A stretch of 64,000 nt of DNA, from NCBI RefSeq assembly GCF_020297485.1, contig NZ_JAIWZC010000001.1:4464001-4528000 (forward strand), written 5' to 3'. The notes beneath the pieces were generated by a model. It searched no databases. It was not told where the DNA came from and worked only from the letters and a program-made list of their open reading frames with translations. Positions 1 through 64,000 of this stretch are shown in pieces; position 1 is the stretch's first letter, and every line of letters starts with the position of its first letter. A program made the position numbers and the translations under genes. Source of the stretch: Enterocloster clostridioformis (GTDB lineage Bacteria; Bacillota; Clostridia; Lachnospirales; Lachnospiraceae).

Positions 1-122
1 ATATAAGAAAGAATATAAATAATGCAAAATTTTGAAAATGTACATTTAGTACAAAAATAATATGAAACAATATGAAATATATATAAAAATACAATATATT
101 AAAGAAAAGGCAAAAAAAACCA

Positions 123-186
123 TTGACAATTATGTATAATGCCTATTATACTTGTTGTATCAATTGATGTATACATTAATGTATGC
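123..186 (+). promoter_or_regulatory. Promoter and palindromic operator of the first sugar operon
   Basis: A TTGACA -35 box (123-128) and a TTATAC -10 box (146-151) are 17 nt apart in an AT-rich leader. Directly downstream, 169-186 is an 18-bp inverted repeat with arms GTATACATT and AATGTATGC, with one mismatched pair. It would overlap the first transcribed bases, the usual place for a repressor operator. The cognate regulator is not in the window. Bases 1-122 upstream are AT-rich and show no gene. Confidence 0.6.
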
Positions 187-277
187 TTCATGACAAATGC
201 ACTGGACTCACTTATCCTATAGAATCTGCTGCAATTGTATGAAGACGCAAAAACTAAAAACAGGAGGAGTTATTAGA

Positions 278-1330
278 ATGAGAAAGATTTATGCGGGTTT
301 TTTAGCGGCGCTGATGGTAACTGGATTGGCTTTGTCGGGGTGTGGCAATGTACAAATTGATGGTGCGGATTCAAAGAATACAACATCAAACACATCTAGT
401 TCAGAAGGAACTCAGGTGGCTGCAGTTAAGTCGAATGTCAAAGAACCGTATGCAGATGATGTTAAAATTGCCTTTGTACCTAACGTAATTGGAGATTCAG
501 TAGCTGCCGCTTGGGGAGACGGTATGGAAAAAGAATTATCCATTTTTGAAAACGTTACATTCCAACGCTTTGATGGTAAGGCTTCTGCTGAAACACAGGT
601 TCAGATATTGTCGGATTTGGTCAACCAGCATTACGATGCAATCATATTACAGGCAACAGATGCGGCAGCTCTTGCTGCTTCGGTAGAACAGGCGGAGGCG
701 GCAGGTATTCCTGTCATAACATTAAACATGGATGCTTCCACTCCGCATGCGGCGTTAGTTGCCATGGTTGATTATGAAGCCGGGGCATTGGTAGCTAAGA
801 ATATTGCTGCTTCTATTGGAGAGACAGGAAAAGTTGTGATTATTCAGGCTACACCCGGAGCAAGCCGTGGGGAAATTCTTGAAGCCGGTTTTAGGGATGA
901 GATGGCTAAGCATCCGGATGTGGAAATTATAGATGCACAGACCGGAGAATGGCTTACCGAGAAAGCGAATGTAGTTATGAATGACTTTTTAACTAAATAT
1001 GACAAAATTGATGCTGTGTTCTGCCACAATGATGCAATGGCAGAAGGAGCTTCCCAGGCTGCGGAAGCAGCAGGCCGTCTGGGAGAAATGGTGATTTGGG
1101 GAGCAGACGGTGAGTCTAAAGCCCTGGAATATATTGAAAAAGGAAAAATGGCCGGTACCATTTATACAAACTGTTATGATCAGGGTGCAACAGCAGCAAG
1201 GCTTGCAATGTACTTTATTGGTTCTGAAGCCGATACATCCTCTTTTACAAAAACACCCATCGTTAAGATGGCTCCGGTTGTAGTAACCTCCGATACAGTA
1301 GGCTCAATCGGTTCTGATATCCGCTGGTAA
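278..1330 (+). CDS. RbsB-type sugar ABC transporter substrate-binding lipoprotein
   Basis: This is the extracellular sugar-capturing subunit of the transporter encoded next to it. The 350-residue protein starts with a lipoprotein signal (charged MRKIY, hydrophobic core, lipobox LSGC with Cys near residue 22) and a Ser/Thr/Asn-rich linker. The rest is a two-lobed type I periplasmic-binding fold of the ribose-binding (Peripla_BP_4) kind, with KIAFVPNVIGDS opening lobe 1 and FCHNDAMAEGA in lobe 2. The ATG at 278 was chosen over an in-frame upstream start because AGGAGG lies 10 nt before it and the signal peptide begins there. It heads an operon with two permeases, an ATPase and sugar-acid enzymes, which suggests an aldonate, lactone or unusual hexose as ligand. 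The ligand cannot be read from sequence. Confidence 0.85.
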   Translation: MRKIYAGFLAALMVTGLALSGCGNVQIDGADSKNTTSNTSSSEGTQVAAVKSNVKEPYADDVKIAFVPNVIGDSVAAAWGDGMEKELSIFENVTFQRFDGKASAETQVQILSDLVNQHYDAIILQATDAAALAASVEQAEAAGIPVITLNMDASTPHAALVAMVDYEAGALVAKNIAASIGETGKVVIIQATPGASRGEILEAGFRDEMAKHPDVEIIDAQTGEWLTEKANVVMNDFLTKYDKIDAVFCHNDAMAEGASQAAEAAGRLGEMVIWGADGESKALEYIEKGKMAGTIYTNCYDQGATAARLAMYFIGSEADTSSFTKTPIVKMAPVVVTSDTVGSIGSDIRW

Positions 1331-1350
1331 TCCAGAGGAATCTTTCCAAG

Positions 1351-1435
1351 GAAGGGGCTGTGAAAAAATAGAGTAGACGGACTCTATTTCCCACAGCCCC
1401 CTGTTTAGGACTACCTATTTCCCGACAGCCCCTTC
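1351..1435 (+). terminator. Strong hairpins between binding-protein and permease genes
   Basis: The arm GAAGGGGCTG (1351-1360) can pair with two alternative downstream arms. One is the CAGCCCC copy ending near 1400, extended by an AAATAGAGT/ACTCTATTT stem. The other is CAGCCCCTTC at about 1425-1435. No U-run follows, so it is more likely an mRNA-stabilising or attenuating structure than a full terminator. That would fit the usual higher expression of the binding protein than of the membrane genes. Confidence 0.55.
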
Positions 1436-1533
1436 TTCCTGGCAAGCCTCTCAGATAAAAAACGGTTTATGTCATATTTGGAGAGGCGATGGATTTCAGG
1501 CAGATTCCGGTTATGATAAAAGGAGGAACTACT

Positions 1534-2535
1534 ATGCGACAAGAGTCAATTCGCCGGCTTATATCTGTCGGCTTGCTTTCTGTATTGATTTTAATTTTTG
1601 GTCTCACCAGCGAATACTTTTTTACCACTAACAATATCTTTACCTTATTACGTGAGTGTTCCACTATAGGAATCATTGCAGTCGGTGTATCCATGGTAAT
1701 CATAACTGCAGGCATAGACTTATCAACAGGTGCTCTGGTAGGTTTCGTGGCAATGCTCTGCGCCAATCTGCTTTATTATACCAATCTTCCGTCTGGTGTC
1801 ATTATTCTGATTGCTCTTGTAGTTGGGGCTCTGGGAGGTTACTTAAATGGGGTGCTGGTAACGGTGCTTCGCATACCCGATTTTATAGCGACTCTTTCCA
1901 CACAATTCCTGTTCAGAGGTCTGGCCTTGATTTTTGCTATTCGTACTGCCACAGGTATGATTTCAAATAAAGTAATTGATAATCGGACGTTTCTTCTTCT
2001 GGGTGGAAGCATTAACGGAGTATATCTTGTTACGATTGCCTTCTTTGTTATTGCAATAGCGGGGCAGCTCATACTTAAACGGACTAAGCTGGGTGTCTAT
2101 ACCTATGCAGTAGGCGCTAACTGCAAATCAGCAGAATTGTCTGGAATTAACTTTGGAAGGATTAAACGGACTGTATTCACTTTGACCGGTTTGTGTTGCA
2201 GCATTTCAGCAATATTTTTAATGGGTAAGATTCGTTCCGCGACCCCTGAGACAGGCATTGGTCTTGAATTTGATGTTATTGCAGCGGTGGTAGTAGGTGG
2301 ATGTGCCTTTAGTGGAGGCCGGGGTGATGTCTTTGGTACCGTGATTGGAACTTTGTTTATGATGGTGTTAACCAATGGTATCTATAAATATAATCTTCCC
2401 ACAGCGGTCCAGTTGATAATCAAGGGTGCGGTTATTGTGGCTATGATTATGTTTGACTCGGTTTATAACAAATATATGGAGGAGAAACTGGTCCGTCGCA
2501 AAGCCCTGGAGGAGGAAAGGAAGGCTGCTGTATGA
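1534..2535 (+). CDS. RbsC-type sugar ABC transporter permease (first)
   Basis: This integral membrane subunit forms part of the sugar channel. The 333-residue protein has about eight hydrophobic segments and matches the BPD_transp_2/RbsC family, including a GIDLSTGALVGF stretch after the second helix and the conserved AAVVVGGCAFSGGRGDVFGT segment that contacts the ATPase. The ATG at 1534 was preferred over the in-frame ATG at 1489 because AAAGGAGG precedes it by about 8 nt. Its stop overlaps the ATPase start by 4 nt (ATGA), indicating translational coupling. The operon has two different RbsC-like permeases, so the channel is probably a heterodimer. Confidence 0.88.
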   Translation: MRQESIRRLISVGLLSVLILIFGLTSEYFFTTNNIFTLLRECSTIGIIAVGVSMVIITAGIDLSTGALVGFVAMLCANLLYYTNLPSGVIILIALVVGALGGYLNGVLVTVLRIPDFIATLSTQFLFRGLALIFAIRTATGMISNKVIDNRTFLLLGGSINGVYLVTIAFFVIAIAGQLILKRTKLGVYTYAVGANCKSAELSGINFGRIKRTVFTLTGLCCSISAIFLMGKIRSATPETGIGLEFDVIAAVVVGGCAFSGGRGDVFGTVIGTLFMMVLTNGIYKYNLPTAVQLIIKGAVIVAMIMFDSVYNKYMEEKLVRRKALEEERKAAV

Positions 2536-4055
2536 GTGAGAGAAAGATCCTGCTTTCTATGAATGCGATAGAAAAAAGGTTTGGAGATGTTCAGGTACTG
2601 AAGAAAGTTGATATGGAAGTCGCCTGCGGAGAAGTGCATGCTTTGATGGGTGAAAATGGTGCAGGAAAATCCACGTTGATTAAGATTTTGACAGGGGTTT
2701 ATCCAAAGGATGGGGGCTCCATTACGTTCTCGGGCAAAGCTTGTGAGATTAATTCCCGGAGTGACGCACAGAAGCTGGGGATTGGTGTAATCTATCAGGA
2801 ACTGAGCCTGATTCCTACATTGAGTGTTATGCAGAATGTAATGCTTGGCAAGGAAAAAAGCGGTTGCGGATTCCTCAAAATACGCGAAATGAAGAAAAAA
2901 GTAAGTGATTTAATCGAGTATTATGATTTTAATCTTCAGCCAGATGCAATTGTGGAGACACTTTCCATTGCACAACGGCAGACAGTGGAGATTTTGAAGG
3001 CCCTGTCTGAGGATTCATCACTGATTATTATGGACGAACCCACGGCCTCACTTTCAAGTAAAGAATCAGAGGCTTTATTTGGAATTATCAATCAACTGAG
3101 AGAAAAAGGGGTATCCATTCTTTATATTTCACATCGGTTGGAGGAGGTATTCCGTTTAGCTGACCGCTTAACCGTATTGCGTGATGGCAGAAAAGTTGCT
3201 GTTCTTGAAAAAGAGCAGATTAATCCTCCAGATGTTATCAAAATGATGATTGGAAAGGAGCTCAGTGAGGCAACTGCTTCCCGATGTCTGCACCGCAGCG
3301 AAATGGAATCGGTACTTGAAGTACGGTCACTTAGCCGAAAAGGTACATTTTCCGATATTAGTTTTACACTTCACAGAGGAGAGATTCTGGGTATTGGAGG
3401 CTTGGTCGGTGCAGGCAGGACCGAGGTTCTGCGCTGCATATTTGGTGCAGACTCCTATGATGGGGGGGAGATCCTTTTCCAGGGAAAGAAGCTGCCATGC
3501 CATGTTTCTGAGACAATTGCAAAAGGTTTCGGGTTGGTTCCGGAAGATAGGCGTAATCAGGGATTTATACCACTTTTATCAATTGAACGCAATATTGCCG
3601 TACCAAACTATGACTTCTTGAGTAAAGCATCAAATGTGAATAGGGCAGAGGAAAAAAAGATCGGTATAGATGCTGTAGGAAAACTGGATATCAGGCCGGC
3701 TGATTCGCAGCTTCCTGTGGGCAACCTTTCAGGAGGAAACCAGCAGAAGGTAGTTATTGGAAAGTGGCTGGCACGCGATCTGCGGGTCCTTTTGATTGAC
3801 GAACCTACAGCAGGTATTGATATTGGAGCAAAGGATGAAATATACAAGATTCTTGATAATCTTGCTGAACAGGGAGTATCCATTCTCTTGGTTTCTTCGG
3901 ATTTGCAGGAATTGCTGCGGGTATCCCATCGTATTCTGGTATTTCGCAAGGGTCATATCCAGAAAGAGTTTGATAGTGGTGTCATTACGCAGGAGGATAT
4001 ATTAATGGCTGCGTCCGGCATTGATACTGCAAAAAAGGAGGAAAAGAACACATGA
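2532..4055 (+). CDS. RbsA/MglA-type sugar ABC transporter ATPase with two nucleotide-binding domains
   Basis: This cytoplasmic protein powers sugar import. The 507 residues hold two ATPase domains, as usual in the RbsA/AraG/MglA family. The first has an intact Walker A (GENGAGKST, near residue 40), a signature-like LSIAQRQ and Walker B (LIIMDEPTASLS). The second has a degenerate Walker A (GGLVGAGRTE) but a good signature (LSGGNQQKV) and Walker B (LLIDEPTAGID), again typical of the family. It overlaps the upstream permease by 4 nt and the downstream permease by 4 nt, so the three are translated as a block. Its length is normal and no defect is seen. Confidence 0.93.
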   Translation: MSERKILLSMNAIEKRFGDVQVLKKVDMEVACGEVHALMGENGAGKSTLIKILTGVYPKDGGSITFSGKACEINSRSDAQKLGIGVIYQELSLIPTLSVMQNVMLGKEKSGCGFLKIREMKKKVSDLIEYYDFNLQPDAIVETLSIAQRQTVEILKALSEDSSLIIMDEPTASLSSKESEALFGIINQLREKGVSILYISHRLEEVFRLADRLTVLRDGRKVAVLEKEQINPPDVIKMMIGKELSEATASRCLHRSEMESVLEVRSLSRKGTFSDISFTLHRGEILGIGGLVGAGRTEVLRCIFGADSYDGGEILFQGKKLPCHVSETIAKGFGLVPEDRRNQGFIPLLSIERNIAVPNYDFLSKASNVNRAEEKKIGIDAVGKLDIRPADSQLPVGNLSGGNQQKVVIGKWLARDLRVLLIDEPTAGIDIGAKDEIYKILDNLAEQGVSILLVSSDLQELLRVSHRILVFRKGHIQKEFDSGVITQEDILMAASGIDTAKKEEKNT

Positions 4056-5083
4056 GCAGTCATAAGAACTATAAAGCTCTGACCAGTCGCTTTCAGAAAC
4101 CGTTGATTCTTCTTGTGGTCATGTTTGTGCTCACGTTAATGAATCCGGGTATTTTTTTGACACTGGGAAATTTTAAAAGTATTCTGCTTGCAATTTCCAT
4201 ATATGGTGTGATGGTATGCGGTACAATTTACCCCATTCTGCTGGGGGGCATTGACCTTGCAGTTGGAGCAACCGCAGCAATGAGCGGGGCATGTGTTGTA
4301 TTGACTATTGTCAAGATGGACTATAGTTTTACAGGAGTTATATTAGGTATTTTATTTGGACTTGCTGCCGGTGTGATGGCAGGTATTGCTCATGGCGCGA
4401 TTGTCTCAAATTTTAATGTTCCGCCTTTCCTGATTACTCTTGCCAGCCAAAATATTATTTATGGAATTGCACAGCTTCTGACCGGAAATCAGGTTATCAG
4501 CTGTCTGGAACCGGCTGCATTTACACTTCTTGGCGGAGGAAGACTGTTTGGTATTCCTTTTTCGGTTTGTATATTGGTGATTGTGGCGTTAATCAGCTTT
4601 TGGCTGCTTAACCGGACTACCTTTGGACGCCAGGTTTATGCGGTTGGCGGAAATAAGGAGGCCAGCAATCTTTCTGGTGTATCTTCTAAACGGATAACCA
4701 CTGTATCATATGCTATTTCAGGTTTTACTGCGGCTTTAGCAGGTATAGTGCTGGCCAGTATGAATCAGCAGGCAATTGCAAAGGCGGCGCAGGGATACGA
4801 GAATGATGTACTTACTGCTATTGTAGTAGGCGGCACCAGCCTTATGGGAGGTGAAGGGTCACTGCAGGGAGCTATGTTTGGAGCTCTTTTGGTTGGAATG
4901 ATTAACAATGGTTTACGTCTGTTAGGGGTACCATCAACGTATCACAGTGTTGTTAAAGGGATTGTAATTATTGTAGCTGTTGCGGCAGATGCTTATGGGC
5001 GGTATAAGAATAGCGGTTTGAAACGCTCGGGTATATTGGCCAGAATCTTTAACCGCAAGGAGGGGTCGGTTAAGCCGATATAA
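4052..5083 (+). CDS. RbsC-type sugar ABC transporter permease (second)
   Basis: This is the second membrane subunit of the same transporter. The 343-residue protein carries the RbsC-family helices, a GGIDLAVGATAAMSG motif early on and TAIVVGGTSLMGGEGSLQGA near residue 255, which matches the coupling region of the first permease. AAGGAGGAAAAG precedes the ATG, which overlaps the ATPase stop. The C-terminus is basic and cytoplasmic. Two dissimilar permeases in one Rbs-type operon are less common than one, but occur in clostridial aldose and autoinducer-type systems. Confidence 0.88.
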   Translation: MSSHKNYKALTSRFQKPLILLVVMFVLTLMNPGIFLTLGNFKSILLAISIYGVMVCGTIYPILLGGIDLAVGATAAMSGACVVLTIVKMDYSFTGVILGILFGLAAGVMAGIAHGAIVSNFNVPPFLITLASQNIIYGIAQLLTGNQVISCLEPAAFTLLGGGRLFGIPFSVCILVIVALISFWLLNRTTFGRQVYAVGGNKEASNLSGVSSKRITTVSYAISGFTAALAGIVLASMNQQAIAKAAQGYENDVLTAIVVGGTSLMGGEGSLQGAMFGALLVGMINNGLRLLGVPSTYHSVVKGIVIIVAVAADAYGRYKNSGLKRSGILARIFNRKEGSVKPI

Positions 5084-5098
5084 CAGAAAGGTGGGTTT

Positions 5099-6013
5099 AT
5101 GGCAATGAAGCTAATTGATGCGCATACACATGTGTTTGAGCAACTTTGCGGATTTGGTCCCCGCGGTGAATTACGCCCCATTGGAGGCGGAAGGGCGCGA
5201 TGGGCGAATGGTGACGAGATAGAGATGATTCCGCCGGGGTTGGGGGAACGGTCTTTTACAGCGGATACATTAGCCGCATTATTGAGGGAGAATCATGTTG
5301 AGCGTGCGGTGTTATTGCAGGGAAGCTTTTACGGATTTCAAAATGAATATGTCCTTGAATCAGCCAGACGTTATCCGGAACTGTTCGTACCGGCAGCTAC
5401 ATGTGATCCATTTTGCAAAGAGGCCAAATATCTTCTGCACCGGTTTATCCATGAAATGGGATTTAGGATTGTCAAATTTGAGACTTCATCCGGAGGCGGA
5501 CTCATGGGCTATCATGGCGATTTCAGAATTGACGGAGATGTATTTCGTGAAGTTTTCGCAATGATTGCCGAGGCCGGGGCAACATTGGTTCTCGATATAG
5601 GAAGCCCTGGAATGCCCAGTTTTCAGCCGGAGGCAGTGGCAGAGATAGCGCAAAGACATCCTAAAATGAAGATATTGGTCTGCCATCTTCTGGCACCTGT
5701 TTTGGGTGATTATAAAATCCTTGAAGAAGGACTGCGCATTTTAGCTCTGCACAATGTCTGGTTTGATCTGGCTGCAGTGCCGTGGAATGTGGCGCCTGAG
5801 ACATATCCGTACCCTACAGGACAGGGATTTGTAAAACTTGCCAGGCAGACTGTGGGGGCTGAGAAACTTGTATGGGGAACGGATGTCCCCAGTCCTCTGA
5901 CCAGGGAAAACTATGAGAATTTATGGCGCTACTTATATGAGGGAAACATCTTTTCAGATTTGGAACTAGAACAGGTATTGTACAAAAATGCAAAAGATGT
6001 TTACCCGCTTTAA
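5099..6013 (+). CDS. Amidohydrolase-2 family metal hydrolase, probable sugar lactonase
   Basis: This 304-residue TIM-barrel hydrolase is probably a lactonase. The N-terminal LIDAHTH supplies the HxH metal ligands, VCHLLAP a mid-protein His, and WGTDVPSP the C-terminal catalytic Asp. These mark the amidohydrolase-2 (COG2159/COG3618-like) group, which includes L-fucono-, L-rhamnono- and L-galactono-lactonases as well as pyrone dicarboxylate hydrolases. AAAGGTGGG precedes the start. It lies between the transporter and a zinc dehydrogenase plus tagaturonate reductase. That context favours hydrolysis of an L-galactono-lactone to L-galactonate. The family is certain; the substrate is inferred. Confidence 0.75.
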   Translation: MAMKLIDAHTHVFEQLCGFGPRGELRPIGGGRARWANGDEIEMIPPGLGERSFTADTLAALLRENHVERAVLLQGSFYGFQNEYVLESARRYPELFVPAATCDPFCKEAKYLLHRFIHEMGFRIVKFETSSGGGLMGYHGDFRIDGDVFREVFAMIAEAGATLVLDIGSPGMPSFQPEAVAEIAQRHPKMKILVCHLLAPVLGDYKILEEGLRILALHNVWFDLAAVPWNVAPETYPYPTGQGFVKLARQTVGAEKLVWGTDVPSPLTRENYENLWRYLYEGNIFSDLELEQVLYKNAKDVYPL

Positions 6014-6044
6014 TTACAAATATCAATCCAGCATGGAGGGAAAT

Positions 6045-7073
6045 ATGAAGGCGATGTATATAAAAGAGCCTGGACAGGTAGAATTTATAGATGTAGAAAA
6101 ACCTGTGAGAAAGAAGGGCGAGGTATTATTAAAACTGCTATACGGGGGTATTTGCGGAAGTGACCTGGGTTCATACAAGGGGACTTTTGCGTACTTCGAT
6201 TATCCAAGGATTCCCGGCCATGAATTTTCCGCGGAAATCGTTGAGGCAGATGAGGATAACGAACAGGGTCTGCGTCCGGGAATGATTGTAACATGTAATC
6301 CTTACTTCAATTGCGGACACTGTTATTCCTGTAAAAATGGAATTGTAAATGCCTGCATGGATAACCAGACCATGGGATGCCAGCGCGATGGTGCATTTCA
6401 GGAATATATAACAATGCCCTCGGAGCGGGTATATGATGGAAAAGGGATAGACCCTATGCTCCTCGCCGTGATTGAACCGTTTTGTATCAGTTATCATGGC
6501 GTCAGCCGGGCAGAGGTGGGAACCGGAGAAAAAGTGCTTGTAATTGGAGCAGGAACCATTGGGGTGCTTGCTGCTGTTGCTGCGAAAGCAAAAGGCGCGC
6601 TTGTTTATATATCGGATGTTTCTGAGGGAAAGTTAGAGATGGCCAAAGCATTTGGCGTGGATGGTACAATTCTGAACGACTCTCCGGAGAATTTTGAAAA
6701 AGCAGTAAATGACATCACAGGAGGAAATGGGTTTGATACAGCGATTGAGGCAGTGGGACTTCCCTCTACCTTCCAGAATTGTATAGATGCAGCGTGCTTT
6801 GGCGGCAAGGTAGTTGTCATTGGTGTGGGAAAGAAGAATCTGGATTTTAATTTTACATTACTACAGAAAAAGGAACTTAATGTATTTGGTTCAAGGAATG
6901 CTTTAAAAAAGGATTTCGTAGAATTAATTGACTTGGTTAAAAGCGGAGAGACGCCCATTGAGAATATCATTACAAACGTATATAAGTTTGAAGACGGGGC
7001 TAAAGCATTCTATGATTTTGCACATAATCCTGGAGATATGTTAAAGGTGGTTATAGATTTTACTGAAAATTGA
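6045..7073 (+). CDS. Zinc-dependent alcohol dehydrogenase, candidate L-galactonate 5-dehydrogenase
   Basis: This cytoplasmic NAD(P)-dependent oxidoreductase of the medium-chain family has 342 residues. GGICGSD provides a catalytic-zinc Cys, GHEF the His-Glu pair, and CGHCYSCKNGIVNAC four structural-zinc cysteines. GAGTIGVLAA is the Rossmann glycine motif. The start at 6045 follows ATGGAGGGAAAT and was chosen over upstream in-frame ATGs that overlap the lactonase gene. The closest functional match from context is LgoD/YjjN, which oxidises L-galactonate to D-tagaturonate, because the next gene reduces tagaturonate. Other sugar-alcohol dehydrogenase roles cannot be excluded. Confidence 0.78.
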   Translation: MKAMYIKEPGQVEFIDVEKPVRKKGEVLLKLLYGGICGSDLGSYKGTFAYFDYPRIPGHEFSAEIVEADEDNEQGLRPGMIVTCNPYFNCGHCYSCKNGIVNACMDNQTMGCQRDGAFQEYITMPSERVYDGKGIDPMLLAVIEPFCISYHGVSRAEVGTGEKVLVIGAGTIGVLAAVAAKAKGALVYISDVSEGKLEMAKAFGVDGTILNDSPENFEKAVNDITGGNGFDTAIEAVGLPSTFQNCIDAACFGGKVVVIGVGKKNLDFNFTLLQKKELNVFGSRNALKKDFVELIDLVKSGETPIENIITNVYKFEDGAKAFYDFAHNPGDMLKVVIDFTEN

Positions 7074-7095
7074 GTGGAGAAAAGAGGAAAATAAA

Positions 7096-8433
7096 ATGAG
7101 AAAAGAAACAGTAATCCAATTTGGCGAAGGCGGATTCCTCAGAGGCTTCGCGGATTATTTTTTCCAAAAGCTGCAGGACAAAGGGCTGTTTGACGGCTCT
7201 GTGGTCATAGTCCAGCCCATTGAAAAAGGAATGTGCAGTGTGCTGGAGCAGCAGGGATGTGAGTACAACCTGTTCCTCAGAGGTATTGATAATGGACAGG
7301 TGGTGGATGAGCATACTCATATTGACATCATATCCAGGTGCGTGAATCCCTATGAGAATTTTGAGTCCTATATGAAGCTGGCGGAGAATCCCGATTTCCG
7401 CTTTATTGTGTCAAATACCACGGAAGCGGGAATCGAGTACGTGGATTCCAACCAATTTACGGATGCGCCGGCCAGGTCCTTCCCGGGCAAACTGACCCAG
7501 CTTTTATATAAGCGGTTCCGTCTGGGGCTCAAGGGATTCATTATTCTTTCCTGTGAGCTGATTGACCACAACGGGGAGGAGCTGGAAATATGCTGTCTGC
7601 GTTACGCGGATCTGTGGGGGCTGGGAGAGGAATTCAAGACATGGCTTGTACAGGAAAATGATTTTTGCTCCACACTGGTGGACCGTATTGTCACCGGATT
7701 TCCCAGGGATGAACATGAGGAGCTTTGCCGGAGGATTGGTGAACAGGACGATATGATGGATACGGCTGAGATATTCCACCTGTGGGTCATCCAGGGAAGC
7801 CATGAGGATGAGCTTCCGCTGCAAAAGGCCGGCTTTCATGTGGTCTGGACCGACAATGTGGATCCGTATAAAAAGAGGAAGGTGCGCATCCTGAACGGAG
7901 CCCATACTTCCATGGTGCTGGGAGCCCATTTATATGGTCTTAAGACAGTGGGAGAGTGCCTGAAGGATGAAAAGGTGTCCGCCCTTTTACGCAAGTGTAT
8001 ATTCGGGGAAATCATACCGGCCATTGGCGATACGGAAGATAACCGGAAATTCGGAGAGGCAGTGCTGGAGCGGTTCTCCAATCCCTTTATTAAGCATATG
8101 CTCCTCTCCATTGCGCTTAACTCCGTGTCCAAATTCCGCGCAAGGGTGCTGCCCACCATACTGGAGTACAGGGATATGTTTGGTTCCTGCCCACAGGGAC
8201 TTACCTTTTCGCTGGCAGCCCTCATAGCGTTTTACCGCACCGATGATGCCAATGACAGCCAGGAAATCATGGATTTCATGAAGACAGCCCCGGTGGAAGA
8301 TATTTTAAAGAGGGAAGATTATTGGGGACAGGATTTAAGCCCCCTTCTCGGGGATGTGAAGAAGTGGTATGAATTGATTGAGACAGCGGGCATGTCCAAG
8401 GCATATGACGCGGTTCTGAGTGAAACGGAGTAA
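7096..8433 (+). CDS. uxaB: Tagaturonate reductase (altronate oxidoreductase)
   Basis: This enzyme reduces D-tagaturonate to D-altronate with NADH in hexuronate catabolism. The 445-residue protein belongs to the mannitol dehydrogenase family. It opens with the nucleotide-binding QFGEGGFLRGFADYF, has a VSNTTEAGI motif, and carries the family's catalytic segment RKVRILNGAHTSM around residue 258, which matches UxaB rather than UxuB. GAGGAAAATAAA precedes the ATG. From this gene on, bases become clearly more GC-rich than in the transporter genes upstream, so the operon may be a join of two segments. It is followed by the altronate dehydratase fragment. Confidence 0.85.
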   Translation: MRKETVIQFGEGGFLRGFADYFFQKLQDKGLFDGSVVIVQPIEKGMCSVLEQQGCEYNLFLRGIDNGQVVDEHTHIDIISRCVNPYENFESYMKLAENPDFRFIVSNTTEAGIEYVDSNQFTDAPARSFPGKLTQLLYKRFRLGLKGFIILSCELIDHNGEELEICCLRYADLWGLGEEFKTWLVQENDFCSTLVDRIVTGFPRDEHEELCRRIGEQDDMMDTAEIFHLWVIQGSHEDELPLQKAGFHVVWTDNVDPYKKRKVRILNGAHTSMVLGAHLYGLKTVGECLKDEKVSALLRKCIFGEIIPAIGDTEDNRKFGEAVLERFSNPFIKHMLLSIALNSVSKFRARVLPTILEYRDMFGSCPQGLTFSLAALIAFYRTDDANDSQEIMDFMKTAPVEDILKREDYWGQDLSPLLGDVKKWYELIETAGMSKAYDAVLSETE

Positions 8434-8530
8434 ATGCGGCCAGGGATAAATGATGTGCGGAATCCGATGATATGAAGGGGTATAATAATATGCGCAGTAC
8501 CACAATGTGCAGACCCGGAGGAAGAGTCAT

Positions 8531-9238
8531 ATGCAGGAGTTTATAAAAATCAACAGGGATTCATCCATCATCCCAACGCCGGCGGTGGGAGCGTTTTCCG
8601 ATATACTCATATCCAAAGGAGGGACCACGATTCTGACCGAGGTGCCGGAGATGTTTGGCGCTGAAACCATTCTGATGAACCGGTGCCGGGATGAGGAGAC
8701 ATTTCGCAGGACCGTGAAGTTAATCAATGGTTTCAAGGAATATTTCACCAGCCACAACCAGACTATCTACGAAAATCCCTCCCCGGGCAATATAAAGGGA
8801 GGCATCTCCACCCTGGAGGACAAGTTTCTTGGCTGCACCCAGAAGTCCGGCTCCTCGCCTGTGTGCGGTGTGCTGGAATACGGTGAGCGTGTCAGGGAGA
8901 AGGGGCTTAACCTGCTGTCCGCTCCGGGCAATGACCTGGTAGCTGCCACGGCCCTGGCGGTGTCCGGCGCCCAGATTGTCCTGTTTACCACAGGCAGGGG
9001 AACACCCTTCGCTACCCTGGTCCCCGCCATGAAGATTTCCTCCAATTCAAAGCTGGCCGGATACAAGGCCGGCTGGATTGACTTTAACGCCGGCGAAATG
9101 GTGGAGACAAAGACAAAGGACCAGGTGGCCATGGAATTGTTCCAATATGTTCTCAGGGTGGCTTCAGGGAAAAAGGTAAAGTCAGAGGAAGCTGGCTTTC
9201 ATGATTTGGCTATCTTTAAGCAGGGAGTCACACTGTAG
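8531..9238 (+). pseudogene. uxaA: Altronate dehydratase with a large in-frame internal deletion
   Basis: UxaA dehydrates D-altronate to 2-keto-3-deoxygluconate and normally has about 495 residues: an N-terminal SAF domain and a GD_AH catalytic domain. Here only 235 remain. The first dozen (MQEFIKINRDSS) resemble a UxaA N-terminus. They run directly into PAVGAFSDILI...TEVPEMFGAET, which belongs to the second half of the enzyme, followed by NPSPGN, a TPGY-like SAPGNDL and FTTGRGTPFA. The SAF domain and first part of the catalytic domain are missing while the frame is kept, with the join near 8560-8575. CGGAGGAAG precedes the ATG. The product is unlikely to be active. Confidence 0.8.
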
Positions 9239-9254
9239 AAGGATGGAGCGGATT

Positions 9255-9294
9255 AAAGCACGGACAAAGGATTGGGTCCGTGCTTTATTTTTTT
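9255..9294 (+). terminator. Intrinsic terminator of the sugar-acid operon
   Basis: Arms AAAGCACGGAC and GTCCGTGCTTT pair perfectly around a short loop and are followed by a long T-run. This ends the first operon just after the uxaA remnant. Confidence 0.9.
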
Positions 9295-9396
9295 TCCCAA
9301 TTTCTTGCAAAGATTTTACAGATTTCATCTTCCGGAATTTACATTCAATCTTTAAGATAAGAACATACCACGGAATGATTAGGAGGAAATGGAGTA

Positions 9397-10833
9397 ATGA
9401 GAAGAAGTGTAAAATCTTTGATGGCATTGGCCATGGCAGCTTCAATGGCTGTACTATCCGGCTGCGGTGCGGCTGCGGCGGGAAGCGGAGTCCAGGATAA
9501 TACGGGCGCATCCAATGCCCAGACCAGCGTGGCGGCGGTAAACCAGACAGGAAGCGGGGCAAAGGCCAACACAGAAACCAATACAGAAACAAAGGCGGAA
9601 GGAAACAGCTCCTCCGGAGGAAAAACAGTAATCGAATACTGGCACTGCAACGCGGAAACACAGGGAGGATTGGTGGTAGACGAGCTGGTTAAGCAGTTTA
9701 ACGAAAGCAACGATCATATCCAGGTAGTGGCAAAGTACAATCCGGACATGTATAAGGGGCTGATGCAGAACCTTCAGGCAGAAGCGGCAGCCGGCAATTC
9801 TCCGGCTCTGGTGCAGATTGGCTGGGCGTTCTTAGACTATTTCTCCAATAACTTTTCCTATGTGTCTCCTCAGGAAGCCATTGACAAGTTTGACAAGGAG
9901 GAAGCCGGTTTCCTTCAGGACAAATTCCTGCCCAATGTCCTTGAGCTGGCTGTAAACAGCGAGGGTTCACAGGTGGGCATCCCGTATTCTTTGAGTAATC
10001 CGGTTCTCTACATCAACAAGGATATCTTAAGAGAGGCAGGACTTCCGGAAGACGGCCCAACTACCTGGCAGGAGGTCAGCGAGTTTGCAAAGACCGTTAA
10101 GGAAAAGACCGGAAAGTACGGATTTTATATGCAGGAGCCCGCAGATTTCTGGGCTCAGCAGGGACTGATTGAAAGCAGCGGGGCTAAGATGCTGACCACC
10201 AACGCAGAAGGCAAAAAAGAGGCCGCCTTTGCTACGGAGGATGGAATTGAAGCCATGCAGCTGATGGCTGATATGGTGAAGGACCAGACCGCTTTACATA
10301 TCTCCTGGGAGGAAGGCTGCCAGAGCTTTATCGACGGCAACTGCGCCATGCTTTACACCACCATTGCCAGAAGGGCTTCCGTACAGAAGGGAGCGCAGTT
10401 TGACGCTGCAACCGTAAAATCCCCTCTGTGGAATGACAAGGAGCGCATGGTTCCGGCAGGCGGATGCTTCCTGGCCATTACGGCCCAGGGCGACGACCAG
10501 GTGAAGGCGGCATGGGAATTTGAGAAGTTCCTCTACAGCGTGGAGTCCATGGCAGCCTGGACAGAGGGCACCGGTTATGTGCCTCCCAGAAAGGATGTGG
10601 CCGGGGCTGAGAACGGACTTAAGACATTCCTGGCTGAGAACAAGATGATGAACGCGGCCATCGAGCAGATGGACGGAGTGGTTCCGTGGACAGCGTTCCC
10701 GGGAGACGCGGGTCTTCAGGCAGAGCAGATGCTCCTGGATATGAGGGACCAGATTCTGGGCGGACAGGTGACGGCAGAGCAGGGCATGAAGGCAACACAG
10801 GATGCCATCAACCAGCTGTTGGCAGTACAGTAA
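9397..10833 (+). CDS. Family 1 extracellular sugar-binding lipoprotein
   Basis: This is the binding subunit of a Ugp/Msm-type carbohydrate ABC importer. The 478-residue protein has a lipoprotein signal with lipobox LSGC, then an Ala/Thr/Asn-rich linker to about residue 70. The solute-binding domain begins at TVIEYWHCN; SNPVLYINKDILREAG is typical of the SBP_bac_1 family. TTAGGAGG lies upstream of the ATG. Two permeases, an ATPase and an isomerase-like gene follow in the same direction. GVVPWTAFPGDAG near the end resembles glycerol-phosphate or oligosaccharide binders, but the ligand is not determinable. Confidence 0.87.
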   Translation: MRRSVKSLMALAMAASMAVLSGCGAAAAGSGVQDNTGASNAQTSVAAVNQTGSGAKANTETNTETKAEGNSSSGGKTVIEYWHCNAETQGGLVVDELVKQFNESNDHIQVVAKYNPDMYKGLMQNLQAEAAAGNSPALVQIGWAFLDYFSNNFSYVSPQEAIDKFDKEEAGFLQDKFLPNVLELAVNSEGSQVGIPYSLSNPVLYINKDILREAGLPEDGPTTWQEVSEFAKTVKEKTGKYGFYMQEPADFWAQQGLIESSGAKMLTTNAEGKKEAAFATEDGIEAMQLMADMVKDQTALHISWEEGCQSFIDGNCAMLYTTIARRASVQKGAQFDAATVKSPLWNDKERMVPAGGCFLAITAQGDDQVKAAWEFEKFLYSVESMAAWTEGTGYVPPRKDVAGAENGLKTFLAENKMMNAAIEQMDGVVPWTAFPGDAGLQAEQMLLDMRDQILGGQVTAEQGMKATQDAINQLLAVQ

Positions 10834-10861
10834 CCGGTTGGAGGCACTTACAATAAATTGG

Positions 10862-10900
10862 AGCGGGTATCCCCGGAGTATATGGGGGTACCTGCCCCTT
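10862..10900 (+). terminator. Hairpin between binding-protein and permease genes
   Basis: GCGGGTATCCCC and GGGGGTACCTGC can form a GC-rich stem ending in CCCCTTTAT. The weak T-run suggests partial termination or mRNA protection, which would lower permease expression relative to the binding protein. Confidence 0.5.
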
Positions 10901-10918
10901 TATGGAGGTAAAATCAGA

Positions 10919-11809
10919 TTGAATCAGGAAGAAAAAAGGCAGACATTGCTGGGATATTTGTTTCTTGTGCCATCCCTGGCAGTGTTTGCGGTATTCATGT
11001 TTTATCCTTTGTTTTATACGGTATATCTCAGTTTTTTTGAGTGGAATATGGTGAAACCGGTGAAAAAGTTTGTGGGGCTGGCTAACTATGCGGCCATTTT
11101 TAAGGATCCGAATTCCTGGAAGATTGCAGGCAATACAGTGGTGTATATCCTTGTGCTGCTGGTACTGAATTTTGTTCTGCCCTACATCCTTTCCTTCATC
11201 CTGTCAGCGGTGATTAAGAGGGGACAGGGATTTTATAAAGCTGTATTTTTCCTTCCCAGCGTCATCTCTCTGGTGGTGGGTTCCATCCTGTACATCTGGA
11301 TTCTGAATCCCATTTCCGGCCCGGTGGCCCTTGTGTTAAAGTACTTTGGCCTGGCCCTTCCCTTCTGGTCCAAGACAGAGGGCTGGGTCATTGCGGTGCT
11401 GAGCGTAATCACCTCCTGGAAGGTGTTCGGCTATAATTTTATCATCATACTGGCAGGTGTGTCCGGGGTATCCACAGAGGTCATTGAGGCGGCCAGGCTG
11501 GATAACATTCCACTGTGGAAAATATTCCGCGACATGGTGGTCCCCATGAGCTCGGCTACCGGAATCTACGTGTTTATCACCACCATTGTACAGGGACTTC
11601 AGTATGTGTTTACACCCATCAAGGTGGTGACCCAGGGCGGTCCAAACTATGCCAGCTCCAACCTGATATACATGTCCTATCACGAGGCATTTACCCTGTA
11701 CCGCACCGGCACCTCGTCAGCCGTGTCAGTGATTACCATGGTGCTGTTCATTGTACTGCTGCTGATGGAATTCCGGTTTGTGGAAAAGGGGGTATATTAT
11801 GAAAATTAA
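10919..11809 (+). CDS. Sugar ABC transporter permease, UgpA/MsmF type
   Basis: This membrane subunit has 296 residues and six predicted helices. The cytoplasmic EAA loop is visible as EAARLDNIPLWKIFRDMVVP. A TTG start was chosen because GGAGG lies 10 nt upstream and the sequence then opens with a short charged tail and the first helix (LLGYLFLVPSLAVFAVFMFYP). Longer in-frame readings begin inside the upstream gene. It overlaps the next permease by 11 nt. It pairs with the second permease to form the channel. Confidence 0.85.
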   Translation: MNQEEKRQTLLGYLFLVPSLAVFAVFMFYPLFYTVYLSFFEWNMVKPVKKFVGLANYAAIFKDPNSWKIAGNTVVYILVLLVLNFVLPYILSFILSAVIKRGQGFYKAVFFLPSVISLVVGSILYIWILNPISGPVALVLKYFGLALPFWSKTEGWVIAVLSVITSWKVFGYNFIIILAGVSGVSTEVIEAARLDNIPLWKIFRDMVVPMSSATGIYVFITTIVQGLQYVFTPIKVVTQGGPNYASSNLIYMSYHEAFTLYRTGTSSAVSVITMVLFIVLLLMEFRFVEKGVYYEN

Positions 11810-12623
11810 AGAAATGCAGCCGGGATGGCACCTGCTTCTTCTGTGCGCCGTGTTCCTTCTCCTGATGCCCATTGTTTTTGCTGTGTCCAATTCCTTTAAG
11901 ACCATGCAGGATGCCTTCAATACGGTGTTTCAGATTATCCCGGCAAGACCCACGGTGCAGAATTACATCCATGTATTCAGCAAGCTGCCCTTTTTAAGGA
12001 TTACCATGAATACCTTTTTGATTGCTGCCACTGTAACCATTTTTAAGACCGTTACCAGCCTGTTTGCGGCATATTCCTTTGTATATTTTGATTTCGGGGG
12101 CAAGGGAATCCTGTATTTTATCATGCTGGCCACTATGTTCATACCATTTACCGTTACCATGATTCCCAACTATCTGATGATTTCCAAAATCGGACTCAGC
12201 GACAAGATATGGGGCGTGGCCCTGCCCCAGCTGGCCGATGTGCTGGGAATCTTTCTGCTGCGCCAGTCCATGCGGGGAATCCCCAGAGCTCTTATCGAGG
12301 CTGCCAGGATGGAGAATGTGAAGAATCTGAAAATTATGAGGGATATCATCATCCCGCTAGTTCGGCCCTCCATCATTTCCACGGGAATTATCTTTTTCAT
12401 CAATTCCTGGAACGAGTACGTGTGGCCGGTTCTTATACTGAAAAGCAAGGAGAATTACACCCTGTCCCTGGCCCTGCAGATGTACATAAGCGCGGAGGGA
12501 GGGACGGAATTTACCATAGCAATGGCTGTTTCCGTCATGACCATGATGATTCCGCTGGCATTGTATATCCTGTTCCAGCGCTACATCATAAACACCTTTG
12601 CCATGTCGGGCATCAAGGGTTAG
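11799..12623 (+). CDS. Sugar ABC transporter permease, UgpE/MsmG type
   Basis: This is the second channel subunit, with 274 residues and six helices. The EAA loop reads EAARMENVKNLKIMRDIIIP, and the C-terminus has the typical FQRYIINTFAMSGIKG ending of the family. The ATG lies within the last codons of the upstream permease after a GGGGG ribosome binding site. The length is normal and no damage is seen. Confidence 0.87.
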   Translation: MKIKEMQPGWHLLLLCAVFLLLMPIVFAVSNSFKTMQDAFNTVFQIIPARPTVQNYIHVFSKLPFLRITMNTFLIAATVTIFKTVTSLFAAYSFVYFDFGGKGILYFIMLATMFIPFTVTMIPNYLMISKIGLSDKIWGVALPQLADVLGIFLLRQSMRGIPRALIEAARMENVKNLKIMRDIIIPLVRPSIISTGIIFFINSWNEYVWPVLILKSKENYTLSLALQMYISAEGGTEFTIAMAVSVMTMMIPLALYILFQRYIINTFAMSGIKG

Positions 12624-12671
12624 AGCGTGTCTGAAAATTCACGGTCGAAGGAATCAAATAAGGAGAAATAA

Positions 12672-13850
12672 ATGAAAAACATAGTATTTGACCATGTAGT
12701 AAAGGCTTATGACAAAAATGTAATCGTAAAGGATTTGAATATGGAAATCAGGGAAGGAGAGCGCCTGATTCTGTTGGGACCTTCCGGCTGCGGCAAATCC
12801 ACCACCCTGCGGATGATTGCGGGCCTGGAGAAGCTCAGCGGGGGAAATCTCTATATGGACGGCCGTCTGGTAAACGATGTTCCCTGCGGGGAGAGGAATG
12901 TGTCCATGGTATTTCAGAACTATGCCCTGTTTCCTCATATGACGGTGCAAAATAATATCATTTACGGCTTAAAGGCCCACAAGATGGATCCGGCGGAGAT
13001 AAAGACCAGACTTTCGGAGGTCCTGGATATGCTGGACCTGAAGGGACTGGAGGATCGCAGGCCTAAGGACCTCTCCGGCGGCCAGCGCCAGAGGGTCGCG
13101 CTGGCCAGGGCAGTGGTGAAGCGCTCGGATTATTTTCTTTTGGACGAACCCCTTTCCAACCTGGACGCCCAGCTGAGGCTGCGGGCCAGGAAGGAGCTGG
13201 TGAAAATCCATGAGATGTACCACCAGACCCTTATTTATGTAACCCATGACCAAATTGAGGCAATGACCGTGGGACAGCGCATAGCACTGATGCACGAGGG
13301 GAAAATGCAGATGCTTGACACCCCTTCCAATGTATACAACCGTCCGGCCAATGTATTTACCGCAAAATTCATCGGCTCCCCCTCCATGAATATTGTGGAG
13401 GCATCCTACACCAAGGGAACGCTGGTGATTGGAAGACAGGTGATCTGGCTGCCGGACATGTGGTCCGGATTGGCCTCACGCAACGAGTCCGGCCGCCTGT
13501 TCCTGGGAATCCGTCCGGAGCACATGGTTTTATTACGCAGGCACCAGGACAATACCCTGGAAGGAACCGTCAAGTACGTGGAGGATTACGGCAACCGGTA
13601 CGGCGTATACGTGCAGGTGGACAATATGGAGTTTATCGCTGTGAGCGAGGGCGATATCCCTGCTCCGGGAGAGAACGTATACATCCAGCCGGATTTTGAC
13701 AGAATCCATCTCTTTGACAGGACCACCCAGGTATCCCTGGGCTATCCTGAACAGCTGAGGGCCGCCAAGGAGCCGCATATACTCCCAAAGGTCTCCAAAA
13801 AGAAGGGAGAGAACGACAATGGCTTTGCTCATCAGTACCAATATGTATAA
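12672..13850 (+). CDS. MsmK/UgpC-type sugar ABC transporter ATPase
   Basis: This cytoplasmic ATPase has 392 residues. The nucleotide-binding domain shows Walker A GPSGCGKST, the Q-loop in VFQNYALFPHMT, signature LSGGQRQR and Walker B LLDEPLSNLD. A C-terminal TOBE/MOP regulatory domain of about 150 residues follows (LGIRPEHM). AAGGAGAAATAA precedes the ATG. It likely energises the two permeases upstream. In Firmicutes this type is often shared, so it could also serve the alpha-galactoside transporter further along, which has no ATPase of its own. The 3' end overlaps the next gene by 32 nt. Confidence 0.88.
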   Translation: MKNIVFDHVVKAYDKNVIVKDLNMEIREGERLILLGPSGCGKSTTLRMIAGLEKLSGGNLYMDGRLVNDVPCGERNVSMVFQNYALFPHMTVQNNIIYGLKAHKMDPAEIKTRLSEVLDMLDLKGLEDRRPKDLSGGQRQRVALARAVVKRSDYFLLDEPLSNLDAQLRLRARKELVKIHEMYHQTLIYVTHDQIEAMTVGQRIALMHEGKMQMLDTPSNVYNRPANVFTAKFIGSPSMNIVEASYTKGTLVIGRQVIWLPDMWSGLASRNESGRLFLGIRPEHMVLLRRHQDNTLEGTVKYVEDYGNRYGVYVQVDNMEFIAVSEGDIPAPGENVYIQPDFDRIHLFDRTTQVSLGYPEQLRAAKEPHILPKVSKKKGENDNGFAHQYQYV

Positions 13851-14610
13851 GGCGGAGGAGTTTAAGAGAGTTCTGCCCTATGTGGAAAAATGGAGGGGAC
13901 AGGTGGGGGTGGAAGTATTTCCCATGTTCCACCAGCAGATATTTGCCCCTCTTCTTGAGGAGAGCACGGACATTTTAAGCCGTGTTCCCATCAGCTTTCA
14001 CGGCCCCTATTACAAGGCGGAGCACTCGGCGCCCCAGGGAACCCCGGAGTATGAGTATACCATGGAGCTGGTGGAGCAGACCCTTCATTATTCAGAGAAA
14101 CTCAACAGCCGCTATATGGTTTTTCATCACAACAACTGTGTAGTCAGGGATAAGGAGAGGATGCTCAGGGATTCCTGCGTGAATTACCGCAGAGTGGAGG
14201 AACTGTTTCGTCCCTTGGGAATACCGGTGGCAGTGGAGAATGCAGGGGTCATGGACCGGAACAATATGCTGTTAGATGAGAATGAGTTTGTCTCCCTGTG
14301 CGGGACAGAAAAGTACCCGGTGCTCATCGACATCGGCCATGCCCATGCCAATGGCTGGGACCTGCGCGGCGTTATGGAGCGCCTCAAGGGGCAGATTCTG
14401 GCATACCATCTTCACAATAATGACGGAGTTCACGACAGCCACAGGCGGATTGGAGACGGAACCCTGGATTTTGAAATCTTTATGACATGGGCCAGGGAAT
14501 ATACCCCTCAGGCTGACCTGGTAGTGGAGTACGGCATGGAGACAGCGGATGACTGCCAGGGGATTGTGGAGGATGTGGAACGGCTGCTGGCCTTTGAAAA
14601 TAGTTTGTAA
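13819..14610 (+). CDS. Sugar phosphate isomerase/epimerase-like TIM-barrel protein
   Basis: This 263-residue protein of the AP-endonuclease-2 superfamily includes xylose isomerase-like, IolE/IolI and tagatose epimerases. Visible motifs are SFHGPYYKAE, VFHHNN, VAVENAG (metal-binding Glu), LIDIGHAHANG (Asp/His) and YHLHNNDG followed by HRRIGDGTLDF (His, Arg). The metal site is therefore complete. It overlaps the ATPase gene and has AAGGGAG upstream, so it belongs to the same operon and probably acts on the imported sugar. The reaction is unknown. Confidence 0.75.
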   Translation: MALLISTNMYKAEEFKRVLPYVEKWRGQVGVEVFPMFHQQIFAPLLEESTDILSRVPISFHGPYYKAEHSAPQGTPEYEYTMELVEQTLHYSEKLNSRYMVFHHNNCVVRDKERMLRDSCVNYRRVEELFRPLGIPVAVENAGVMDRNNMLLDENEFVSLCGTEKYPVLIDIGHAHANGWDLRGVMERLKGQILAYHLHNNDGVHDSHRRIGDGTLDFEIFMTWAREYTPQADLVVEYGMETADDCQGIVEDVERLLAFENSL

Positions 14611-14637
14611 TAATTTGGAAAATAAAGTCCAATAGTT

Positions 14638-14673
14638 AAAAGCGCAGATTGAATATTTGTCCGCGCTTTTTTT
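14638..14673 (+). terminator. Intrinsic terminator after the second sugar operon
   Basis: AAAAGCGC and GCGCTTTT form a stem followed by TTT, 27 nt after the isomerase stop. It probably ends the operon. Confidence 0.8.
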
Positions 14674-14757
14674 ATGTAGCAGTAACTGAGCTTTTCCGTG
14701 AAACGATTGTATTTAATGATGGATTATGCTTCGAAAGAGATGAATATTCAGACATCC

Positions 14758-15027
14758 TTACCGGGACAAACTCTTCCTATATTCATCAATCACATACTTC
14801 GCCCTCTCCGCATATTCCCGGGGCGTATAGATATAGTACTGGATTTCCAGCTCAGGCCGTTCGCCCACCCTGCCCATAAGTGTGCCGGTCCGCCTGTTCT
14901 GGGTACCGGTATTGACAATCTTTACTTCGCAGGGAATCTGTGCGGCCTTCAGGGCCTGATGTACGGTGGTGTATAATTCCAGGTCGTTGGTCATGAACAC
15001 TTCTGTCTTTTTCTTTATTCCGAACAT
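14758..15027 (-). CDS. Conserved small protein of unknown function
   Basis: This 89-residue cytoplasmic protein has no signal or membrane segment. It opens with MFGIKKKTEVFMTND and contains an ELYTTVHQALKAAQIPCEVKIVN stretch, suggesting a small alpha/beta fold like those of DUF2007-type signal-transducing proteins, which handle short peptides or metals. That likeness is weak. The start at 15027 has GGAGG five bases upstream; a longer reading to 15039 would place that site inside the gene. It is alone on the minus strand. Bases 15028-15313 beyond it hold no convincing gene. Confidence 0.6.
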   Translation of the reverse strand: MFGIKKKTEVFMTNDLELYTTVHQALKAAQIPCEVKIVNTGTQNRRTGTLMGRVGERPELEIQYYIYTPREYAERAKYVIDEYRKSLSR

Positions 15028-15313
15028 AGATGCCTCCATTTCTGCCAGTGGGAGTTGCTGTCCGGGCCTGTGAACTGCCTGGATTTGTCAGCTGCTGCCT
15101 GACTGCAATAAAATCAGGTTCTGTATATATCCTATCACATTTCAGAGTAAATTCCATCAGAAAAATTCAATGGACCGTTTAACGTGTAAATTATCTACAA
15201 TATACAGAAAAATATAAAATGGGTTCAGAATATTGGATAATTTGCCAGGATTTCGGATGGTTCAGGCGACAATGAGAAGATATAATGAAATTGCAGACAA
15301 AAAGGACAGGGGG

Positions 15314-15709
15314 ATGACAAAGGAAGAGATTTTGGTCCATGCGGGCCATACGCTGTTAAAGGCAGTCTCAACCCGGGATGAGATACAGACACTCTGTGAG
15401 GAAGCCATTGAAAACCGCACGGCTTCGGTCTGTATCCCTCCCGGCTATGTTAAGCGGGTATCAAATGCTTATGGGGACAAGCCGAATGTGTGCACGGTCA
15501 TTGGTTTTCCGCTGGGATATAATATCACGGAAACAAAGGTTTACGGAACCCGGAGGGTCCTGGCGGACGGAGCCGGGGAAGTGGATATGGTGGTAATCTT
15601 AGGCGATGTGAAAAAAGGTGAGTTCTCCAGGATCACCCGTGAAATCGAGGCAGTTAAAACGGCAGCCGGGAGGCAGGAACCCATTGATTCGGTATTCAAA
15701 CCATATTAA
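15314..15709 (+). pseudogene. deoC: Deoxyribose-phosphate aldolase, C-terminal half missing
   Basis: DeoC splits 2-deoxyribose-5-phosphate into glyceraldehyde-3-phosphate and acetaldehyde and has about 220 residues. This reading frame gives about 131. MTKEEILVHAGHTLLKAV, TASVCIPPGYVKRV, CTVIGFPLGY and VDMVVILGDVKKG match the first half well. After KTAAGRQEPI it changes to DSVFKPY and stops. The Schiff-base lysine and the second half of the barrel are gone. AAAGGA precedes the ATG; an in-frame TTG at 15233 also exists. A binding-protein gene follows only 25 nt later, so a deletion has joined the two loci near 15690. Confidence 0.75.
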
Positions 15710-15734
15710 CCAAGTTTAAAGGAGGATAAAGGTA

Positions 15735-16853
15735 ATGAAAAAAAGAAGATTAATCCCGGTTTTATGCGCGGCGGCAGTGGCTGTCAGCCTGGCTGGCTGT
15801 TCAGGCGGTTCAGGTTCCGCCACAGATAAAGGCGCGGATACCCAGGCGACCAAGGCTGAGGCCGGTGCAGAGAAAGGAAAGGATGAGGACAGCGGAGCGA
15901 AGAAGGAAGAGGGAGGAGCTGCTTCCAAGGATGAGAAGCTCATAATTTACAGCCCCCTTACAGAGTCCATGATTGATTCCATGCTGGCCATGTTTGAGGA
16001 GGACACCGGTATTGACGCTGAGTGCCTGGCCATGGGTACCGGCGACGCGTTAAAGAGAATCCAGACAGAAGCAGACAATCCCCAGGCGGATATCCTCTGG
16101 TCAGGAACCATCGGAACCGTAAAGAACAAGAGCGAGTATTTTGCGGATTACACAACATCCAACGAGGACGCGTTCTATGATGAATACAAGAATACAGAGG
16201 GCAATCTGACACGCTTTGATACCATTCCATCGGTTATCATGGTGAACACGGACCTGATTGGCGATATCAGGATGGAAGGATATGAGGACCTGCTGAATCC
16301 TGAATTAAAGGGCAGAATTGCCTTTGCGGACCCGGCCGCGTCTTCTTCCTCCTTCGAGCATCTGGTAAACATGCTCTATGCAATGGGCGGCGGCAATCCT
16401 GACAATGGATGGGACTATGTAAAACAGTTCTGTGCACAGTTGGACGGAAAGCTCTTAGGCGGTTCCTCCGCGGTTTATAAGGGCGTTGCGGACGGAGAGT
16501 ACACCGTGGGACTTACCTTCGAGCAGGGTTCCGCGCAGTATGTGGGCGCAGGCGCGCCTGTTAAGACAGTCTATATGAGTGAAGGTGTTATCTTCCGAGG
16601 CGACGGCGTATACATCATCAAGGGCTGCCCCAATGAATCAAATGCCCAGAAGTTCGTGGACTGGCTCACAAGCAAGGATGTACAGGAATTCATGAACAAT
16701 ACCCAGTACAGAAGAACCATCCGCAAGGATGTGGAGGCAGGAGACGCCATGGCTCCCATGGATCAGATTAAGGTAATCCAGGATGACGAGACAGACACGG
16801 CGGCACACAAGTCTGAATGGCTGGATGAGTTCAAGGAGCTGTTTACAGAGTAA
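15735..16853 (+). CDS. Ferric iron/2-aminoethylphosphonate-type ABC substrate-binding lipoprotein
   Basis: This 372-residue binding protein is of the AfuA/FutA/PhnS class. It has a lipoprotein signal (LAGC lipobox), a Lys/Glu/Gly-rich linker, and then LIIYSPLTESMIDSMLAMFEE, the normal opening of the family. PSVIMVNTDLIG and a C-terminal FVDWLTSKDVQEFM also fit. AAAGGAGG precedes the ATG. An ATPase and a permease follow, so it is the capture subunit of that importer. Family members bind ferric ion, phosphonates or organic phosphates, and no clear iron-binding Tyr pair can be assigned by eye. Confidence 0.82.
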   Translation: MKKRRLIPVLCAAAVAVSLAGCSGGSGSATDKGADTQATKAEAGAEKGKDEDSGAKKEEGGAASKDEKLIIYSPLTESMIDSMLAMFEEDTGIDAECLAMGTGDALKRIQTEADNPQADILWSGTIGTVKNKSEYFADYTTSNEDAFYDEYKNTEGNLTRFDTIPSVIMVNTDLIGDIRMEGYEDLLNPELKGRIAFADPAASSSSFEHLVNMLYAMGGGNPDNGWDYVKQFCAQLDGKLLGGSSAVYKGVADGEYTVGLTFEQGSAQYVGAGAPVKTVYMSEGVIFRGDGVYIIKGCPNESNAQKFVDWLTSKDVQEFMNNTQYRRTIRKDVEAGDAMAPMDQIKVIQDDETDTAAHKSEWLDEFKELFTE

Positions 16854-16888
16854 ACCAATCCATAGATCAGGTGAACGGTACATATATC

Positions 16889-16916
16889 GGGGGCGTGGCT
16901 TAATATGTCAGCCCCC
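16889..16916 (+). terminator. Hairpin between binding-protein and ATPase genes
   Basis: GGGGGCGTGGC pairs with GTCAGCCCCC around a short AT loop; only TTCATTTT follows. It is probably an attenuating or mRNA-protecting structure. Confidence 0.45.
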
Positions 16917-16945
16917 TTCATTTTAGAGGAATTGAGGGGAAACGT

Positions 16946-18067
16946 ATGAGTGTTTCAATTGGAATCGACAATGTGGCGAAAAAATATGGGGACATGACTA
17001 TCATACCGGACTTGTCCGCTTTTATAAAAAATGGGGAATTCTTCACCCTCCTGGGGCCATCCGGATGCGGCAAGACCACTCTGCTGCGCATGATTGCCGG
17101 GTTTAACAGTATCGAAGGGGGGAGCATCAAATTTGACGGCAAGGTCATCAACGATATTCCGGCCCAGAAAAGGAACATCGGCATGGTGTTCCAGAGCTAT
17201 GCCATCTTCCCCCATCTGACGGTCCGCCAGAACGTGGAATATGGCCTGAAAATCCGCAAGGTGCCAAAGGAGCACATGAAGGAGCGTGTGGATGAAATCC
17301 TGAAGGCGGTAAAAATCGACGAATATCAGGACCGTCTGCCGGAGCGCCTGTCCGGCGGCCAGCAGCAGAGAGTGGCCCTGGCCAGGGCCATTGTCATCCA
17401 TCCCCAGGTGCTTCTCATGGATGAGCCGCTGTCCAATCTGGATGCCAAGCTGCGTATCGAGATGCGAAGCGCCATTCGGGATGTGCAGAAGCAGGTGGGC
17501 ATTACCACTGTTTACGTGACCCACGACCAGGAGGAAGCCCTTGCCATTTCAGACAGGGTTGCGGTCATGAAGCTGGGGGTGATTCAGCAGATTGGAAGTC
17601 CCCAGGACATCTATGCAAGGCCCTGCAATGCATTTGTATCCACCTTCATCGGCCATTCCAATCTCTTTTTCGGAACCATAAGAAAGCAAGGGGGTGTGCC
17701 CTCCGTTGTGTTTGAGGGCGGATACCATGTGGAGATGCCAAATCTTGTGGATACGGTGACGGAGGGCCAAAGGGTAGTGGTATCTGTCCGCCCTGAGGAA
17801 TTCTCGCTGAATCGGGAAGGCATGGATTGCGAAATCATCAGCAGGACCTTCCTGGGCAAATATACCAACTACTTTCTGCGCTTCGGAGAGGGTATGGTGC
17901 TGGAGGACCAGCCAAGCATCGAGTACTCTCAGGATTTGGGCCATGTGGACCGTATATTCGCGGTGGGAGAAAAGATACGCCTTAGACCGAACCCCAATAA
18001 AATCAACGTGTTCACCCAGGACATGGAACAGAGTCTGATAAAGGATGTGAAGAGATATGACGAATAA
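16946..18067 (+). CDS. FbpC/PotA-type ABC transporter ATPase
   Basis: This ATPase subunit has 373 residues: Walker A GPSGCGKTT, signature LSGGQQQRVALARA, Walker B LLMDEPLSNLD and the H-loop YVTHDQEEA, followed by a TOBE regulatory region (VSVRPEEF). GAGGGGAAACGT lies before the ATG. The gene overlaps the following permease by 11 nt, showing they were made together. The domain content is complete. Because that permease is truncated, the transporter may no longer work unless another permease partners with it. Confidence 0.87.
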   Translation: MSVSIGIDNVAKKYGDMTIIPDLSAFIKNGEFFTLLGPSGCGKTTLLRMIAGFNSIEGGSIKFDGKVINDIPAQKRNIGMVFQSYAIFPHLTVRQNVEYGLKIRKVPKEHMKERVDEILKAVKIDEYQDRLPERLSGGQQQRVALARAIVIHPQVLLMDEPLSNLDAKLRIEMRSAIRDVQKQVGITTVYVTHDQEEALAISDRVAVMKLGVIQQIGSPQDIYARPCNAFVSTFIGHSNLFFGTIRKQGGVPSVVFEGGYHVEMPNLVDTVTEGQRVVVSVRPEEFSLNREGMDCEIISRTFLGKYTNYFLRFGEGMVLEDQPSIEYSQDLGHVDRIFAVGEKIRLRPNPNKINVFTQDMEQSLIKDVKRYDE

Positions 18068-19136
18068 GAAAATCAGGTGGGACTTCTGGACTTTTGTGAC
18101 AGTGGTCATCATTGCCCTGTTTGCCCTGTTCCTTCTCTATCCGCTCATCAGTCTTTTCTTAAGCGGCTTCAAGGACACGGAGACAGGGGTCTGGACCATT
18201 GACAACTATGCCAGGTTCTTTTCAAAGAAGTATTATAAGAGCGCACTGCTCAACTCGTTTAAGCTGACCTTCAGCGTGACAGTGGCGGCCATTATACTGG
18301 GCGTGCCTCTGGCCTATTTCATGTCGTTCTATAAGATAAAAGGAAAAGGAGCGCTGGAAATCCTGTTCATCATCTCCATGATGAGCCCCAACTTTATCGG
18401 CGCCTACTCCTGGATCCTGCTTCTGGGAAGAAGCGGCACCGTGACTCAGCTTTTAAAGGGCCTGGGAATCCATATGCCGTCCATTTACGGCTTTGGAGGA
18501 ATGCTGTTGGTATTTGCACTTAAGCTGTATCCCTTTATCTATATGTATGTGTCGGGAGCCCTCAAAAAGATAGACGTGGCCCTGTCAGAGGCGGCGGAAA
18601 GCCTGGGATGCGGGGGACTGAAAAAGGTCCTTACCGTAATCATGCCCCTTGTAACCCCTACCCTCATAGCGGCAGCACTGCTGGTGTTTATGAACTGTAT
18701 GGCGGACTTTGGTACGCCTGCCCTGATTGGCGAGGGATACCGCGTTATGCCTACCCTGGTATACTCCGAGTTCGTGGGAGAGACAGGCGGCTCCGCCAAC
18801 TTTGCGGCATGTATGGCGACTATCATGGTGGTAGTCACCGCCACCGTGTTCCTGCTTCAGAAATGGTATGTGAATACCAAGTCCTTTACCATGAGCTCCA
18901 TGAGGCCGATACAGCCCAAGGAGGCCTATGGAATCAAAGGCTTTTTCATCCACCTGTTTATCTATCTGCTGGCAGCCACCTCCATCATACCCCAGTGCAT
19001 GGTTGTGTACACCTCCTTCCGTGCTGCCAAGATGCAGGTGTTTGTGGATATGTCCCCGGTGAATGACCTGATTGTTGCTGCCGAGGTGGTTGAGGACGAG
19101 TCCGAACCATATGGGGGTATCGCAGAATGTTTATGA
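18057..19136 (+). pseudogene. Ferric/phosphonate-type ABC permease, second half lost
   Basis: Permeases of this class normally have two six-helix halves (about 540-580 residues). The first half is intact here: opening MTNKKIRWDFWTFVTVV, helices throughout, and the EAA loop EAAESLGCGGLKKVLTVIMP. The second half begins (FIHLFIYLLAATSIIPQCMVVYTSF) but after residue 331 (AAKMQVFVD) the protein leaves the family. It adds 28 unrelated residues rich in Glu/Asp and stops, overlapping the end of the convergent M23 gene. The join is near 19050. A permease C-terminus of the same family is found about 2 kb downstream, fused to LacI. Confidence 0.8.
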
Positions 19137-20366
19137 TTGGGGCGGCTCTGTGGGCTGGGACGGCGTAGCCGGCTGAGCCGGTACCGACGGGTCCTTGATG
19201 CCGTACACTCGCTTCCATTCCTTAGTGCCCTCCACCTTCACCGTCTCGCAGCGGTTCAGATTCAGGAATTTTACCAGTTCATAACAGCTGACCCAGATTT
19301 CATTGTTGCTGTCCTTTTGGGATTCATCGAATATAAGTTCCAGGCCAAAGTGGAGATGGGGGTCGTCGATGTTGTTGGTGTTCTCCGTGCGGCTGTAACC
19401 GGTGCGCCCCAGATAGCCTATGACATCCCCGGCCTGCACCACGCTGCCCACCTCCAGGCCGGACTGGTAGGGGTAATTCTTGCGCAGATGGGCGTAATAG
19501 TAGTAGCGTTTGTGGTCAAAGCTGCGTATTCCCAGCCTCCATCCGCCATACTGGTTCCAGCCCAGGGCTTCCACATAGCCGGATTCCACGGCAACCACCG
19601 GAGTCCCCACCTGGCCCATCATGTCGTGGCCCAGGTGCTGGCGCTTGAAGCCATAGCTGCGGGCCACGCCGAAGTCGTCAAAATCACTGTAGGGAAATCC
19701 TTTGGCGATGGGGGAAAATGCCTTGAGTCCGTATTTTGTCACCCAGACCGTGGCGGGATCTCCGGGGGCTCCCCCTGCCACGCCTGAGGGAAGATAAGCG
19801 GCAGGGGCCTCGCTTGCCGGTATCTCTGCCTCAAACTGGCCTACCATGCCGTCTAATACAGCCCCGTAAGCCTGGCGGTAATACGAGTAATACTTCATGT
19901 CTTTTGTCAATTCTTCCATGGTGGTTTCGCCGTTTTTCAGCTTTTCAGCCACCGCGGTCATGTGTTCCGGCTTATATTTGGAAAAGTCTCCGCCGTAACG
20001 GGTACCCAGATAGGCCAGTAAATCCACCCAGTTCAGATGGATGTCAGATCGGCATGTGTCCACGTCAAGGCGGAATGCCTGGTTCATTGCCTCTGAGGTG
20101 ACACCAAAGTCCACCCATTTGATATAATCCTTATTTTTATCCGCTTTCTTATCTGTCTCTGTATTGTCCGGGTCCGCGCTGTCCGTGTTTTCCAGGGGAT
20201 TCATGTATCCGGCCAGCCTGGATGCCTGGCTTATGACTGCCTGGCCCGGATCTGTTTTAAAAAGGAATATGCTGAGACACAGCAGGCTTAGCACCAGCAT
20301 TTCCCCGTAAATCACTGTCTTTGCACTGATATGTAAATGCTCCCGGAGCATTCGGAAGAATCTCAT
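19131..20366 (-). CDS. Membrane-anchored M23 metallopeptidase
   Basis: This cell-wall endopeptidase of the LytM/M23 family has 411 residues. An N-terminal basic stretch and one membrane helix (about residues 17-37) anchor it with the catalytic domain outside. After a charged linker and a helical middle region, the peptidase domain contains KRQHLGHDMMGQVGTPVVA (zinc His and Asp) and HLHFGLEL (HxH). It ends in a Pro/Gln/Thr-rich tail. CAGGAGG precedes the ATG at 20366. SpoIIQ-like and general peptidoglycan-remodelling proteins share this layout. Its own sequence looks undamaged although its 3' end lies at a deletion join. Confidence 0.82.
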   Translation of the reverse strand: MRFFRMLREHLHISAKTVIYGEMLVLSLLCLSIFLFKTDPGQAVISQASRLAGYMNPLENTDSADPDNTETDKKADKNKDYIKWVDFGVTSEAMNQAFRLDVDTCRSDIHLNWVDLLAYLGTRYGGDFSKYKPEHMTAVAEKLKNGETTMEELTKDMKYYSYYRQAYGAVLDGMVGQFEAEIPASEAPAAYLPSGVAGGAPGDPATVWVTKYGLKAFSPIAKGFPYSDFDDFGVARSYGFKRQHLGHDMMGQVGTPVVAVESGYVEALGWNQYGGWRLGIRSFDHKRYYYYAHLRKNYPYQSGLEVGSVVQAGDVIGYLGRTGYSRTENTNNIDDPHLHFGLELIFDESQKDSNNEIWVSCYELVKFLNLNRCETVKVEGTKEWKRVYGIKDPSVPAQPATPSQPTEPPQS

Positions 20367-20496
20367 AATATAACCGCCTCCTGACACCCTTTCGGGAAAT
20401 ATGGGTCCTGGAGTAATCTTATGTCTGCCCAAGGTGCTTTATGCATGAATGAGGGGAGAGGGGGCAATTTGTACAAAAGAAAAATTATCTTCTATT

Positions 20497-20516
20497 GGCC
20501 GTAAACGTATACGGCC
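20497..20516 (+). promoter_or_regulatory. Candidate LacI-family operator
   Basis: Arms GGCCGTA and TACGGCC flank a 6-bp centre containing ACGT, about 55 nt upstream of the LacI-head gene. LacI operators are typically palindromes with a central CG, so this is probably the autoregulatory site of the original repressor. Confidence 0.6.
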
Positions 20517-20570
20517 GTAAATTTTACGAAAACCATTCTTTAAAACGGAGAAATGGGGAGAAGGCCTAAT

Positions 20571-21455
20571 ATGAAACAAGTAATAATCAAAGATATTGCA
20601 AGAGAGGCAGGGGTATTCATCGCCTCTGTATCCAGGGCGTTAAACGGGATGGACGGCATCAGCGAGAAAAAACGCAGCCGGATATTGCGGGTATGTGAAC
20701 GGCTCTCCTACACCCCCAACGGATTGGCCAGGAGTCTTGTAAAGCGCAGGACCCAGACCATAGGCATCATCATGCCGGATATCATGAGTCCTTTTTACTC
20801 CGAACTCATGGTGAAGGCGTCGGACGCAGCTCACAAGAGGGGGTATCAGGTGCTGCTGTGCAACAGCTTCCGGGAACTGAGGGCAGAGAGGGATTATCTG
20901 AAGCTTCTGGCAGAACACCAGGTGGAGGGAATCCTGATATTTCCCATTGGTCCAAGGAGCACGGAGAGCATGAGTGAGTTCATTCACAACGTGCCCATGG
21001 TGGCCCTCAATGAGCTTACGGGCCAGTGCGGGATTCCCTATGTCTGCGCCGACGAGGAGCAGGCCGGCAGTATCGCGGTGGTGAAAAACATGCCCTTTGC
21101 CTCCAGGGCAGGAACGTCCAATATGCTCCAGATCAGCACGGAGCTGGAGGAAGCCGCCCAGGTGGAAAACGCGGGGTTCCCGCGCAGGTTCTTTAAGATT
21201 GTGTTCCCCCTGTCAAAGGGCGGCATGATAAGCGGATTCATGCTGGTATTCATCAGCATCATGAAGGAACTGGACCTGATAGTCATACTCATGACGCCCA
21301 GCCAGCAGACGCTGCCCTATATGGCGTACGCCTATTCGGCGGAAAATCTGATTCAGCTGTCCAGTGCAGTGACCATCGTTATGTTTGTGCTGGTATTCTT
21401 CGTCTACTGGTTTGCAAATACCTTTACGGACGCGGACATCACCAAGGGCTTTTAA
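20571..21455 (+). pseudogene. Chimera: LacI repressor N-terminus fused in frame to ABC permease C-terminus
   Basis: The first 170 or so residues are a LacI/PurR-type regulator: helix-turn-helix IKDIAREAGVFIASVSRALNG, hinge GLARSLVKRRTQTIGIIMPD, and the first part of the effector domain to YVCADEEQAGSIAV. At about 21084 the sequence switches, still in frame, to the last 123 residues of an iron/phosphonate-type permease, with EAA loop EEAAQVENAGFPRRFFKIVFP and two helices. GGGGAGAAGG precedes the ATG at 20571. The product would be a DNA-binding head on membrane helices. It most likely arose by deletion and is not expected to act as a normal repressor. Confidence 0.85.
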
Positions 21456-21473
21456 TGCGGGAGGATATGAAAG

Positions 21474-22562
21474 ATGAGCAGAATTGAATTAAGAGGAATC
21501 AATAAATATTATGGCAAGAACCATGTGTTAAAGGACATCAGCCTGGTGATTGAGGACGGGGAGTTTATGACCCTGTTAGGACCGTCAGGCTGCGGCAAGA
21601 CCACCACCCTGCGCGTGGCGGCCGGCCTGGAGAAACCCCAGAAAGGGTATATGTACATGGGGGACAGGGAGATTGTCAACGCGCCTGAAAAGTTTTATGA
21701 GGAACCGGGAAAACGCCATCTTAACCTGGTGTTCCAGTCCTATGCCCTTTGGCCCCACATGACGGTATTTGACAATGCGGCCTTTGGCCTTAAGGTGGCA
21801 AAGGTGCCCAAGGAGGAGATACGAAAGAAGGTGGAAAACGCCTTAAAGCGCATGAGGATTGAGGCGTTCATTGACCGGTACCCATCGGAACTGTCCGGCG
21901 GACAGCAGCAGCGCGTGGCCATAGCCAGGGCCATTGTGTCGGAGCCGGAGGTGCTGCTTTTAGATGAGCCGCTGTCCAACCTGGACGCCAAGCTGAGAAT
22001 TGAGATGAGAAGTGAAATCAAACGGCTCCATCAGGAGTTAGGCACCACCATTATCTATGTGACCCATGACCAGACAGAGGCCCTGACCATGTCTACCAAG
22101 GTAGCCATTTTCTTTGAGGGCGTACTGGAGCAGGTGGCGCCTCCCATGGAGCTGTACCAAAACCCCGCCTCCCTGCGGGTGGCTGATTTTATCGGCAATC
22201 CAAAGGTGAATTTCCTTCCGGGAAAGGCCAGGGTGTCGGGAGATGCCATGACCGTGGAATCCGTATTGGGAACCGTGACCTTTGATAAGAAGTCCTTTAC
22301 CGGGGAAGCTCCCGGCGACGGCAGCTTTGAGGCGGTGGTCGGGGTGAGACCGGAGCTGGCGGAGATACTGGACGGACCGGCAGAGGGCAGCATAGAAGCG
22401 GAAGTATACTCCGTGATGCCCGCCGGCTCAGAGACAACCATTTACCTGGAAGTGGGCGGGGAGCGCATCCTGTACCGGACCATGTGCTCATGGTGGGGGA
22501 TGCGCCGGGAGACTGTGAGGCCGCGGCGGACAACGGGGTATACTATTATCCTATCCTGGTAA
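21474..22562 (+). CDS. FbpC/UgpC-type ABC ATPase with altered C-terminus
   Basis: This 362-residue ATPase has all core motifs (Walker A GPSGCGKTT, signature LSGGQQQRVAIARA, Walker B LLLDEPLSNLD, H-loop YVTHDQTEA) and a TOBE domain with VGVRPELAE. The native sequence ends around RILYRT (near 22478). The last 26 or so residues are a frame-shadow of a HAD hydrolase gene, so the end of the TOBE domain has been replaced. Transport-driving ability may persist because the catalytic domain is whole. It lies 18 nt after the permease tail of the chimera, its original partner. Confidence 0.8.
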   Translation: MSRIELRGINKYYGKNHVLKDISLVIEDGEFMTLLGPSGCGKTTTLRVAAGLEKPQKGYMYMGDREIVNAPEKFYEEPGKRHLNLVFQSYALWPHMTVFDNAAFGLKVAKVPKEEIRKKVENALKRMRIEAFIDRYPSELSGGQQQRVAIARAIVSEPEVLLLDEPLSNLDAKLRIEMRSEIKRLHQELGTTIIYVTHDQTEALTMSTKVAIFFEGVLEQVAPPMELYQNPASLRVADFIGNPKVNFLPGKARVSGDAMTVESVLGTVTFDKKSFTGEAPGDGSFEAVVGVRPELAEILDGPAEGSIEAEVYSVMPAGSETTIYLEVGGERILYRTMCSWWGMRRETVRPRRTTGYTIILSW

Positions 22563-22795
22563 AGCATGAGGAGATGTCGTGGCGCCGGTTCCCGGGCGAA
22601 GCACTGGAAAGACTGGTACGGGGAACCTACGGAGGGGCCTGGCAGGAACAGATGGTGAAAACGTTCCGCGGGGCCCTTTTTTACTTTATCCGGAGAAAAA
22701 TGGGAAAGCTGGCGCAGGAAAATACAGGCAGCAGATTTAAGTGGAAAAAGCCCTCTGATTTATGTATAATGAAAGCAGTGATAAAAGCGGCATAG
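22481..22795 (+). pseudogene. HAD-family hydrolase, C-terminal remnant
   Basis: From the CAT codon at 22481, in a frame offset from the ATPase, the sequence reads HVLMVGDAPGDCEAAADNG. This is the metal-binding DAPGD motif of HAD phosphatases, followed by YYPILVKHEEMSWRRF. The N-terminal nucleophile DxD part is absent. The first 55 or so residues look native; after QMVKTF the similarity fades. It is a deletion product joined to the ATPase gene. Confidence 0.65.
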
Positions 22796-22809
22796 AGGAG
22801 GATTGCATA

Positions 22810-23994
22810 ATGGAGAATTTTGAGTTTTTCACACCAACCAGGATGATATTTGGTAAGAATACCCATCAGCAGGTAGGAAAGATTGTAAAGGAATACGGAT
22901 TTAAGAAGGTGCTGGTGCATTTCGGAGGGGCCAGCGCAAGGAAGTCCGGACTTCTGGACGCGGTTACAGGAGCCCTTGAGGCAGAGGGAATACAGTATGT
23001 GACGCTGGGAGGCGTACAGGCTAATCCCACTCTGGCAAAGGCAAAAGAGGGAATAGAACTGTGTCTTAGGGAGGGCGTGGACCTGGTGCTTGCTGTTGGA
23101 GGAGGCAGCGTGATTGACTCAGCCAAGTGCATAGCGGACGGCGCGGGAAACCCGGATGCGGACGTGTGGACCTATTTCCGCCAGGAGGCTGTGCCGGCCA
23201 GGGCATTGCCGGTGGGCGTCATTCTGACGCTTTCTGCCTCCGGCAGCGAGATGAGCGCATCCTGTGTCATCACAAATGAGGAAAATGGATTTAAGCGTGG
23301 CTTTAACAGCGTGACCCACCGCCCCCTGTTTTCCATCTGCAACCCGGAGCTGACCTGTACGGTAAGCAAATACCAGACAGCCTGCGGTACGGTGGATATC
23401 ATGATGCACACCCTGGAGCGGTATTTCAGCAGGACCAGGGACACGGAACTGACGGACCGCATAGCCGAGGCATTGTTAAAGTCCACGGTGGAGGCGGGCA
23501 GGATTGCCGATAAAGAGCCGGATAACTATGAAGCCAGGGCCGCTCTTATGTGGGGAGGCAGCCTTTCCCATAACGGACTGACAGGAGCGGGGAGGGATTT
23601 CTTTATGCAGGTGCACCAGCTGGAGCACGAGCTTTCCGGCATGTACCCGTCCATTGCCCACGGAGCAGGTCTGGCAGCCCTGTGGCCGTCCTGGGCCAGG
23701 TTTGTGTGCCCCGGCGATGTGAACCGCTTTGCCCGGTATGCGGTCCGGGTGTGGAACATAGACATGGATTTTGACTGCCCTATGAACACGGCTCTGGCAG
23801 GAATCCGGGCCACGGAGGATTTCTATAAGAGCCTGGGTATGCCGTCCTCCTTAAAAGAACTTGGTGTGGAGGAAGAACGCCTGGAAGAGATGGCCGAGAA
23901 GTGCACCAACATGGGCAAGCGCACCCTGCCGGGCATCCGGGAACTGGGCAAGGAAGAAATGATGGAAATTTACAGGATGGCTATGGGAGAATAA
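22810..23994 (+). CDS. Iron-containing (group III) alcohol dehydrogenase
   Basis: This 394-residue cytoplasmic NAD(P)H-dependent dehydrogenase is of the butanol dehydrogenase/YqhD/FucO type. It opens with ENFEFFTPTRMIFGKNT, has the cofactor motif AVGGGSVIDSAK, and carries the metal ligands: Asp in GTVDIMMHTLE, and His in QVHQLEHELSG and IAHGAGLA. GAGGAGG lies before the ATG at 22810. It likely reduces aldehydes during fermentation. It is intact and stands just after the HAD remnant, so its original operon partners may be lost. Confidence 0.88.
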   Translation: MENFEFFTPTRMIFGKNTHQQVGKIVKEYGFKKVLVHFGGASARKSGLLDAVTGALEAEGIQYVTLGGVQANPTLAKAKEGIELCLREGVDLVLAVGGGSVIDSAKCIADGAGNPDADVWTYFRQEAVPARALPVGVILTLSASGSEMSASCVITNEENGFKRGFNSVTHRPLFSICNPELTCTVSKYQTACGTVDIMMHTLERYFSRTRDTELTDRIAEALLKSTVEAGRIADKEPDNYEARAALMWGGSLSHNGLTGAGRDFFMQVHQLEHELSGMYPSIAHGAGLAALWPSWARFVCPGDVNRFARYAVRVWNIDMDFDCPMNTALAGIRATEDFYKSLGMPSSLKELGVEEERLEEMAEKCTNMGKRTLPGIRELGKEEMMEIYRMAMGE

Positions 23995-24058
23995 CCGGGA
24001 TGGCAGAATAACGGCCATGGGAGTTTGGCCTGCCCGGTCAACAAGAAGGAGACAGAAA

Positions 24059-24649
24059 ATGGACGCAATTAACAGCCGCAGGAGTATACGCAGGTTCTCA
24101 GACAGGGAAATACCGCATGATATTATCTGTAAAATTATAGAAAGCGGGATAAAGGCTCCCTCGTCCAAGAACAGACAGCCGTGGAAATTTATGGTCATCC
24201 AGGGACAGGCAAAGGAAGAAATGTTGAGGGCGTTTCGGGCCGGCATCCAGAGGGAAAAGTCAGGCAGAGCCATGCTGCCGGAAAGCAGCAGGCACCTGAG
24301 AGGCGCGGAGTACACGGTCCAAATCATGGAACAGGCGCCGGTGGTCATATTTGTCCTGAATCCCCTGGGAAAAGGGCTGTTTGCTCCCCTGAATGACGAG
24401 GACAGGATTTATGAGCTCTGTAATATCCAGTCTGTCAGCGCGGCAATTGAGAATATGCTTTTGGAAGCAACGGATTTGGGAATCGGAAGTCTGTGGATCT
24501 GCGATATATTCTTTGCCTATGAGGAGCTGTGCGGATGGATGGACTGCGGGGGTGAGCTGGTGGCAGCCGTGGCCTTCGGCTATCCGGAGGAGTCGCCGTC
24601 ACCCAGGCCCCGAAAAGGGTTTGAGGACGTGGTGGTCTGGAGACGATGA
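24059..24649 (+). CDS. Nitroreductase family FMN oxidoreductase
   Basis: This 196-residue flavoprotein is of the NfsB/BluB-like superfamily. INSRRSIRRFSDREIP with its Arg-Arg pair binds the FMN phosphate, KAPSSKNRQPWKF is the second flavin motif, and GIGSLWICDIFFAYEEL is the late conserved region. AAGGAGA precedes the ATG. It reduces nitro compounds or quinones with NAD(P)H; the physiological substrate is unknown. The FMN riboswitch and riboflavin transporter lie just downstream, but as a separate transcription unit. Confidence 0.82.
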   Translation: MDAINSRRSIRRFSDREIPHDIICKIIESGIKAPSSKNRQPWKFMVIQGQAKEEMLRAFRAGIQREKSGRAMLPESSRHLRGAEYTVQIMEQAPVVIFVLNPLGKGLFAPLNDEDRIYELCNIQSVSAAIENMLLEATDLGIGSLWICDIFFAYEELCGWMDCGGELVAAVAFGYPEESPSPRPRKGFEDVVVWRR

Positions 24650-24720
24650 GACGAAAGGATGGAGCCAGAATACCGGGACTGAGACGCCGGGACTGAAGTG
24701 CAGAAAATATATGCAGACTA

Positions 24721-24749
24721 TTGCCAACCGTCCTCATATGTGCTATGAT
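24721..24749 (+). promoter_or_regulatory. Promoter of the FMN riboswitch-ribU unit
   Basis: TTGCCA (24721-24726) and TATGAT (24744-24749) are 17 nt apart, about 20 nt upstream of the riboswitch aptamer. Confidence 0.6.
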
Positions 24750-24767
24750 TCAGCTATAATTAAATAA

Positions 24768-24886
24768 AGTTCTTCGGGGCAGGGTGTGATTCCCTACCGG
24801 CGGTAATAGTCCGCGACCCGCTACGGCGGCTGATCTGGTGTGATTCCAGAACCGACAGTATAGTCTGGATGAGAGAAGAAGGTGTG
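24768..24886 (+). promoter_or_regulatory. FMN riboswitch (RFN element)
   Basis: This RNA senses flavin mononucleotide and controls riboflavin genes. The conserved RFN blocks appear in order: TTCGGGGCAGGGTG, ATTCCCTACCGGCGGT, AGTCCGCGAC, TCTGGTGTGATTCCAGAACCGACAGT and GTCTGGATGAGAGAAG. All main helices can be drawn. A terminator follows directly, so FMN binding should cause premature termination. The regulated gene is ribU, now separated from the switch by three introns. Confidence 0.93.
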
Positions 24887-24904
24887 TAAGTGGTAGATGA
24901 ACAG

Positions 24905-24937
24905 GCCCCGGATTATTTGCGTATCCGGGGCTTTTAT
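24905..24937 (+). terminator. Riboswitch expression-platform terminator
   Basis: GCCCCGGAT and ATCCGGGGC pair around a 9-nt loop and are followed by TTTTAT. It lies 19 nt after the aptamer and two bases before the first intron, the terminator-stem target favoured by bacterial group IIC introns. Confidence 0.9.
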
Positions 24938-24939
24938 AG

Positions 24940-26824
24940 GTGCGCCCGGCGGGCGCACGTTCTAACGGGTGAAAGTCCCTGACCCGCCCGGCAGTGGGAA
25001 GGGTGCAGCCAATGGCAAGGGCGTCATCGTGAGGTGGGGTCTGAAGGAAGCCGGAGGCAAACCACTGGCCTGTAAAAGTTGTCCGGATAGGCTGTGAAGC
25101 GTGGATGAGGTTGCCTAACAAACTAAAGTCCAATAACTGCACGGAACGCCAGCAGTAAACGGGGCAGGTATAAGTGGGAAAGAACGTGTGAGTACCCGGG
25201 GAGGTCTCACGGACGTGAAAGTGGCGATAAAACATTCGCTGTCACGGAGTAAAGCTTGCCGTGAGAAGTCAGCAGAGGTCATAGTACCGGGCGGTCGCAA
25301 ACGCACCGGGAAGGACTGAACAGTAGGAGGTGTCGTTACCAAATGGAAACCGGACATGGAATTAAGTACAGACAACTTCATATTGAGGACTACCTGCGAG
25401 AGATACCTGCGGAACAGGGAAGGGAAACAGGAGAGTACGCCCATGAAAGGATTACCGGGAACCCCGACACCAACACGGACTTTCGGACGGACAACCTGCT
25501 AGATACGATTCTTAGAAGCGACAATCTAAATGCCGCCTATAAGAAGGTCAAAACGAACAAAGGCGTTGGTGGGATTGACGGAATGCAGGTGGATGAACTT
25601 CTACCCTACCTGAGAGAACACCAGTCCGAATTGGTCGAGCAGGTGAGGGAAGGCAAATACAAGCCAAACCCAGTCCGAAGGGTAGAAATACCCAAAGAGG
25701 AGAAAGGAAAAACAAGGAAACTGGGGATACCCACAGTGGTAGACAGGGTAATCCAACAGGCAATCGCACAGGAACTGACGCCCTTATATGAAGAACAGTT
25801 CTCTGACAACAGCATCGGATTCCGTCCCGGCAGAGGGGCGCATGACGCACTGGAAAGATGTAGGAAATATATCAACGAAGGATATGTCTACGTGGTCAGC
25901 ATGGATTTACAATCCTACTTTGACACGGTGAACCACAGCAAGCTGATAGAGGTGCTGTCGAGGACGGTGAAGGACGGGAGGGTAATCTCGCTGATACACA
26001 AGTACCTGAAAGCCGGAGTAATGGAGGACGGAGGATTTCACGCAACGACCGAGGGCGTGCCGCAGGGAGGCCCGCTAAGTCCCTTATGTGGAAATGTCAT
26101 GCTGAATGAGTTGGACAAGGAACTGGAGCGCAGGGGACACAAGTATGTGAGGTATGCGGATGACTGCCTGATTCTGTGCAAAAGCAGGAAAAGCGCAGAG
26201 AGGACAATGGAAAACATTGTGCCATTCATCACAGGAAAAGTGTTTCTGAAAGTCAATCTTCAGAAAACGACAGTGAGCCACGTCAGCAAGATAAAATACC
26301 TGGGCTACGGCTTTTACCGGCATAAAGGGAAATGCCGCATGAGGATACACCCGAAGTCGGTGGCAAAAATGAAGAACCGGATACGGGAGCTGACAACCAG
26401 AGGGAACAAATGGAGCAATCAGGAGAGGGAAGAAAAACGCCGAAGCTATGCAAGGGGATGGATTAACTATTATCGATATGCAGACATGAAAAGCCTGATG
26501 GAACAGACGGATGAGTGGCTGCGCCACAGAATCCGAGCGGTGTACTGGAAACAATGGAAGAAGGTACGCACAAGATATAAAATGTTGCGGGCGTTACATT
26601 TACCAGAGTGGAAGGTGCATGAGATGGCGAACTGCCGAAAGGGAGTGTGGAGAGCGGCGGGAATGCTCAACTCGGCACTCACCAAAAGAATCATAGTGGA
26701 CAGACTTGGTTATCCCGATATGACTGCCCACTATCTGAAAGTCCGAGTAAACTATTGAACCGCGTAGTACCGAACGGTACGCTACGTGGTGTGGAAGGGG
26801 AGGTTAAAATCTCCCCTATCCGAT
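24940..26824 (+). mobile_element. Group II intron, copy 1 of tandem array
   Basis: This 1,885-bp retroelement begins with GTGCGCCCGG and ends with ATCCGAT, fitting the GUGYG...AY intron boundaries. About 400 nt of ribozyme domains precede the reverse transcriptase gene. After it come a domain V-like hairpin (GAACCGCGTAG...CTACGTGG, with a CGC-type triad) and a domain VI-like stem (GGGGAG/CTCCCC). Lack of an endonuclease domain and location behind a terminator point to class IIC. It is followed without any gap by copy 2. Confidence 0.9.
25343..26758 (+). CDS. ltrA: Group II intron reverse transcriptase/maturase, copy 1
   Basis: The intron-encoded protein helps its RNA splice and reverse-transcribes it into new sites. 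It has 471 residues. The reverse transcriptase fingers and palm include GIDGMQVDELL, FRPGRGAHDAL, VSMDLQSYFDTV, GVPQGGPLSPL and the catalytic RYADDCLIL near residue 271. The maturase (X/GIIM) domain follows around YARGWINYYRYADMKSL. No H-N-H endonuclease domain is present, as expected for class IIC. AGGAGGTG precedes the ATG. Its protein is identical to copy 2. Confidence 0.93.
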   Translation: METGHGIKYRQLHIEDYLREIPAEQGRETGEYAHERITGNPDTNTDFRTDNLLDTILRSDNLNAAYKKVKTNKGVGGIDGMQVDELLPYLREHQSELVEQVREGKYKPNPVRRVEIPKEEKGKTRKLGIPTVVDRVIQQAIAQELTPLYEEQFSDNSIGFRPGRGAHDALERCRKYINEGYVYVVSMDLQSYFDTVNHSKLIEVLSRTVKDGRVISLIHKYLKAGVMEDGGFHATTEGVPQGGPLSPLCGNVMLNELDKELERRGHKYVRYADDCLILCKSRKSAERTMENIVPFITGKVFLKVNLQKTTVSHVSKIKYLGYGFYRHKGKCRMRIHPKSVAKMKNRIRELTTRGNKWSNQEREEKRRSYARGWINYYRYADMKSLMEQTDEWLRHRIRAVYWKQWKKVRTRYKMLRALHLPEWKVHEMANCRKGVWRAAGMLNSALTKRIIVDRLGYPDMTAHYLKVRVNY

Positions 26825-28709
26825 GTGCGCCCGGCGGGCGCACGTTCTAACGGGTGAAAGTCCCTGACCCGCCCGGCAGTGGGAAGGGTGCAGCCAATGG
26901 CAAGGGCGTCATCGTGAGGTGGGGTCTGAAGGAAGCCGGAGGCAAACCACTGGCCTGTAAAAGTTGTCCGGATAGGCTGTGAAGCGTGGATGAGGTTGCC
27001 TAACAAACTAAAGTCCAATAACTGCACGGAACGCCAGCAGTAAACGGGGCAGGTATAAGTGGGAAAGAACGTGTGAGTACCCGGGGAGGTCTCACGGACG
27101 TGAAAGTGGCGATAAAACATTCGCTGTCACGGAGTAAAGCTTGCCGTGAGAAGTCAGCAGAGGTCATAGTACCGGGCGGTCGCAAACGCACCGGGAAGGA
27201 CTGAACAGTAGGAGGTGTCGTTACCAAATGGAAACCGGACATGGAATTAAGTACAGACAACTTCATATTGAGGACTACCTGCGAGAGATACCTGCGGAAC
27301 AGGGAAGGGAAACAGGAGAGTACGCCCATGAAAGGATTACCGGGAACCCCGACACCAACACGGACTTTCGGACGGACAACCTGCTAGATACGATTCTTAG
27401 AAGCGACAATCTAAATGCCGCCTATAAGAAGGTCAAAACGAACAAAGGCGTTGGTGGGATTGACGGAATGCAGGTGGATGAACTTCTACCCTACCTGAGA
27501 GAACACCAGTCCGAATTGGTCGAGCAGGTGAGGGAAGGCAAATACAAGCCAAACCCAGTCCGAAGGGTAGAAATACCCAAAGAGGAGAAAGGAAAAACAA
27601 GGAAACTGGGGATACCCACAGTGGTAGACAGGGTAATCCAACAGGCAATCGCACAGGAACTGACGCCCTTATATGAAGAACAGTTCTCTGACAACAGCAT
27701 CGGATTCCGTCCCGGCAGAGGGGCGCATGACGCACTGGAAAGATGTAGGAAATATATCAACGAAGGATATGTCTACGTGGTCAGCATGGATTTACAATCC
27801 TACTTTGACACGGTGAACCACAGCAAGCTGATAGAGGTGCTGTCGAGGACGGTGAAGGACGGGAGGGTAATCTCGCTGATACACAAGTACCTGAAAGCCG
27901 GAGTAATGGAGGACGGAGGATTTCACGCAACGACCGAGGGCGTGCCGCAGGGAGGCCCGCTAAGTCCCTTATGTGGAAATGTCATGCTGAATGAGTTGGA
28001 CAAGGAACTGGAGCGCAGGGGACACAAGTATGTGAGGTATGCGGATGACTGCCTGATTCTGTGCAAAAGCAGGAAAAGCGCAGAGAGGACAATGGAAAAC
28101 ATTGTGCCATTCATCACAGGAAAAGTGTTTCTGAAAGTCAATCTTCAGAAAACGACAGTGAGCCACGTCAGCAAGATAAAATACCTGGGCTACGGCTTTT
28201 ACCGGCATAAAGGGAAATGCCGCATGAGGATACACCCGAAGTCGGTGGCAAAAATGAAGAACCGGATACGGGAGCTGACAACCAGAGGGAACAAATGGAG
28301 CAATCAGGAGAGGGAAGAAAAACGCCGAAGCTATGCAAGGGGATGGATTAACTATTATCGATATGCAGACATGAAAAGCCTGATGGAACAGACGGATGAG
28401 TGGCTGCGCCACAGAATCCGAGCGGTGTACTGGAAACAATGGAAGAAGGTACGCACAAGATATAAAATGTTGCGGGCGTTACATTTACCAGAGTGGAAGG
28501 TGCATGAGATGGCGAACTGCCGAAAGGGAGTGTGGAGAGCGGCGGGAATGCTCAACTCGGCACTCACCAAAAGAATCATAGTGGACAGACTTGGTTATCC
28601 CGATATGACTGCCCACTATCTGAAAGTCCGAGTAAACTATTGAACCGCGTAGTACCGAACGGTACGCTACGTGGTGTGGAAGGGGAGGTTAAAATCTCCC
28701 CTATCCGAT
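26825..28709 (+). mobile_element. Group II intron, copy 2 of tandem array
   Basis: This second 1,885-bp unit starts immediately after the last base of copy 1 with the same GTGCGCCCGG and ends with ATCCGAT. No exon sequence separates the copies. The coding part appears identical to copy 1, so the duplication is recent. Confidence 0.9.
27228..28643 (+). CDS. ltrA: Group II intron reverse transcriptase/maturase, copy 2
   Basis: This 471-residue protein is identical to the copy 1 enzyme, with the same YADD catalytic site and maturase domain. It is intact and could act on all three intron RNAs. Confidence 0.93.
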   Translation: METGHGIKYRQLHIEDYLREIPAEQGRETGEYAHERITGNPDTNTDFRTDNLLDTILRSDNLNAAYKKVKTNKGVGGIDGMQVDELLPYLREHQSELVEQVREGKYKPNPVRRVEIPKEEKGKTRKLGIPTVVDRVIQQAIAQELTPLYEEQFSDNSIGFRPGRGAHDALERCRKYINEGYVYVVSMDLQSYFDTVNHSKLIEVLSRTVKDGRVISLIHKYLKAGVMEDGGFHATTEGVPQGGPLSPLCGNVMLNELDKELERRGHKYVRYADDCLILCKSRKSAERTMENIVPFITGKVFLKVNLQKTTVSHVSKIKYLGYGFYRHKGKCRMRIHPKSVAKMKNRIRELTTRGNKWSNQEREEKRRSYARGWINYYRYADMKSLMEQTDEWLRHRIRAVYWKQWKKVRTRYKMLRALHLPEWKVHEMANCRKGVWRAAGMLNSALTKRIIVDRLGYPDMTAHYLKVRVNY

Positions 28710-30594
28710 GTGCGCCCGGCGGGCGCACGTTCTAACGGGTGAAAGTCCCTGACCCGCCCGGCAGTGGGAAGGGTGCAGCCAATGGCAAGGGCGTCATCGT
28801 GAGGTGGGGTCTGAAGGAAGCCGGAGGCAAACCACTGGCCTGTAAAAGTTGTCCGGATAGGCTGTGAAGCGTGGATGAGGTTGCCTAACAAACTAAAGTC
28901 CAATAACTGCACGGAACGCCAGCAGTAAACGGGGCAGGTATAAGTGGGAAAGAACGTGTGAGTACCCGGGGAGGTCTCACGGACGTGAAAGTGGCGATAA
29001 AACATTCGCTGTCACGGAGTAAAGCTTGCCGTGAGAAGTCAGCAGAGGTCATAGTACCGGGCGGTCGCAAACGCACCGGGAAGGACTGAACAGTAGGAGG
29101 TGTCGTTACCAAATGGAAACCGGACATGGAATTAAGTACAGACAACTTCATATTGAGGACTACCTGCGAGAGATACCTGCGGAACAGGGAAGGGAAACAG
29201 GAGAGTACGCCCATGAAAGGATTACCGGGAACCCCGACACCAACACGGACTTTCGGACGGACAACCTGCTAGATACGATTCTTAGAAGCGACAATCTAAA
29301 TGCCGCCTATAAGAAGGTCAAAACGAACAAAGGCGTTGGTGGGATTGACGGAATGCAGGTGGATGAACTTCTACCCTGCCTGAGAGAACACCAGTCCGAA
29401 TTGGTCGAGCAGGTGAGGGAAGGCAAATACAAGCCAAACCCAGTCCGAAGGGTAGAAATACCCAAAGAGGAGAAAGGAAAAACAAGGAAACTGGGGATAC
29501 CCACAGTGGTAGACAGGGTAATCCAACAGGCTATCGCACAGGAACTGACGCCCTTATATGAAGAACAGTTCTCTGACAACAGCATCGGATTCCGTCCCGG
29601 CAGAGGGGCGCATGACGCACTGGAAAGATGTAGGAAATATATCAACGAAGGATATGTCTACGTGGTCAGCATGGATTTACAATCCTACTTTGACACGGTG
29701 AACCACAGCAAGCTGATAGAGGTGCTGTCGAGGACGGTGAAGGACGGGAGGGTAATCTCGCTGATACACAAGTACCTGAAAGCCGGAGTAATGGAGGACG
29801 GAGGATTTCACGCAACGACCGAGGGCGTGCCGCAGGGAGGCCCGCTAAGTCCCTTATGTGGAAATGTCATGCTGAATGAGTTGGACAAGGAACTGGAGCG
29901 CAGGGGACACAAGTATGTGAGGTATGCGGATGACTGCCTGATTCTGTGCAAAAGCAGGAAAAGCGCAGAGAGGACGATGGAAAACATTGTGCCATTCATC
30001 ACAGGAAAAGTGTTTCTGAAAGTCAATCTTCAGAAAACGACAGTGAGCCACGTCAGCAAGATAAAATACCTGGGCTACGGCTTTTACCGGCATAAAGGGA
30101 AATGCCGCATGAGGATACACCCGAAGTCGGTGGCAAAAATGAAGAACCGGATACGGGAGCTGACAACCAGAGGGAACAAATGGAGCAATCAGGAGAGGGA
30201 AGAAAAACGCCGAAGCTATGCAAGGGGATGGATTAACTATTATCGATATGCAGACATGAAAAGCCTGATGGAACAGACGGATGAGTGGCTGCGCCACAGA
30301 ATCCGAGCGGTGTACTGGAAACAATGGAAGAAGGTACGCACAAGATATAAAATGTTGCGGGCGTTACATTTACCAGAGTGGAAGGTGCATGAGATGGCGA
30401 ACTGCCGAAAGGGAGTGTGGAGAGCGGCGGGAATGCTCAACTCGGCACTCACCAAAAGAATCATAGTGGACAGACTTGGTTATCCCGATATGACTGCCCA
30501 CTATCTGAAAGTCCGAGTAAACTATTGAACCGCGTAGTACCGAACGGTACGCTACGTGGTGTGGAAGGGGAGGTTAAAATCTCCCCTATCCGAT
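28710..30594 (+). mobile_element. Group II intron, copy 3 of tandem array
   Basis: This third 1,885-bp unit abuts copy 2. It carries three visible base differences from copies 1 and 2 (at 29378, 29532 and 29976), so it is the most diverged and perhaps the founding copy. The host sequence after it begins GTGCGCATTCCG, sharing its first six bases with the intron's own 5' end. Confidence 0.9.
29113..30528 (+). CDS. ltrA: Group II intron reverse transcriptase/maturase, copy 3
   Basis: This 471-residue protein is nearly identical to the other two. One of the three base changes replaces Tyr by Cys in ELLPYLREH (now ELLPCLREH, about residue 89); the other two are silent. Catalytic motifs are unchanged, so it is probably active. 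Confidence 0.92.
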   Translation: METGHGIKYRQLHIEDYLREIPAEQGRETGEYAHERITGNPDTNTDFRTDNLLDTILRSDNLNAAYKKVKTNKGVGGIDGMQVDELLPCLREHQSELVEQVREGKYKPNPVRRVEIPKEEKGKTRKLGIPTVVDRVIQQAIAQELTPLYEEQFSDNSIGFRPGRGAHDALERCRKYINEGYVYVVSMDLQSYFDTVNHSKLIEVLSRTVKDGRVISLIHKYLKAGVMEDGGFHATTEGVPQGGPLSPLCGNVMLNELDKELERRGHKYVRYADDCLILCKSRKSAERTMENIVPFITGKVFLKVNLQKTTVSHVSKIKYLGYGFYRHKGKCRMRIHPKSVAKMKNRIRELTTRGNKWSNQEREEKRRSYARGWINYYRYADMKSLMEQTDEWLRHRIRAVYWKQWKKVRTRYKMLRALHLPEWKVHEMANCRKGVWRAAGMLNSALTKRIIVDRLGYPDMTAHYLKVRVNY

Positions 30595-30647
30595 GTGCGC
30601 ATTCCGAAGGACACATAATAAGTACTCATAACGAGGAGGACAGGAAA

Positions 30648-31274
30648 ATGAAACAGAATCATTTACTCAGTGTTAGGAATGTAACCGTCATGGCCATGTT
30701 TGGCGCCCTGGCGGCAGTGCTCATGATTTTTGAGGTGCCCCTTCCCTTTATCGCGCCGTCATTTTACGGCATGGATATCAGCGAGGTTCCGGTACTTGTG
30801 GGTACCTTTGCCCTGGGGCCTGTGGCAGGCGTTGTCATGGAGCTGGTGAAAATCCTGGTGAAGCTGATACTGAAGCCTACCAGCACGGGATTTGTGGGAG
30901 AGTTTGCCAATTTCTGCGTTGGATGTTCCCTGGTGCTGCCCGCAGGCTTTATATACAGGCTTAACAAAACAAAAAAGGGAGCTGTCATAGGAATGGCGGC
31001 AGGAACCGTGATCATGACAATCGTGGCTGTGATACTCAATGCGGTTGTTATGCTTCCGTTCTATTCCCATTTCATGCCTCTGGACACCATCATTGCGGCA
31101 GGCGCGGCCATTAACCCGGCCATCAGCAATGTGTGGACTTTTGTAATCCTGGCCGTAGGCCCCTTCAACATATTGAAGGGCGTCATTGTAAGCCTGCTCA
31201 CCGCCCTGGTCTATAAGAGGGTCAGCGTTATTATCCATTCGGATTCAGAAAGGCGGGCCGTTAAAACTTCTTAA
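30648..31274 (+). CDS. ribU: Riboflavin ECF transporter S component
   Basis: This membrane protein binds riboflavin or FMN for the energy-coupling-factor transporter. It has 208 residues and about six helices. VTVMAMFGALAAVLMIFEVPLPF and GMDISEVPVLVGTFALGP match the RibU N-terminal region that docks the ECF T component. ACGAGGAGGAC precedes the ATG at 30648. A longer in-frame reading starts inside intron copy 3 and is not real. The FMN riboswitch 5.7 kb upstream confirms the function. Three intron copies lie in its leader, so full-length expression needs splicing or long read-through. Confidence 0.92.
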   Translation: MKQNHLLSVRNVTVMAMFGALAAVLMIFEVPLPFIAPSFYGMDISEVPVLVGTFALGPVAGVVMELVKILVKLILKPTSTGFVGEFANFCVGCSLVLPAGFIYRLNKTKKGAVIGMAAGTVIMTIVAVILNAVVMLPFYSHFMPLDTIIAAGAAINPAISNVWTFVILAVGPFNILKGVIVSLLTALVYKRVSVIIHSDSERRAVKTS

Positions 31275-31347
31275 GGATTGGCAGCCGGCGCAGGATGGGT
31301 GGGTTCCGGCTGAATCCTGGGATTTTCAGGGTCAGGGGCCGGACCGA

Positions 31348-31518
31348 TTACCGACAGGTCGTAACGGTCCATGGCTGTCTGAACCATCTGTATGGCCTGG
31401 TAGAATACCAGGGAGAAAAATGGGAGACCTCCGATAAAACGGCCAGAGTAATGGACTCCTGCCAGCGGCTCTCTATATAATTCTGCATACTCTGGACTGC
31501 TTCTATCTGTTCTTTCAT
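31348..31518 (-). pseudogene. AraC-family regulator, N-terminal remnant
   Basis: GGAGGTGACGCAG precedes an ATG whose first 36 or so codons read MKEQIEAVQSMQNYIESRW, then ITLAVLSEVSHFSPWYS. This is the start of an AraC helix-turn-helix domain of the type that opens GyrI-linked regulators. The frame then runs through unrelated sequence and stops at 56 codons. In another frame, 31271-31400 holds the tail of a different protein (YDLSVIGPAPDPENP, Pro-rich end). A deletion near 31405 has joined two genes. Confidence 0.6.
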
Positions 31519-31592
31519 CTGCGTCACCTCCGGTATTTATGATTATACAGAATTGGAAAAAGGAATTCTCGACTATTCTTGCGGATATTAAG

Positions 31593-31630
31593 CAAAAAAA
31601 CACCACGGAAAAATAAAAACGTGGTGTTTT
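31593..31630 (-). terminator. Terminator of the MBL hydrolase gene
   Basis: AAAACACCACG pairs with CGTGGTGTTTT around an A-rich loop. Read on the minus strand, the stem is followed by a T-run, 45 nt past the hydrolase stop. Confidence 0.8.
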
Positions 31631-31674
31631 CGCTTCTCATGACATGACTCTGTAATCCCGCGTATGCAGCTCCT

Positions 31675-32484
31675 TTACAGCGGGATGATTTCCCCGTCAT
31701 CCGGCACCAGCAGGTTGCCGCGGTAGTATTCCCTGCCCTCGGCTGTATAAAGGGCTTTGCGCTCCGCCAGGTGTTTGTCCTCCGTATGCCACAGTACAAG
31801 ATTGGGGATGGAGAGGTCCTCCGCCAGCTCACAGGCCTCTTTTACCGTGCTGTGGTGTTTTTCGTAGGGCTCGAAAATCTCGCGGTCGCGGTACAGGCAG
31901 AAGGCCTCGTGGAGCAGCCAGTCACTGCCTTCCACATAAGGGCGGCACTCTGCATTGTACGGCTCGTCGCCAGCGCAGGTGAACCGGCGTCCGTTTTTCA
32001 GGATGGTGGTAAATCCGAACTGCCTGGCCTTGGTGGACAGGATGTCAAAGAAGGTGACATCATGGTCCAGGATATGGACTGTTTCGCCGTCCTCCACCGG
32101 CACCAGGAAAATGCGGCTTCCAATCATCTTATAGAACTTGCCCTGAATGGTCAGGCGGCAGATGGTGGAGATGGTATCCACCAGCCCCTGGTGGCAGTAA
32201 ATCTGCAGCTCACCTTTATATTTTCCCTTTTTCATGGCGGCAGCCACCATGCGCGCCATCCACACAATGCCCAGGATGTGATCTGTGTGCTCATGGGTGA
32301 CGAATATGCTGTGGATATGGCACAGGTCCACATCCATATCCTCCAGGATGCGCAGGATGCCGTTTCCGCCTCCTGCATCCACCATGAAATATTCATCTCC
32401 GTCCTTTATGGCAAAACAGGTGTTATAACAGCGGGTGGCCTGGGCGTTTCCTGTTCCAAATACGTATAATTCCTCCATTGGCAT
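31675..32484 (-). CDS. MBL-fold hydrolase, RNase Z-like
   Basis: This 269-residue metallo-beta-lactamase-fold protein has the HxHxDH motif in VTHEHTDHILG, the later aspartate in TCAGDEPYNAE and a terminal His in VLWHTEDKH. The order and LYVFGTGNAQAT opening resemble ribonuclease Z and related phosphodiesterases, but it lacks an obvious exosite arm, so the substrate is uncertain. AAGGAGAAGAG precedes the first ATG. It is a single-gene unit ended by its own terminator. Confidence 0.8.
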   Translation of the reverse strand: MPMEELYVFGTGNAQATRCYNTCFAIKDGDEYFMVDAGGGNGILRILEDMDVDLCHIHSIFVTHEHTDHILGIVWMARMVAAAMKKGKYKGELQIYCHQGLVDTISTICRLTIQGKFYKMIGSRIFLVPVEDGETVHILDHDVTFFDILSTKARQFGFTTILKNGRRFTCAGDEPYNAECRPYVEGSDWLLHEAFCLYRDREIFEPYEKHHSTVKEACELAEDLSIPNLVLWHTEDKHLAERKALYTAEGREYYRGNLLVPDDGEIIPL

Positions 32485-32558
32485 CTCTTCTCCTTAGAAA
32501 AAATTTAGATAATCTTAAACCTTTGTTCAGTTGGAAAAACTTTTCATTTCATTAAGAA

Positions 32559-32615
32559 TATGTTACTATAACTTTATAATACCTGCAAGTATTTGATTTT
32601 ACAATATTTGCAGGT
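32559..32615 (+). promoter_or_regulatory. Promoter-like repeat followed by hairpin
   Basis: The 18 bp at 32559-32576 (TATGTTACTATAAC...) recur exactly in the fbp promoter at 36240-36257. Right after it, ACCTGCAAGTATT and AATATTTGCAGGT (32581-32615) form a 13-bp stem followed by ATTTCTTGTT. A transcript starting here would meet the hairpin at once, so this could be a short attenuated leader or a displaced copy of the fbp promoter. Confidence 0.4.
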
Positions 32616-32620
32616 ATTTC

Positions 32621-32643
32621 TTGTTACTAATTTGTTACTAATT
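32621..32643 (+). repeat. Left direct repeat of a 3.5-kb island
   Basis: Two successive TTGTTACTAA-type units give a 23-bp sequence that is repeated exactly at 36128-36150 in the same orientation. The two copies bracket a toxin-antitoxin, an IS1634-type gene, a lipoprotein and a small ORF. This is the layout expected of attachment sites of an integrated element that has lost its integrase. Confidence 0.55.
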
Positions 32644-32771
32644 CAGTATTATATTGAATAAAAAGTTATGAAATTTTAGTCCGTGGATTTCAGTATCGTG
32701 TAGAAGAAACTTGAAAAGTGTGTTATCATGAAATAGCTGTCGAAGCCTTCCAGCAGAAGGGAGGTGATTCA

Positions 32772-32858
32772 GTGGATATAATCATCGCTTTTTTAATTTC
32801 TGTTGCGGCATCTGTAGCTGGTTACTACATATGCAAATGGCTGGACAGAAATAAATAG
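32772..32858 (+). CDS. Small hydrophobic toxin of a par/Fst-like type I toxin-antitoxin
   Basis: This encodes a 28-residue peptide, MDIIIAFLISVAASVAG with a YYICKWLDRNK tail: one membrane helix and a short charged C-terminus, the build of Fst/TxpA-type membrane toxins. It starts with GTG after GGGAGGTGATTCA. A CCTTC/GAAGG stem just upstream overlaps the ribosome binding site, as in Fst mRNA, and would delay translation. A convergent antisense promoter, a shared terminator and a direct repeat complementary to the start region lie downstream. Membrane toxicity is inferred from the architecture. Confidence 0.75.
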   Translation: MDIIIAFLISVAASVAGYYICKWLDRNK

Positions 32859-32875
32859 ACAGCACAGCCTAGAAA

Positions 32876-32908
32876 GAAAGCCTCGGAGCCAGCACCTCCG
32901 GGGCTTTC
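32876..32908. terminator. Bidirectional terminator shared by toxin mRNA and antitoxin RNA
   Basis: GAAAGCCTCGGAG pairs with CTCCGGGGCTTTC, with one G-T pair. T-rich tracts flank both sides (CGCTTTG on plus; TTTCTTTC on minus), so convergent transcripts can both end here, as in the par locus. Confidence 0.8.
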
Positions 32909-32943
32909 GCTTTGTCCAGTGGACAATCATCGCTTTTTTGGTT
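32880..32943 (-). ncRNA. Antitoxin RNA of the type I module
   Basis: A minus-strand promoter upstream should start an RNA of about 65 nt near 32943 that ends at the shared terminator. It includes the complement of 32917-32939, CAGTGGACAATCATCGC plus T6. This closely repeats the toxin start region 32770-32794 (CAGTGGA and the 14-nt ATCATCGCTTTTTT). It can therefore pair with the toxin start codon region and, through the terminator, with the mRNA 3' end. Size and layout match RNAII of pAD1 par. Confidence 0.65.
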
Positions 32944-32949
32944 ATCTTT

Positions 32950-32978
32950 ATCTTATGCCATTTTAAGAGAAATGTCAA
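32950..32978 (-). promoter_or_regulatory. Antitoxin RNA promoter
   Basis: On the minus strand, TTGACA (32978-32973) and TAAGAT (32955-32950) are 17 nt apart. This near-consensus promoter faces the toxin gene, as needed for a constantly made antitoxin. Confidence 0.75.
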
Positions 32979-33022
32979 GATGCTCATGATATTTTAGCCA
33001 TTGCATTTTTCAGCTCGGGAGT

Positions 33023-34687
33023 TTGATAGACGGTAGTACTTCTTCAACTATTGTTCGCAAGTTAGGAACATTGGAGCATCTTCTGGTCGAACACGGACCG
33101 ACAAGAGATGACGTGATCGCATGGGCAAAAAACGAAGTGAAAATAGAAACCGAAAAATACAAAAAAGAAAAAGAGACAAAAACAGTATTGATCCCTTTCC
33201 ATGCGGACAGGCAGTTAGATCATGATAAACAGAGCTTTTACCGTGGCGGTTATCTTTTCCTTCAATCTGTTTATTATCAGCTGCAGATGAATAAAGTCTG
33301 TCGGAAATTAAAACAAAAATATAAATTCAAATATGATATCAACGCGATCCTTTCCGACCTGATCTACACAAGGATCCTGGAACCCTGCAGTAAGCATTCT
33401 TCCTATAAAGCTTCATCGGAATTTTTAGAGAAACCTTCCTACAAGCTCCATGATGTGTACCGAGCATTGGATGTTCTCGGCGCGGAATGTGATCTTATTC
33501 AGGCGGAAGTCTATAAAAACAGCCATTTCCTTGGTCAGAGAAATGATAAGATCCTTTATTATGACTGCTCGAATTATTACTTCGAGATCGAGCAGGAAGA
33601 TGGCTGTAAAAAATATGGAAAAAGTAAAGAACACAGACCAAACCCCATCATTCAAATGGGACTGTTCATGGACGGGGATGGGATCCCCCTTGCTTTCTCG
33701 CTCTTTCCGGGAAACGCGAATGAGCAGACATCACTGAAACCACTGGAAAAGAAAGTCCTTGGAGATTTTGGATGCCAGAAATTCATTTACTGCAGTGATG
33801 CCGGCCTGGGTTCCGAATCCATCCGGGAGTACAACCATATGGGAGAACGGGCTTATATCGTCACCCAGTCTATCAAGAAGCTGAAGAAGGAAGAAAAGGG
33901 ATGGGCGCTAAATCCCCACGGGTTTAAACGGGTAGCAGATGACACTCCCGTCGACATCACAAAACTGCCGGAAGATGACAAAGGACTTTACTACAAGGAT
34001 GAGCCGTATACCACAAAAAGACTGCATCAGCGTCTGCTCATCACCTATTCCCCAAAATATGCGCTTTATCAGAAGTCTATCCGTGACAAGCAGGTAGAAC
34101 GGGTACAGAAAATGCTAGATTCAGGGAAAGCCAAAAAGAACCGCAGGAACCCCAATGACCCGGCCCGCTTCATCGGAAAAATGGCAGTTACAAAAGAAGG
34201 GGAAGCTGCGGATATCAGACAGTATCTGGATGAGGATAAGATCTCTGAGGAGGCGCAGTATGACGGATTCTATGCAGTATGCACAGATCTTTTGGATGAT
34301 GAGGTCGGTGATATCTTAAAAGTAAGCGAAGGCAGATGGCAGATTGAAGAATGTTTCCGTATCATGAAAACAGATTTTTCTGCCAGACCTGTATATTTAC
34401 AGGAAGAAAACCGGATCAAGGCGCATTTGCTGATCTGCTTTCTTGCGTTGGTCCTCTACCGTTTTCTTGAGAAAAAACTGGGTTCAAAATATACCTGCGA
34501 AGAACTGCTCGACACTCTAAAAGCAATGAATTTTGTGGAGATACAGGAGCAGGGATTTATCCCACTGTATAAACGGGAAGCGATCACGGATGATCTTCAT
34601 GAGGTCTGTGGCTTCCGAACGGATTATCAATTCATAACCAAAAGTAAAATGAGGACCATTCAGAAAAAAAGTAAAGGGAAAGAATAA
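33023..34687 (+). CDS. IS1634-type transposase, 5'-truncated
   Basis: This 554-residue DDE transposase of the IS1634 (IS4 superfamily) kind reads from a TTG. The catalytic acids are visible in ILYYDCSNYYFE, FIYCSDAGLGSES and WQIEECFRIMKTDFSARP (YREK-like region). It enters the family directly at STSSTIVRKLGTLEHL, so the usual first 20-30 residues and an ATG with ribosome binding site are missing. The frame is open back to 32990 without a start. No left inverted repeat was found. A likely right end is the CAAAGACAGGAGTATAG region near 34785. It is probably inactive. Confidence 0.8.
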   Translation: MIDGSTSSTIVRKLGTLEHLLVEHGPTRDDVIAWAKNEVKIETEKYKKEKETKTVLIPFHADRQLDHDKQSFYRGGYLFLQSVYYQLQMNKVCRKLKQKYKFKYDINAILSDLIYTRILEPCSKHSSYKASSEFLEKPSYKLHDVYRALDVLGAECDLIQAEVYKNSHFLGQRNDKILYYDCSNYYFEIEQEDGCKKYGKSKEHRPNPIIQMGLFMDGDGIPLAFSLFPGNANEQTSLKPLEKKVLGDFGCQKFIYCSDAGLGSESIREYNHMGERAYIVTQSIKKLKKEEKGWALNPHGFKRVADDTPVDITKLPEDDKGLYYKDEPYTTKRLHQRLLITYSPKYALYQKSIRDKQVERVQKMLDSGKAKKNRRNPNDPARFIGKMAVTKEGEAADIRQYLDEDKISEEAQYDGFYAVCTDLLDDEVGDILKVSEGRWQIEECFRIMKTDFSARPVYLQEENRIKAHLLICFLALVLYRFLEKKLGSKYTCEELLDTLKAMNFVEIQEQGFIPLYKREAITDDLHEVCGFRTDYQFITKSKMRTIQKKSKGKE

Positions 34688-34854
34688 ATTACTATACTTC
34701 GTGACAACGAAAGAAATCGCTGTAGCCCAGTAAATACAATGGATACAGCAATTTTTTCTTCGTATAACTGTCAAAGACAGGAGTATAGTTTTGTCACTGG
34801 TATAAAAGTATTTGTTGTTCTATAATATAAAAAAACTTGGAGGTAAACATCACT

Positions 34855-35712
34855 TTGAAGAAGAAACTTTTTAAAAATATCATGACCTTTTCTGCATTAT
34901 GTGTGTTGGGAGTAACCGGATGCTCAGATTCCACCCAAGCGTATAGTTCAGGAGAGAGAACAACACAAGAAATTTCACAAACTGCCCCTATGCAGCAAAG
35001 TCAAGAAACAAATGAGGATGAGAACGATACAGAACCTACAGCCAGTGAATCGGTAGGGATTCTCGATAATTTTATGCTGGTTTATGCACAAGCGCACAGC
35101 GCTAGCAGTTCTGTAAGCATTACATATCCGGTATTTCTTGATTCTAAGGCAGAAGAACTAAATTCAATTATACATAGAAAAGTGCAGGAAGTTGGACAGA
35201 TTGATACTGCCCTGTTTTCGCCTGATGCTGCACTAACAGCAGAGTACAAATCGGCTGTTACTCTAAAAAACAGTAAAATTGTAAGTATCATTTTCTGGGG
35301 GGAATCGTCTGTTGACAACAGCCCGGATAAAACAACCAATTTAACTTCTATCAATGTAGATTTACAGTCAATGAAGGAATTAACTTTAAACGATTTGTAT
35401 ACTACAAATGAAGATTTTAAGAAAGTTTTTTTTGAAAAGGCATTCTTCCCAGAAAATCCGATAACTTCTTATGATAAAGAACTATTTCATAATATGTTAC
35501 AATTACAGAGTCCTGAATATCAAACGGTAGATCCGTTTACCATACCAGGCAATGTAATATGTTTTTTAAAACCCGATGGCATTGTGCTAAGTATGCCTTC
35601 GATACATGCAACAGGAAGCGATCATTTTGAAGCACAGATCAATTACAGTGATATACAGAAATTTTATCTGCCAGAACATAACTATTGGGAAAATTGCTAT
35701 TTTAAATATTAA
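34855..35712 (+). CDS. Putative lipoprotein with DUF3298/RsiV-like C-terminal region
   Basis: This 285-residue secreted protein starts with TTG; GGAGG lies 11 nt upstream and TATAAT about 25 nt further up. The signal KKKLFKNIMTFSALCVLGVTGC has a lipobox Cys, followed by a Ser/Thr/Gln/Glu-rich linker. The C-terminal part (INVDLQSMKELTLNDLYT, then ITSYDKELFH and PDGIVLSMPSIHA) resembles DUF4163/DUF3298 domains found in anti-sigma factors and extracytoplasmic sensors. That is a tentative match. It lies inside the repeat-bounded island and is AT-richer than the surrounding core genes, suggesting acquisition. Confidence 0.6.
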   Translation: MKKKLFKNIMTFSALCVLGVTGCSDSTQAYSSGERTTQEISQTAPMQQSQETNEDENDTEPTASESVGILDNFMLVYAQAHSASSSVSITYPVFLDSKAEELNSIIHRKVQEVGQIDTALFSPDAALTAEYKSAVTLKNSKIVSIIFWGESSVDNSPDKTTNLTSINVDLQSMKELTLNDLYTTNEDFKKVFFEKAFFPENPITSYDKELFHNMLQLQSPEYQTVDPFTIPGNVICFLKPDGIVLSMPSIHATGSDHFEAQINYSDIQKFYLPEHNYWENCYFKY

Positions 35713-35731
35713 GAAGGTAATTTCCAGGGGT

Positions 35732-35760
35732 TTGATTAGATTTGGGGGTTATGCTATACT
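35732..35760 (+). promoter_or_regulatory. Promoter of a structured leader and small ORF
   Basis: TTGATT (35732-35737) and TATACT (35755-35760) are 17 nt apart. The predicted transcript runs into a GAGCAGCCA...TGGCTGCTC hairpin (35799-35832) and then the 40-codon ORF. Confidence 0.6.
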
Positions 35761-35920
35761 ACAGACAGATGAAATCCGGAAGACATCAGGGCACGAAAAT
35801 AGAGCAGCCAGAACTTTGGTCGGCGATGGCTGCTCCACACTCATAAACGGTGACTCATAGTGATATCACAAGCTTAATATATCACGTAGGCCACCCGATT
35901 TCAAGGAGGTTTGATATGTT

Positions 35921-36043
35921 ATGGCATGTAAAGTATTAAGCAAAGAACAGATGAAGGCTCAGATTATTGAGTGGATGGACAGCGATGCGGTTATAGAGCG
36001 GGTCTACTATTTAATAATCGGATTAAAAGGAATACCTTTGTAA
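35921..36043 (+). CDS. Small ORF of 40 codons, function unknown
   Basis: The predicted product is MACKVLSKEQMKAQIIEWMD followed by a hydrophobic ERVYYLIIGLKGIPL end: an amphipathic helix and a short apolar tail. AAGGAGG lies 11 nt upstream. An overlapping ATG at 35915 has better spacing but codes only seven residues in another frame, which could act as a leader. A promoter, a 160-nt structured leader and a terminator surround it, so it forms an independent cassette. I do not recognise a family. Confidence 0.45.
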   Translation: MACKVLSKEQMKAQIIEWMDSDAVIERVYYLIIGLKGIPL

Positions 36044-36052
36044 AAAATGCTG

Positions 36053-36078
36053 GGGAGTGCCTAAAATGGGCGCTCCCT
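36053..36078 (+). terminator. Terminator of the small ORF cassette
   Basis: GGGAGTGCC and GGGCGCTCCC pair around TAAAAT; TTATCTG follows. The T-run is weak. Confidence 0.6.
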
Positions 36079-36127
36079 TATCTGATATATTAGTCATTGT
36101 CAATCGGCCTCAAACGGGATATAATTT

Positions 36128-36150
36128 TTGTTACTAATTTGTTACTAATT
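36128..36150 (+). repeat. Right direct repeat of the 3.5-kb island
   Basis: This is an exact copy of the 23 bp at 32621-32643 in the same orientation, 3,507 bp away. It lies just outside the small ORF cassette and 158 bp before fbp. Confidence 0.55.
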
Positions 36151-36221
36151 GAGCGATTCTTGCATATTCTCACAAGGTACTAAATATTGAATTTATAAGG
36201 CTTACGGCTTTCTTAAATTGT

Positions 36222-36250
36222 TTGTAAATTGGAAAAATTTATGTTACTAT
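36222..36250 (+). promoter_or_regulatory. fbp promoter
   Basis: TTGTAA (36222-36227) and TACTAT (36245-36250) are 17 nt apart, 36 nt before the fbp start. The -10 region lies in the 18-bp sequence repeated at 32559. Confidence 0.55.
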
Positions 36251-36285
36251 AACTTTAAATAAAATGCAATTGGGATTGGGGGAAT

Positions 36286-38229
36286 ATGATGATGAGGGAT
36301 TTGGCATATCTTAAGCTCCTGGCAAAAGAATACCCCACAGTTAAGGAAGCTACCAGCGAAATTGTCAATCTGACAGCAATTTGCAGCCTTCCGAAGGGAA
36401 CAGAATATTTTTTCAGCGATTTGCACGGGGAATATGAGGCATTCATACACCTGCTGCGGTCTTCATCCGGTATCACCAGGGAGAAAATCAGGGAGACCTT
36501 CGGCCACCTGATTCCGGAGGAGGAGCAGGTACAGCTGGCCAACCTGATTTATTATCCGGAGCGGAGTCTGGCCCGTATGATGAAGCAGGGGCACTACACC
36601 GAGGACTGGCAGAAAATCACCATCTACCGCCTGGTACAGAGCTGCAAGGAGGTGTCCTCCAAGTACACCCGTTCCAAGGTGCGCAAGAAGATGCCCAAGG
36701 AATTTGCCTACATCATTGACGAACTGCTTCATGTGGACTACAACGACGATAACAAGAAACTGTACTATAATGAAATCATACACTCCATCATTGAAAATGA
36801 CACGGCGGACAAGTTCATCATTGCCCTGTGCCATCTGATTCAGAACCTGACCATTGACAACCTGCACATCATAGGAGACATCTATGACAGGGGCCCCAGG
36901 GCGGACATTATCATGAATGAGCTCATGTGCTTCCACGATGTGGACATACAGTGGGGGAATCATGACATCTCGTGGATGGGAGCGGCCACAGGGAATCTGG
37001 CCTGTATCTGCAATGTGCTGCGCATTGCCATCAGCTACAACAGCTTCGATGTGCTGGAGGACGGTTACGGCATCAATCTGAGGCCGCTCTCCATGTTTGC
37101 GGCCAAGGTATACCAGGAAGACCCCTGCGCGCGGTTCATGCCCAAGATTCTGGACGAGAACATTTACGATGCGGTGGACCCTGGCCTGGCGGCCAAGATG
37201 CACAAGGCCATTGCCGTGATTCAGTTTAAGGTGGAGGGCGCCATGATTAAGCGCCATCCGGAGTATGAGATGGATAACAGGGTCCTGCTGTCCAACGTTG
37301 ACTTTGAGAAGGGGACCGTGGTCATTGACGGTAAGACATTTCCCATGCTGGACATGAATTTCCCCACCGTGGACCCAAAGAATCCCCTGGAGCTCAGCCG
37401 CGGGGAGAAGGAGCTTCTGCGCACCCTGCAGGCGTCCTTTAAACATGGGGAACTGCTGCACAAGCATATAAGGTTCCTGTACTCTCATGGGGCAATTTAT
37501 AAATGTTATAATTCCAACCTCCTTTACCATGGCTGTATTCCCATGAAAAAGGACGGTTCTTTTGATACCATCACCATGAACGGGGTATCCTATGGCGGGA
37601 AGGAGCTGATGGACTTCTTTAACCAGCAGGTTCAGAATGCCTATTTCATGCCCGAGGGGACGCCCGGAAAGGAGCAGGCCATGGATATGATGTGGTATCT
37701 GTGGTGCGGGGCAAAATCCCCTGTGTTCGGCAAGGATAAGATGACTACCTTTGAACATTACTTTGTGGAGGACAAATCCACCCATAAGGAAGTGATGAAC
37801 CCCTACTACCAGTTGAGCCTGAAGGAAGAATTCTGCAACCGTCTGCTGGAGGAATTCAGGCTTCCCGTGGAGGGATCCCACATCATCAACGGCCATGTGC
37901 CTGTTAAGCTTAAGGATGGCGAGAAGCCCATGAAGGCGGGCGGCAAGCTGTTCATCATTGACGGCGGTCTGTCCAAGGCATACCAGAGCACCACGGGCAT
38001 TGCGGGGTATACCCTGATTTATAATTCACATCACCTGGCCCTGGCGGAGCACAGGCCCTTTGACCCAAAGAAAGAGAGTACGCCCAGGGTATCCGTGGTG
38101 GAAAAGGTAAAGAGCAGGGTGATGGTGGCTGATACGGATAAAGGAAAAGAATTAAAAGGACAGATAGCCGATTTGAAGGAGCTGGTAGCTGCTTACAGAG
38201 AGGGAACGATTAAGGAAAGGGTTGAGTAA
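36286..38229 (+). CDS. fbp: Class III fructose-1,6-bisphosphatase
   Basis: This enzyme removes the 1-phosphate of fructose-1,6-bisphosphate in gluconeogenesis. The 647 residues are normal for the Firmicutes-type (FBPase class 3) enzyme. The calcineurin-like metal motifs are intact: FSDLHGEYEAF, GDIYDRGPRAD and WGNHDISWMGAA, with a late HIINGHVPVK. TGGGGGAAT precedes the first of three ATG codons. It is followed by, and shares one base (TAATG) with, a DUF1700 gene, so the two are co-transcribed. No damage is seen, unlike the accessory genes around it. Confidence 0.95.
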   Translation: MMMRDLAYLKLLAKEYPTVKEATSEIVNLTAICSLPKGTEYFFSDLHGEYEAFIHLLRSSSGITREKIRETFGHLIPEEEQVQLANLIYYPERSLARMMKQGHYTEDWQKITIYRLVQSCKEVSSKYTRSKVRKKMPKEFAYIIDELLHVDYNDDNKKLYYNEIIHSIIENDTADKFIIALCHLIQNLTIDNLHIIGDIYDRGPRADIIMNELMCFHDVDIQWGNHDISWMGAATGNLACICNVLRIAISYNSFDVLEDGYGINLRPLSMFAAKVYQEDPCARFMPKILDENIYDAVDPGLAAKMHKAIAVIQFKVEGAMIKRHPEYEMDNRVLLSNVDFEKGTVVIDGKTFPMLDMNFPTVDPKNPLELSRGEKELLRTLQASFKHGELLHKHIRFLYSHGAIYKCYNSNLLYHGCIPMKKDGSFDTITMNGVSYGGKELMDFFNQQVQNAYFMPEGTPGKEQAMDMMWYLWCGAKSPVFGKDKMTTFEHYFVEDKSTHKEVMNPYYQLSLKEEFCNRLLEEFRLPVEGSHIINGHVPVKLKDGEKPMKAGGKLFIIDGGLSKAYQSTTGIAGYTLIYNSHHLALAEHRPFDPKKESTPRVSVVEKVKSRVMVADTDKGKELKGQIADLKELVAAYREGTIKERVE

Positions 38230-38732
38230 TGAGCAGGACAGAATTTTTGCAGGGACTAAAAAGTGAGCTGGAAGGACGGGTACCTTATTCCGTCATACAG
38301 GAGAATTTGCGGTATTATGACTCCTATATTATGGAGGAGGCTGCCAAGGGCCAGACAGAGGATGAGGTCATAGAGAGTCTGGGCGGCCCAAGAATCATTG
38401 CCAGGACCATAGTGGATGCTGCCCTTGACACCGAGGACAGGCCGGATGGGTTTGATTCCTTTGAATCAGAGTCCGCCTACCGGACAGGGGCAGCAGGAAG
38501 CAGCCAGGAAGAACGGGAACCGTTCAGGGGAAGAAAACCGGAGGTCCATTATGTGGACTTCAGCAAGTGGTATGTCAGACTCATTGCCGGGCTGGTAGTA
38601 TTCCTGGTCATATTCCTGGTGATGACCGTGTTCTTTGGCATCATGGGACTAGCTGGCTGGATTCTGTCCTATATATGGCCGGTGCTGCTGGTTATGCTGG
38701 CCGTGTGGATGTTCAGGGGACCCAGAAGATAA
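38229..38732 (+). CDS. DUF1700 family membrane protein
   Basis: This 167-residue protein has a conserved cytoplasmic N-terminus (RTEFLQGLKSELEGRVP, YYDSYIMEEAAKGQTEDEVI, LGGPRIIARTI), which is the DUF1700 signature. A charged linker and two membrane helices follow at about residues 120-163. DUF1700 proteins often pair with PadR-type regulators or envelope-stress modules; here the partner is fbp, whose stop overlaps its start. The function is unknown. Confidence 0.8.
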   Translation: MSRTEFLQGLKSELEGRVPYSVIQENLRYYDSYIMEEAAKGQTEDEVIESLGGPRIIARTIVDAALDTEDRPDGFDSFESESAYRTGAAGSSQEEREPFRGRKPEVHYVDFSKWYVRLIAGLVVFLVIFLVMTVFFGIMGLAGWILSYIWPVLLVMLAVWMFRGPRR

Positions 38733-38753
38733 TCAGGAGCTGACATTACGCTG

Positions 38754-38811
38754 ATATGGCAGAAGCATATGGCAGGGTGCATATGGCAGGAGCTGTTAAA
38801 AAACAGCTCCT
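38754..38811 (+). terminator. Short repeats and terminator after the fbp operon
   Basis: ATATGGCAG occurs three times at 13-14 nt spacing (38754, 38767, 38781). The last copy leads into AGGAGCTGTT and AACAGCTCCT (38788-38811), a perfect stem followed by TTTTTCTT, a clear intrinsic terminator. Confidence 0.85.
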
Positions 38812-38816
38812 TTTTC

Positions 38817-38845
38817 TTGACAAAAATGTGAATAAATAATATACT
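38817..38845 (+). promoter_or_regulatory. Promoter of the first NlpC/P60 gene
   Basis: Consensus TTGACA (38817-38822) and TATACT (38840-38845) with a 17-nt spacer start right after the preceding terminator. Confidence 0.8.
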
Positions 38846-38896
38846 GATTTCAATAAACGTAATATTTGTGTAATATTTACATTTTCAGGAAAATAG

Positions 38897-39637
38897 ATGG
38901 AAGTTAGGAGAATCAGCGTGAACATAAGGGGATTAGGGAAAGGAATCATAAAGATATCAGGGCTTATGTGCCTGTGTGCAGGGCTGTGGGTGATGAGCCC
39001 CATGGACAGCCAGGCAGCCGTAAAGAAGGCAGAGATTCGGACCCGGTCCTCCTATGTGGTGAAGATAGAGGCGCCCTCCGTGGACGTACACAGAAGTGCC
39101 AGCCAAGATTCGGCCAGACAGGGCCAGGTCATGAGGGGCCAGACCTATGAAGTGCTGGGAAGAACGCAACAGGGCTGGGTCAGGATCCGAACCGGCGGAA
39201 GGGAAGGATACATAAAGACCTCCGGCAATGCCACAGTGGTGGAAAAAGCCCATGAAACCGTGGATGAGGATGCCAAGATGCGCCGTCAGGTAGTGGAATA
39301 TGCCCTTCAGTTTGTGGGTGGCCGTTACCAGTACGGCGGTGTGGACCCCAATAAGGGTGTGGACTGCTCCGGCTTTACCAGATATGTGCTGGGCAAGGCA
39401 GCTTCCATAAATCTCCCCCATTCATCCACCGGACAGTCCTCATACGGCAAGGTCGTAACAGAGGACCAGATGCAGCCGGGAGATCTGCTGTTTTACGCCG
39501 GGGGCGGGGGCATCAATCATGTGGCCCTGTACATAGGCGATGGGGAAGTGGTGCATGCATCCACAGAAAAGACAGGAATCAAGACCTCCCCATATGATTA
39601 CAGAAAGCCAGTTAAGATTGTAAGCCTGCTGTCCTGA
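38897..39637 (+). CDS. Secreted SH3-NlpC/P60 cell-wall hydrolase (first paralogue)
   Basis: This exported peptidoglycan hydrolase has 246 residues: a signal peptide (to about residue 40, ending MDSQA), one bacterial SH3 domain (VKIEAPSVDVHRS to GNATVVEK) and a C-terminal NlpC/P60 domain. The catalytic Cys lies in VDCSGFTRY, the His in INHVALYIGDG, and a supporting His in VVHAS. A GTG at 38918 after GGAGAATCAGC is a plausible alternative start that removes seven residues. The same architecture recurs about 4.4 kb downstream. It most likely cleaves gamma-D-Glu bonds in the peptide stem. Confidence 0.87.
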   Translation: MEVRRISVNIRGLGKGIIKISGLMCLCAGLWVMSPMDSQAAVKKAEIRTRSSYVVKIEAPSVDVHRSASQDSARQGQVMRGQTYEVLGRTQQGWVRIRTGGREGYIKTSGNATVVEKAHETVDEDAKMRRQVVEYALQFVGGRYQYGGVDPNKGVDCSGFTRYVLGKAASINLPHSSTGQSSYGKVVTEDQMQPGDLLFYAGGGGINHVALYIGDGEVVHASTEKTGIKTSPYDYRKPVKIVSLLS

Positions 39638-39654
39638 GACAGCGGGCTTTTTTT
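39622..39654 (+). terminator. Terminator overlapping the end of the first NlpC/P60 gene
   Basis: AAGCCTGCTGTC and GACAGCGGGCTT pair around CTGA and are followed by T7. A group II intron starts 14 nt beyond. Confidence 0.88.
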
Positions 39655-39667
39655 CTTGTATTATAGG

Positions 39668-41568
39668 GTGCGCCCAGCTAAGGGCTTGAAATTTAGTGGG
39701 TGAGAGTCCCACGGTGTAAGGTACAAGCTATACCGCATCAAGCGAGTCTTGGGTGGACAGCAGCGATGTTGCCTGCTAAGCGTAGACAGCGGGATTGCAG
39801 GGCATAGCCGTATATAGCTTCGATATTAAAATGAAATTGGGAAGGCAGAAGTGCTCCTATACACTGAAAGCAACACAGCTGTAGTCGTTAAGAGCGAGAA
39901 TGCAGCTGCTTCCCCGGGGTTTTAAGGCTGGTCATGTAATCAAGGATTTTAAGTCAACTGGGGAGGTCTGCCAGGCTCCGGGCAGGTTGCGTAAGCCCGG
40001 TATACGGAACAACGGTAGAAAGGAGAACCGTAAATGGCCGGCAGAAGTCGGATGGCCGAATAGTACACAGCAAAAAAAAGCGGTGGAAGTCGAGAGAGAC
40101 CTGTCCTCGCAGGTCAGCCATGCAAAGTCATATCAAAGAGGAAACATAATCTGTACGCAGAGACAGGAGAAATTATGGAAACGAAATTGGCGAGAATATC
40201 ACAGTTGTCAAGCGAACATCCGGAAATGGTATTTACGTCCATAGGGCATCTGATTAATAAAGAGTTACTGAAAGAATGCCACAAGGAGATGGATGGAAAG
40301 AAAGCGGTAGGAATTGATGGAATTACCAAAGAGGACTACGAAGTAAATTTGGAAGAAAACTTAGATGAATTAATCAGGAAAATGAAGAAGAAGGCATACA
40401 AGCCCAAACCGGCAAAACGGGTGGAAATACCAAAAGAAAATGGAAAGACCCGCCCGCTCAGTATATCCTGCTATGAGGATAAGTTAGTACAGGAAGCGCT
40501 AAGGCGAATACTGGAAGCAGTGTTCGAGCCCCATTTCTACGAAGAAATGATGGGATTCCGCCCAGGAAGGAACTGCCACATGGCATTAAGGAGACTGAAT
40601 GGGATGCTGGAAAGGGAAAAGACGAATTGGGTGCTGGACGCAGACATTAAAGGGTTTTTCGACCATTTAGACCATGAATGGATAGTAAAGTTCATAGAAT
40701 CGCGGATAAAAGACCCGACCATTATCAGACTGGTAAGACGGATGCTGAAAGCGGGAATCATGAGAGATTTCAGATATGAGGAGACAGAAGAAGGGGCAGG
40801 CCAAGGCTCGGACTGCTCCCCGGTCATAGCCAATATATATATGCACTATGTGCTGATATGGTGGTTCAGGGAGAAAGTACAGCCAGTGATGAGAGGATAT
40901 GCGGGGCTGGTAGTCTATGCGGATGATTTTGTGGGATGCTTCCAATATAAATCAGATGCAGAAATATTTTATGAACACTTAAAGCGCAGAATGAAGTACT
41001 TTGGACTAGAATTGGAGGAAAGCAAGACAAGGTTGATTGAATTTGGCCGATTCGCAGAAAGTAACCGGAAAGACCGGGGAAAAGGGAGGCCGGAGACGTT
41101 CACATTCCTGGGATTCACGCATTACTGTTCGCATGGCAGGACGGGAAAGTTCAGAGTAAAGAGGAAAACCAGTAAGAAAAAGCTTGCAAAGAAAAGCAGG
41201 GAAATAAACGCCATGATAAGAGACATGAGGTTTCTGGAGATAAACAGGATAGTAAAGAAACTAAATGAAGTACTGACTGGTTATTATCATTATTACGGAA
41301 TTACTGACAATTCAAGAAGCCTGAACTCATTCAATAATGTGGTATGGTTTAGGTTATTCTACTGGCTGAACAGAAGAAGTCAGAGAAGGAGCTATACGAA
41401 GGAAGGATATAAGGAACTAATGAGACAGTTCCCGCTTGTGCGGCCACGTATTTATGTCAGTATATACGGATAACTGTAGATGTATTAGCTTTGCAGGGAG
41501 CCGGATGCGGGAAAGCTGCATGTCCGGTTCTGAGAGGGGTAAGCCCTGTAAGGGGCTTACCTACTTAC
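39668..41568 (+). mobile_element. Second type of group II intron
   Basis: This element of about 1.9 kb begins GTGCGCCCAGC and ends near CTACTTAC. A classical domain V (GAGCCGGATGCGG...GTCCGGTTC, AGC triad) and a domain VI stem (GGTAAGCCC/GGGGCTTACC) follow the protein gene. About 500 nt of ribozyme domains precede that gene, so 39638-40174 holds no other gene. It is unrelated in sequence to the triple array beyond the GTGCGCCC start. It sits 14 nt behind an intrinsic terminator. Confidence 0.88.
40175..41473 (+). CDS. ltrA: Group II intron reverse transcriptase/maturase (second type)
   Basis: This 432-residue intron-encoded protein has the reverse transcriptase motifs GIDGITKEDYE, FRPGRNCHMAL, LDADIKGFFDHLDHEW and catalytic VVYADDFVG near residue 247. 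In place of the common PQGG motif it has EGAGQGSDCSPVIANIY, marking a different intron lineage from the triple array. A maturase region follows (LTGYYHYYGITDNSRSL). No endonuclease domain is present. ACAGGAGAAATT precedes the ATG. It appears intact. Confidence 0.9.
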   Translation: METKLARISQLSSEHPEMVFTSIGHLINKELLKECHKEMDGKKAVGIDGITKEDYEVNLEENLDELIRKMKKKAYKPKPAKRVEIPKENGKTRPLSISCYEDKLVQEALRRILEAVFEPHFYEEMMGFRPGRNCHMALRRLNGMLEREKTNWVLDADIKGFFDHLDHEWIVKFIESRIKDPTIIRLVRRMLKAGIMRDFRYEETEEGAGQGSDCSPVIANIYMHYVLIWWFREKVQPVMRGYAGLVVYADDFVGCFQYKSDAEIFYEHLKRRMKYFGLELEESKTRLIEFGRFAESNRKDRGKGRPETFTFLGFTHYCSHGRTGKFRVKRKTSKKKLAKKSREINAMIRDMRFLEINRIVKKLNEVLTGYYHYYGITDNSRSLNSFNNVVWFRLFYWLNRRSQRRSYTKEGYKELMRQFPLVRPRIYVSIYG

Positions 41569-41642
41569 CAAAGTCCTTGCTGAAATAAAGTTATGTAAAC
41601 TAATGATTCTGCCAAAGGAGGGTATAGAAAACAGACGGTGAT

Positions 41643-41828
41643 TTAGAACAGGTCGATATAGAACCCTTCTTCCCATCCATCATCGTCGAGGTCGTCATCT
41701 TCAGTTAAAAAGTAATGCATATCCAATAAATCAGAATCGGTCATATTTCTGACCAGTTTGGGTGTCATTCCTTCTGGAGGATTTTTGATGTATTTTTGTC
41801 TGAGTTCATCCACATATCTTTGATTCAT
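41643..41828 (-). CDS. Small acidic protein downstream of the IS91 transposase
   Basis: This 61-residue protein reads MNQRYVDELRQKYIKNPPEG and has a strongly acidic end (EDDDLDDDGWEEG). GGGAGGCAG precedes the ATG; that site lies inside the perfect CTCCCATCTG/CAGATGGGAG stem at 41839-41877. It follows the transposase on the same strand by 55 nt and is probably a passenger or accessory gene of the element. No family is recognised. Confidence 0.55.
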   Translation of the reverse strand: MNQRYVDELRQKYIKNPPEGMTPKLVRNMTDSDLLDMHYFLTEDDDLDDDGWEEGFYIDLF

Positions 41829-41883
41829 TTGCAACTGCCTCCCATCTGTAATAAATGTAGTATGAAGCAGATGGGAGAGAAAG

Positions 41884-43041
41884 TCAAGCAGAGCGGGACC
41901 GGGGATAAAGGCCATGCCTTATCCTTGTCCTTTTGTATAATTCATCCAGAGGAACCCGTTCATGTTTATGGTACAGCTCTAGAAAGACCATTTCATGTCT
42001 GCAGTTTGGGCATTGCAGGGGGTCGTACCCCATGGTAAGAAGGAAAAGCTTACGCCAGGTGTTGAAATCGAGGAGAATCCTGTGTTTGGATTTTGGGACT
42101 GCTTTATGGAGCTGATTGTCAATCTCCCGGTGTCTGGCATAAAGCCCATAGTACCGGGTCATCTTGAAGTTTTTTTCAGGTATATGCAGAATGAGCAGCT
42201 TAATGAAATCAATGGCGGGAAGAGTCTTTTTTACAAAAGAGTTGTCTTCATGCTTATTGTAATGGAAAGTCACCATCTCCCCATCGTAGGAATCAATCCT
42301 GGAAAGAGCAATGACAGGGCGGCCAAGATAACGGCTGACATATTTAATAATGGATTTTGGGTCGCAAAGATTGGGCTTGGCATAAACGTAGAATCCATTT
42401 CTGTCCCTATGGTAAACGGCGGCTTTCATCTTTTTAAAAGAGGGACCGATGCGTTTTTCCAGTTTATTTAACAAAACAGTCTGAAAGGATTTACGGAGGT
42501 AGGAATAATTGAAATATGTGACCTTGCGCCAGACACCATCATCAGAAAACCCGCCTTCGGTAAGGAGACAGTGGATGTGTGGATTCCAACCGAGAGGGCG
42601 ACCGAAGGTATGAAGGACACAGATAAACCCAGGGACAAAGTTTTTGGATTTGTTCAGGGAGAAAAAATATTCTTTGATGACATCAGAAACAGCCTCGAAA
42701 AGGCAGTTAAGCAGAGTGCGGTCTTCGAGGAAAAAGCGGCGGAGGGATTCGTCAATGGTGAAGACGAGATGGCGATGGGTACACTGTATTAATTTAAAAG
42801 ACATAGCGGCAGACCTGTCATTGGAATACTTAGCGCCGCAGGAGGGGCAAAACTTGGAGTGGCAGCGGAAAGGAACGAACTTGAGGTTACCGCAATGGGG
42901 ACAGCCATACATGGCGCCACCATAAGAAGGATCCCCGCAGTTAATGACCTTATCAATGTTTTCCATGACGACAGGTCTGGGTTTTATATCGTATTCAATG
43001 ATTTCGTAATAGTCTCTGAGCATCTTCTGAATCACATTCAT
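41884..43041 (-). CDS. IS91-family HUH transposase
   Basis: This rolling-circle transposase has 385 residues. An N-terminal zinc-binding part (YGCPHCGNLKFVPFRCHSKFCPSCG) is followed by the HUH metal motif in NPHIHCLLTEGG and the tyrosine region KYVSRYLGRPVIA. A C-terminal CPNCRHEMVF adds more cysteines. This is the standard IS91/ISCR layout and length. Element ends could not be fixed; a CCCCTCATGAATGAGGGG palindrome at 43087-43104, beyond the gene start, is a candidate terminal hairpin. It lies between the two paralogous NlpC/P60 genes. Confidence 0.88.
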   Translation of the reverse strand: MNVIQKMLRDYYEIIEYDIKPRPVVMENIDKVINCGDPSYGGAMYGCPHCGNLKFVPFRCHSKFCPSCGAKYSNDRSAAMSFKLIQCTHRHLVFTIDESLRRFFLEDRTLLNCLFEAVSDVIKEYFFSLNKSKNFVPGFICVLHTFGRPLGWNPHIHCLLTEGGFSDDGVWRKVTYFNYSYLRKSFQTVLLNKLEKRIGPSFKKMKAAVYHRDRNGFYVYAKPNLCDPKSIIKYVSRYLGRPVIALSRIDSYDGEMVTFHYNKHEDNSFVKKTLPAIDFIKLLILHIPEKNFKMTRYYGLYARHREIDNQLHKAVPKSKHRILLDFNTWRKLFLLTMGYDPLQCPNCRHEMVFLELYHKHERVPLDELYKRTRIRHGLYPRSRSA

Positions 43042-43247
43042 GAGATTATTATGGAATAAAATGACGCAAAAAACAAGCCCTAATTCCCCTCATGAATGAG
43101 GGGCTAGGGGAGTTGAGGTGCCGAAGGCACTTTCTTGCTGTCCGGGCCGGCAGGGGAGTCATTTAAGGGCAGGATTTCATTTTAATTCAAAATTACTACA
43201 TAAAATGTTAAAAATAATGAAGGAAGTATTAAATATGTCTAAAATTG

Positions 43248-43275
43248 TTGACGTAGCACAAAATTGTGATATAAT
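43248..43275 (+). promoter_or_regulatory. Promoter of the second NlpC/P60 gene
   Basis: TTGACG and TATAAT with a 16-nt spacer lie in an AT-rich leader, 85 nt before the start codon. The rest of 43042-43247 holds the IS91 edge palindrome and a GTGCC/GGCAC hairpin; no gene is seen. Confidence 0.75.
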
Positions 43276-43359
43276 ACATTCGTAATGAATGTAACAATTA
43301 TGTAATAAATAAATCTCCGGCTACATTCAGTATAAAACCATGATGGGAGAGTTTCTTCA

Positions 43360-44082
43360 ATGAGAAAAATGTTAGGCAGCCTTTTAAAGGCAGGAGCTGT
43401 ATGCGGGATGCTGATGGTCATGAATCCATTTACTTCCCTGGCTGCAATCGGTCCTGGATTCACAGCAGGTACATACGTTGCCACTATTACAGCGGAGAGC
43501 GTCAACATTAACAAAAGCCAGGACAGTGAAGAAGTACTGATGACAGCCAAGACAGGGAATGTATATGAAGTTCTGGAGGATATGGGAAACGGATGGATGA
43601 AGGTTCGGGTCAATGACTCCGAAGGATTTTTGCCTGTATCCGGTAATGCTACCGTGGAGCAGGTAGGAGAAAATGAGATGGCAGAGGTACAGCAGGATGC
43701 CGTTGAGTCTTCAGATACATATAAGCGCCAGCAGGTGGTGAATTACGCCATGCAGTTTGTAGGCGGAAGATACAAGTACGGCGGCAGCGACCCGCGTACA
43801 GGGACGGACTGTTCCGGATTTACCAGATACGTGCTGCAGAATTCAGCAGGCATATCCATGAACCGCTCTTCCGGCGGACAAGCCCAGCAGGGAATTGCCA
43901 TCAGCGCTGACCAGATGCGGCCCGGAGATTTGATTTTTTACGGAAGCGGAAGAAGTATCAACCACGTAGCCATGTATATTGGCAACGGACAGATTGTTCA
44001 TGCTTCAACAGAGAGGACAGGCATTACAGTGTCCAACTGGGATTACAGGAATCCGGTGAAGATAGTGAATGTGCTAGGATAG
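43360..44082 (+). CDS. Secreted SH3-NlpC/P60 cell-wall hydrolase (second paralogue)
   Basis: This 240-residue exported hydrolase is built like the first: signal peptide (ending FTSLA), SH3 domain (ATITAESVNINKS to SGNATVEQ) and NlpC/P60 domain with catalytic TDCSGFTRY and SINHVAMYIGNG. Many stretches (VVNYAMQFVGGRYKYGG) match the upstream protein, so they are duplicates. It has its own promoter. The first paralogue and this one probably stood next to each other before the intron and IS91 element inserted between them. Confidence 0.87.
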   Translation: MRKMLGSLLKAGAVCGMLMVMNPFTSLAAIGPGFTAGTYVATITAESVNINKSQDSEEVLMTAKTGNVYEVLEDMGNGWMKVRVNDSEGFLPVSGNATVEQVGENEMAEVQQDAVESSDTYKRQQVVNYAMQFVGGRYKYGGSDPRTGTDCSGFTRYVLQNSAGISMNRSSGGQAQQGIAISADQMRPGDLIFYGSGRSINHVAMYIGNGQIVHASTERTGITVSNWDYRNPVKIVNVLG

Positions 44083-44103
44083 GATTTTCAATATAAATAA
44101 GCA

Positions 44104-44131
44104 GGGCCTGCCGGAGTAATCCGGCGGGCCC
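44104..44131 (+). terminator. Terminator of the second NlpC/P60 gene
   Basis: GGGCCTGCCGGA and TCCGGCGGGCCC pair around GTAA, then CTTGTGCTG follows. The GC-rich stem is strong but the T-run is poor. Confidence 0.7.
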
Positions 44132-44232
44132 TTGTGCTGTCCGGCGGGCCTGGATTAAAGGACATAAAAAGGAACGTTTACCCGCGTTTTGCGGCTGAAG
44201 TCAAGGAGAATTAAAAGGAAGTAACAGCAAAG

Positions 44233-44333
44233 AGAAGTCTCCGGATAGGGGAGCTATCCGGGGACTTCTCAAGGGGAGTATAAATAATTAATAAGGATGA
44301 GGTCATGGTTTAAGGGAAACCATTTTACCTCAT
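44233..44333. repeat. Two further long inverted repeats in the intergenic region
   Basis: AGAAGTCTCCGGATAG pairs with CTATCCGGGGACTTCT (44233-44269). ATGAGGT-C-ATGGTTT pairs with AAACCAT-TTT-ACCTCAT (44297-44333). Neither is followed by a T-run on the plus strand. They may be parts of an untranslated RNA or old element ends; no gene is seen in 44083-44394. Confidence 0.5.
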
Positions 44334-44394
44334 ATTATTTATAATATATTTTATGGAAAAAAGCAACCTTTTTCATCAGCAACGGTAAATTAAT

Positions 44395-44482
44395 TTGATA
44401 TGACGAATGTCCACTCCATCCAGACAGACCGCCCCTGCAGAAACTTCATAAAATCTCGGTATCAGACTGCACAGAGTTGTAT
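44395..44482 (-). pseudogene. ABC exporter nucleotide-binding domain, short remnant
   Basis: About 29 codons read TTLCSLIPRFYEVSAGAV and then LDGVDIRHIKL, the region just after Walker A in MsbA/MdlB-type ABC exporters. The Walker A itself and everything downstream are missing. It lies just outside the left end of the IS256-type element, whose insertion or a related deletion probably destroyed the gene. Confidence 0.5.
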
Positions 44483-44583
44483 CCACTAACATACCGCTGA
44501 GAGTATGAAAGTTTTTCTGTAAATAGCTATTAAGCATTAGGTCTTCTATGATAAAATCTATTATCATAAGGAGGCCTATTATT

Positions 44584-45828
44584 ATGGCAAGAAGAGAAAA
44601 ACAGCCCGTACACAAAGTAGTCATGACGGAGGGGAAAAGGAACATCGTCCATCAGCTCCTGGAAGAGTATGACATCCAGACTGCGGAGGATATCCAGGAA
44701 GCCCTCAAAGACCTGCTGGGGAGCACCCTGAAGGAGATGATGGAAGCGGAGATGGATGAGCATCTCGGCTATGGGAGGTCAGAACGGTCGGATTCGGATG
44801 ATTACCGCAATGGCTACAAGCCCAAGCGGATCAACAGCAGCTTCGGGAGCATGGACATCCAGGTGCCCCAGGACAGGAAGTCCACGTTTGAACCCCAGGT
44901 GGTAAGAAAGCGCCAGAAGGACATTTCCGGCATTGACCAGAAGATCATATCCATGTATGCAAAAGGCATGACAACCCGCCAAATCTCGGATACCTTGATG
45001 GACATTTATGGTTTTGAGGCTTCGGAAGGGTTCATCTCGGACGTGACGGACAAGATACTGCCGCAGATTGAAGACTGGCAGAACCGCCCGCTGGAGGAAG
45101 TCTATCCCGTGGTCTACATCGACGCAATCCATTATTCCGTGCGGGAGGACGGGGTAATCCGCAAGCTTGCCGCCTATGTCATCCTCGGCCTTACGCTGGA
45201 AGGTAAAAAGGAAGTCCTGAGCATACAGATCGGGGAGAATGAAAGCTCCAAGTACTGGCTCTGCGTTCTGAACGAGTTGAAGAACCGCGGTGTGAAGGAT
45301 ATCCTCATTCTCTGCTCGGACGGGCTCACGGGCATTAAGGAAGCCATAACGGCGGCATTCCCGAAGACGGAGCAGCAGCGCTGCATCGTACATATGGTAC
45401 GGAACACGCTGAAATACGTCTCCGACAAGGACCGGAAAGCATTTGCCACGGACCTGAAAACCATCTACCATGCCGCAAACGAGGAAAAGGCGCTGGAGGC
45501 GCTGGAGAAGGTGACGGAAAAGTGGACGCCAAAGTACCCCAACTCAATGAAACGCTGGCATGACAACTGGGATGTGGTATCCCCCATCTTCAAGTTTTCC
45601 ATGGAGGTCAGGAAGGTGATCTATACTACCAACGCGATCGAGAGCCTCAACTCTACCTACCGGAAGCTCAACCGCCAGCGGAGCGTGTTCCCGGGCAGCA
45701 CGGCGCTCTTAAAGGCTCTGTACCTGGCCACGTTCGAGGCGACGAAGAAGTGGACCATGCCCATCCGCAACTGGGGGCAGGTCTATGGGGAACTGTCCAT
45801 TATGTACGAAGGCAGACTGCCGGAATAA
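44584..45828 (+). CDS. IS256-family (Mutator-type) transposase
   Basis: This 414-residue DDE transposase has catalytic acids in VVYIDAIHYSVRED, LILCSDGLTGIKEA and IESLNSTYRKLNRQR, with the IS256 C(2)H-like QQRCIVHMVRNTLKYV. The start at 44584 (MARREKQP) follows AAGGAGG; the longer reading begins in the inverted repeat. Length and motifs are complete, so it may be active. Confidence 0.92.
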   Translation: MARREKQPVHKVVMTEGKRNIVHQLLEEYDIQTAEDIQEALKDLLGSTLKEMMEAEMDEHLGYGRSERSDSDDYRNGYKPKRINSSFGSMDIQVPQDRKSTFEPQVVRKRQKDISGIDQKIISMYAKGMTTRQISDTLMDIYGFEASEGFISDVTDKILPQIEDWQNRPLEEVYPVVYIDAIHYSVREDGVIRKLAAYVILGLTLEGKKEVLSIQIGENESSKYWLCVLNELKNRGVKDILILCSDGLTGIKEAITAAFPKTEQQRCIVHMVRNTLKYVSDKDRKAFATDLKTIYHAANEEKALEALEKVTEKWTPKYPNSMKRWHDNWDVVSPIFKFSMEVRKVIYTTNAIESLNSTYRKLNRQRSVFPGSTALLKALYLATFEATKKWTMPIRNWGQVYGELSIMYEGRLPE

Positions 45829-45873
45829 GAGCGCACAGGCATAGGTGTACACCTATCCGGAAAGGAGCTTTCC

Positions 45874-46086
45874 ATGTATGGATTTTCAAAATACGATGCT
45901 CAGGACAGGTACGACAGCTATAATACTGTACAGGTGAAGTTAAAACTGAATATGAAGACAGATGCAGATATCCTGGCCTGGGTCAGACAGCACAAATATG
46001 GCAGGGACACTTCCGTCCAAGGGGCCATCAAGGCCCTGATACGGGAAGACATCGCCAGAGGCCAGGCCGATGGGACACAAGGTTAA
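45874..46086 (+). CDS. Small ribbon-helix-helix-like protein carried by the IS256 element
   Basis: This 70-residue protein has an aromatic N-terminus (MYGFSKYDAQDRYDSYNT), a beta-like VQVKLKL stretch and two helices (TDADILAWVRQHKYG, VQGAIKALIREDIAR). This matches the size and pattern of ribbon-helix-helix DNA-binding proteins. CCGGAAAGGAG precedes the ATG. It follows the transposase by 45 nt and overlaps the convergent next gene by 4 nt. A role in controlling transposition or target choice is a guess. Confidence 0.6.
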   Translation: MYGFSKYDAQDRYDSYNTVQVKLKLNMKTDADILAWVRQHKYGRDTSVQGAIKALIREDIARGQADGTQG

Positions 46087-46358
46087 TCCCTCTGCATTTT
46101 ACATTCGTTGGCTGTCTGCAGCTCTGACAGGGATTCCATGATAGACAGGTAATCGATCCCCTCCACAACAGTCCCTGTGCCAGGGTCAAACAGTTCATCG
46201 TCTGCGGTGGCTTTCGGGTCATAGGATTTCAGTTCACTGTCATACCAGCTATAGATATCACTGTATAAGTCGGCTGCATGATCCAGCAGGGACTGCAGTC
46301 CATTGATCTTTGCCCTGATATCTTCAGGTACAAAGGGATCGTCTGTTTTTAGCTTCAT
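46083..46358 (-). CDS. Acidic helical protein of unknown function carried by the IS256 element
   Basis: This 91-residue cytoplasmic protein starts MKLKTDDPFVPEDIRAKING and is mostly predicted helix, with many Asp/Glu and Tyr residues. CAGGAGGTGTGCC precedes the ATG. It converges with the ribbon-helix-helix-like gene and lies inside the transposon ends. A hairpin (AAAGGTAGGTGG/CCACCTACCTTT, 46453-46485) lies upstream of it, near the right end. I do not recognise a family. Confidence 0.55.
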   Translation of the reverse strand: MKLKTDDPFVPEDIRAKINGLQSLLDHAADLYSDIYSWYDSELKSYDPKATADDELFDPGTGTVVEGIDYLSIMESLSELQTANECKMQRD

Positions 46359-46452
46359 GGCACACCTCCTGATGTTTTCCTGTAAGAAGTGTACCATAAT
46401 TTGATGGGATTTTCCAATACATCTTGACAGAATCCAAAAGCATCCGTATAGT

Positions 46453-46485
46453 AAAGGTAGGTGGTCACGACATCCACCTACCTTT
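46453..46485. terminator. Perfect hairpin near the right transposon end
   Basis: AAAGGTAGGTGG and CCACCTACCTTT pair perfectly around a 9-nt loop; CTCATT follows on plus and ACTATAC on minus. It may stop transcription coming from the AraC side into the element. Confidence 0.65.
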
Positions 46486-46538
46486 CTCATTAACTTATCA
46501 TAGAAGATCTCAATTTACAGACTTTTTTTCATACTCTC

Positions 46539-47444
46539 CTAAAAATTCTTGTGCTCCTCTTTTTTTGTTTTAACTACCAAACAGTTTTTTTCATCCTTGT
46601 ACGTGCTCGGACTCATTCCAAAATGCTGCTTGAATACTTTGGAAAACGCAAGCTGATCCGTATAGCCTACCGCATTTGCTACTGCGCTGATGGATATATC
46701 TTGTTTTTTTAAAAGCACCTTTGCTTTTTCCATTCGCAGATTCACCAGGAATTCCTGTGGGGAACATCCAAACGTCTTCTTGAAGCTACTTGCAAGGTAA
46801 CTTCTGTTTACACCAATATAATCTGCCAGTTCATTGATTTTTAGGCGTTCATTATAGTGATAGGTGATATACTCCATCGCATGTTGTGCATACAGCGCAC
46901 CAGAATAATGATGAACCGTATTGGCTCCCCTTGCCGTTTGCTGATAATCACCGATCAATTCTGCGAGAACAAGTCGAAGGAAAGCATTTCGCCTTAATTC
47001 ATTGGCATAGGTCAATTGGTGGGCTTCCAGCATCTGACTGATGTACGTCCACACCTTCTCTACACAGTTAATCTTACGAACCGGATTTTTCAGGCTAAAA
47101 CCTGCACTACTGACATATTCCTCCGCATTAATTCCGATAAATCCGACCCACATATAACACCATGGTTCTTCCCAATCCGCTTCATACCACGCTTCCACTC
47201 CGGGAGGCAAGAAGAATGCATCGCCAGCTTTCAATTGGTATACCTTTTTATTGATTTCCAGGGTACCCTTTCCCTTCTGAATCACGTGCAATACACTGGA
47301 CGCTCTTTGATTCGGACCGAACCTGTGGGCTGGGTTACAAGATTCCCACCCGCAGTACGTCAGGCACAGTTCAAGTGAACCTTCCTGCATATCCCCGAGA
47401 CATTTATATGTTGCTGAATTCGTAAATTCTATTGTATGATTCAA
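46539..47444 (-). CDS. AraC-family regulator of the alpha-galactoside cluster
   Basis: This 301-residue MsmR/RafR-type regulator has an N-terminal cupin sugar-sensing part (FLPPGVEAWYEADWEEPWC) and a C-terminal double helix-turn-helix: LKINELADYIGVNRSYLASSF, then ISISAVANAVGYTDQLAFS. FKQHFGMSPSTYK ends the domain. A TTG start after AAGGAG is preferred over an upstream ATG that overlaps alpha-galactosidase. It is the last gene of the minus-strand cluster and likely activates it in response to melibiose or raffinose. Its stop codon touches the transposon end. Confidence 0.85.
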   Translation of the reverse strand: MNHTIEFTNSATYKCLGDMQEGSLELCLTYCGWESCNPAHRFGPNQRASSVLHVIQKGKGTLEINKKVYQLKAGDAFFLPPGVEAWYEADWEEPWCYMWVGFIGINAEEYVSSAGFSLKNPVRKINCVEKVWTYISQMLEAHQLTYANELRRNAFLRLVLAELIGDYQQTARGANTVHHYSGALYAQHAMEYITYHYNERLKINELADYIGVNRSYLASSFKKTFGCSPQEFLVNLRMEKAKVLLKKQDISISAVANAVGYTDQLAFSKVFKQHFGMSPSTYKDEKNCLVVKTKKEEHKNF

Positions 47445-47472
47445 TGCATCTTCTCCTTTACACAAACAGAAG

Positions 47473-49695
47473 TTATTTTTCAGCCTCCTTGAGTACATAA
47501 ATCAACGACGCGAAATCTCCTCCTTTTTTATTTAAACGCTCTCTGTCCAAAGGTATTCCGACATACATGAGTTCATCACCATACGCCTGATATATGGTTT
47601 CTTCACATTGTACATCATAGAGTCTTTCTTTGTCCAACCCTTGAAGCTTTAAACGCAGCCAAGACGCATTTACTTTATTCAACTTTTGATAAAATCCGGC
47701 AATCGCTTGTTTTTTGTCCTGTGAAACTACCATCCATGCTGTATCATTTCCCTCAAACGGGCTGCGTAATCTGTAGAAATCGCCATCCATTTGAATCAAT
47801 TCTCTGTTCTCCTTCATGAATTCAATCTGTTCTTTGACCATCTCCATCTCTCTATCACTTAACAAATTGAGATCCAATTCATACCCGAATGTGCCAAAAT
47901 ATGCAACATTTGCTCTTGTTGAAAGCGGAGTAACTCTGTAAAGCTGATGATTCGGCACTGCGGATACATGGGTCCCCATACTTACAATTGGATATACATA
48001 GGAAGTTCCATACTGAATTTTTGTTCTTTCATTGCCATCTGTGTCATCACTTGTCCATGTCTGTGGAGCAAAGTACAACATCGCCGGGTCAAATCTTGCA
48101 CCTCCACTTGCGCAGGATTCAAAGAGAATTTCCGGAAATTCTGTTGTAAGCCTTGTATATAAATCATACACTCCAAGGATATATTTATGCATGACTTCCC
48201 CTTGCGAAGAAGCATCCAATCCTCTGCTATACGGTTCTGTCATATACCGATTCATATCCCATTTGATGTAAGAGATTGAAGACTCCCGGATGATTTTGGA
48301 AACCATCGCGTAAATGTAATCCACTACCTCCTTTCTGGAGAAATCTAATACATGCTGATGTCTGGAATGCGATTCAAACCGCTCCGGAACCCCTATGATC
48401 CAATCAGGATGTGCCCGATACAAGTCACTGTCTTTATTTACCATCTCAAGCTCTACCCAAAGACCAAATTTTAACCCCATTTCTTCCACTTTGTGAGAGA
48501 GTCCTGAGATACCATCCGGCAGTTTTTCCAGATTCACATACCAGTCACCTAACCCTCTGTAATCATCATTTCGGGTACCAAACCATCCATCATCCAAAAC
48601 AAAAAGCTCTACCCCTGCTTCTTTTGCCTTTGCCGCAATATTTAGTATTTTCTCTTCATTGAAATCAAAATAGGTAGCTTCCCAGTTATTTAGAAGAATC
48701 GGTCGCGCCTGATCTCTCCACATCCCTCGCATCAACCGTTTCCGGTACAATTTGTGATACGTCTGGCTCATCTTGTTTAATCCCTGACTGCTGTAGACCA
48801 TAACAACTTCCGGTGTCTGAAACTCTTCCCCTGCGCTCAATTCCCAGTGGAATCCTTCTGGATGAATTCCCATCATAACTCTGGTTATATCAAAAGTTGA
48901 AACCTCTGTTTGCGCCAGAAAATTTCCACTGTAAACAAGACTGAACCCATATACATCTCCCTGCTCTTCTGTTGTGTGAGGCCGCTTCAGCGCAAGGAAC
49001 GGATTGTGCTCTGCACTACTACATGTCCCGGTCAGACTCTGTACCGCCTGAATTCCCATTTCCAACTTCCTGTTTTTCACATAACGCTCTCTGGCCCAAG
49101 CGCCGGAAAGATGCACCATTTCATAGTCCATATCCGGAAATTCTACACTTGCACTCATCGCACGTTCCAGTACGATTTTCTGATTTCCTTTCTGAACAAT
49201 CCTGCTATTTCTTGTAAGAACGGGCATCTCTGCAAATACTGTATAAGAAAGCACCAGATCGGTATCCATAAGAGAATCATGAAGCAGAATCTCTAATGTC
49301 TGTGCCTCCTCGTCGTTTTCAGTATAAACAGCCGGTAACGGTGTAAGGTTTTTTTTGCCACCATAGATTTCATGTGACCGATAGGTGAAATTTACAATTC
49401 TGCTTCCATTTTCTTGTCTTACCGACAATGCGGGACTTCTGTAATCCCCTGTCCCATATACCGGATATTCCTGCTTTGTGTAATGCATAGACAGCGTTCC
49501 CGGTTCCGGTATGCAAATCGACATATGCGAACGTATACATTCTTCGTGAAGATAAGTAAAATCTTCTTTATCCCGAACCGCCTTTCCATAGTACAGGTTC
49601 TCCAGTTGACCATTCTCCATAATATGGATAATATAACTCACTTCTTTGTTGAAAATGTGAAATGTTTTTGTTTTTTCATGATACTTTATCGCCAT
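47473..49695 (-). CDS. GH36 alpha-galactosidase
   Basis: This enzyme splits terminal alpha-1,6-galactose from melibiose, raffinose and stachyose in the cytoplasm. The 740 residues match clostridial and streptococcal Aga/RafA. NWEATYFDFNE and LDDGWFGTRNDD mark the barrel start. The nucleophile Asp is in IKWDMNRYM (about residue 478) and the acid/base Asp in SDDTDGNERT (about residue 549). No signal peptide is present. AAGGAGAG precedes the ATG. It lies between the transporter genes and the AraC regulator. The sequence is complete. Confidence 0.93.
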   Translation of the reverse strand: MAIKYHEKTKTFHIFNKEVSYIIHIMENGQLENLYYGKAVRDKEDFTYLHEECIRSHMSICIPEPGTLSMHYTKQEYPVYGTGDYRSPALSVRQENGSRIVNFTYRSHEIYGGKKNLTPLPAVYTENDEEAQTLEILLHDSLMDTDLVLSYTVFAEMPVLTRNSRIVQKGNQKIVLERAMSASVEFPDMDYEMVHLSGAWARERYVKNRKLEMGIQAVQSLTGTCSSAEHNPFLALKRPHTTEEQGDVYGFSLVYSGNFLAQTEVSTFDITRVMMGIHPEGFHWELSAGEEFQTPEVVMVYSSQGLNKMSQTYHKLYRKRLMRGMWRDQARPILLNNWEATYFDFNEEKILNIAAKAKEAGVELFVLDDGWFGTRNDDYRGLGDWYVNLEKLPDGISGLSHKVEEMGLKFGLWVELEMVNKDSDLYRAHPDWIIGVPERFESHSRHQHVLDFSRKEVVDYIYAMVSKIIRESSISYIKWDMNRYMTEPYSRGLDASSQGEVMHKYILGVYDLYTRLTTEFPEILFESCASGGARFDPAMLYFAPQTWTSDDTDGNERTKIQYGTSYVYPIVSMGTHVSAVPNHQLYRVTPLSTRANVAYFGTFGYELDLNLLSDREMEMVKEQIEFMKENRELIQMDGDFYRLRSPFEGNDTAWMVVSQDKKQAIAGFYQKLNKVNASWLRLKLQGLDKERLYDVQCEETIYQAYGDELMYVGIPLDRERLNKKGGDFASLIYVLKEAEK

Positions 49696-49760
49696 AATTC
49701 TCTCCTTGTTTAAAAAAAGGCTGACGTAATCACTGTTACGCCAGCCAAAAATGTCTACGG

Positions 49761-50600
49761 TTATAATTTACCACCGCTGGTAGCAATTCCTTCAATAAAT
49801 TGTTTCTGGAAAATCACATAAATGATAATCATCGGTACACATGCAATCAAAGACGCTGCCATCAGTTCCGGGAACTTCGCTACATACTGTCCCTGCATCT
49901 TTGCCAGTGCAGAGGAAAGAACTAACATGTCTTTGTCTGTATTAACAATCATCGGCCACATCAGGTCTTTGAATGCAAAAACTGCTGTAAAAATTCCAAG
50001 TGCCACCATGCCAGATCTCGTCAGCGGTGCCATGATATAAAGAAAGGTTTGACCGATGTTACATCCATCCAGTCTAGCCGCTTCTTCCAGATCATTTGGC
50101 AACCCCATATATCCCTGACGCAAAAGGAACGTTCCAAATGCTGTTACCATACCTGGGAATACCAATGCAAAAATGGTATTCAGCATCCCCATTTTACTAA
50201 TCATCAGATACTGCGGAATAATGAAAATTTGCACTGGAACCATCATCTGAAACAATACCAATGAGAAACAAAAGTTCCTTCCTTTAAAGTGAAGCCTTGC
50301 AAATGCATACCCTGCCATCGTTGCCGTCAAAACCGCACATAAAACACGGAAGAGGATTAACAGAAATGTGTTTTTATACAGCATCAGGAAGTTCATATTA
50401 TTCAAAACTGCTGCGAACGCCTCTGTTCTCCATAACTTTGGAAAAATTACAAAAGGATTAATTGCGGTGGCTTCTGTGACCGATTTAAAAGATGTCAGTA
50501 TCATCCATAAAAAGGGGACCATCATCGTAATCGATATAAGAACCAATACAATGTGTATTACAATTGTAGATATTTTTCTTTTTGTTTCCATACTAGCCAT
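49761..50600 (-). CDS. Alpha-galactoside ABC transporter permease, MsmG type
   Basis: This 279-residue membrane subunit has six helices. The EAA loop reads EEAARLDGCNIGQTFLYIMAP and the end reads FQKQFIEGIATSGGKL, as expected of the family. The start MASMETKRKI follows GGGGGGCAGA and was chosen over an upstream ATG within the neighbouring gene region. It works with the next permease to import raffinose-type sugars. Confidence 0.88.
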   Translation of the reverse strand: MASMETKRKISTIVIHIVLVLISITMMVPFLWMILTSFKSVTEATAINPFVIFPKLWRTEAFAAVLNNMNFLMLYKNTFLLILFRVLCAVLTATMAGYAFARLHFKGRNFCFSLVLFQMMVPVQIFIIPQYLMISKMGMLNTIFALVFPGMVTAFGTFLLRQGYMGLPNDLEEAARLDGCNIGQTFLYIMAPLTRSGMVALGIFTAVFAFKDLMWPMIVNTDKDMLVLSSALAKMQGQYVAKFPELMAASLIACVPMIIIYVIFQKQFIEGIATSGGKL

Positions 50601-50610
50601 TCTGCCCCCC

Positions 50611-51510
50611 CTAATTATAGAATACCCATTTTTTCTGTCCAATCATCTGGAATACGGTAAGAATCATCGTAAGAACAAGAAGGAGAACAACAATCGTTGC
50701 GCCATATCCCATATTCTTATTAATGAATGCGTATTTATAGAATAAATATACCAGTGACTGTGTCTTTTCAAGTGCCGGATTCGTCTTATCTATTACCATG
50801 TAAATCAAGTCGAATACCTGAAGGGAACTAATTACGCGGGTTACCAGCACAAAGAAAATTGTCGGGGACAATAAAGGAATTGTGATGTAAAAAAAGCTTT
50901 TCACTCCTGTTGCCCCGTCAATTTCTGCCGCCTCATAATAATCATGGGGAATCTCCTGCAGCCCGGAAAGAAATAGTACCATGTTGTATCCAAGTATTGA
51001 CCAGACACCAATCACTGCAATCGAAAATACCGCGATCCTCGGATCAGAAATCCATTTTACATGAATATGGAACAGATTATTAATCAATCCAAAATCTGAG
51101 TTGAATAACCATCGCCATACCATAGCCACTGCTGCCGGAGCCGCAACCATCGGAAGGAATATGATGGTTCTATATACAGAACGTCCTCTCATCTTTCTGT
51201 TCAGAAGAACTGCCAGAACCAGTGCGATAGCAATGGAAAACGGAACTTCCACAATCGCATATTTTAATGTATTAATCAGAGCCTGCCATACTTCTTTATC
51301 TCCGAATACCTTCACATAATTATCCAATCCAACAAAAATATTTCCTCTTCCAAAGTCCCCTGTTTTGAAGAAACTTTGGTAAATTGTCTGAAAAATAGGA
51401 ATGAGATTCAAAATAATCAACCCTACCATCGTTGGCAAAATAAACAGCCAGCCCCATAGAAATTCACTGCGCTCTCTGCTTGTTCCCATAAGTTTTCTCT
51501 TTTTATCCAT
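50611..51510 (-). CDS. Alpha-galactoside ABC transporter permease, MsmF type
   Basis: This 299-residue channel subunit starts MDKKRKLMGTSRERSEF, then has helices and the EAA loop YEAAEIDGATGVKSFFYITIP. AAGGAAG lies upstream of the chosen ATG; a longer reading begins in the intergenic region. Downstream it is 10 nt from the second permease. No ATPase gene accompanies the pair, so a shared MsmK-type ATPase is needed, such as the one at 12672. Confidence 0.88.
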   Translation of the reverse strand: MDKKRKLMGTSRERSEFLWGWLFILPTMVGLIILNLIPIFQTIYQSFFKTGDFGRGNIFVGLDNYVKVFGDKEVWQALINTLKYAIVEVPFSIAIALVLAVLLNRKMRGRSVYRTIIFLPMVAAPAAVAMVWRWLFNSDFGLINNLFHIHVKWISDPRIAVFSIAVIGVWSILGYNMVLFLSGLQEIPHDYYEAAEIDGATGVKSFFYITIPLLSPTIFFVLVTRVISSLQVFDLIYMVIDKTNPALEKTQSLVYLFYKYAFINKNMGYGATIVVLLLVLTMILTVFQMIGQKKWVFYN

Positions 51511-51580
51511 GCAAACCACTACTTCCTTTAATACAGGCAGATTCAAAAGAATCTGCCTGACAAATTGAAACGTTTTAATT

Positions 51581-52876
51581 TTATTGTGCTTCTTCCTCTA
51601 GCTTATTGTTCATCTGATCTGCCATCTCTTTGCACACATCTGCCATACTCTTTTGGCCTGTGTAAACACTCTTTAACAACTCACTGTCCTCATTCTCCCA
51701 AGTTACGGTAGATCTTGAATATGGCCTGATTTCCATATCATCCATCATGTTCAAATAAGCCTGTAAATTGAAGTCTGCTGAATTTTTCCATGCGTCAGAT
51801 GTTCCCTTGTATGCGGACATCGTAACACCAAGTTCTGCCTGTTTTTCCTGTGCCTCTTTGGAACCCAAATATTCAATTAACTTCCATGCATTTTCCGTAT
51901 TTTTGCCGTTGGCTGATGCAGCCCATCCAAGCCCATTGTATACGGAAGCTCTTCTTCCTGTTGTTGCATTTTTCGGAAGTTCTACAACATCACAGTTCTC
52001 AGCCGTGTACTCATTAGACTTATAGGCTGGAAGCATCCAGGAACCTTGGCATACCATCGCAACTTTACCCGACTGGAACAAAACATCCTCACTGTTTTCA
52101 GACATCGTCTCCAGAGAAGGCATCACACCATCCTGAATCCAACCTTCTAATGTTTCCATTGCTTCAATTGTCTTCGGATCATCCCAGCCTGATTTTGTCC
52201 TGTCATCATTAATGATATACCCGCCGTTATCGAAAACCATATTGTAATAACCAGCCTGATTGGTGTCATTTCTCATTGCAAGCCCATACTGACTTCCATC
52301 TTCTTTTGTCAGCTTCTTTGCCGCTTCTGTCACATCGTCCCATGTCCAGTCTGCAGTAGGATATGCAAGCCCTGCTTCATCAAACATCGTCTTATTGTAC
52401 CACAGAGCGATTGTATCCACGTCCTTTGGCACTGCGTAATATTTATCTTTATATGTGTACAATCCCCAAATATCCTCTGGATAATTTTCAGGATCAATGG
52501 TATCACTTTCCGCAATTTTATCTGTTAAGTCTAGAAGCATACCGTTAGACATGTATCTTTCACTTTCGTTCGAGTGCATCCAAAATACATCTGGAAGAGA
52601 GCCGCCCTGTGCACCTGCTTCCAGCATGGTCCAATACTCGTCCCATTTTACCACAGTAAGCTTTGTTTTAATTCCTGTCTCTTCTGTGAAATCTGCGAGA
52701 ATCTCTTTGATTCCAGGCTCCTGATAAGAATCCCAGATAGAAACAGAGAGTTCTCCGCTGTCTGATTTTTCCTTGTTGTCATCTGTACTTTCACTGTTTC
52801 GGTTTCCTCCGCATGCTGCCAGTGAAAGTGCCATAGCCCCTGCCAACACCATAGCCAACGCCTTCTTAAATTTCAT
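51581..52876 (-). CDS. Alpha-galactoside ABC substrate-binding lipoprotein, MsmE type
   Basis: This 431-residue lipoprotein has signal MKFKKALAMVLAGAMALSLA with lipobox LAAC, a short acidic linker and an SBP_bac_1 domain. VPKDVDTIALWYNKTMFDEAG and WDDVTEAAKKL are family features. GGGAGGAAAAAT precedes the ATG. It is the first gene of the minus-strand operon (binding protein, two permeases, alpha-galactosidase, regulator), so melibiose or raffinose is the likely ligand. Confidence 0.9.
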   Translation of the reverse strand: MKFKKALAMVLAGAMALSLAACGGNRNSESTDDNKEKSDSGELSVSIWDSYQEPGIKEILADFTEETGIKTKLTVVKWDEYWTMLEAGAQGGSLPDVFWMHSNESERYMSNGMLLDLTDKIAESDTIDPENYPEDIWGLYTYKDKYYAVPKDVDTIALWYNKTMFDEAGLAYPTADWTWDDVTEAAKKLTKEDGSQYGLAMRNDTNQAGYYNMVFDNGGYIINDDRTKSGWDDPKTIEAMETLEGWIQDGVMPSLETMSENSEDVLFQSGKVAMVCQGSWMLPAYKSNEYTAENCDVVELPKNATTGRRASVYNGLGWAASANGKNTENAWKLIEYLGSKEAQEKQAELGVTMSAYKGTSDAWKNSADFNLQAYLNMMDDMEIRPYSRSTVTWENEDSELLKSVYTGQKSMADVCKEMADQMNNKLEEEAQ

Positions 52877-52941
52877 ATTTTTCCTCCCTTATTTTTTTGT
52901 CAGATTACTTGATTTAGCATCTGTTTCATATGTTGTTTTTT

Positions 52942-52969
52942 ATTATAATTTCACATGGAATAATGTTAA
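52942..52969 (-). promoter_or_regulatory. Promoter of the alpha-galactoside operon
   Basis: On the minus strand TTAACA (52969-52964) and TATAAT (52947-52942) are 16 nt apart, about 65 nt upstream of the binding-protein start. The 52877-53241 gap is very AT-rich and also holds the opposite-strand start region of the DUF624 gene; no other gene is seen. Confidence 0.6.
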
Positions 52970-53241
52970 ATGGAGATTTGTCTGCATTATATGGAAAAAT
53001 GTTATTTTTATGTATTTTTTCTTGTTTCCATAACATTCTTTTTAATTTTTCAGCATTTTACCAATTACAATACCCTTTTTTTTGAATTACAAGATAATTT
53101 TTCAAAATCACCCCAACATTTTTCTATATTTCTTTTGCTTTTCTTCGTTCAGAACAAAACCTTTTGCAATCTGTACAAATCGATGTTAGAATACCTAATA
53201 GAATTGATGCTCATAAAAACGAGAAAGTCGAGGAAACCTAT

Positions 53242-53859
53242 ATGAATCTATTGAATGAAAACAACGTAGTCCATATCTTTTTAAATAAAATCGGCGATAT
53301 TGTAATTGCGAATCTGATCTTCCTTCTGTGCTGTATTCCCATCATTACTATCGGTCCCTCCCTTACTGCACTGTATCATTGTATGCTCCGTTCAATCAAG
53401 GGAAATGACTATGGAACAATCCGCACCTTCTTCCACGCCTTGAAGGAAAACTTTGTGCAGTCATTGATTGTCTGGCTTAGCATGATTGCCGCAGCCTTTA
53501 TCTTAATCACGAACATTGGATTTTTGTGGTCCTCCCCATCCATCACAGGACAACTCCTACTCTGCGCATCATTTGGAGTGGCTGTACTACTGCTCATTCT
53601 GGCGCTTTACATATTCCCAGTGATTGCAGTATTTTCTAACACTACCAGACAGCTTGTCAAAAATGCGTTTGCTTTCGCCTTTATGCACATTCCATCTACT
53701 TTAGCGATTGTGACAATTTCAACGCTCCCTATGATTATGACTTATTTAGACTTAAAACTTTTGCCGCTTTATGCCTATTGCTGGTTCTTTTTTGGATTTG
53801 GTTTAACCGCCTACATCAATTCCCTTTTGTTTTACAGAATGTTCAGGCCTTACTTGTAA
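53242..53859 (+). CDS. DUF624 (YesL-type) membrane protein
   Basis: This 205-residue integral membrane protein has about five helices. It begins MNLLNENNVVHIF and contains GDIVIANLIFLLCCIPIITIGP, the conserved N-terminal signature of the DUF624/YesL family. GAGGAAACCT precedes the ATG. YesL-like proteins habitually accompany carbohydrate ABC transporters in Firmicutes. Here it is divergent from the alpha-galactoside operon. The molecular role is unknown. Confidence 0.82.
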   Translation: MNLLNENNVVHIFLNKIGDIVIANLIFLLCCIPIITIGPSLTALYHCMLRSIKGNDYGTIRTFFHALKENFVQSLIVWLSMIAAAFILITNIGFLWSSPSITGQLLLCASFGVAVLLLILALYIFPVIAVFSNTTRQLVKNAFAFAFMHIPSTLAIVTISTLPMIMTYLDLKLLPLYAYCWFFFGFGLTAYINSLLFYRMFRPYL

Positions 53860-53935
53860 AAGAGTAGCGCAGCCTTGCAAAGCTTGGGCGGGATTGTCTA
53901 ACTAAACGACATTATACAGAAAGCCGCCCCTTTCT

Positions 53936-54017
53936 TATTGGAAGCCTCTGTATAACATCCTTGAATCCTCAGACCTGAATGCTATGGTGGTCAATGCCCG
54001 CCATATGAAGGCTGTCC
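53936..54017 (+). pseudogene. IS110-family transposase, short remnant
   Basis: The frame reads YWKPLYNILESSDLNAMVV then NARHMKAVP. This matches the IS110 transposase region around the second catalytic acid (typically YWKPVYN...VVNARHMKNVPGRK). Both sides are lost; the following bases belong to the convergent LysR gene. It marks an old insertion-deletion border between the alpha-galactoside cluster and the LysR region. The rest of 53860-54019 holds nothing else. Confidence 0.65.
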
Positions 54018-54019
54018 CC

Positions 54020-54871
54020 TCACGCCTGGCATCCATCCCGGAACCCATAACGCTGGATCCAATCACAGATATCCCGGATAATGGGCAGAGGAGTTCCCCG
54101 CCGGATCACAATAGTATTCTGGTAATGGAAGGGCGGATTTAAGCTGGAGCAGGCCAGGCCTGTTCCGCGCACCAGGCTTTTTGGGATCAGGGCGGCGCAT
54201 TCCCCCATTTTGGCTAAAGCGATGGCGGAACGCAGGTCCTCCGGTTCGGCGTAGATGGGCATCAGCTGCTGGGCGTTCCCGCAGGCTTCGTCGGCCAGCT
54301 GACGCAGATGGGTGTCCGGTGCCGGGAGAGCCAGAGGGAGGGGAGCGCCTTCCAGGGCGGGGAGGAAGGCAGTGACCAGCTCATCCTCCTGCAAGGGGAT
54401 GTATTTTAAAAATTTGTTTCGTTGCCGGGAGGCGAACAGGGCCAAGTCGATTTCGTTGTTTTCCAGCAGGCTGCGGACTTGCCCTAGCTTCGGGGTGACT
54501 GCGGTGACTTCCACATCCGGGTAAGAACGTTTCAGCCAAGGCAGGATCCGCTCATAGTATAAAGGCTGAAACAGCCTGCAGACACCGATGTGGATGTGGT
54601 GGATTTTTGCTTGGCTCAGATCCTTTAAGGCTTCTTGCGCATCCCCCTTGATTTTCAAAATGGAGCGGGCTCCGTTGATATAGATTTTCCCGGCATCAGT
54701 GAGCTGCATTTCTCCCTTGTGCCGGGTAAAGAGCGGCGGCAGTCCCTCGGCCTCCAGCTTGGAGAGCTGCTGACTGAGGGCGGACTGGGTGAGGAACAGT
54801 CGGTCCGCCGCCCGGGATAAGTTTTTTTCTTCTGCAATGGTAAGTATGTATTCTAATTGTCTGGTGTCCAT
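54020..54871 (-). CDS. LysR-family transcriptional regulator (intact)
   Basis: This 283-residue regulator has an N-terminal winged helix (MDTRQLEYILTIAEEKNLSR, LTQSALSQQLSKLEAEG), followed by a substrate-binding-like effector domain beginning HHIHIGVCRLFQPLYYERILP. The length is slightly short but normal. Its start overlaps the stop of the second LysR gene by 19 nt, so both were made from one transcript. The 3' end sits at the IS110 remnant, and the last residues may have been altered by that event. Confidence 0.85.
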   Translation of the reverse strand: MDTRQLEYILTIAEEKNLSRAADRLFLTQSALSQQLSKLEAEGLPPLFTRHKGEMQLTDAGKIYINGARSILKIKGDAQEALKDLSQAKIHHIHIGVCRLFQPLYYERILPWLKRSYPDVEVTAVTPKLGQVRSLLENNEIDLALFASRQRNKFLKYIPLQEDELVTAFLPALEGAPLPLALPAPDTHLRQLADEACGNAQQLMPIYAEPEDLRSAIALAKMGECAALIPKSLVRGTGLACSSLNPPFHYQNTIVIRRGTPLPIIRDICDWIQRYGFRDGCQA

Positions 54872-55844
54872 CCATCTTCCTCTTCGAATTCTTTTACCAG
54901 CTCCATAGTAAGCTCATTAAAGTCCACTCCCCATGGGTTGACGGAAAACATCTGCGCTTTTGCGATCAGGTAAGCGAAATAGCGCTGGGGCCGGGTGAGC
55001 CGCTCATTTTTTCGGTAAATCGTTCCGATGGCGCAGGTCAGGGGCGGATTTAATGAAAAATACACGCGGTGCTGGTTCGGCCTGCAGTAAGCATCCGGCA
55101 AAAACCCCACCCCTACTCCGCCCTGGATCATCTGGTCGATCAGAAGAACGTTATTGCTTTCGTATACAATGGTAGGTTTCATGCCGACTTCCGACAGTCG
55201 GCCCAGGACAACCTTCCGGTTAGTGGTGTCCGGCCCCCACATGACAAAAGGCGTATCCTGAAAACGTTCCACATTGATCTGGGCCTTGGGTGCCGTGGGC
55301 GGGCTTGCTAAGGAAGCCAGAGGGTGGAAATCGGGGACACAGAGATAAAGCTCGTCAATGCTGTTCTGCATGACATTGTAAGTAATCATATCCTCTTTCG
55401 TGACGGATCCTAGTACAAGGTCTGTCTCGTGGTTGTCCAGGGCCTGCAGAAGAGAAACCAGGTAGCCTTCTTTTATATCAATATAAATATTCGGATAGCG
55501 GCGATAGAATTGGGCGAAGGCCTTGCTGAATACAGTGCTCCCCCGGTGCGGGGTAACGCCGACCGTAAAACGGTCTGTGTACTGGCTGCTTAAAGAAAGC
55601 ATGGACTGATAGGTCCGGTTCTTTACCTGGATTATTTCCCGACAGGCTTCCAGATAGATCTGTCCAGCCGGGGTCGGGACAAATTCTTTTTTTGCCGGGT
55701 GAAAAGTGTCTGTTTTAAATTCCGTTCCGTATTGCTTAAAAAGGAAGATAATGTGGGCTGGGAGATCCCTAGGCTGGCCGCTGCCGCAGACAGGTTCTTT
55801 TTTTCTGCAATCGCCACAATGTATTCGCAGGCTTTTGTATTCAT
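54853..55844 (-). pseudogene. LysR-family regulator with a -1 frameshift in an A-tract
   Basis: The helix-turn-helix part reads MNTKACEYIVAIAEKKNLSA, AAASLGISQPTLSSFLS and TERNLKQTLFTRQKK in one frame. The rest (EFVPTPAGQIYLEACREI, effector domain to the stop) is in another. The switch is at a run of seven A residues on the coding strand (plus-strand T7, about 55688-55694); eight would restore one frame of about 330 codons. This could be a real inactivation, slip-strand phase variation or a sequencing error. GGGGTGTGTG precedes the ATG. Confidence 0.8.
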
Positions 55845-55868
55845 CACACACCCCATCATAAGTTTGTA

Positions 55869-56351
55869 ATGATTCATGGCCTGCAGCCTGGCCCTCTGCT
55901 GATTTCTTCCAATCCGCAGATCGTGTATCTGATTTTTGCGGCTGTTATGGTGTCTGCGGTTTTTGTTTTGGTGGAGCAGTTTTTCGGCATGAGGTGGTTC
56001 CCCATGCTGCTGAAGCTTCCGTATCATTATCTTTATGGCGTGATTCTGGTGATGTGCTTTATCGGCGCGTTTACCAGCACCAATACTACCTTTAACGTGC
56101 TCTGTGTGCTGGCCTTTGCGGCTCTGGGGGTGATGCTGGATGTGTTCAAGATTCCTGCCAGCCCGCTGATTCTGTCCTTTATTCTGGGCGGCAAGCTGGA
56201 GGAATATTTCCGCAAGGGAGTCAGCTATTCCAAGGGTGATTACAGCAGCTTTATCACCCGTCCGGTATCCCTGCTCTTTTTGCTGGTGGCCGTGTTCTGC
56301 GTGGTCAGCCCGTACATAAAGCCGCTGCTGCAGAAAAAGAGAACAGCATAA
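55869..56351 (+). pseudogene. Tripartite tricarboxylate transporter TctA, C-terminal remnant
   Basis: TctA is the large membrane subunit (about 500 residues, 12 helices) of citrate-type TTT transporters. Only about 160 residues remain, starting at the second conserved GLQPGPLL motif and carrying helices through LGVMLDVFKIPASPLILSFILG to a basic end. No ribosome binding site precedes it, and its first codons lie 25 nt from the divergent LysR start. A deletion has removed the first two thirds and any TctB/TctC genes upstream. Confidence 0.75.
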
Positions 56352-56392
56352 GCTCTGTATATACAGGATAAGGGAAGGGAGGATTTTTCGGT

Positions 56393-56866
56393 ATGGAAGA
56401 AAAAATGGAATTGACCGAGCTGAAAGCGGAGAAGGTGATGACCATCCGCGCAAATTGTCCGGACGATATGAGGATTCCGGTGGGGAAAAATGATTTCGGC
56501 CTTCTGCGGGCAATCTATATTACCGGTGGCGAGTTCCACGGCGCACGCATTAACGGGACAGTATTTCCTATGGGCGGAGCAGACTGGAATACGGGATTCG
56601 GCGGTGATGCCCCAGAGCATTTTACCAGCGTGGAGGTTTACGCGAGGTATCTGCTCCAGACAGATGATGGTGTGTTTATCGAGATACAGAATTCCGGGAA
56701 GCGTGATAAACGGGGCGGGCAGCCTTATATTGTAACAACGCCCAGGTTTTTTGCCCCGGCGGGCAGGTATGAGTGGCTGAATTACGGTGCGTACGTGGGC
56801 GCTCTGTCCGGGAGCGTGAAGGATGGAGTTGGCGGCGTGGATATCGTCATTTACCGAATGCTGTGA
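56393..56866 (+). CDS. DUF3237 family protein
   Basis: This 157-residue cytoplasmic protein is predicted to form a lipocalin-like beta barrel. GARINGTVFPMGGADW, VEVYARYLLQTDDGVFIEIQNSG and TPRFFAPAGRYEWLN are the conserved segments of DUF3237. GGGAGGATTTTTCGGT precedes the ATG. It lies after the TctA remnant and before an esterase, in one direction. Members often accompany carboxylate or aromatic degradation genes, but no reaction is known. Confidence 0.78.
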   Translation: MEEKMELTELKAEKVMTIRANCPDDMRIPVGKNDFGLLRAIYITGGEFHGARINGTVFPMGGADWNTGFGGDAPEHFTSVEVYARYLLQTDDGVFIEIQNSGKRDKRGGQPYIVTTPRFFAPAGRYEWLNYGAYVGALSGSVKDGVGGVDIVIYRML

Positions 56867-56997
56867 TTTGCCTGGATTAGGTGCTTGCCAACAGAATCTT
56901 ACGCGAAATGCACAAGTAATTGATGGACAGTTCATTAGGAACAAGAGAAAGTGGACAACCGGTTTGCAAAAGCAGGCAGGCGAAGGAGGAGAAGCGA

Positions 56998-57900
56998 ATG
57001 GCATTAAGTAAAGAAAGAAAAGAGCAGCTGGCAGAGCATTTGCGAGGAACCAGCGTTGCAAAGGAAAATATTACCCCGGAGTACCGAAAGAATCTGGAAC
57101 TAGCGGACAAAGAGACTGTGGTAATTCCGGTGGGGGAAAATGATGAGGTCACCTGCTATATTTTTACGGCGAAGAACCGGACGGCCAACTGCCCGGTACA
57201 TATCAATGTCCATGGCGGGGGCTTCGTCCGTCCCCATGTGGAGCGTGATGAGATATATTCTGCCAAGGTGGCGGACGCGATCCGGGGGATTGTGGTGGAT
57301 GTGGATTACAAACTTGCACCGGAATATCCGTTTCCCACGGCTTTTGACGAGACGTATGAGGTATGCCGCTGGACATTTTCCAAGCTGGGCGAATGGGATG
57401 CGGATGAAAAACGGGTTTCCATGGGAGGACACAGCGCGGGCGCGAACCTGACTGCGGCAGCGGTTCTGAAAGCAAAGCAGACTGGGGATTTCGCTCTGTG
57501 CCTGCAGGTACTGGATTACGGCGCTTTTGATATGGCTACGGATCCCGCAGACAAAAAGGAAGCGAAAACGAACATGATCCCGGTGGAGCGCGGACGAATG
57601 TTCACCGAGGCATACACCGATGGGGAGCTTGAGAAAGCGAAGAATCCGTACTGCAGTCCCCTCCTGGCGGATGATGAGATGCTGAAAGGCCTCCCGGAGA
57701 CTTTAGTGGTGGCGGCGGGTTATGATAATTTCCGCTTTGAGGATTTTGATTATGCAGTGCGCGTGGCGGCCATGGGAAATAAAGTAACACTTAAATGCTT
57801 CACCCAATCCAATCACGGTTTTATCATACACTGCACGGAAGAGTGGGAGGCGGGCCAGGAATTGGTGATTTCGATGATTCAGCAGGCAAGGCTGAATTAA
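56998..57900 (+). CDS. Alpha/beta hydrolase, HSL-type esterase
   Basis: This 300-residue cytoplasmic serine esterase of the hormone-sensitive-lipase group (Abhydrolase_3) has the oxyanion motif INVHGGGFVRP, the nucleophile elbow GHSAGANL, an Asp near VAAGYDNFRFEDF and a catalytic His in QSNHGFI. GGAGGAGAAGCG precedes the ATG at 56998; a longer reading begins without a ribosome binding site. It is an intact enzyme for short acyl esters; the natural substrate is unknown. Confidence 0.87.
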   Translation: MALSKERKEQLAEHLRGTSVAKENITPEYRKNLELADKETVVIPVGENDEVTCYIFTAKNRTANCPVHINVHGGGFVRPHVERDEIYSAKVADAIRGIVVDVDYKLAPEYPFPTAFDETYEVCRWTFSKLGEWDADEKRVSMGGHSAGANLTAAAVLKAKQTGDFALCLQVLDYGAFDMATDPADKKEAKTNMIPVERGRMFTEAYTDGELEKAKNPYCSPLLADDEMLKGLPETLVVAAGYDNFRFEDFDYAVRVAAMGNKVTLKCFTQSNHGFIIHCTEEWEAGQELVISMIQQARLN

Positions 57901-58017
57901 AGAAGGCAAATAAGAGCAAGCCCTGAACCCAGCATAAACACTGGTACTATGGGGCTTTTATCATCATTTTGCGGAAAACGGGATTTTATGGAAAAAAGAA
58001 ACCTTTTTTATTTTATC

Positions 58018-58047
58018 GTATAAAAGTGGTGCAATTCTGCCATACTA
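58018..58047 (+). promoter_or_regulatory. Candidate sigma-G (forespore) promoter
   Basis: GTATA at 58018-58022 and CATACTA at 58041-58047 are 18 nt apart. This fits the GHATR-N18-CATnHTA pattern of sigma-G promoters, 41 nt upstream of a small Asn/Ser/Gln protein gene. The neighbouring terminator-like AAGCCC...GGGCTTTTA at 57919-57960 ends the esterase unit. Confidence 0.55.
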
Positions 58048-58088
58048 AGGCTGTAACTAAATAAGAATGTTTTTAGGAGGTATTGAAG

Positions 58089-58310
58089 ATGTCTAATAGG
58101 AATAACTTCAACAACGACATGGAAAACAGCTCAAGAAACTACAGCCAGCAGAATAACAGCCAGAACAGCTCTCAGAACAGCTCCAGGAACAGTTCTCAGA
58201 ACAATTCTCAGAACAATTCTCAGAACAGCTCTCAGAACAGCTCCAGAAACAGTTCTCAGAACAGCTCTCAGAACAGCAGCCGCAACAGCAGCCAGAACAA
58301 CAACTTCTAA
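58089..58310 (+). CDS. Low-complexity Asn/Ser/Gln-rich protein, probable spore protein
   Basis: This 73-residue protein is almost entirely Asn, Ser, Gln and a few Arg. After MSNRNNFNNDMENSSRNYSQ it consists of SSQN and SSRN units in tandem, encoded by AACAGCTCTCAG-like 12-nt repeats. No hydrophobic segment is present. TTAGGAGGTATTGAAG precedes the ATG. The preceding sigma-G-like promoter and the composition suggest a forespore protein comparable in role to gamma-type small acid-soluble spore proteins. The sequence itself is not clearly homologous to them. Confidence 0.65.
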   Translation: MSNRNNFNNDMENSSRNYSQQNNSQNSSQNSSRNSSQNNSQNNSQNSSQNSSRNSSQNSSQNSSRNSSQNNNF

Positions 58311-58355
58311 TATTATCGAAAAGGCTGCAGCGCACTGAGTACAGTTGATGGAAGG

Positions 58356-58388
58356 AGCCTGCTTCGCATGACGCGGAGTGGGCTTTTT
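58356..58388 (+). terminator. Terminator of the repeat-protein gene
   Basis: AGCCTGCTTCGC pairs with GCGGAGTGGGCT (a few mismatches) and is followed by TTTTTC. Confidence 0.65.
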
Positions 58389-58491
58389 CTTGTCCTCACC
58401 CTGTTGAAATGCCTGCATATATTGGTAGTAGGACACATATGACAGGCTTTGGCCAGGACAGAACGTGACAGAAAGGGAAGGTGAGTGGGAA

Positions 58492-58824
58492 ATGACGACA
58501 TTTCCAATGATATCATACAGACAGTTTGACCAATGGATGGAACAGGGAAAGATTGCGCAGCTGGTGGACCTGAGGGAACCCTGGATGTTTGAACAGGACA
58601 GGATATGGGGGAGCGTGAACATTCCCTATGATGAGCTTGAGGACCTGATGGGGGAAATCCGCAAGGACGGGACCATTGTATTTTACTGTGACAGAGGGGC
58701 CAAAAGCATGGTGGTCTGCCGGGACTTGTGGAGGATGGGGTATCATGCCGTGGACCTGGCGGGCGGAATGTTGAATTACAGGGGGAAATACATTGACAGG
58801 AGGCCGCTTTCGGCTTTAGAATAG
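58492..58824 (+). CDS. Rhodanese-like sulfurtransferase
   Basis: This 110-residue single-domain cytoplasmic protein has LVDLREPWMFEQDRI, typical of the domain's first half, and the active-site loop YCDRGAKSM with the catalytic Cys that carries a persulfide. GGTGAGTGGGAA precedes the ATG; a GTG 27 nt upstream is an alternative. The sulfur donor and acceptor are unknown. Confidence 0.82.
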   Translation: MTTFPMISYRQFDQWMEQGKIAQLVDLREPWMFEQDRIWGSVNIPYDELEDLMGEIRKDGTIVFYCDRGAKSMVVCRDLWRMGYHAVDLAGGMLNYRGKYIDRRPLSALE

Positions 58825-58859
58825 AAACGTGATTATTCTATTTTAGAGGAGACAGACCC

Positions 58860-59417
58860 ATGAAGATAATGTTTGCATCTGATATACACGGTTCTGCATA
58901 TTATTGCAGGAGGATGCTGGATATATACAGTGAATCGGGAGCCGGACGGCTTGTGATTCTGGGAGACATCCTGTATCACGGTCCCCGCAATGACCTTCCA
59001 AGGGAATATGCCCCCAAGGAAGTGATTGCCATGCTGAATCCCCTTAAGAACCAGATATATGCAATCAGGGGAAACTGCGACACCGAAGTGGACCAGATGG
59101 TCCTGGAGTTTCCCATACTGGCTGACTATAGTCTGTTGGTATTGGAGGAGAAGGCTTTTTATGCCACTCACGGGCATGTATACAACCAGGACCACCTTCC
59201 GCCACTGCAGGACGGAGACATCCTGGTCCACGGTCATACCCATATACTGAAGGCCGAGACCATTGAGGCGGAAGGGGGCAGGCACATTACCGTGTTAAAC
59301 CCAGGTTCTGTGTCCATCCCAAAGGGAGGCAATCCCAATACCTATGCCATGCTGGAGGATGGGGTGTTCTCCATACGGACCCTGGAGGGTGAAGTGGTCA
59401 AGGAACTGAAGCTGTAA
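58860..59417 (+). CDS. yfcE: YfcE-type metallophosphodiesterase
   Basis: This 185-residue calcineurin-like phosphoesterase has its metal motifs in order: FASDIHGSAYY, LGDILYHGPRND, AIRGNCDTEVD, YATHGH and VHGHTH. YfcE enzymes hydrolyse simple phosphodiesters in vitro. TTAGAGGAGACAG precedes the ATG. It stands between the rhodanese and the methyltransferase gene in the same direction. A second family member lies at 63009. Confidence 0.87.
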   Translation: MKIMFASDIHGSAYYCRRMLDIYSESGAGRLVILGDILYHGPRNDLPREYAPKEVIAMLNPLKNQIYAIRGNCDTEVDQMVLEFPILADYSLLVLEEKAFYATHGHVYNQDHLPPLQDGDILVHGHTHILKAETIEAEGGRHITVLNPGSVSIPKGGNPNTYAMLEDGVFSIRTLEGEVVKELKL

Positions 59418-59447
59418 CAAAGAGAGGCTGATTGAGAGGAAAATTGA

Positions 59448-60593
59448 TTGAAAACATTTGAATTAATTGCCCCCTGCCATTTTGGGCTGGAGGCAGTACT
59501 TAAAAAAGAAATTTTGGACCTGGGATATGAGATATCCCTGGTGGAGGACGGCCGCGTCACGTTTATAGGAGATGACGAGGCCATTTGCCGCGCCAATGTG
59601 TTTCTGCGCACAGCAGAGAGAGTGCTTCTCAAGGCGGGAAGCTTTAAAGCGAAGACCTTTGAGGAGTTGTTTCAGGGCACCAGAAATATACCCTGGGAGG
59701 ATTTTATACCGGAAGACGGGAAGTTTTGGGTGACAAAGGCTTCTTCCATCAAGAGCAAGCTGTTCAGCCCGTCGGATATCCAGTCTATAATGAAGAAAGC
59801 CATGGTGGAGCGGCTGAAAAACCGTTATGGAGTCACCTGGTTCCCTGAAAATGGGGCCAGCTATCCGCTGAGGGTGTTCCTCTATAAAGATATGGTGACG
59901 GTGGGAATTGACACCAGCGGGGAGTCCCTGCATAAACGCGGGTACAGGACACTGGCCAGCAAAGCGCCCATCACAGAGACTCTTGCGGCTGCCCTGATTC
60001 TTTTGACGCCCTGGAACCGGGACAGAATTCTGGTGGACCCCTTCTGCGGAAGCGGTACATTTCCCATTGAGGCAGCCATGATGGCAGCCAAGATGGCGCC
60101 GGGTATGAACCGTTCCTTCCTGGCAGAGGAGTGGAGGAACGTGATCAAGCGCAAATGCTGGTATGAAGCCATGGATGAGGCGGGTGACCTGGTGGAAGAG
60201 GATGTTCAGGTGGATATCCAGGGATACGACGTGGACGGTGATATTGTGAAAGCAGCCAGGTCCAATGCCCAGTCAGCCGGAGTGGACCATATGATTCACT
60301 TTCAGCGGCGCCCGGTCAGCGCGATGAGCCATCCCAAGAAATACGGCTTCATCATATCTAATCCCCCTTACGGTGAGAGAATTGAGGAAAAGGAAAACCT
60401 TCCCGCGTTATACCGGGAGATAGGGGAGCGCTTTGCGGCTCTGGATTCCTGGTCCATGTACCTCATTACTTCCTATGAAGATGCGCAGAAGTACATTGGA
60501 CGGAAGGCAGACAAAAACAGGAAGATATACAACGGTATGCTGAAAACCTATTTCTATCAGTTCATGGGGCCAAGACCGCCCAGGCACAGCTAG
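59448..60593 (+). CDS. THUMP-domain 23S rRNA (guanine-N2)-methyltransferase-like protein
   Basis: This 381-residue RlmL/YpsC-type RNA methyltransferase has an N-terminal ferredoxin-like part (FELIAPCHFGLEAVLKKEI) and a THUMP domain to about residue 155. An SAM-dependent domain follows with VDPFCGSGTFPIEAA and the catalytic NPPYGERI. It starts with TTG after GAGAGGAAAA. It probably methylates a guanine in 23S rRNA. It is intact and 30 nt after yfcE. Confidence 0.87.
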   Translation: MKTFELIAPCHFGLEAVLKKEILDLGYEISLVEDGRVTFIGDDEAICRANVFLRTAERVLLKAGSFKAKTFEELFQGTRNIPWEDFIPEDGKFWVTKASSIKSKLFSPSDIQSIMKKAMVERLKNRYGVTWFPENGASYPLRVFLYKDMVTVGIDTSGESLHKRGYRTLASKAPITETLAAALILLTPWNRDRILVDPFCGSGTFPIEAAMMAAKMAPGMNRSFLAEEWRNVIKRKCWYEAMDEAGDLVEEDVQVDIQGYDVDGDIVKAARSNAQSAGVDHMIHFQRRPVSAMSHPKKYGFIISNPPYGERIEEKENLPALYREIGERFAALDSWSMYLITSYEDAQKYIGRKADKNRKIYNGMLKTYFYQFMGPRPPRHS

Positions 60594-60594
60594 T

Positions 60595-60749
60595 GCTCCA
60601 TCCAGCCGGAAACAGCACTTCCAGCACTGCCTATTTTGCCATCTGCCGCGTTGTCGTCAGTCAGCGGAGGCCCACTCCGCTTCCTTCCCCCGCCTTGCAG
60701 AATGACAAAATATTCAGCGCTGGCAGTACAGTTTCTGAGTGGATGGAGC
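60595..60749. repeat. 155-bp imperfect palindrome between two genes
   Basis: GCTCCATCCA at 60595 pairs with TGGATGGAGC at 60740-60749. The complementarity continues inward for roughly 55 bp with scattered mismatches (GAAAC/GTTTC, CCAGC/GCTGG, TATTTTG/CAAAATA). A smaller AGCGGAG/CTCCGCT hairpin sits at the tip. It fills most of the gap between the methyltransferase stop and the protease gene. It looks like a MITE or a large REP-type structure. Confidence 0.65.
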
Positions 60750-60782
60750 TCCGGGAGAACGGTTGAAATTGAGAGGACGGCC

Positions 60783-62348
60783 ATGGTTGTTGTATCAGAT
60801 ATAATAAAAAATGGAATAAGGAAAAAAGCAGCGGTCCTGTTTCTGGCGGTTACATTGTCTTTGGGTACGGCCGGATGCGCCCCGACGCGGAATCCTGCTG
60901 AGACACAAAACCCAGGCGGGGCACAGAATACAAACGGCATTCAGGACCCTGACAGCAGCCGGAACCCTGACGGAACCCGGAATCCTGGCGGGGAAGAAAG
61001 TCCTGCGGCAGCAGGCGGCGCGGGTACGCCGGGGAACGGAGAGGATGCCGCAGAAAACCGCATGGGCGATACCGGCGGAAATAGAAATCCGTCTGTCTCT
61101 GAAACATCCGGCGCAGACAGCGTGTACCAGTGGAACAGGCGGGACATGGCCAATGTAAAGCTTCCTTCTGCCTATGACTACCGAAAGACGGGCAGGGCGC
61201 CCCAGATTGGAAACCAGGGATCCCTGGGAACCTGCTGGGCCTTTGCGTCTCTGACTGCCCTGGAGTCCTCCCTGCTTCCGGGAAAGCCCATGACCTTTGC
61301 GGTGGACCATATGTCCATGCACAACAGTTTTCTCCTGGGACAGGACGAGGGCGGAGAATATACCATGTCCATGGCCTATCTGCTGGCCTGGCAGGGACCG
61401 GTGCCGGAATCCCAGGACCCATACGGAGACGGAGTTTCGCCGGACGGCCTTACGCCCAGCGTGCATGTACAGGAGATCCAGGTTCTTCCCTCCAAGGATT
61501 ACGAGGCCATTAAACGGGCCGTGTACCTGAGGGGGGGCGTACAGAGCTCCCTGTATACATCCATGAGGGATTATCGGAGCCAGTCCGTTTACTATAACAG
61601 GGAGACCAACTCCTATTGTTACATCGGAAACGAAAAGCCTAATCATGATTCTGTTATCGTTGGATGGGATGATAATTATTCCAGGGAGAATTTCAACCTG
61701 GACCTGGCAGGGGACGGCGCGTTTATCTGTACCAACAGCTGGGGAGAGGATTTTGGGGACCAGGGATATTTTTATGTATCCTATTTTGACAGCAATATCG
61801 GTGTCCATAATATTGTATACACAGGTGTGGAGCCGGTGGACAATTACGACTACATCCACCAGAGCGATCTGTGCGGATGGGTGGGACAGATTGGCTACGG
61901 GCAGGACGAGGCTTGGTTTGCCAATGCCTACAGGGCCGGTAAGGGAGAGAATCTGGCTGCCGCAGGTTTCTATGCAACGGACAAGAATACAGAGTACGAG
62001 TTGTATGCGGCCCGGAACCTGCCGGACGCGGGAGCCGGGGAAATGGACCGCGCCCTGGATAAGAGGATTTTGCTGGCAAAGGGCAGACTGGACAATGCCG
62101 GTTATTACACAATTGTGCTGGATAAAAAAATCCCCTTGGAGGACAACGAAAAATTTGCTATAATAATTAAAATAATAACGCCCGGTACCGTACATCCGGT
62201 GGCCATTGAATACAACGCAGGGGACGGTATTGCCCAGGTGGACTTAACAGACGGCGAAGGGTATCTGAGTCATGACGGAAAGGTGTGGGAACATGTGGAG
62301 GAAACACAGTCCTGCAACCTGTGCCTGAAGGCATATACAAAGAAATAA
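60783..62348 (+). CDS. Surface papain-like (C1) cysteine protease lipoprotein
   Basis: This 521-residue exported protein has a signal with lipobox GTAGC, then an Asn/Pro/Gly-rich linker (repeats such as NPGG, NPDG and DPDS) to about residue 110. The C1 peptidase domain follows: QIGNQGSLGTCWAFASLTA (Gln and catalytic Cys), HDSVIVGWDD (His) and CTNSWGEDFGDQGYF (Asn). The last 170 residues resemble the lectin-like tail found with clostridial surface C1 proteases. GAGAGGACGGCC precedes the ATG; a longer reading runs through the upstream palindrome. Its targets are unknown. Confidence 0.85.
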   Translation: MVVVSDIIKNGIRKKAAVLFLAVTLSLGTAGCAPTRNPAETQNPGGAQNTNGIQDPDSSRNPDGTRNPGGEESPAAAGGAGTPGNGEDAAENRMGDTGGNRNPSVSETSGADSVYQWNRRDMANVKLPSAYDYRKTGRAPQIGNQGSLGTCWAFASLTALESSLLPGKPMTFAVDHMSMHNSFLLGQDEGGEYTMSMAYLLAWQGPVPESQDPYGDGVSPDGLTPSVHVQEIQVLPSKDYEAIKRAVYLRGGVQSSLYTSMRDYRSQSVYYNRETNSYCYIGNEKPNHDSVIVGWDDNYSRENFNLDLAGDGAFICTNSWGEDFGDQGYFYVSYFDSNIGVHNIVYTGVEPVDNYDYIHQSDLCGWVGQIGYGQDEAWFANAYRAGKGENLAAAGFYATDKNTEYELYAARNLPDAGAGEMDRALDKRILLAKGRLDNAGYYTIVLDKKIPLEDNEKFAIIIKIITPGTVHPVAIEYNAGDGIAQVDLTDGEGYLSHDGKVWEHVEETQSCNLCLKAYTKK

Positions 62349-62389
62349 CAGAGAATTATAAAAGGAACAGAAGGCAGAGGGCTTTGGAT

Positions 62390-62989
62390 ATGGGACACAG
62401 AATCATATTTGCAACGGGCAATGAGGGAAAGATGCGGGAGATACGCCTTATACTGGCTGATTTGGGGCTGCCCATACTTTCCATGAAGGAAGCGGGCGCT
62501 GAACCGGAAATCGTGGAGGACGGCACCACCTTTGGGGAGAATGCCGAGATTAAGGCAAGGGCTGTGTGGAATCTGACAGGGGATATTGTACTGGCGGATG
62601 ACTCCGGCCTGGAGGTGGATTATATTGGCGGGGAGCCGGGTATCTACTCTGCCCGGTACTTGGGCGAGGATACGCCCTATGAGGTTAAGAACCGGAGTAT
62701 CATAGAGCGTCTTAAGGAGGCCAGGGGACAGGAGCGCGGCGCCAGGTTTGTGTGCAGCATCGCAGCCATGCTGCCGGACGGCCGGGTACTCCACACAGAG
62801 GCTGTGATGGAGGGGCTTATCGCCGTGGAACCGGCCGGAAATGGCGGTTTTGGGTATGATCCCATTCTCTATCTGCCTCAGTTCGGCAAGACATCCGCTG
62901 AAATTACCATGGAGCAGAAGAATGAAATCAGCCACAGGGGGAAGGCGTTAAGGGCTATGAAGGAGGCCCTGGAAGGTGTGCTTAAGTAA
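62390..62989 (+). CDS. rdgB: XTP/dITP diphosphatase (house-cleaning nucleotide hydrolase)
   Basis: RdgB/Ham1 hydrolyses dITP, XTP and ITP to prevent their incorporation. The 199 residues are standard: IIFATGNEGKMREI (triphosphate binding), ADDSGLEVDYIGGEPGIYSARY (catalytic Asp) and FGYDPILYLP with SHRGKALRAM. GCAGAGGG precedes the ATG at 62390. Its stop is 19 nt before a phosphoesterase gene, an arrangement common in Firmicutes. Confidence 0.95.
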   Translation: MGHRIIFATGNEGKMREIRLILADLGLPILSMKEAGAEPEIVEDGTTFGENAEIKARAVWNLTGDIVLADDSGLEVDYIGGEPGIYSARYLGEDTPYEVKNRSIIERLKEARGQERGARFVCSIAAMLPDGRVLHTEAVMEGLIAVEPAGNGGFGYDPILYLPQFGKTSAEITMEQKNEISHRGKALRAMKEALEGVLK

Positions 62990-63008
62990 GAGATGGAGAG
63001 GACGAAGG

Positions 63009-63509
63009 ATGAGGATATTAATTGTCAGTGACACCCATAGAAGGGATGAGAATCTAAAAGAGGTGATCCGGCGCACCGGACCGCTGGATATGCTGATTCA
63101 TTTGGGAGACGCAGAGGGGAGTGAACATGCCATTGCCACCTGGGTCAATGAAGACTGCGATTTAGAGATTATTTTGGGAAACAATGACTTTTTTTCATGT
63201 CTGGATAAAGAGAAGGAACTGATGATTGGAAGGTATAAGACCCTTCTGACCCACGGACACTACTATAATGTCTCTGTGGGGGCTGAGTATCTGAAACAGG
63301 AGGCCAGAGCCAGAGGCTTTGACATTGTCATGTTCGGGCATACCCACAGGCCCTTCTACGAGATGGAGAAAAAGGAAGGAGATAAGGATTTGATTGTGCT
63401 GAATCCGGGAAGCCTGTCCTATCCCCGCCAGGACGGACATAAGCCCTCTTTCATGCTCATGGAGATTGACAAAGAGGGAGAGGCTCATTTTTCGCTGAAT
63501 TTTCTGTAG
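63009..63509 (+). CDS. YfcE/MJ0936-type metallophosphoesterase
   Basis: This 166-residue calcineurin-like phosphodiesterase has the motifs IVSDTHRRDEN, IHLGDAEGSE, ILGNNDFF, LTHGHYYNV and MFGHTHRP. GAGAGGACGAAGG precedes the ATG chosen; the longer reading overlaps rdgB. The rdgB-yfcE pair is conserved in many clostridia and bacilli and is probably one operon. The substrate is not known. Confidence 0.88.
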   Translation: MRILIVSDTHRRDENLKEVIRRTGPLDMLIHLGDAEGSEHAIATWVNEDCDLEIILGNNDFFSCLDKEKELMIGRYKTLLTHGHYYNVSVGAEYLKQEARARGFDIVMFGHTHRPFYEMEKKEGDKDLIVLNPGSLSYPRQDGHKPSFMLMEIDKEGEAHFSLNFL

Positions 63510-63517
63510 GATTTTTG

Positions 63518-63546
63518 TTGACATTTGTGAAGGCATAGTATATAAT
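63518..63546 (+). promoter_or_regulatory. Promoter of the tRNA pair
   Basis: TTGACA (63518-63523) and TATAAT (63541-63546) are exact consensus boxes with a 17-nt spacer, 52 nt upstream of tRNA-Pro. Confidence 0.88.
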
Positions 63547-63598
63547 AATCCTTGCGTCGAGAGACGGGATTGGATGACAGGTTATATTATGCCAGCGC

Positions 63599-63673
<75 letters not shown>

Positions 63674-63699
63674 TTATAATTAAATAGATTAAGTCATAT

Positions 63700-63770
63700 G
63701 CAGGTGTAGTTCAATGGTAGAACACTAGCCTTCCAAGCTAGATACGTGGGTTCGATTCCCATCACCTGCT
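63700..63770 (+). tRNA. tRNA-Gly (anticodon TCC)
   Basis: The acceptor arms GCAGGTG and CACCTGC pair fully. The anticodon stem CTAGC/GCTAG holds CTTCCAA with anticodon TCC. The T-arm has GGTTCGATTCC. CCA is not encoded. Confidence 0.95.
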
Positions 63771-63785
63771 CTCTTTTTTTGTCAG

Positions 63786-63816
63786 GGAAGCCTTTTGCAT
63801 TGGGGCTTCCTTTTTT
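63786..63816 (+). terminator. Terminator of the tRNA operon
   Basis: GGAAGCC and GGCTTCC pair around TTTTGCATTGG and are followed by TTTTTT. Confidence 0.85.
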
Positions 63817-63889
63817 GCGCTTTCCTTTTTGGGATATCCTTTTTGTGTTTCCCTTTTCACGCTTTCCATTTTGCAAGATTCCATTTATA

Positions 63890-63966
63890 CCCTATTCTGA
63901 TGCCGTTTCCGGCCGTCCGCCCATCCCGTCCGCCCATCCCCCCCCATCCCGCCCCCCATCCCGCCC
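63890..63966. repeat. C-rich short-repeat tract at the window edge
   Basis: The plus strand carries repeated CCCATCCC/CCGTCCGCCC units in a strongly C-rich run with almost no A. No gene is seen from 63817 to the end. The tract could be a slippage-prone simple repeat. Confidence 0.6.
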
Positions 63967-64000
63967 AGGTTCAAGGCTTATTCCCCCACCTTATATTACA

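Follow-up and report, generated by a model that had tools for sequence, protein, structure and literature searches.

The FMN riboswitch terminator upstream of ribU carries a recent, repeatedly targeted stack of group IIC-type introns. The window analysed here is a stretch of 64,000 nucleotides (C1:4464001-4528000) from a 5.87 Mb genome assembled in two contigs (G000), and the copy number of three is the number drawn in that two-contig assembly. Reading 5' to 3', the locus consists of an FMN aptamer, a hairpin, the sequence CTTTTATAG, three intron units, a short leader that includes a ribosome-binding site, and ribU. A preliminary description of this DNA had proposed the order of FMN aptamer, terminator, three abutting 1,885-bp introns and intact ribU, and both the Rfam matches and the repeat coordinates bear it out. 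The features are listed below in window coordinates.

24721..24749, + strand: promoter-like site of the riboswitch transcript, TTGCCA-17-TATGAT (consensus scan, 10/12)
24766..24884, + strand: FMN riboswitch aptamer (RF00050, 116.2 bits; gathering score 66.2)
24905..24939, + strand: terminator hairpin and tail CTTTTATAG, the 5' exon of the array (fold; same hairpin sequence at the empty site of two species)
24940..26824, + strand: group II intron copy 1, a 1885-bp unit (RF02001/RF01998)
25115..25118, + strand: EBS1 of copy 1, CTAA (covaries with the exon end across 40 introns; z 10.2, runner-up 2.3)
25343..26758, + strand: IEP of copy 1, 471 aa, RVT_1 and GIIM
26825..28709, + strand: group II intron copy 2, identical to copy 1 (RF02001/RF01998)
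27228..28643, + strand: IEP of copy 2
28710..30594, + strand: group II intron copy 3, which differs at intron positions 669, 823 and 1267 (RF02001/RF01998)
29113..30528, + strand: IEP of copy 3, Y89C
30595..30600, + strand: GTGCGC, start of the 3' exon and the same as the first six intron bases; possible stub of a lost copy
30648..31274, + strand: ribU, ECF transporter S component (PF12822), closely preceded by a ribosome-binding site of its own, GAGGAGG

The terminator hairpin has arms at 24905-24913 and 24923-24931 around a loop of 9 bases, and its tail CTTTTATAG ends at 24939. The final four bases of this 5' exon, ATAG, constitute IBS1 and pair with EBS1 at 3/4 positions. A simple terminator scan did not flag the FMN-site hairpin because its 9-base loop exceeds the tool's loop limit of 8. 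The intron units follow one another at a spacing of exactly 1885 with zero exon bases between copies, and the head-to-tail stacking claimed earlier therefore stands. On the + strand of 24600-30700, a crude consensus scan found the promoter-like site at 24721-24749 only and none within the array; the 4 promoter-like sites in this region are no excess over the shuffled-sequence mean of 4.5. The PF12822 match, the solved RibU chains and the FMN aptamer upstream qualify the ribU product as a predicted RibU, the riboflavin ECF S component. It matches three solved chains, all of them RibU or riboflavin uptake proteins, and in NCBIfam it matches the folate S component alone, below threshold at 24.7 of 60 bits.

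Work by Robart et al. in 2007 and by Toor et al. in 2006 reportedly placed group IIC (bacterial class C) introns after intrinsic terminators. Each of the three copies has two group II D1-D4 matches above cut-off (RF02001, RF01998), while the Rfam D5 model RF00029 falls below cut-off in the copies of family A, as we call the 1885-bp unit. Each also encodes an intact IEP of 471 aa with reverse transcriptase and maturase domains (RVT_1, GIIM, also group_II_RT_mat). The domain search of the IEP returned no endonuclease domain, and its best solved match is the GsI-IIC RT. A hairpin lies directly 5' of the insertion at 16/16 family A sites of this genome that have a 5' end (in the array, ahead of copy 1) and at one further site in G006, and the IBS1-EBS1 pairing is short, with 4-base covariation. 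The RNA core, the IEP domains, the hairpin target and the short EBS1-IBS1 thus uphold the proposed IIC type, and the 16 sites behind hairpins uphold terminator targeting. No intron lies inside another, as it would in a twintron; the array is made of three complete uninterrupted units end to end.

Family A has 15 places holding at least 18 full copies (40 of 96 candidates scored); one more place (L019/L020) is interrupted, L018 has a truncated second copy, and C1:8392-9210 is a fragment. The hairpins in front of it have energies of -19 to -30 kcal/mol across 17 exons, one of them from G006. Family B (1902 bp) occupies 9 places among the 40 of 98 candidates scored, a count that omits two places at the start of contig C1 that are apparent assembly redundancy. 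Family C (1847 bp) has 21 full and 4 interrupted copies among the 40 of 105 candidates scored. Because two places are common to two families, the three families together have 48 distinct landing sites. Insertion of IIC introns behind intrinsic terminators is established (PMC8919778, PMC4424553, PMC7161350).

The EBS1 was located by covariation in an alignment of 40 introns, comprising families A, B and C and 37/45 related loci with a pattern-found 5' end. The other 8/45 loci were omitted for doubtful boundaries or as repeats of another, three starts were shifted by 2-4 bases, and the 40 introns are not all independent, several coming from one genome. Intron bases 176-179 (CTAA; window 25115-25118) form a mean of 3.32 of 4 pairs with the last four exon bases, compared to 1.95 of 4 when exons are shuffled among introns; this stretch reaches z 10.2 and the next z 2.3. 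Family A sites have 3 or 4 of 4 pairs at 17/17 (16 own, one in G006; G-U counted). A candidate EBS1 at intron 131-139, with 9/9 pairs to the FMN exon, was rejected: it was slightly outscored by other stretches of the same scan, relatives do not conserve the region and the covariation favoured another stretch. Ahead of copies 2 and 3, the hairpin is the stable end of the preceding intron and the IBS1 match is absent, the intron's own final four bases forming 1 of 4 pairs with EBS1. Cryo-EM of a IIC RNP on DNA defines the target as a stem-loop, a short IBS1 and a single IBS3 base (PMC10190682).

The idea of a switch-linked terminator as a landing pad extends beyond ribU, with three more cases in G000 and two in G086 (T-box counted). 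An Rfam scan of the 48 G000 landing sites places a riboswitch directly upstream at four, with gaps of 32 to about 91 bases. Altogether 6/103 intron sites scanned are switch-linked (48 in G000, 40 in five other genomes and 15 of 80 named loci), a minority, and a count taken among intron sites. The six are as follows.

FMN riboswitch, G000: family A, three copies, before ribU
Glycine riboswitch, G000: family A, before gcvT-gcvH-gcvPA, with the genome's only gcvT (gcvH and gcvPA named by eye)
Glycine riboswitch, G000: family C, before an ORF fusing glyA-like and gcvPA-like parts
TPP riboswitch, G000: family C, before thiD
T-box, G086 (a different genus): intron before tyrS; the match ends about 20 bases before the intron
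Fluoride riboswitch, G086: before a cation/proton-antiporter-like gene (below NCBIfam cut-offs); ends about 20 bases before the intron

The 40 sites in five other genomes divide into 18 in G086, 14 in G014 and 8 in G183, G157 and G240, and the Rfam scan returned no upstream riboswitch or T-box at the 14 sites of G014 or at those 8. The 15 named loci have no switch directly upstream; a cobalamin riboswitch about 1.9 kb upstream of L086 was not counted. A glycine riboswitch also lies 1.3 kb upstream of L161 and was likewise not counted. These sites suggest that RNA switches are recurrent landing sites for IIC introns. The tyrS of G086 is the only one above cut-off, a second match reaching 44.4 of 113.8 bits. 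For this essential gene to be expressed behind a T-box and an intron, there must be sufficient read-through or splicing, or else an unseen promoter, and since it is the sole recognised copy, such insertions must be tolerable.

At the FMN site, folding with the terminator 3' arm omitted predicts that the 5' arm pairs with the aptamer 5' side at 24773-24780 (probability about 0.7), with 24863-24868 and 24881-24883 as alternative predicted partners (0.24-0.31). Such predicted alternative pairing would fit the expected antiterminator logic. Transcription of ribU from the riboswitch promoter must cross 5.7 kb. The preliminary description had made ribU dependent on splicing or on ~5.7 kb of read-through. 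This part of it is weakened: read-through is required, but translation does not call for splicing, the ribosome-binding site of ribU lying downstream of the array. The notion that ribU is essential for want of riboflavin synthesis was rejected, ribH, the sole pathway gene checked, being present.

How much the switch matters to the introns admits two answers. The stronger contender, which has a considerable though less than even chance of being right, is that these are ordinary IIC litter behind a terminator, with the switch incidental and ribU weakened or silent. IIC introns are generally found behind terminators and, according to PMC8919778, are seldom transcribed, just 6/103 of the scanned sites are switch-linked, and the presence of ribH means that ribU need not be essential. 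Against mere litter, the host genes retain intact frames, the only above-cut-off tyrS of G086 lies behind a T-box and an intron, so that downstream expression must be possible there, and the only gcvT of G000 lies behind a glycine switch and an intron.

Fairly unlikely, in our estimate, is the alternative that conditional terminators provide a regulated home for IIC introns, in which ligand limits transcription and promotes splicing and mobility tracks the ligand state. One hairpin would then serve in three roles, as transcription terminator, as DNA landing pad and as the 5'-exon element that defines the splice site. Under the ligand control that we infer for the FMN off-switch, the ligand-free state would permit intron transcription yet sequester the hairpin arm for 5' splice-site choice. 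The ligand would consequently act in two opposite senses, giving less transcription and more splicing of RNA already made. If this is true, the cell's vitamin, amino-acid, fluoride or tRNA state would govern how mobile the introns are, and stacks would supply more intron RNA per transcript.

Stacking itself is unevenly distributed. Same-family stacks are confined to family A, at three sites: the FMN site with three copies, and C2:455931-459700 and C1:3708742 with two each, where the second copy of C1:3708742 stops near position 795. All three mix copies with different markers. Among full copies, the 823T variant is restricted to the 3' copy of the FMN array and that of the C2 array, and the copy 3 markers 669G and 1267G recur at other G000 sites. 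Because copy 3 bears the markers of another lineage, at least two insertions probably occurred at the FMN site. The term self-amplifying array, used in the preliminary description, is thus apt only in part: the markers reveal different lineages at one site rather than local copying alone.

Families also pile up on one another. Mixed stacks consist of A then B with two bases between, where the B copy behind A is without about 260 bases, and of C then B with four bases between; family A is also followed by stubs, C-like and 58 bases long at L012, B-like and 36 bases long at L015. Pile-ups account for 6/16 family A places, and the damaged partner, if any, is always the 3' one. Families B and C have no same-family stack in G000, though they are as numerous as A (C more so), so 5'-side targeting alone does not predict stacking. 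Nor are six bases shared between the 3' exon and the intron start needed for stacking, an idea that we rejected because GAAAGC begins the 3' exon behind the C2 array; the TGCACGC at the ribU site of relatives also contradicts it.

Beyond this genome, none of 80 related loci has a second copy of the same kind (L102 and L155 have a different IEP nearby), and 41 RF02001 matches in 6 genomes include no stack, with most, not all, candidates scored. A first junction pattern occurred in 3/397 genomes: in G000 at the C-to-B stack, in G157, where the match is merely an eight-base intron-like stub, and in G132. The G132 case, an ORF-less IIC remnant behind an intron end, is the sole further pile-up among the 397 genomes. 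A second junction pattern occurred in 1/397, namely at six junctions of G000. The sample of 397 includes only G000 and G005 from the same genus, and many of the genomes searched for stacks are drafts, in which arrays would break contigs.

The ribU site of relatives is found both empty and occupied. The ribU leader of G012 and G015 reads CTTTTATAG-TGCACGCATTCC, an empty site. In G002 the contig begins inside an intron ending CCGAT and continues into TGCACGCATTCC, so that the same site is occupied, and the 327 intron bases have zero mismatches to window copies 1 and 3. The ribU region of G000 is 86% identical to that of G002 and 95% identical to that of G012, which is empty (ungapped columns of a roughly 2-kb alignment). 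Apparently, the terminator was entered independently in G000 and in G002; a single old insertion, followed by losses and gene conversion, would be a less simple history. The 3' exon is GTGCGCATTCC in G000 versus TGCACGCATTCC in the relatives (TGCACGC there). Intron-start-like stubs occur in four cases, GTGCGC at the FMN site, the 58-base and 36-base stubs and the eight-base stub of G157, suggesting that deletion can reduce an older 3' copy to a stub of its 5' end. The FMN array may accordingly once have had one more copy, a guess from these four cases.

Five things seen directly in the sequence, namely the anatomy, the mixed lineages, the empty and refilled sites, the EBS1-IBS1 covariation and the recurrence at other switches, make it likely that a group IIC-type intron reverse-spliced repeatedly into the DNA of the FMN riboswitch terminator and so gave rise to the array. 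On the other side, copies 1 and 2 are identical, as local duplication would also give, families B and C do not stack on themselves, a stable hairpin does stand ahead of copies 2 and 3, and the FMN exon pairs with EBS1 at 3, not 4, of 4 positions. The order of insertion that we infer starts from an intron that would recognise the hairpin and three to four IBS1 bases 5' of the insertion point and hardly anything 3' of it. Insertion would preserve the target at the 5' exon/intron junction; with the target still intact, the next copy could enter and older copies would be pushed downstream.

Splicing would proceed along one of two routes. The array would be transcribed from the riboswitch promoter while the terminator is unformed, and ribU would be made by read-through and translated from its own ribosome-binding site. 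In IIC introns a stem-loop is used for locating the 5' splice site (PMC7161350). Since copy 1 alone has the hairpin and a matching IBS1, copies would leave serially from the 5' end or as one block: copies 2 and 3 would become spliceable after loss of the preceding copy, or all three would exit together. Either route would produce the same exon junction.

An unlikely history has one insertion copied locally through unequal recombination or replication slippage, with copy 3 changed later by mutation or gene conversion. The identity of copies 1 and 2 and the exact spacing would suit it, and tandem copies could easily change number by recombination. What it leaves unexplained is that 669G and 1267G recur at other G000 sites, that 823T is present in the 3' copy of the C2 array and that stacks of different families share the same layout; moreover, a first tandem pair needs flanking homology, and a lone insertion provides none. 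Recombination could nevertheless account for the change from two copies to three. It is very unlikely that one or two copies were drawn as three by the assembler: 18 near-identical genomic copies are difficult for assemblers and a near-duplicate sequence does occur at the start of contig C1, but the copies are distinguished by markers, the assembly has only two contigs and G002 independently shows an intron joined to the ribU leader. Scarcely credible is a domesticated unit like C.te.I1, in which one intron faces four D5/6 motifs (PMC3919590) and a single 5' splice site can be joined to any of several 3' sites, for although one matched 5' splice site does face three 3' sites here, each of the three copies is complete and encodes an intact IEP, the copies have barely diverged, no coding exon separates them and there is no sign of selection for the arrangement.

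Insertion behind switch-linked terminators bears on how these introns are viewed. IIC introns are described as nearly harmless, owing to their positions behind terminators and their rare transcription (PMC8919778). A signal-opened terminator would break the assumption of rare transcription, as it would place intron, IEP and host gene on one signal-controlled transcript. The six switch-linked loci are natural experiments on ligand control of splicing and mobility, and the stacks are a record of successive insertions at one site. Among literature titles and abstract beginnings, in a search that most subscription papers lay outside, none concerned head-to-tail IIC arrays or IIC introns at riboswitch terminators; this silence is weak evidence of novelty.

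Compared with terminator-inserted IIC introns, the FMN-site introns have the same IEP type, hairpin target, short IBS1 and insertion a few bases behind the stem. They differ in that the terminator here belongs to a riboswitch, a host gene lies behind the intron and the copies stand head to tail. Repeated homing into occupied sites is known from twintrons and nested arrays, in Thermosynechococcus (PMC2882425) and in Methanosarcina acetivorans (via PMC4424553). The FMN array shares with them repeated insertion at an intron-occupied place and a lasting homing site; theirs are nested, whereas the G000 copies lie end to end and none is interrupted. As in C.te.I1 of Clostridium tetani, one 5' splice site has several possible downstream 3' ends. 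In that system (PMC3919590), repeated D5/6 motifs and coding exons lead to protein isoforms; the G000 array consists of whole introns with no exon between them, and isoforms are not expected. Finally, the FMN riboswitch-ribU leaders of the two empty-site relatives have aptamer, terminator hairpin and ribU in the same order, and what sets the G000 locus apart is the 5.7 kb of introns between switch and gene.

The window carries a second type of group II intron in addition to the 1885-bp group IIC-type family A:

Window about 39668-41580, plus strand: group II intron of a type other than family A, with matches to RF02005 and RF00029
Window 40175-41473, plus strand: 432-aa intron-encoded protein (IEP), an ORF within this intron

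As for family A, a terminator-like hairpin is found a short distance upstream of this intron. The preceding gene, judged by eye, looks like one for an NlpC/P60 protein.

Two further features were identified at other loci:

G000:C1:1626596-1627104, minus strand: element of about 509 bp with family A-like intron ends (L182)
L174:1128-1808, minus strand: fused ORF preceded by a glycine riboswitch and an intron of family C

The first of these consists of 386 bases from the 5' part and 115 bases from the 3' part of a family A-like intron, with the IEP nearly absent; it is an ORF-less derivative of such an intron. The second joins the start of serine hydroxymethyltransferase to a middle part of GcvPA and is perhaps a deletion scar.

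Family B introns were observed about 40 bases downstream of a 6S RNA match (L165, G000:C1:190955) and about 290 bases downstream of RNase P RNA (L164, G000:C1:233734).

The first kilobases of contig C1 (L168, G000:C1:1-12500) resemble a lower-quality near-duplicate of C1:26000-40000, having the same introns with small insertions and deletions around them, and probably represent assembly redundancy.

In another genome, G157, GTGCGCCT, which is the start of that genome's introns, lies immediately 3' of an intron end and is followed by non-intron sequence (L245, G157:C8, about 637). This stub resembles GTGCGC at window 30595, intron-start bases directly following an intron 3' end in both.
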